Shown here one piece after another: positions 1-11,349 of a stretch of 11,349 nt of DNA; the first letter of the stretch is position 1; every line of letters begins with the position of its first letter. Made by a program: the position numbers and the translations under genes. The stretch comes from Anaerolineae bacterium. GTDB taxonomy: Bacteria; Chloroflexota; Anaerolineae; 4572-78; NAK82. The notes under the pieces are model-generated. The model searched no databases. It was not told the origin of the DNA and was given only the letters and a program-made list of their open reading frames with translations. The stretch lies in contig JAUVRU010000032.1 of NCBI GenBank assembly GCA_030597485.1, positions 1 through 11,349 of the forward strand, read 5' to 3'.

Positions 1-732
1 CTGGATGCCGTAGAGCGGCGTATCGAGCGCACCAGGATCGCAGCCAAGGGGCGCCCGAAGGAGCACGCGTGGGAATTGGCGACGCTCGAAGCGCTGAGGG
101 AACACCTGGAAGCAGGGCAGCCAGCCTGCAGTTTCCCTGGGGGATGCAGTTTCCGTGCGACGTCTGGCTCGGAGGAGGCAGATGACGCGCGATCTGGCAC
201 ACTGCTGGCTGATCTGTTCTTGCTGACGAACAAACCTCGTTTGCTGGTGGCCAATGTTGCTGAGGATTCGTTGCCGGACGGTGCCGAACTGGCCGCGCGC
301 GTGGTGGCGGCGGCGGCTCAGGAAGGGAGCCAATCCGTAGTGTTGTGCGCTGAATGCGAATCCGCCCTGGCTGAATGGCCATCAGATGAAGCGGCGGCCT
401 ATCGAGCGGAGGTGGGACTGAGGGAGCCGGGGCTGGACCGGTTGGTCCGAGCCAGCTACCAACTGCTGGACCTGATCACGTTTTTCACTGTCACAGGCGG
501 AGAGGTGGTCCGAGCCTGGACCCTGGAGCGAGGTGAGACGGTGTGGCACGCGGCCGGTCGGGTGCATACTGACATGCAGCGGGGCTTCATCCGCGCGGAT
601 GTGGTGAGATACGATGACTTGTTGGCTTCCGGTTCGATGCAGGCTGCCCGCGAGGGAGGGAATCTACGCTCGGAGGGACGTGATTACGTAGTACAAGACG
701 GTGACGTCATTCATCTTCATTTCTCCAACTAG
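1..732 (+). CDS. ychF: YchF/OLA1-family ATPase, C-terminal part (5' truncated by window)
   Basis: The reading frame is open from the first base, so this is the last 243 residues of a protein usually about 360 long; the N-terminal G1-G3 nucleotide-binding motifs lie outside. YchF is a ribosome-associated, ATP-preferring member of the Obg GTPase group. Visible parts, numbered from the window edge: a charged helical segment (1-40, the coiled-coil region); LLTNKPRLLVANVAED at 74-89, where NVAE sits at the family's unusual G4 position (NVNE in E. coli) that explains ATP preference; and the C-terminal TGS-like domain from about 157, with FFTV, RAWTLERG, AAGRVHTDMQRGFIRA and DYVVQDGDVIH. A short insertion (about 42-65) lies between the coiled coil and NKP and contains a small duplication. 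A TTG at 76 could be mistaken for a start, but homology continues upstream of it. It ends 106 bases before rpsF, which has its own promoter. Confidence 0.93.
   Translation: MDAVERRIERTRIAAKGRPKEHAWELATLEALREHLEAGQPACSFPGGCSFRATSGSEEADDARSGTLLADLFLLTNKPRLLVANVAEDSLPDGAELAARVVAAAAQEGSQSVVLCAECESALAEWPSDEAAAYRAEVGLREPGLDRLVRASYQLLDLITFFTVTGGEVVRAWTLERGETVWHAAGRVHTDMQRGFIRADVVRYDDLLASGSMQAAREGGNLRSEGRDYVVQDGDVIHLHFSN
127..154 (+). repeat. Short in-frame direct repeat inside ychF
   Basis: TGCAGTTTCC occurs at 127-136 and again at 145-154, 18 bases apart, so the protein reads CSFPGG then CSF. It lies in the insertion between the coiled-coil region and the NKP element of YchF. This is a seen repeat; its origin by slippage or local duplication is inferred. 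Confidence 0.7.
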
Positions 733-741
733 GGGTTCAGT

Positions 742-770
742 TTGCATTGATCATCGTATTCCCATATAAT
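742..770 (+). promoter_or_regulatory. Candidate sigma-70-type promoter for rpsF
   Basis: TTGCAT at 742-747 and a perfect TATAAT at 765-770 are separated by exactly 17 bases, in the gap after ychF. Only the first three -35 bases match TTGACA, but the -10 box and spacing are ideal. Transcription should start near 777, giving a leader of about 60 bases before the rpsF ATG. Confidence 0.6.
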
Positions 771-791
771 ATAGCTTTGGTTCTCTTTCTT

Positions 792-811
792 CTCCCGGCT
801 CTGACCGGGGG
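792..811 (+). promoter_or_regulatory. Hairpin in the rpsF leader (possible S6:S18 autoregulatory element)
   Basis: CTCCCGG (792-798) can pair with CCGGGGG (805-811) around the loop CTCTGA, with one T-G pair. It sits ten bases upstream of the AGAAAGGAGG ribosome binding site of rpsF. Many bacteria carry a leader bound by the S6:S18 complex that contains a CCG-type motif mimicking their 16S rRNA site. The stem here is GC-rich and contains CCG, but I cannot confirm the full conserved fold by eye. No T-run follows, so it is not an intrinsic terminator. Confidence 0.35.
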
Positions 812-838
812 TAATCCCACAGAAAGGAGGCACGTGAT

Positions 839-1126
839 ATGAGGAGCTACGAGCTGGGTATCGTCTTCCACCCAGACGTGGAGGCTCCAGACGTCACTCA
901 GGCTGTCGATACGGTGGGGCAGTATGTAGAGACCGGCGGCGGCGCAGTGACGTCTGTTGATGTCTGGGGACGGCGAGCGTTGGCTTACCCAATCCAGAAG
1001 CAAGAGGAAGGCACGTACGTCTTCCTGAAAGTTCAGATTGAGCCCCATGCCATCAACGAGCTGGAACGGAGTCTCAAACTGGATGAGAACATCTTGCGTT
1101 ACCTGCTGGTTCACACGGAAGGCTGA
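839..1126 (+). CDS. rpsF: 30S ribosomal protein bS6
   Basis: This encodes the 95-residue small-subunit protein S6, which pairs with S18 on the platform of the 30S subunit. It starts MRSYELGIVFHPD, matching the family start (typically MRxYE), and contains WGRRALAYPIQKQEEGTYV in mid-protein (the conserved GxRxLAYPI.K...G.Y element) and LKLDENILRYLLV near the end. Length is typical (about 95-100), without the acidic tail some species have. A strong AGAAAGGAGG (821-830) precedes the ATG by eight bases. It opens the cluster rpsF - ssb remnant - rpsR and is probably transcribed from the promoter at 742-770. Confidence 0.97.
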   Translation: MRSYELGIVFHPDVEAPDVTQAVDTVGQYVETGGGAVTSVDVWGRRALAYPIQKQEEGTYVFLKVQIEPHAINELERSLKLDENILRYLLVHTEG

Positions 1127-1140
1127 TATCAAGAAGACGG

Positions 1141-1310
1141 GGGAGTCAGACGGCTTGGGTTGGGAGGACGACAATGGATAGCGACACTTCCGGACCGAGG
1201 TGGTAGCCAACGAAATGATCATCCTGGGCAGTCCTGAGTCCCACGATTCCCATCCAGATTGCAGCCGTGACGTCGACAGGTACGCAGTCACTGATGAGGG
1301 TGGTTGCTAG
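1141..1310 (+). pseudogene. ssb: Decayed 3' fragment of single-stranded DNA-binding protein (ssb)
   Basis: Between rpsF and rpsR, where ssb normally sits, the frame beginning at 1161 reads WEDDNG, a TAG stop at 1179-1181, then RHFRTEVVANEMIILGS (1182-1232). This matches the end of the bacterial SSB OB-fold, which typically reads W(E)xxxGQxRYRTEVVAxEMxxL; the TAG falls exactly where Gln (CAG) is expected. Just upstream, CAG ACG (1147-1152) gives the QT of the SSB GRLQTRSW element, but two extra bases put it out of frame with WEDDNG. The first 80-90 residues of SSB are absent, apparently deleted right after the rpsF stop. After ILGS the frame runs 26 more codons to TAG at 1308, without the acidic DDIPF-like tip needed for partner binding. 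There is no start codon with a ribosome site. The cell presumably has another ssb elsewhere. The remaining 1311-1434 shows no gene and no convincing promoter. Confidence 0.72.
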
Positions 1311-1434
1311 GCCCTGTTGCCAATCTCTTGATTAAGGATTCAAGTTGTGAAATCGCGAGTCGATATGTCGCCTGGCTCCTGTGGGCACTACATTCCCTCG
1401 GTGGGCCGGTGATCCATGTTATACGGAGGGGTTG

Positions 1435-1842
1435 ATGATTGCAGAAGGTGAGGTCCCTGTGGGGGACTCTGTCGAAGGATCTGGTGCCAACCCGGCACCG
1501 GCACGGGAAGAGAGAGCAGCCAGACCCGCCCGCGCTCCAGGCAATGCCGGTTACCGGTCAGGTGGCGACTCCCGGTCAGACCATGGTGGCGGGCGGCGAA
1601 CTCGTCCCCGGTTTTTCCGCCCTCGGCGTTCGGTCTGTTCGTTCTGTGTGGACAAGAAGGTGATTGACTACAAGGATCTAGGTAGCCTTAACCGTCTTGT
1701 GGACGCCTATGGCAAGATCAGGGCAGCGCGCAAGACAGGAACCTGTGCCAAGCACCAGCGACGGCTTGCAGTGGCAATAAAGAGGGCTCGTCATCTGGCC
1801 TTGCTCCCGTTTGCAACCAGCCGCATGCACCGTGCACGCTGA
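1435..1842 (+). CDS. rpsR: 30S ribosomal protein bS18 with long N-terminal extension
   Basis: This is the 135-residue small-subunit protein S18, the S6 partner on the 30S platform. The conserved core spans about residues 64-126: [18 protein letters not shown], then [19 protein letters not shown], then [13 protein letters not shown], an excellent family match with the CxxC pair and the Cys of TGTC. The ATG at 1435 is preceded by GGAGGG at 1425-1430. The open frame extends upstream to 1381, but that start has no ribosome site. S18 usually has 75-95 residues; here residues 1-63 form an Ala/Gly/Pro/Arg-rich, probably disordered extension that is acidic first and basic later. It follows the ssb remnant, so the usual rpsF-ssb-rpsR order is recognisable; rplI, often next, is absent. 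Confidence 0.95.
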
Positions 1843-1871
1843 GTCGGGCGGTGCTGCTCTGCCTGTCCAGC

Positions 1872-1889
1872 GAATCCTCTACAGGATTC
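1872..1889 (+). terminator. Perfect hairpin after rpsR, weak terminator candidate
   Basis: GAATCCT (1872-1878) and AGGATTC (1883-1889) form a seven-base stem with loop CTAC, 29 bases after the rpsR stop. The downstream sequence TCCAACCC has no T-run, so intrinsic termination is doubtful; it may protect the 3' end or assist factor-dependent termination. The rest of the gap to 2095 shows no gene. Confidence 0.3.
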
Positions 1890-2095
1890 TCCAACCCGGC
1901 TTGACGAGCCTGTCTTGATCAGTGGTCAGGGCAGGCATATTTCCTCAGACATGTGGCTGAAGTGCGGCTTCTCCTTCGCCAGCGAGCAGTGGAGAGACTG
2001 TCAGCATGCCCTGGCAGCGTATCCACAGAGTGAGTGGCTTGGTGGGGAAGGGGCTAGACTCCGGTCACTGCAAATGCGACAGCGAAAAGGTAGTG

Positions 2096-3430
2096 ATGGC
2101 GAAACACACCAAACCCAAACCTGACAAAGGTATGACCAAGAAGCAGATAGCTATCTCACACCGCCAGCGAGAGTATAACCGAAAGCTGCTCATGTGGCTG
2201 GGTGTCGTTGCAGTGTTGGTGGTGGCAGTGGCTGCGGCAGGGGTGTATGACATCCTGATTGCCAGGCCCGCCCGTCCGGTTGCTATAGTCAATGGAGTAT
2301 CTATTCGCGCTGACCAATATCGGAAGCGTGTTCTCTTTGAACGATACGAGCTGGACAGGATTCTTCAGAACATTCAATCTCAGCTGGCCGTCACCGACCC
2401 AGCCGACCCAAATAACGAATTCCTGATCCAATACTACCAGCAGATTGGCAACCAGTTCTACCAACAGCGCCTGGGGATCGATCGCCAGGTATTGGACACT
2501 ATGGTGGAAGAGGAACTGGGCCGGCAGAAAGCGGCCGAGGTGGGGCTGACTACAGGCGACGAGGAAATCAACGAAGCCATCCGGGCTCGCCTGGCCTCTC
2601 GGTTGGGCTACGTGACCCAGGCACAGGCCACATCCATTGCAGGTACAGTGGTGGCGGCCACGGCCACTTCTCAAACCTTCACACCTACACCTATGCCGAC
2701 ATCGACACCGTCCCTGACGGTGGCAGTCACCATCACTGACACGTCGGCAGATGAGGCGGAGGAGTTCCCTACCCCTGCTCCTACGGCGACGCGTCACATT
2801 ATCACTGATGACGAGTTCAGTCAGGAGTATGCTGCCTATTCTGAGAACTTGACCGATGAAGCCGAAGTCCGGGAGGCAGACTACCGGGCCTTCGTCGAGG
2901 CCAGGCTAGTGGTTGAATCTGTGTCCGACTACTTCGCTGAGCAAGTGCCTGGGGAAGCGGAGCAAGTCAATGTCAGCCACATAAGGGCAGAGACCGAGGG
3001 AAACGCAGCAGGTGTGCTGAGGCGACTGGACGATGGAGAGGATTTTTCCCTGGTGGCCACCCAGGCGTCTTCCAACACGTTTACTGCACAGAAGGGTGGA
3101 GAACTGGGCTGGTTTGCAGAAGGGGAGTTGACCGCTCGGTTCAATCAAGACGTGGAGGATTCCGCATTCTCATTGGCTCCTGGTTCGTATTCCCGGCCAA
3201 TCAGTACTACGCTGGGTTTGCAGATAATCAGAGTGAACGAGCGTGGCCTACAGCTCCTCAATGATAGCCAGCTGCGGACGCAACAGCAGGTGGCCTATTC
3301 CGATTGGCTGACGGAGGCCCGCAGTTCGGTAGGCGTCGTAATCCTGTGGGAGCCGGAAATGGCTCCATCAGACCCATTCCTCGAGGAGGCGTCAGGCTCG
3401 CCAGGGGGAGGCGTTCCCATCCAGCAATAG
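2096..3430 (+). CDS. Membrane-anchored parvulin-type peptidyl-prolyl isomerase (PrsA/SurA-like)
   Basis: This 444-residue protein is predicted to catalyse proline cis-trans isomerisation and assist folding of exported proteins outside the membrane. Residues 1-30 are basic and cytoplasmic; 31-56 are one hydrophobic anchor (LLMWLGVVAVLVVAVAAAGV). A SurA/PrsA-like N-terminal chaperone segment follows (VAIVNGVSI at 62-70, VEEELGRQKAAEVGL at 137-151). Residues 195-231 form a Thr/Pro-rich linker (FTPTPMPTSTPS, FPTPAPT) inserted into the chaperone region. The rotamase domain is about 289-382: VNVSHIRAET, DDGEDFSLVATQAS, KGGELGWFAEGEL and SLAPGSYSRPISTTLGLQIIRV, the standard PPIC pattern. The C-terminus is acidic then Gly-rich. 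I chose the ATG at 2096, preceded by AAAGG five bases upstream; the same frame opens at 2006 but adds 30 residues of no known character. No Cys lies at the anchor end, so it is not a lipoprotein. It converges with the rel gene. Confidence 0.88.
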   Translation: MAKHTKPKPDKGMTKKQIAISHRQREYNRKLLMWLGVVAVLVVAVAAAGVYDILIARPARPVAIVNGVSIRADQYRKRVLFERYELDRILQNIQSQLAVTDPADPNNEFLIQYYQQIGNQFYQQRLGIDRQVLDTMVEEELGRQKAAEVGLTTGDEEINEAIRARLASRLGYVTQAQATSIAGTVVAATATSQTFTPTPMPTSTPSLTVAVTITDTSADEAEEFPTPAPTATRHIITDDEFSQEYAAYSENLTDEAEVREADYRAFVEARLVVESVSDYFAEQVPGEAEQVNVSHIRAETEGNAAGVLRRLDDGEDFSLVATQASSNTFTAQKGGELGWFAEGELTARFNQDVEDSAFSLAPGSYSRPISTTLGLQIIRVNERGLQLLNDSQLRTQQQVAYSDWLTEARSSVGVVILWEPEMAPSDPFLEEASGSPGGGVPIQQ

Positions 3431-3542
3431 TGGTGCTGGTTGGAGTCCTGCTCCATCGGCGCCGCCTGGCCCCATCACAATCGACGGCAGTGGTGCTGGC
3501 AGACGGAAACCGGCCACCGAGCAGCTGGAGGTCGACCGGCAG
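3431..3542. other. Convergent gap between the isomerase and rel genes
   Basis: This 112-base stretch separates two converging genes. It contains a small hairpin, TGGAG/CTCCA around TCCTG (3440-3454), and an 11-base direct repeat, AGTGGTGCTGG, at 3429-3439 and 3489-3499, exactly 60 bases apart. No T-run follows on either strand, so I see no classical intrinsic terminator. No coding potential is recognised. Confidence 0.4.
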
Positions 3543-5720
3543 CTAACCCGTTTGGCGAACGGCTTCCACGACATTGGGCAGCCTGGCGATGCGGGCCAGG
3601 ACGCGAGAGAGTTGGTTGACGTCGCTGATTTGCAGCGTCAGCATCATCTTGGCCATGTGATTCTTGGGGTGGGTGTACATGTTGGCCGCGCTCATATTGA
3701 TGGTTTCTTCGGCGATGACCGAGGTGATGTCGCGCATCAGGCCGGGGCGGTCGAAAGCTTCAACCTCTACGTGCACCGGATAGGTCTCAGTCGCCTCTTC
3801 TCCCCATTCTACCTCTATCAAGCGTTCGTTGTCGGACATGCGTAGGATGTTCGGGCAGTCTTGCCGGTGGATGGTGACCCCGCGCCCCCGGGTTACGTAT
3901 CCCAAGATGGGGTCACCTGGCAGGGGATTGCAGCATTGAGCCAGATGCGTCATCAAGTCACCGACGCCTCGCACGCGCACGCCGGCAGGAGCGACTGGTC
4001 GCCGGCGCACCTGGGGCGTGGGCATCTCGAACGCTGTCTGAATGGGCTTTACCAGGTCCAGAACACGACCGGCGATCTGTTGCGAGTTGATGTCGCCGGC
4101 GCCGATGGCTGCCAACACATCCTCCACGTCTTCCAGGTTGAACTTCTTGGCAATCTGTTCGAATGGAATGTCGCTTAAGCCCAGACGCTTCAATTCGCCT
4201 TCGAGCACTTCCCGGCCCTGGGCGATGTTCTGCTCCCGATTCTGACGCTTGAGCCACTGGCGGATCTTGCGTCGCGCCCGGGTGGTCTTGACATAGCCCA
4301 GGTGAGGGTTGAGCCAGTCCAGACTGGGGCCGCCCCGTTTTGCCGTGAGTATCTCCACCATATCGCCGTTCTTGAGCTGATAGTCCAGGCTGACCAGCCG
4401 CCCGTTCACTTTCGCCCCGCGACAGCGATTGCCCACCTCGGTGTGGACGTAATACGCGAAGTCAATCGGGGTTGCCCCATGGGGCAATTCGAATATGTCC
4501 CCCTTGGGGGTGAGGGCATAGACGTGTTCCTGAAAGACATCGGTCTTGAGCGAGTCAACAAACTCGTGAGCGTCGGCCAAGTCCTGTGGCCACTCCATCA
4601 ACTGTCGCAGCCACGCTATCTTGTTGTCGAAGGCGGGGTCTGGCTTATGGCTTTCCTTGTACCGCCAGTGGGCAGCGATGCCCAGCTCCGCTGTGTGGTG
4701 CATCCCATAGGTGCGGATCTGCACTTCCAATGGTCTGCCGCCTGGTCCCACCACCGCAGTATGCAATGAACGATACAGGTTGTCCTTTGGGGTAGCGATG
4801 TAGTCGTCGAACTCGCCAGGAATGGGGCTCCATTTCCCGTGAATCGCTCCCAGCGCAGCGTAGCAGTCGCGAACCTCCTCCACAATGATGCGAACCGCTC
4901 GCACGTCATAGATCTGATCAAACTCCACCGTCTTGCGCTGCATCTTGCGGAAAACGCTGTAAGCATGTTTGGATCGCCCATACACTTCGCTGTTTATGCC
5001 GGCGTTCTCAAGTTCTTGTTTCACCAGTTCGACGACTTTGCCGATATGCCGCTCCCGGTCAGGCCGGCGTTCGTCAATCAAAGAGGTTATTTCTTTGAAC
5101 CTCTCTGGCTCCAGGAAACGGAATGACAGATCCTCCAATTCCCATTTCATTTGCCAGATGCCCAGTCGATTGGCCAGGGGGGCAAAGATCTCTAACGTCT
5201 CGAGCGCGATTCGCTTGCGCTTCTCTTCCGGCAACGAGCCGAGGGTGCGCATGTTATGAAGCCGGTCGGCCAGCTTGATCAGAACCACACGGACATCGTC
5301 TACCATCGCCAGGAACATCTTGCGGAGACTCTCAGCTTTGGCGTCCTGCTTGAGGCTGCGCTCGCTGAGACCACTCAGCTGGTCAATGGTGCCCAGTTTG
5401 GTCACACCATCCACCAGACTGGCGATCTCGGTCCCGAACTCTGCCTCCAGCTGCTCATAGGTGATGTCGGTGTCTTCCAGCGTATCGTGCAGGAGGGCTG
5501 CGGCCAATGTACTGGTGTCCAGCCGCAGTTCAGCCAATATGTGGGCGGTTGCCAGGGAATGGCTTATGTAGGGTTCGCCGGAAGCGCGTTTTTGACCACG
5601 GTGCGCCTGGTCAGCGACGTCAAAGGCCCGGCGGAGCAAAGCCCGATCTGACTCGGGCCGGTCCTGTTGAAATTCCGCCAACCAGTTTTCGAATTGGGTG
5701 GTGTGTTTGGACTTTGCCAT
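3543..5720 (-). CDS. rel: Rel/SpoT-family (p)ppGpp synthetase/hydrolase
   Basis: This 725-residue long RSH enzyme makes and/or degrades the stringent-response alarmone (p)ppGpp. Order: HD hydrolase domain (about 25-180) with H54, H78-D79 and E82-D83 in HDTLEDT, and D152/N156 in ADRLHNMRTL, so all expected metal and catalytic residues are present; synthetase domain (about 240-355) with GRSKHAYSVFRKM, FDQIYDVRAVRII, EFDDYIATPKDNLYRSLHT (303-321) and LEVQIRT; TGS domain (about 398-460, VYALTPKGDIFELPHGATPIDFAY); helical region; Cys-containing zinc-finger-like domain (HLAQCCNPLPGDPI at 592-605, DC at 621-622); and C-terminal ACT domain (about 648-725). The acidic EFDD resembles monofunctional RelA, whereas bifunctional Rel usually has RxKD. 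The ATG at 5720 has an AGGG four bases upstream and avoids overlap with the upstream phosphatase gene, whose stop is 22 bases away; an ATA/GTG-region extension to 5789 would overlap it. Last gene of the minus-strand RNase-phosphatase-Rel group. Confidence 0.95.
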   Translation of the reverse strand: MAKSKHTTQFENWLAEFQQDRPESDRALLRRAFDVADQAHRGQKRASGEPYISHSLATAHILAELRLDTSTLAAALLHDTLEDTDITYEQLEAEFGTEIASLVDGVTKLGTIDQLSGLSERSLKQDAKAESLRKMFLAMVDDVRVVLIKLADRLHNMRTLGSLPEEKRKRIALETLEIFAPLANRLGIWQMKWELEDLSFRFLEPERFKEITSLIDERRPDRERHIGKVVELVKQELENAGINSEVYGRSKHAYSVFRKMQRKTVEFDQIYDVRAVRIIVEEVRDCYAALGAIHGKWSPIPGEFDDYIATPKDNLYRSLHTAVVGPGGRPLEVQIRTYGMHHTAELGIAAHWRYKESHKPDPAFDNKIAWLRQLMEWPQDLADAHEFVDSLKTDVFQEHVYALTPKGDIFELPHGATPIDFAYYVHTEVGNRCRGAKVNGRLVSLDYQLKNGDMVEILTAKRGGPSLDWLNPHLGYVKTTRARRKIRQWLKRQNREQNIAQGREVLEGELKRLGLSDIPFEQIAKKFNLEDVEDVLAAIGAGDINSQQIAGRVLDLVKPIQTAFEMPTPQVRRRPVAPAGVRVRGVGDLMTHLAQCCNPLPGDPILGYVTRGRGVTIHRQDCPNILRMSDNERLIEVEWGEEATETYPVHVEVEAFDRPGLMRDITSVIAEETINMSAANMYTHPKNHMAKMMLTLQISDVNQLSRVLARIARLPNVVEAVRQTG

Positions 5721-5742
5721 ATGCCCTGCAAACGTGCTGCGA

Positions 5743-6561
5743 CTAGAAATCGTCCCAATGGGGCATTTGGGGACGTTGTGCCACACCATCTGTGACGTTT
5801 CTGAGCAGCTGGTCCGTTATGTGGGTGATGCTGACAGTGATGTTGTCCTCTCCACCCCGTTCGTTGGCCAGGTCGATCAGCTGGCGAGCAGCCTGTGCGG
5901 ATGGCTGGGGGGTCACGATGTGGGCGATTTCCTGGTCGCTTACGCGCCGGGTCAACCCATCGCTGCAGAGAAAAACCGTGTGGCGTGGCGCAACCTGGCG
6001 TGTGAAGAGATCCACCTTGACGCTGTCGTTGGGACCGACACTTCGCAGAATCACATTTCGGTAGGGGTGAGCCTCAGCCTGTTGGGGAGTGAGGGACCCT
6101 TCATTTATCATCTCGGCGACCAGACTGTGATCCTGCGTGATCTGGTCGATGGTGCCATCGTAAATCAGGTAGGCCCGGCTGTCGCCCACATTGGCCATGG
6201 TCAGTTGATCACCGACGATGAGAGCTGCCACCACAGTGGTGGCCATCTCCCGCCGATCCGTCCGCTCTTGGTTGTGGGCGCAGATGGCGGCATTCGTGGT
6301 ATCGACTGCGCGACACAGGCGGCCGGCGGGAGTTCCGTCCTGGTCCTGGTAATAGCTGTAGATGATTCGCCTTACGGCATACTCGCTGGCCACCTCACCG
6401 GCAGCACCGCCTCCCACCCCATCCGCCAGCACGTACAGCCGCCCATACGTTGCCAACTCGGCTGGGTGATTGGGCTCGTAGCACGCTACGTAATCCTCAT
6501 TATACCGACGCCTGAGACCTATGTCGGATAACTGGCTGGATTCGACTATCCACTCAGGCAC
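5743..6561 (-). CDS. PP2C-type Ser/Thr protein phosphatase (Stp/PrpC-like)
   Basis: This 272-residue cytosolic metal-dependent phosphatase removes phosphate from Ser/Thr, usually countering Hanks-type kinases; no kinase is in the window. Family motifs are all present in order: RRRYNEDY (17-24), VLADGVGGGAAGEVAS (44-59), ATTVVAAL (107-114), ANVGDSRAYL (123-132), TQDHSLV (142-148), LCSDGLT (198-204) and GGEDNITVSI (236-245), including the metal-binding Asp residues 23, 47, 201 and 239. Length is close to the usual 240-260, with about 25 extra C-terminal residues of no clear function. The start is GTG at 6561, preceded by GAGGAG seven bases upstream; that site overlaps the stop region of the RNase gene (gap 11 bases), implying one transcript. 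The rel gene follows after 22 bases. Confidence 0.94.
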   Translation of the reverse strand: MPEWIVESSQLSDIGLRRRYNEDYVACYEPNHPAELATYGRLYVLADGVGGGAAGEVASEYAVRRIIYSYYQDQDGTPAGRLCRAVDTTNAAICAHNQERTDRREMATTVVAALIVGDQLTMANVGDSRAYLIYDGTIDQITQDHSLVAEMINEGSLTPQQAEAHPYRNVILRSVGPNDSVKVDLFTRQVAPRHTVFLCSDGLTRRVSDQEIAHIVTPQPSAQAARQLIDLANERGGEDNITVSITHITDQLLRNVTDGVAQRPQMPHWDDF

Positions 6562-6572
6562 TGGGGAACTCC

Positions 6573-7988
6573 TCAGCTCTCAAGCTTCAATTCGAACGTT
6601 TGGCCCCGCTGTGGGACCTCAACCGGCGATATCCCTTGCTGCTCGAGCGCTTTGGCCAGAGCAAAACTGCTTTCTTCCTCGCCGTGAACCAGGAACAAGC
6701 ATTTCAGCGTGCCCTTTTCTTGGATGCGCGAGGCCCACTCCAGGAGCTCTGTCCGGTCGGCGTGGGCGCTGTAGCCTTCGGCGCGTTGTATTGTGGCTTT
6801 CACGCTGTATTGCTCGCCAAAGATGGGCACCGGGTCCTGCCCATCCAGTAGCTTTCGGCCAAGGGTGTTCTCTGCCTGAAAGCCCACGAACAAGACGATA
6901 GTGCTTGGATCCTCGATGTTGTTTTTCAAGTGATGCAGGATACGTCCCGCTTCGCACATGCCGGAGGCGCTGATGATGATGGCCGGGGTGGTCAGGGTGT
7001 TCAGTCTCTTGGATTTCTCCGCATGGCGGATGTAGCTCAGGTGCCGAAACCCCAGCGGATCGCGATCAGTTTCCTGAAGCATGGCGTCGAGCATTTCTGT
7101 GTCGTAGCATTCGGGATGCAGGCGGAAAACCTCAGTGACGTTCACTGCCAGCGGGCTGTCCACGAAGACGTCGATGGGCGGCAAGGCATGCTCTTCCCAC
7201 AGCTGGTTCAGGCGGTAGACCACCTCCTGGGTGCGTCCCACGGCGAAAGAAGGGATTATCAGCTTGGCGTGTCGGTCGTAGACCGATTGAGCGGTCTCAC
7301 GCAGTGCCTCTTTGGCTTCGTCTGCGGACTCGTGCAGGCGATTGCCATACGTGCTCTCCATAATCAGGAAGTCGGCACGGTCTGCCACCTGGGGATCACG
7401 CAGGATGGGAAGTCCCCTGCGCCCGATGTCACCACTGAAGACGATTCGACCTCTCTGCCCATTGTCATTCACGTCCATCACAATGATGGCTGATCCCAGG
7501 ATGTGTCCTGCGTCAAGGAAATGGGCTGTGAGGCCGGGAATCGGCTCAAAGGTTTGGTTGTACTCGATACAGGCGAAGTGGTTGAGCGTGGCCATCGCGT
7601 CTACCTGGGTATAGAGCGGCTCGAAGAGGTGTTTGCCTTGCTTCCGGCGGCGCCTGTTGACGTAAGCGACATCACTCTCGTGGATGTGTGCCGAGTCAAG
7701 CAGCATCAAGGCGTCCAGGTCGCGGGTGGCCGACGTGGCGTATATCTTGCCTCTGAAGCCGGCCTTGACCAACGAGGGCAGATTGCCGCTATGGTCGATG
7801 TGGGCGTGCGATAGGAGAACCGCGTCGATATGACGGGCATCGAACGGGAAGTTGCGATTGATCTCAAATGCTTTCTTGCGATTGCCTTGGTAGAGGCCGC
7901 AGTCCAGCAACACCTGGAAACCATTCACCTGGAGCAGGTGCATGGTGCCAGTGACTGACCGGACACCTCCCCAGAATTGAACTCTCAC
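6573..7988 (-). CDS. Beta-CASP metallo-beta-lactamase RNase (YSH1/CPSF73-like)
   Basis: This 471-residue protein belongs to the bacterial branch of the CPSF73-type beta-CASP nucleases (COG1236 group), predicted zinc-dependent RNA endo- or exonucleases. Zinc-site residues are visible: HAHIDHSG (61-68) giving H61, H63, D65 and H66; DAGHILGS (H162); FSGDIGR (D187); and in the C-terminal part YSAHADR (H409) and FLVHGE (H435). The beta-CASP segment is recognised by ESTYGNR (211-217), IIPSFAVGRTQEVVY (244-258) and ISASGMCEAGRILHHL (339-354). Length matches the family (450-470). The start is GTG at 7988 with a perfect AAGGAGG seven bases upstream, which forms an inverted repeat with the spacer. It heads the group RNase-phosphatase-Rel. 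The substrate is unknown; RNA processing is inferred from the family. Confidence 0.93.
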   Translation of the reverse strand: MRVQFWGGVRSVTGTMHLLQVNGFQVLLDCGLYQGNRKKAFEINRNFPFDARHIDAVLLSHAHIDHSGNLPSLVKAGFRGKIYATSATRDLDALMLLDSAHIHESDVAYVNRRRRKQGKHLFEPLYTQVDAMATLNHFACIEYNQTFEPIPGLTAHFLDAGHILGSAIIVMDVNDNGQRGRIVFSGDIGRRGLPILRDPQVADRADFLIMESTYGNRLHESADEAKEALRETAQSVYDRHAKLIIPSFAVGRTQEVVYRLNQLWEEHALPPIDVFVDSPLAVNVTEVFRLHPECYDTEMLDAMLQETDRDPLGFRHLSYIRHAEKSKRLNTLTTPAIIISASGMCEAGRILHHLKNNIEDPSTIVLFVGFQAENTLGRKLLDGQDPVPIFGEQYSVKATIQRAEGYSAHADRTELLEWASRIQEKGTLKCLFLVHGEEESSFALAKALEQQGISPVEVPQRGQTFELKLES

Positions 7989-8023
7989 GAAGGAGCCTCC
8001 TTACCCCATTCCGATGGTGTCCC

Positions 8024-8052
8024 ATTCTACTCCACGCTGCTGCTATGCGCAA
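8024..8052 (-). promoter_or_regulatory. Candidate promoter for the RNase-phosphatase-Rel group
   Basis: On the minus strand TTGCGC (8052-8047) and TAGAAT (8029-8024) are exactly 17 bases apart. The -10 box matches five of six consensus bases, the -35 three. It lies in the 110-base gap after the YgbA-like gene and about 35 bases before the RNase GTG, fitting a short leader. It would separate this group from the cytochrome group upstream. Confidence 0.5.
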
Positions 8053-8098
8053 GCCGATGACCGGTTCGGTACTCAATCTGTGTTGATCCAGAGTCCAG

Positions 8099-8458
8099 CT
8101 AGGAAGCCTCTATCTTCTTTCCGTCTTTCACGCCCCTCCATCTGTTGAACAGATGGGCAATGGCCAGGCGCGGATGGCTGAACAGCATCCGTGGCCCGGC
8201 AAAGCGCATGACGCGAGTGATTTCCTGCCGCATAGCTGGTCGGTAGCAGTGAGTGGGGCACTTCGAACATACGGGTTTCTGTTCGCCAAACTTGCACTTG
8301 TCCAGCTGCAACCAGGCGTAGTCAAGAATCTGGCGACATCTCTCGCAGAGGCCGCTTTCTGTCCCGTGTTCCTCCCTGCAGTAGAGGTGAACCATAGCCG
8401 CCACGGTTTTCTTCTCATTCAGGATTCGGTTGCTCCGCAATGCGATCAATCGCCTCAC
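8099..8458 (-). CDS. YgbA-family 'nitrous oxide-stimulated promoter' protein
   Basis: This 119-residue Cys-rich protein resembles the family of E. coli YgbA (PF11756), which is induced by nitric oxide/nitrosative stress but whose biochemical role is not well settled. Visible family features: EKKTVAAMVHLYC (15-27), LCERCRQILDYAWLQLDKC (37-55), FGEQKPVCSKCPTHCY (57-72), MRQEITRVMRFAGPRML (76-92) and HPRLAIAHL (95-103). Cys 38/41, 55 and 64/67/71 look like a metal or Fe-S site (inference). No signal peptide, so probably cytosolic. The frame starts with GTG at 8458; the nearest ribosome-site-like sequence (GGAAGG) is about 12 bases upstream, so the exact start is uncertain, though the conserved region begins only 14 residues in. 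It follows the membrane protein gene by 31 bases and may share its transcript, linking the cytochrome group to nitrogen-oxide stress. Confidence 0.85.
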   Translation of the reverse strand: MRRLIALRSNRILNEKKTVAAMVHLYCREEHGTESGLCERCRQILDYAWLQLDKCKFGEQKPVCSKCPTHCYRPAMRQEITRVMRFAGPRMLFSHPRLAIAHLFNRWRGVKDGKKIEAS

Positions 8459-8489
8459 ACTGTTTGGGGGCCTTCCGGTCGGGCTCGGA

Positions 8490-9401
8490 TTACCGCGCTC
8501 TTGGGCGCGGCAGCTGTTCGCTGGGATTCATTAACGCGATCAGCCCCCGGACACCCATATTCGAGAAGAGCAGTGGTGCCAGGAAAGGCGCGCCGCGAAT
8601 AAACCGCTCGGGTACAATGACGTATTGGCTGGTAAGGTTGGTCTTGACGTGAAGGGCCGCACCGACCACACCAACCAGGATGAGCATCAGCATCGCGCCC
8701 ACAAAGGTGGTAGTGTCTGATCGGGTAGGCCTGTCCATGACGGCCAGGGCCACAGTCACCACAATGGCAAAGATACCGGCTGCTGTGGGGACCCACAACC
8801 AGGGGTTCTGAAAATCGGTGCGTGCGTGGTCCAACACGCTCCTGATGAGCGTGGCCAGACTCCCCAGACCCACCCAGAGGAGGTAGGCTCGGGTCTTGCT
8901 GAAAGGCAGGCACACCCTTCGTCCCGCCGGCAGCGCCAACATTCCGCTATCAGGCGGGTCCTCAAGCAAGATGGCACTGATGCCCAATACGCCCACCAGC
9001 GCAAACGTGAGCGGTGCCAGGATCGGGGGAGCCCATACCAGATAGTCGACCGTGACCTGCTGACCGGCGGGTCCGTAGGGGAGGATAGCTCGTATCACGT
9101 GGAAATATGCCCCCAGGAGTCCGACGACGATGCTGACCAGCGACACAACGACGGCGATGCCAGTGGCCAGTCGCCGCCGTCGTACGGCGATGATACCTGC
9201 CAACAAGAACACTACCCCGGCGATAGGGCCAAAGATGATGGGGATCCATTCCCTCGGTACAATCGTTCCGCTAACACTGTGGGCCAGGTAGATGTCGACT
9301 CCCAGGAATATCTCGTTGATGGCCACCATCAGCATCATCATCTGGTCCCGGGAGAGAGGCAGCCGGCGAGCATGTGGCAGAGTTGAGGCTACGGTTGCCA
9401 T
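8490..9401 (-). CDS. Unrecognised eight-helix membrane protein with internal duplication
   Basis: This 303-residue protein matches no family I can name. It has eight predicted membrane helices at about 21-42, 53-72, 79-102, 121-146, 171-191, 201-222, 231-252 and 269-291. Basic stretches (N-terminus, RRRR at 74-77, the 160-171 loop, the C-terminal RPRAR) put both ends and the even loops inside. The halves are related: LAHS/LDHA (H41, H192), GLLGAYFHV/GVVGAALHV (H101, H251) and APPILAPLTF/APFLAPLLF recur about 147-151 residues apart. Each His pair lies at the outer ends of the first and third helix of its half. No CxxCH. The ATG at 9401 is two bases after the cytochrome stop, with GGGGGA just upstream overlapping that gene's end, so translation is probably coupled. 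I infer a membrane partner of the octaheme cytochrome, perhaps a quinone- or haem-b-binding subunit. The frame is open up to 9557, but that longer form would overlap the cytochrome gene. Confidence 0.8.
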   Translation of the reverse strand: MATVASTLPHARRLPLSRDQMMMLMVAINEIFLGVDIYLAHSVSGTIVPREWIPIIFGPIAGVVFLLAGIIAVRRRRLATGIAVVVSLVSIVVGLLGAYFHVIRAILPYGPAGQQVTVDYLVWAPPILAPLTFALVGVLGISAILLEDPPDSGMLALPAGRRVCLPFSKTRAYLLWVGLGSLATLIRSVLDHARTDFQNPWLWVPTAAGIFAIVVTVALAVMDRPTRSDTTTFVGAMLMLILVGVVGAALHVKTNLTSQYVIVPERFIRGAPFLAPLLFSNMGVRGLIALMNPSEQLPRPRAR

Positions 9402-9403
9402 CG

Positions 9404-10699
9404 CTAATCCCCCGCTTCTTCGGCTTCCAGTTTTTCGTGGGCAATCTCGCGTAATTCGGCCAGGTCGTTGAGGATCTCGTAGGCGCCGTGCCATTGCACG
9501 TAGTCTGGTCCCTGCATCCAGGCGCCGAACTTGGCCGTGCGGCCCCAATGGTGCCACAGGTTGAAGTAGGTGAAGTCAATCGGCTGGTCGAATGGCGCAT
9601 CGGTCAGCAATCCTTGCTCTTTCAGAGGCGCCACGATTTCGTTGCTCTCCACCACCCAGGCATTGACTGCCTCGGTGGCTTTGTCGGCATCGGCATAGAA
9701 GGTTTCGATGAAGTTGACGTTGTGACATTCCAGGCACACATTTTGCATCTGTGTTCTGTTCTCCTGCCAGTCGGGACGCCGCTCACTGATGGGCGGGAAT
9801 AGATACCACGCCAGGCGATCTCCCACATCGTGGGTGGTGGTGCTGGCGCCGAAGCCACTCATGTGACAGATGGCACAGGTGGCGGCGGGGAAGTCAGTTA
9901 CCTTCAGCGTGCCCGGCTCTGCCTCCCAGTGCCAGTCATGACCGCCCGTCATGTAGGCGATGCCGTGCGGGGATTCCTGGTAGATCTCCCACTGGGGATG
10001 GTCAGGTCCGATGTGACAGGCATTGCACGTTTCCGGTTTGCGTGCCTGTTCCAGGCTGAACTGGTGTCGCAGGTGGCAGCCTTGACACTGGCCCACCGAA
10101 CCGTCAGCCCCCGGTTGGCCAATGCCGTGGCAGGTTTCACAGGCGAAGCGGGTGATGTCGGGGCCCTCCAGGGCATACAGCGCGTTACGCGACTTGTCGG
10201 GTGCATAACTGCCTTCGGGTATGGCCTCATACTGCGCCAGCAGTTGGGGCGAAAGGTCCTGGGAACCGGCATAGGCAACGTAGGCCGGCAGCGCGTGACG
10301 ACTTTGGTAGTATTGAGCCACCTCAGTGGCGTGACACTCCTGGCACCTAGCGGTGGTCGGCTGCTGCAGCACATAGGTGCCCTCGTGTAGCACCGCACCG
10401 GGGTAGTCGCTCTTGACCTCGTGGCAGTCGCGACAAGTGACCTCAGCTGCGGCCATCGTGCTATGGCCGAATTGCTGCACGATGCCTGGCGATGTGCGCC
10501 GGTGACAGGTCACACAGTCATCCTTGCTGTTGGCCAGCGCGTCCACTGGCTCCGCTGGCGTGGAGGTGGCTGGCTGCGCGATGGCCTGCATGATCAGCGC
10601 CAGGCCCAGCGCGATAATGGTTACCACCAGCCCAATGACGAACAGGCGCAAGGAACTCAGTCGCCGGGATAGATTAGCGGGGCGGTTGTCCTCGGTCAT
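9404..10699 (-). CDS. Membrane-anchored octaheme cytochrome c, hydroxylamine oxidoreductase (HAO)-like
   Basis: This 431-residue protein has eight CxxCH haem-attachment motifs at residues 62, 89, 119, 187, 205, 225, 275 and 322 (CVTCH, CRDCH, CQECH, CETCH, CQGCH, CNACH, CAICH, CLECH). After a basic start, residues 19-40 form a hydrophobic segment without an obvious signal-peptidase site, so it is probably an N-terminal anchor with the haems outside the membrane. HAO-type features: GPDHPQWEIYQESPHG after the sixth haem; PDWQENRTQMQNVCLECH at the eighth; and the haem-free C-terminal helical region with LWHHWGRTAKFGAWMQGPDY then QWHGAYE. HAO relatives oxidise hydroxylamine, or reduce hydroxylamine/nitrite when the Tyr cross-link to haem 4 is missing. 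Y400 or Y407 could be that Tyr, but I cannot decide by eye. It is shorter than nitrifier HAO (over 500). ATG at 10699 has GGGAGGG about five bases upstream. It lies 53 bases after the DUF166 gene and two bases before the membrane protein gene. Confidence 0.88.
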   Translation of the reverse strand: MTEDNRPANLSRRLSSLRLFVIGLVVTIIALGLALIMQAIAQPATSTPAEPVDALANSKDDCVTCHRRTSPGIVQQFGHSTMAAAEVTCRDCHEVKSDYPGAVLHEGTYVLQQPTTARCQECHATEVAQYYQSRHALPAYVAYAGSQDLSPQLLAQYEAIPEGSYAPDKSRNALYALEGPDITRFACETCHGIGQPGADGSVGQCQGCHLRHQFSLEQARKPETCNACHIGPDHPQWEIYQESPHGIAYMTGGHDWHWEAEPGTLKVTDFPAATCAICHMSGFGASTTTHDVGDRLAWYLFPPISERRPDWQENRTQMQNVCLECHNVNFIETFYADADKATEAVNAWVVESNEIVAPLKEQGLLTDAPFDQPIDFTYFNLWHHWGRTAKFGAWMQGPDYVQWHGAYEILNDLAELREIAHEKLEAEEAGD

Positions 10700-10752
10700 T
10701 TCACCCTCCCTGTACCCATCTTCCAGATGTTGGCGCGATTCCCCTGGTCGAT

Positions 10753-11349
10753 CTAGTCACTGCGCGTGGTTGGGGCAAAATAGCGCACACGCTTGAACGG
10801 TTTGACCTGTTGACCGACGCCATCCTTCATTATGTTGCCCGAGATGTGCATCAACGTGTCGCCGTAGTCGGCATCTATTCCCATAGCGGCCAAACAGGGG
10901 TAGTGATGATGCAACAGGCCAGCTTCCTGTTCCGCGTCGTCAGCCGAGATACCCACCAAACCCTGAGCTACGTGTCGCGCACAGCCGCAGACAGCGTCAC
11001 GCACGACTTCGGCGGATGTGACAGTCCTGGTCTCCGGATCTATGGTGAGACGCCATTCCGGTTGGCCGAAATGGCGCGCGAATTCGACGATGAGTGGGTG
11101 GTCGGATGCGATGTGGGTGTGGCGACCGATACTGTAGTGCGTTTCCGTCAACGAACAAAGCGGTTTGGGAGTCACGCATGCCACTTCCATGTTCTTCAGC
11201 CAACCCCGCAGCTGGCGCGCCAGTCCGCGTGGCAGCCAGGCCTCGCTGTCGATGCCAGCGATTACTGCCTGTGCCCCGGTCATACCAGCCACCTCCGGGA
11301 TCAATTCGGCGATCCCCCTATGCTCGCCGACGGCCAGGATCAAATCAGC
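10753..11349 (-). CDS. DUF166-family protein (5' truncated by window)
   Basis: The frame is open to the window edge, giving the C-terminal 198 residues; TTG at 11343 is not a convincing start because the frame continues upstream without a ribosome site. The fragment resembles DUF166 (PF02593), a family best known from archaea and a few bacteria with no established function. Visible conserved blocks, numbered from the edge: VACVTPKPLCSL (57-67, C58 and C65), EFARHFGQP (89-97), VVRDAVCGCARHVAQGLVG (115-133, C121 and C123), GLLHHHYPCLAAMGID (144-159, C152) and TLMHISGNIMKDGV (165-178). The five Cys and the run of His suggest a metal or Fe-S site (inference). Some databases attach a thymidylate-synthase label to this family; nothing visible here supports that. 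It is first in the minus-strand group leading into the cytochrome gene 53 bases on, so co-expression is likely. Confidence 0.72.
   Translation of the reverse strand, partial: ADLILAVGEHRGIAELIPEVAGMTGAQAVIAGIDSEAWLPRGLARQLRGWLKNMEVACVTPKPLCSLTETHYSIGRHTHIASDHPLIVEFARHFGQPEWRLTIDPETRTVTSAEVVRDAVCGCARHVAQGLVGISADDAEQEAGLLHHHYPCLAAMGIDADYGDTLMHISGNIMKDGVGQQVKPFKRVRYFAPTTRSD

Follow-up and report, generated by a model that had tools for sequence, protein, structure and literature searches.

Beyond the nitrifiers and ammonifiers that have been studied in depth, it is to our knowledge an open question how electrons move between HAO-type octahaem cytochromes and the membrane. The question is raised by an 11,349-nucleotide stretch of DNA from an Anaerolineae bacterium, the whole of which is called the window here. 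In this stretch, a gene for a 303-aa membrane protein, referred to as TMP, lies directly beside the gene for such a cytochrome. The window is a single 11.3-kb contig from a genome that is estimated to be ~72% complete and consists of 545 contigs. The gene order on the minus strand is DUF166, octahaem cytochrome, TMP and YgbA_NO, with the following features.

10753..11349, minus strand: DUF166 gene running off the window edge (PF02593, E 7.6e-35), a loosely linked neighbour
9404..10699, minus strand: octahaem c-type cytochrome, HAO-type, the partner gene (PF13447 Multi-haem_cyto, E 3.7e-30)
8490..9401, minus strand: TMP gene, eight-helix membrane protein of 303 aa (ORF listing, stop codon included)
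8928..9362, minus strand: first four-helix half of TMP, residues 14-158, approximate limits (self-alignment; modelled alone)
9279..9281, minus strand: H41 codon CAC, end of helix 1 (read from the bases; invariant)
9099..9101, minus strand: H101 codon CAC, end of helix 3, in GxxGxxxH (read from the bases; invariant)
8514..8906, minus strand: second four-helix half of TMP, residues 166-296, approximate limits (self-alignment)
8826..8828, minus strand: H192 codon CAC, end of helix 5 (read from the bases; invariant)
8649..8651, minus strand: H251 codon CAC, end of helix 7, in GxxGxxxH (read from the bases; invariant)
8099..8458, minus strand: YgbA_NO gene, 3' of TMP (PF11756, E 1.7e-42), adjacency not conserved

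The TMP open reading frame runs from an ATG at 9401 to a stop at 8490; an alternative longer start in the ORF listing, a GTG at 9557, falls within the cytochrome gene. The cytochrome gene ends with its stop at 9404 and encodes eight CxxCH motifs, and the intergenic spacer is two bases long (9402-9403), as an earlier note on this DNA had said. YgbA_NO starts 31 bases 3' of TMP on the same strand. As judged by eye from the ORF list, positions 3543-7988 of the window hold RelA/SpoT-like, PP2C-like phosphatase and metallo-beta-lactamase fold genes, which are seemingly unrelated.

TMP is an eight-helix membrane protein composed of two homologous four-helix halves. Alignment of residues 15-160 with residues 161-303 by hhalign, with profiles built from 18 homologues, gave a probability of 97.5 and an E-value of 3.1e-11, and paired H41 with H192 and H101 with H251. 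The duplication claimed in the earlier note is therefore significant; its term "four-helix membrane protein" applies to each half and not to the whole protein, which has eight helices. The AlphaFold2 model of TMP (pLDDT 86.1, pTM 0.85) contains eight long helices, four per half, and the first half modelled alone also folds into four long helices (pLDDT 88.4, pTM 0.82). In the model, the four histidines are located near the C-terminal ends of helices 1, 3, 5 and 7, which places them on one membrane side, given an up-down arrangement. The positive-inside count (summed per-loop means) was ~12.0 K+R on the N-terminal side versus 5.75 on the histidine side. This charge distribution favours a histidine side facing outward, where a c-type cytochrome must be, in line with the outer helix ends to which the earlier note had assigned the histidines.

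H41, H101, H192 and H251 were invariant in all 53 aligned close-family sequences, a set made up of the window, 46 of the 62 loci described below and six database proteins. Other residues invariant in this set included E51, R76, R104, D191, R266 and R269. All four histidines were also kept in 17 of 17 remote relatives with long open frames, so the conservation of these residues extends beyond the close family. In a combined alignment of 29 sequences with 22-69% identity to TMP, the four histidines were the sole invariant polar residues; the further invariant positions were G94, G97, G244, G247, G270, G286, P125, P126, P130, P272, P276 and A275. An alignment of halves only (47 sequences, comprising N-terminal halves and six C-terminal halves, in whole-protein numbering) retained H41, H101, G94, G97, P125, P126 and P130 as invariant. 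G94, G97 and H101 share one helix face (i-7, i-4, i), and such a face of small residues below a histidine ligand would match the need of a haem.

In 60 of the 62 homologous loci from GTDB genomes, the gene directly upstream of TMP on the same strand encodes the octahaem cytochrome, with estimated gaps of 2-320 bases (median 9). Eight CxxCH motifs were present in one frame in 55 of these 60 cytochromes. Four of the other five are cut at a contig end (L035, L060, L061 and L062, the last two from one isolate) and one has a broken frame (L026). The two exceptions among the 62 are a C-terminal TMP remnant for which no N-terminal half was found (L076) and a 26-residue match that is probably due to chance (L081). 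In the close family, homologues of TMP thus lie beside multihaem cytochromes, as the earlier note had expected. Among 61 related genomes, TMP was found in 10, exactly those that have the cytochrome (at least 59% identity); in one of them (G008), the cytochrome is divided between two contigs. Most TMP-bearing loci come from assemblies labelled Chloroflexi or Anaerolineae; a few carry the labels Gemmatimonadetes, Bacteroidetes, Actinomycetota or Acidimicrobiia, or Tectomicrobia, possibly through binning errors. Clustering of the neighbours of all 62 loci (the window and L020-L080) recovered the cytochrome in 60. Other genes seen near the pair, with domains named from one representative each, were a ferredoxin-cupin-type gene in 9 of the 62 loci (for example L067 5990-6580), a Crp/Fnr-type regulator in 7 and DUF166 in 5, the window included. 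An octahaem cytochrome of 55% identity (L132 6844-8732), with a rubrerythrin-like gene upstream, is present in one genome of the phylum sample (G124), which gave no match to TMP, including with the 29-sequence profile; the cytochrome can therefore do without TMP.

Two further links of the pair were considered and rejected. A nitric oxide-response operon with YgbA was not supported, because YgbA occurred in 11 of the 61 related genomes and the pair was present in one of those; as this is the window's own genome, the only one with YgbA among the 10 pair carriers, the link is not conserved. NarG was above the cut-off in three of the 61 genomes, none of which has the pair, and partial narG pieces were found in three further related genomes. 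With NarG above the cut-off in none of the 10 pair-carrying genomes, nothing points to a supply of nitrite from NarG within the cell.

Seven of the 61 related genomes have only more distant octahaem cytochromes, with best matches of 37-44% identity. TMP was found in none of the seven, either by single sequence or by the 29-sequence profile, which recovered the TMP of another genome (G003) in a parallel run. The neighbours of the cytochrome were inspected in six of these seven genomes, leaving out G011. In five (G007, G009, G015, G017 and G038), a tetrahaem c-type gene lies directly upstream of the cytochrome; the four that were scanned belong to the NapC/NirT family PF03264 (E 1.6e-25 or better), and the fifth gene is truncated at a contig end. 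The sixth genome (G020) has a cytochrome without a tetrahaem partner on the contig piece examined. No genome with a solely tetrahaem-linked octahaem cytochrome had TMP. These octahaem cytochromes mostly pair with either a tetrahaem gene, of NapC/NirT type where scanned, or TMP, and this swap is an apparent replacement of a quinol dehydrogenase. As described for the HURM pathway, the NapC/NrfH-related cM552 links the quinone pool and HAO, and the cM552-HAO module runs forward in ammonia oxidisers and is proposed to run in reverse in Nautilia (PMC3701875). The strongest support for a quinone link comes from the tetrahaem gene at the place of TMP in genomes without TMP.

In the alignment, several tetrahaem-paired octahaem cytochromes (L133-L137) start, as judged by eye, with a lipoprotein-like signal, and most TMP-paired ones have a long N-terminal hydrophobic stretch instead. 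The genome G003, which has the pair, also contains a second octahaem cytochrome (L139 3727-8012), after which come a Rieske gene and a cytochrome-b-type match too weak to reach the cut-off; this arrangement is a possible third route between the quinone pool and octahaem cytochromes.

A phylum-wide search gave matches in 25 of 301 genomes; remote relatives account for 22 of them, with best E-values from 1.2e-7 to 5e-15. Long open frames (332-490 aa, stop to stop) were present in 17 of the 22. The close and remote family profiles aligned with a probability of 99.1 and an E-value of 1e-18 in hhalign. From the 22 genomes, 20 remote loci were obtained, and 19 showed Gluconate_2-dh3-like and GMC-oxidoreductase-like matches downstream on the same strand, with both domains named from two loci; the remaining locus (L119) is truncated by the contig end within the gene. 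When the search was widened, 37 of 400 genomes gave matches, 12 of them new; of the eight loci examined from these 12, six had both the GMC and the Gluconate_2-dh3 genes. Separate adjacent half-frames were found in four genomes (G162, G207, G260 and G291) and a single half in two (G184 and G327), so that the basic unit looks like the four-helix half. Remote members in Dictyobacter aurantiacus and Ktedonobacter sp. SOSP1-52 are annotated as hypothetical. Matches of the remote branch to Pfam DUF6320 and DUF6962 reached 3.2e-5 at best, below the curated cut-offs where these were shown.

Gluconate 2-dehydrogenase consists of a GMC flavoprotein, subunit 3 and a cytochrome c subunit. The neighbours of the remote branch match its GMC protein and subunit 3, and the remote membrane protein presumably takes the position of the cytochrome c subunit. 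The remote loci differ from this enzyme in that their listed neighbouring ORFs include no multihaem c gene; at two loci, one ORF has a single CxxCH. Because the remote branch is associated with genes of the GMC/gluconate-2-dehydrogenase type, the family as a whole has at least two partners, of which the HAO-type cytochrome is one. The quinone-linked partner of HAO-type cytochromes suggested by the earlier note thus gains support from the tetrahaem analogy, while its restriction to that one enzyme type does not hold. No export signal was visible in four N-termini of the remote-branch GMC and subunit-3 proteins, two of each. On the remote membrane proteins, the N-terminal side had 20.1 K+R and 11.1 D+E, and the histidine side 11.3 K+R and 0.6 D+E. 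The charge rule is ambiguous for these values, and the histidine side of this branch may face the cytoplasm, with the module inverted. The NrfD-like subunit SoeC is likewise thought to be inverted (PMC8076601).

Around the remote genes, a recurrent cluster (L116 1041-11089 and similar loci) contains a TPP enzyme, a mandelate-racemase-like enzyme, the TMP relative, Gluconate_2-dh3 and a GMC oxidoreductase, and some such loci add an FAD-oxidase fused to Fer4/CCG domains; the cluster may encode a pathway, so far undescribed, for the oxidation of acids or sugars. A single-half relative (L216 6232-6750, minus strand, E 1.3e-8) keeps both histidines in EHTEDALQWVP and GAVLHLNGN. It lies 3' of a 204-aa ORF that by eye resembles a helix-hairpin-helix lipoprotein, without a GMC or octahaem match in the stretch examined, and may point to a still wider superfamily.

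Comparison with known families gave no assignment for TMP. There was no Pfam match near the cut-off, no NCBIfam match, no match to a haem-binding family and no PDB sequence match; a PDB search with the 53-sequence profile yielded nothing beyond two sequences of glycoside hydrolases at E 0.11, which were taken as chance. Foldseek searches with the whole and half models gave no match at E 0.001 or better, and the best VIA-align matches were helical bundles of many kinds. No NrfD/PsrC title was among the 50 matches listed per fold search, an absence that carries no weight against kinship. Membership in the cytochrome b561/Ni_hydr_CYTB family (PF01292) was rejected, since TMP was unmatched and hhalign with 10 members gave a probability of 0.07%. 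As for NapC/NrfH, PF03264 was absent from the Pfam matches of TMP at E <= 1, and the translation contains one Cys and no CxxCH, hence no haem c. TMP resembles NapC, NrfH and cM552 in lying beside an octahaem cytochrome and in probably connecting that cytochrome with the quinone pool, but has eight membrane helices versus their one anchor, and lacks haem c; the earlier note was right to set it apart from these subunits. A search of the literature, mainly of titles and the beginnings of abstracts and outside subscription papers, recognised no description of a TMP/octahaem pair.

The partner cytochrome (431 aa) is HAO-type by its eight CxxCH motifs and its PF13447 match (E 3.7e-30), features shared with the HAO family (HAO, hydrazine dehydrogenase and 4qo5). 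It differs from HAO in being shorter, in its hydrophobic N-terminal stretch and in its nearest relative by E-value. This stretch is likely to be a membrane anchor. The best solved relative was 4qo5 (E 4.6e-30), which we take to be an Ignicoccus protein, followed by HAO itself (4fas/1fgj, E 7.4e-27). Because 4qo5 is the nearest, we lean weakly towards reduction as the direction of the reaction. Oxidative HAOs have a tyrosine cross-link, and those without it are predicted to be reductive (PMC12758564). Y400 of the cytochrome lies in a C-terminal GPDYxxWHG motif, and its counterpart in 4qo5 is Trp. Three PDB alignments were examined for the tyrosine that cross-links the P460 haem; the one to 1fgj ends short of the Y400 region. 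Tyr was found at this position in 27 of 30 aligned cytochromes, including all 24 beside TMP, and Trp in three of the five beside tetrahaem genes. If cross-linking, the conserved Y400 would rather speak for oxidation.

From the computed duplication, invariant histidines, gene linkage, replacement pattern and absence of matches to the tested families, we infer, with a probability of roughly 0.6, that TMP is the membrane electron-transfer subunit of the octahaem module, quinone-linked and with a haem b in each half. In each half, a single b-type haem would sit close to the outer face of the membrane, with H41 and H101 as its ligands in the first half and H192 and H251 in the second. Invariant paired histidines in transmembrane helices are a feature of di-haem b-type cytochromes. 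On helices 3 and 7, the GxxGxxxH motif forms a face of small residues that would give the porphyrin room, and the close-family arginines R104, R266 and R269 could bind the propionates. The proposed path of electrons links the quinone pool, the TMP haems and, on the outer side of the membrane, the haem chain of the anchored cytochrome. This cytochrome would most likely reduce a nitrogen oxide, for example nitrite, NO or hydroxylamine; in the alternative direction, hydroxylamine oxidation would feed the quinone. By function, the module would correspond to HAO with a quinol dehydrogenase of the NapC/NrfH/cM552 type, with TMP replacing the tetrahaem subunit. The position of remote relatives beside another redox enzyme (GMC) was also counted for the electron-transfer reading. 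Counted against it were the lack of a match to any haem-binding family, the negative b561-type comparison and the G124 cytochrome that has no TMP.

Invariant histidine pairs could also serve haem-free quinone or proton sites. TMP might be a cofactor-free, NrfD/PsrC-like quinone subunit that passes electrons straight to the outermost cytochrome haem, with the histidines as its quinol or proton site; we regard this as rather unlikely, yet as the strongest of the alternatives. NrfD-like subunits are described as two four-helix repeats without redox cofactors, whose quinone site lies close to the membrane side on which the peripheral subunit is bound (PMC8076601). TMP shares with NrfD/PsrC the two four-helix repeats, the eight helices and a partner on one membrane side, but differs in its four invariant, symmetrically positioned histidines, in the absence of profile similarity and in its surroundings, with no iron-sulphur partner recognised among the four window genes scanned, although the ferredoxin-cupin-type gene occurs close to the pair in 9 of the 62 loci. 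Homology to NrfD was rejected: PF03916 did not match TMP, while two other genes of the same genome exceeded its cut-off, and hhalign against 14 NrfD proteins gave probabilities of 0.3% for the whole protein and 0.4% for the half, compared with 99.1% between the two branches of the TMP family by the same method. Of the two comparisons that the earlier note had proposed, with NrfD/PsrC (0.3%) and with cytochrome b families (0.07% for the b561-type profile), neither therefore indicated kinship. In addition, two histidines repeated in each half and kept in both branches appear to be more than one quinone site would need.

It is less probable still that TMP is an anchor, or an assembly or haem-delivery factor, of its partner enzyme and carries no electrons. 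The tight gene pairing would also suit a dedicated chaperone or anchor, as would partners as unlike each other as an octahaem cytochrome and a GMC enzyme. However, the hydrophobic N-terminal stretch of the cytochrome can anchor it without help, the tetrahaem genes (NapC/NirT-type where scanned) at the place of TMP point to electron transfer, and a c-haem assembly factor leaves the relatives beside a flavoenzyme unexplained. A metal-dependent membrane enzyme or metal bundle of ceramidase-like or ferritin-like type, in which the histidines would bind Zn, Cu or Fe, is very improbable.

TMP represents a new, uncharacterised membrane-protein family, most likely of electron-transfer subunits, that belongs to none of the tested families. 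We tentatively suggest, at somewhat less than even odds, a new superfamily in which a four-helix bis-histidine haem b module plugs into unrelated enzymes, with the GMC partner perhaps inside the cell and the module inverted there. As part of the same suggestion, and just as provisionally, the module would occur as single genes, as pairs of half-genes and as a fused double bundle. One family search gave 2,396 proteins at E <= 0.01 and a second 4,209 at E <= 0.001, with ~8,000 candidates scored in each and possible overlap between the two sets; no Pfam domain was found among the 120 matches listed in each search. The family accompanies two enzymes of very different kinds, so an account of its function would cover thousands of proteins that lack annotation. 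TMP would be another independent solution to the problem that NapC/NrfH and NrfD solve, and for many Chloroflexota the TMP-cytochrome pair offers a concrete, testable answer to how an HAO-type octahaem cytochrome exchanges electrons with the membrane.
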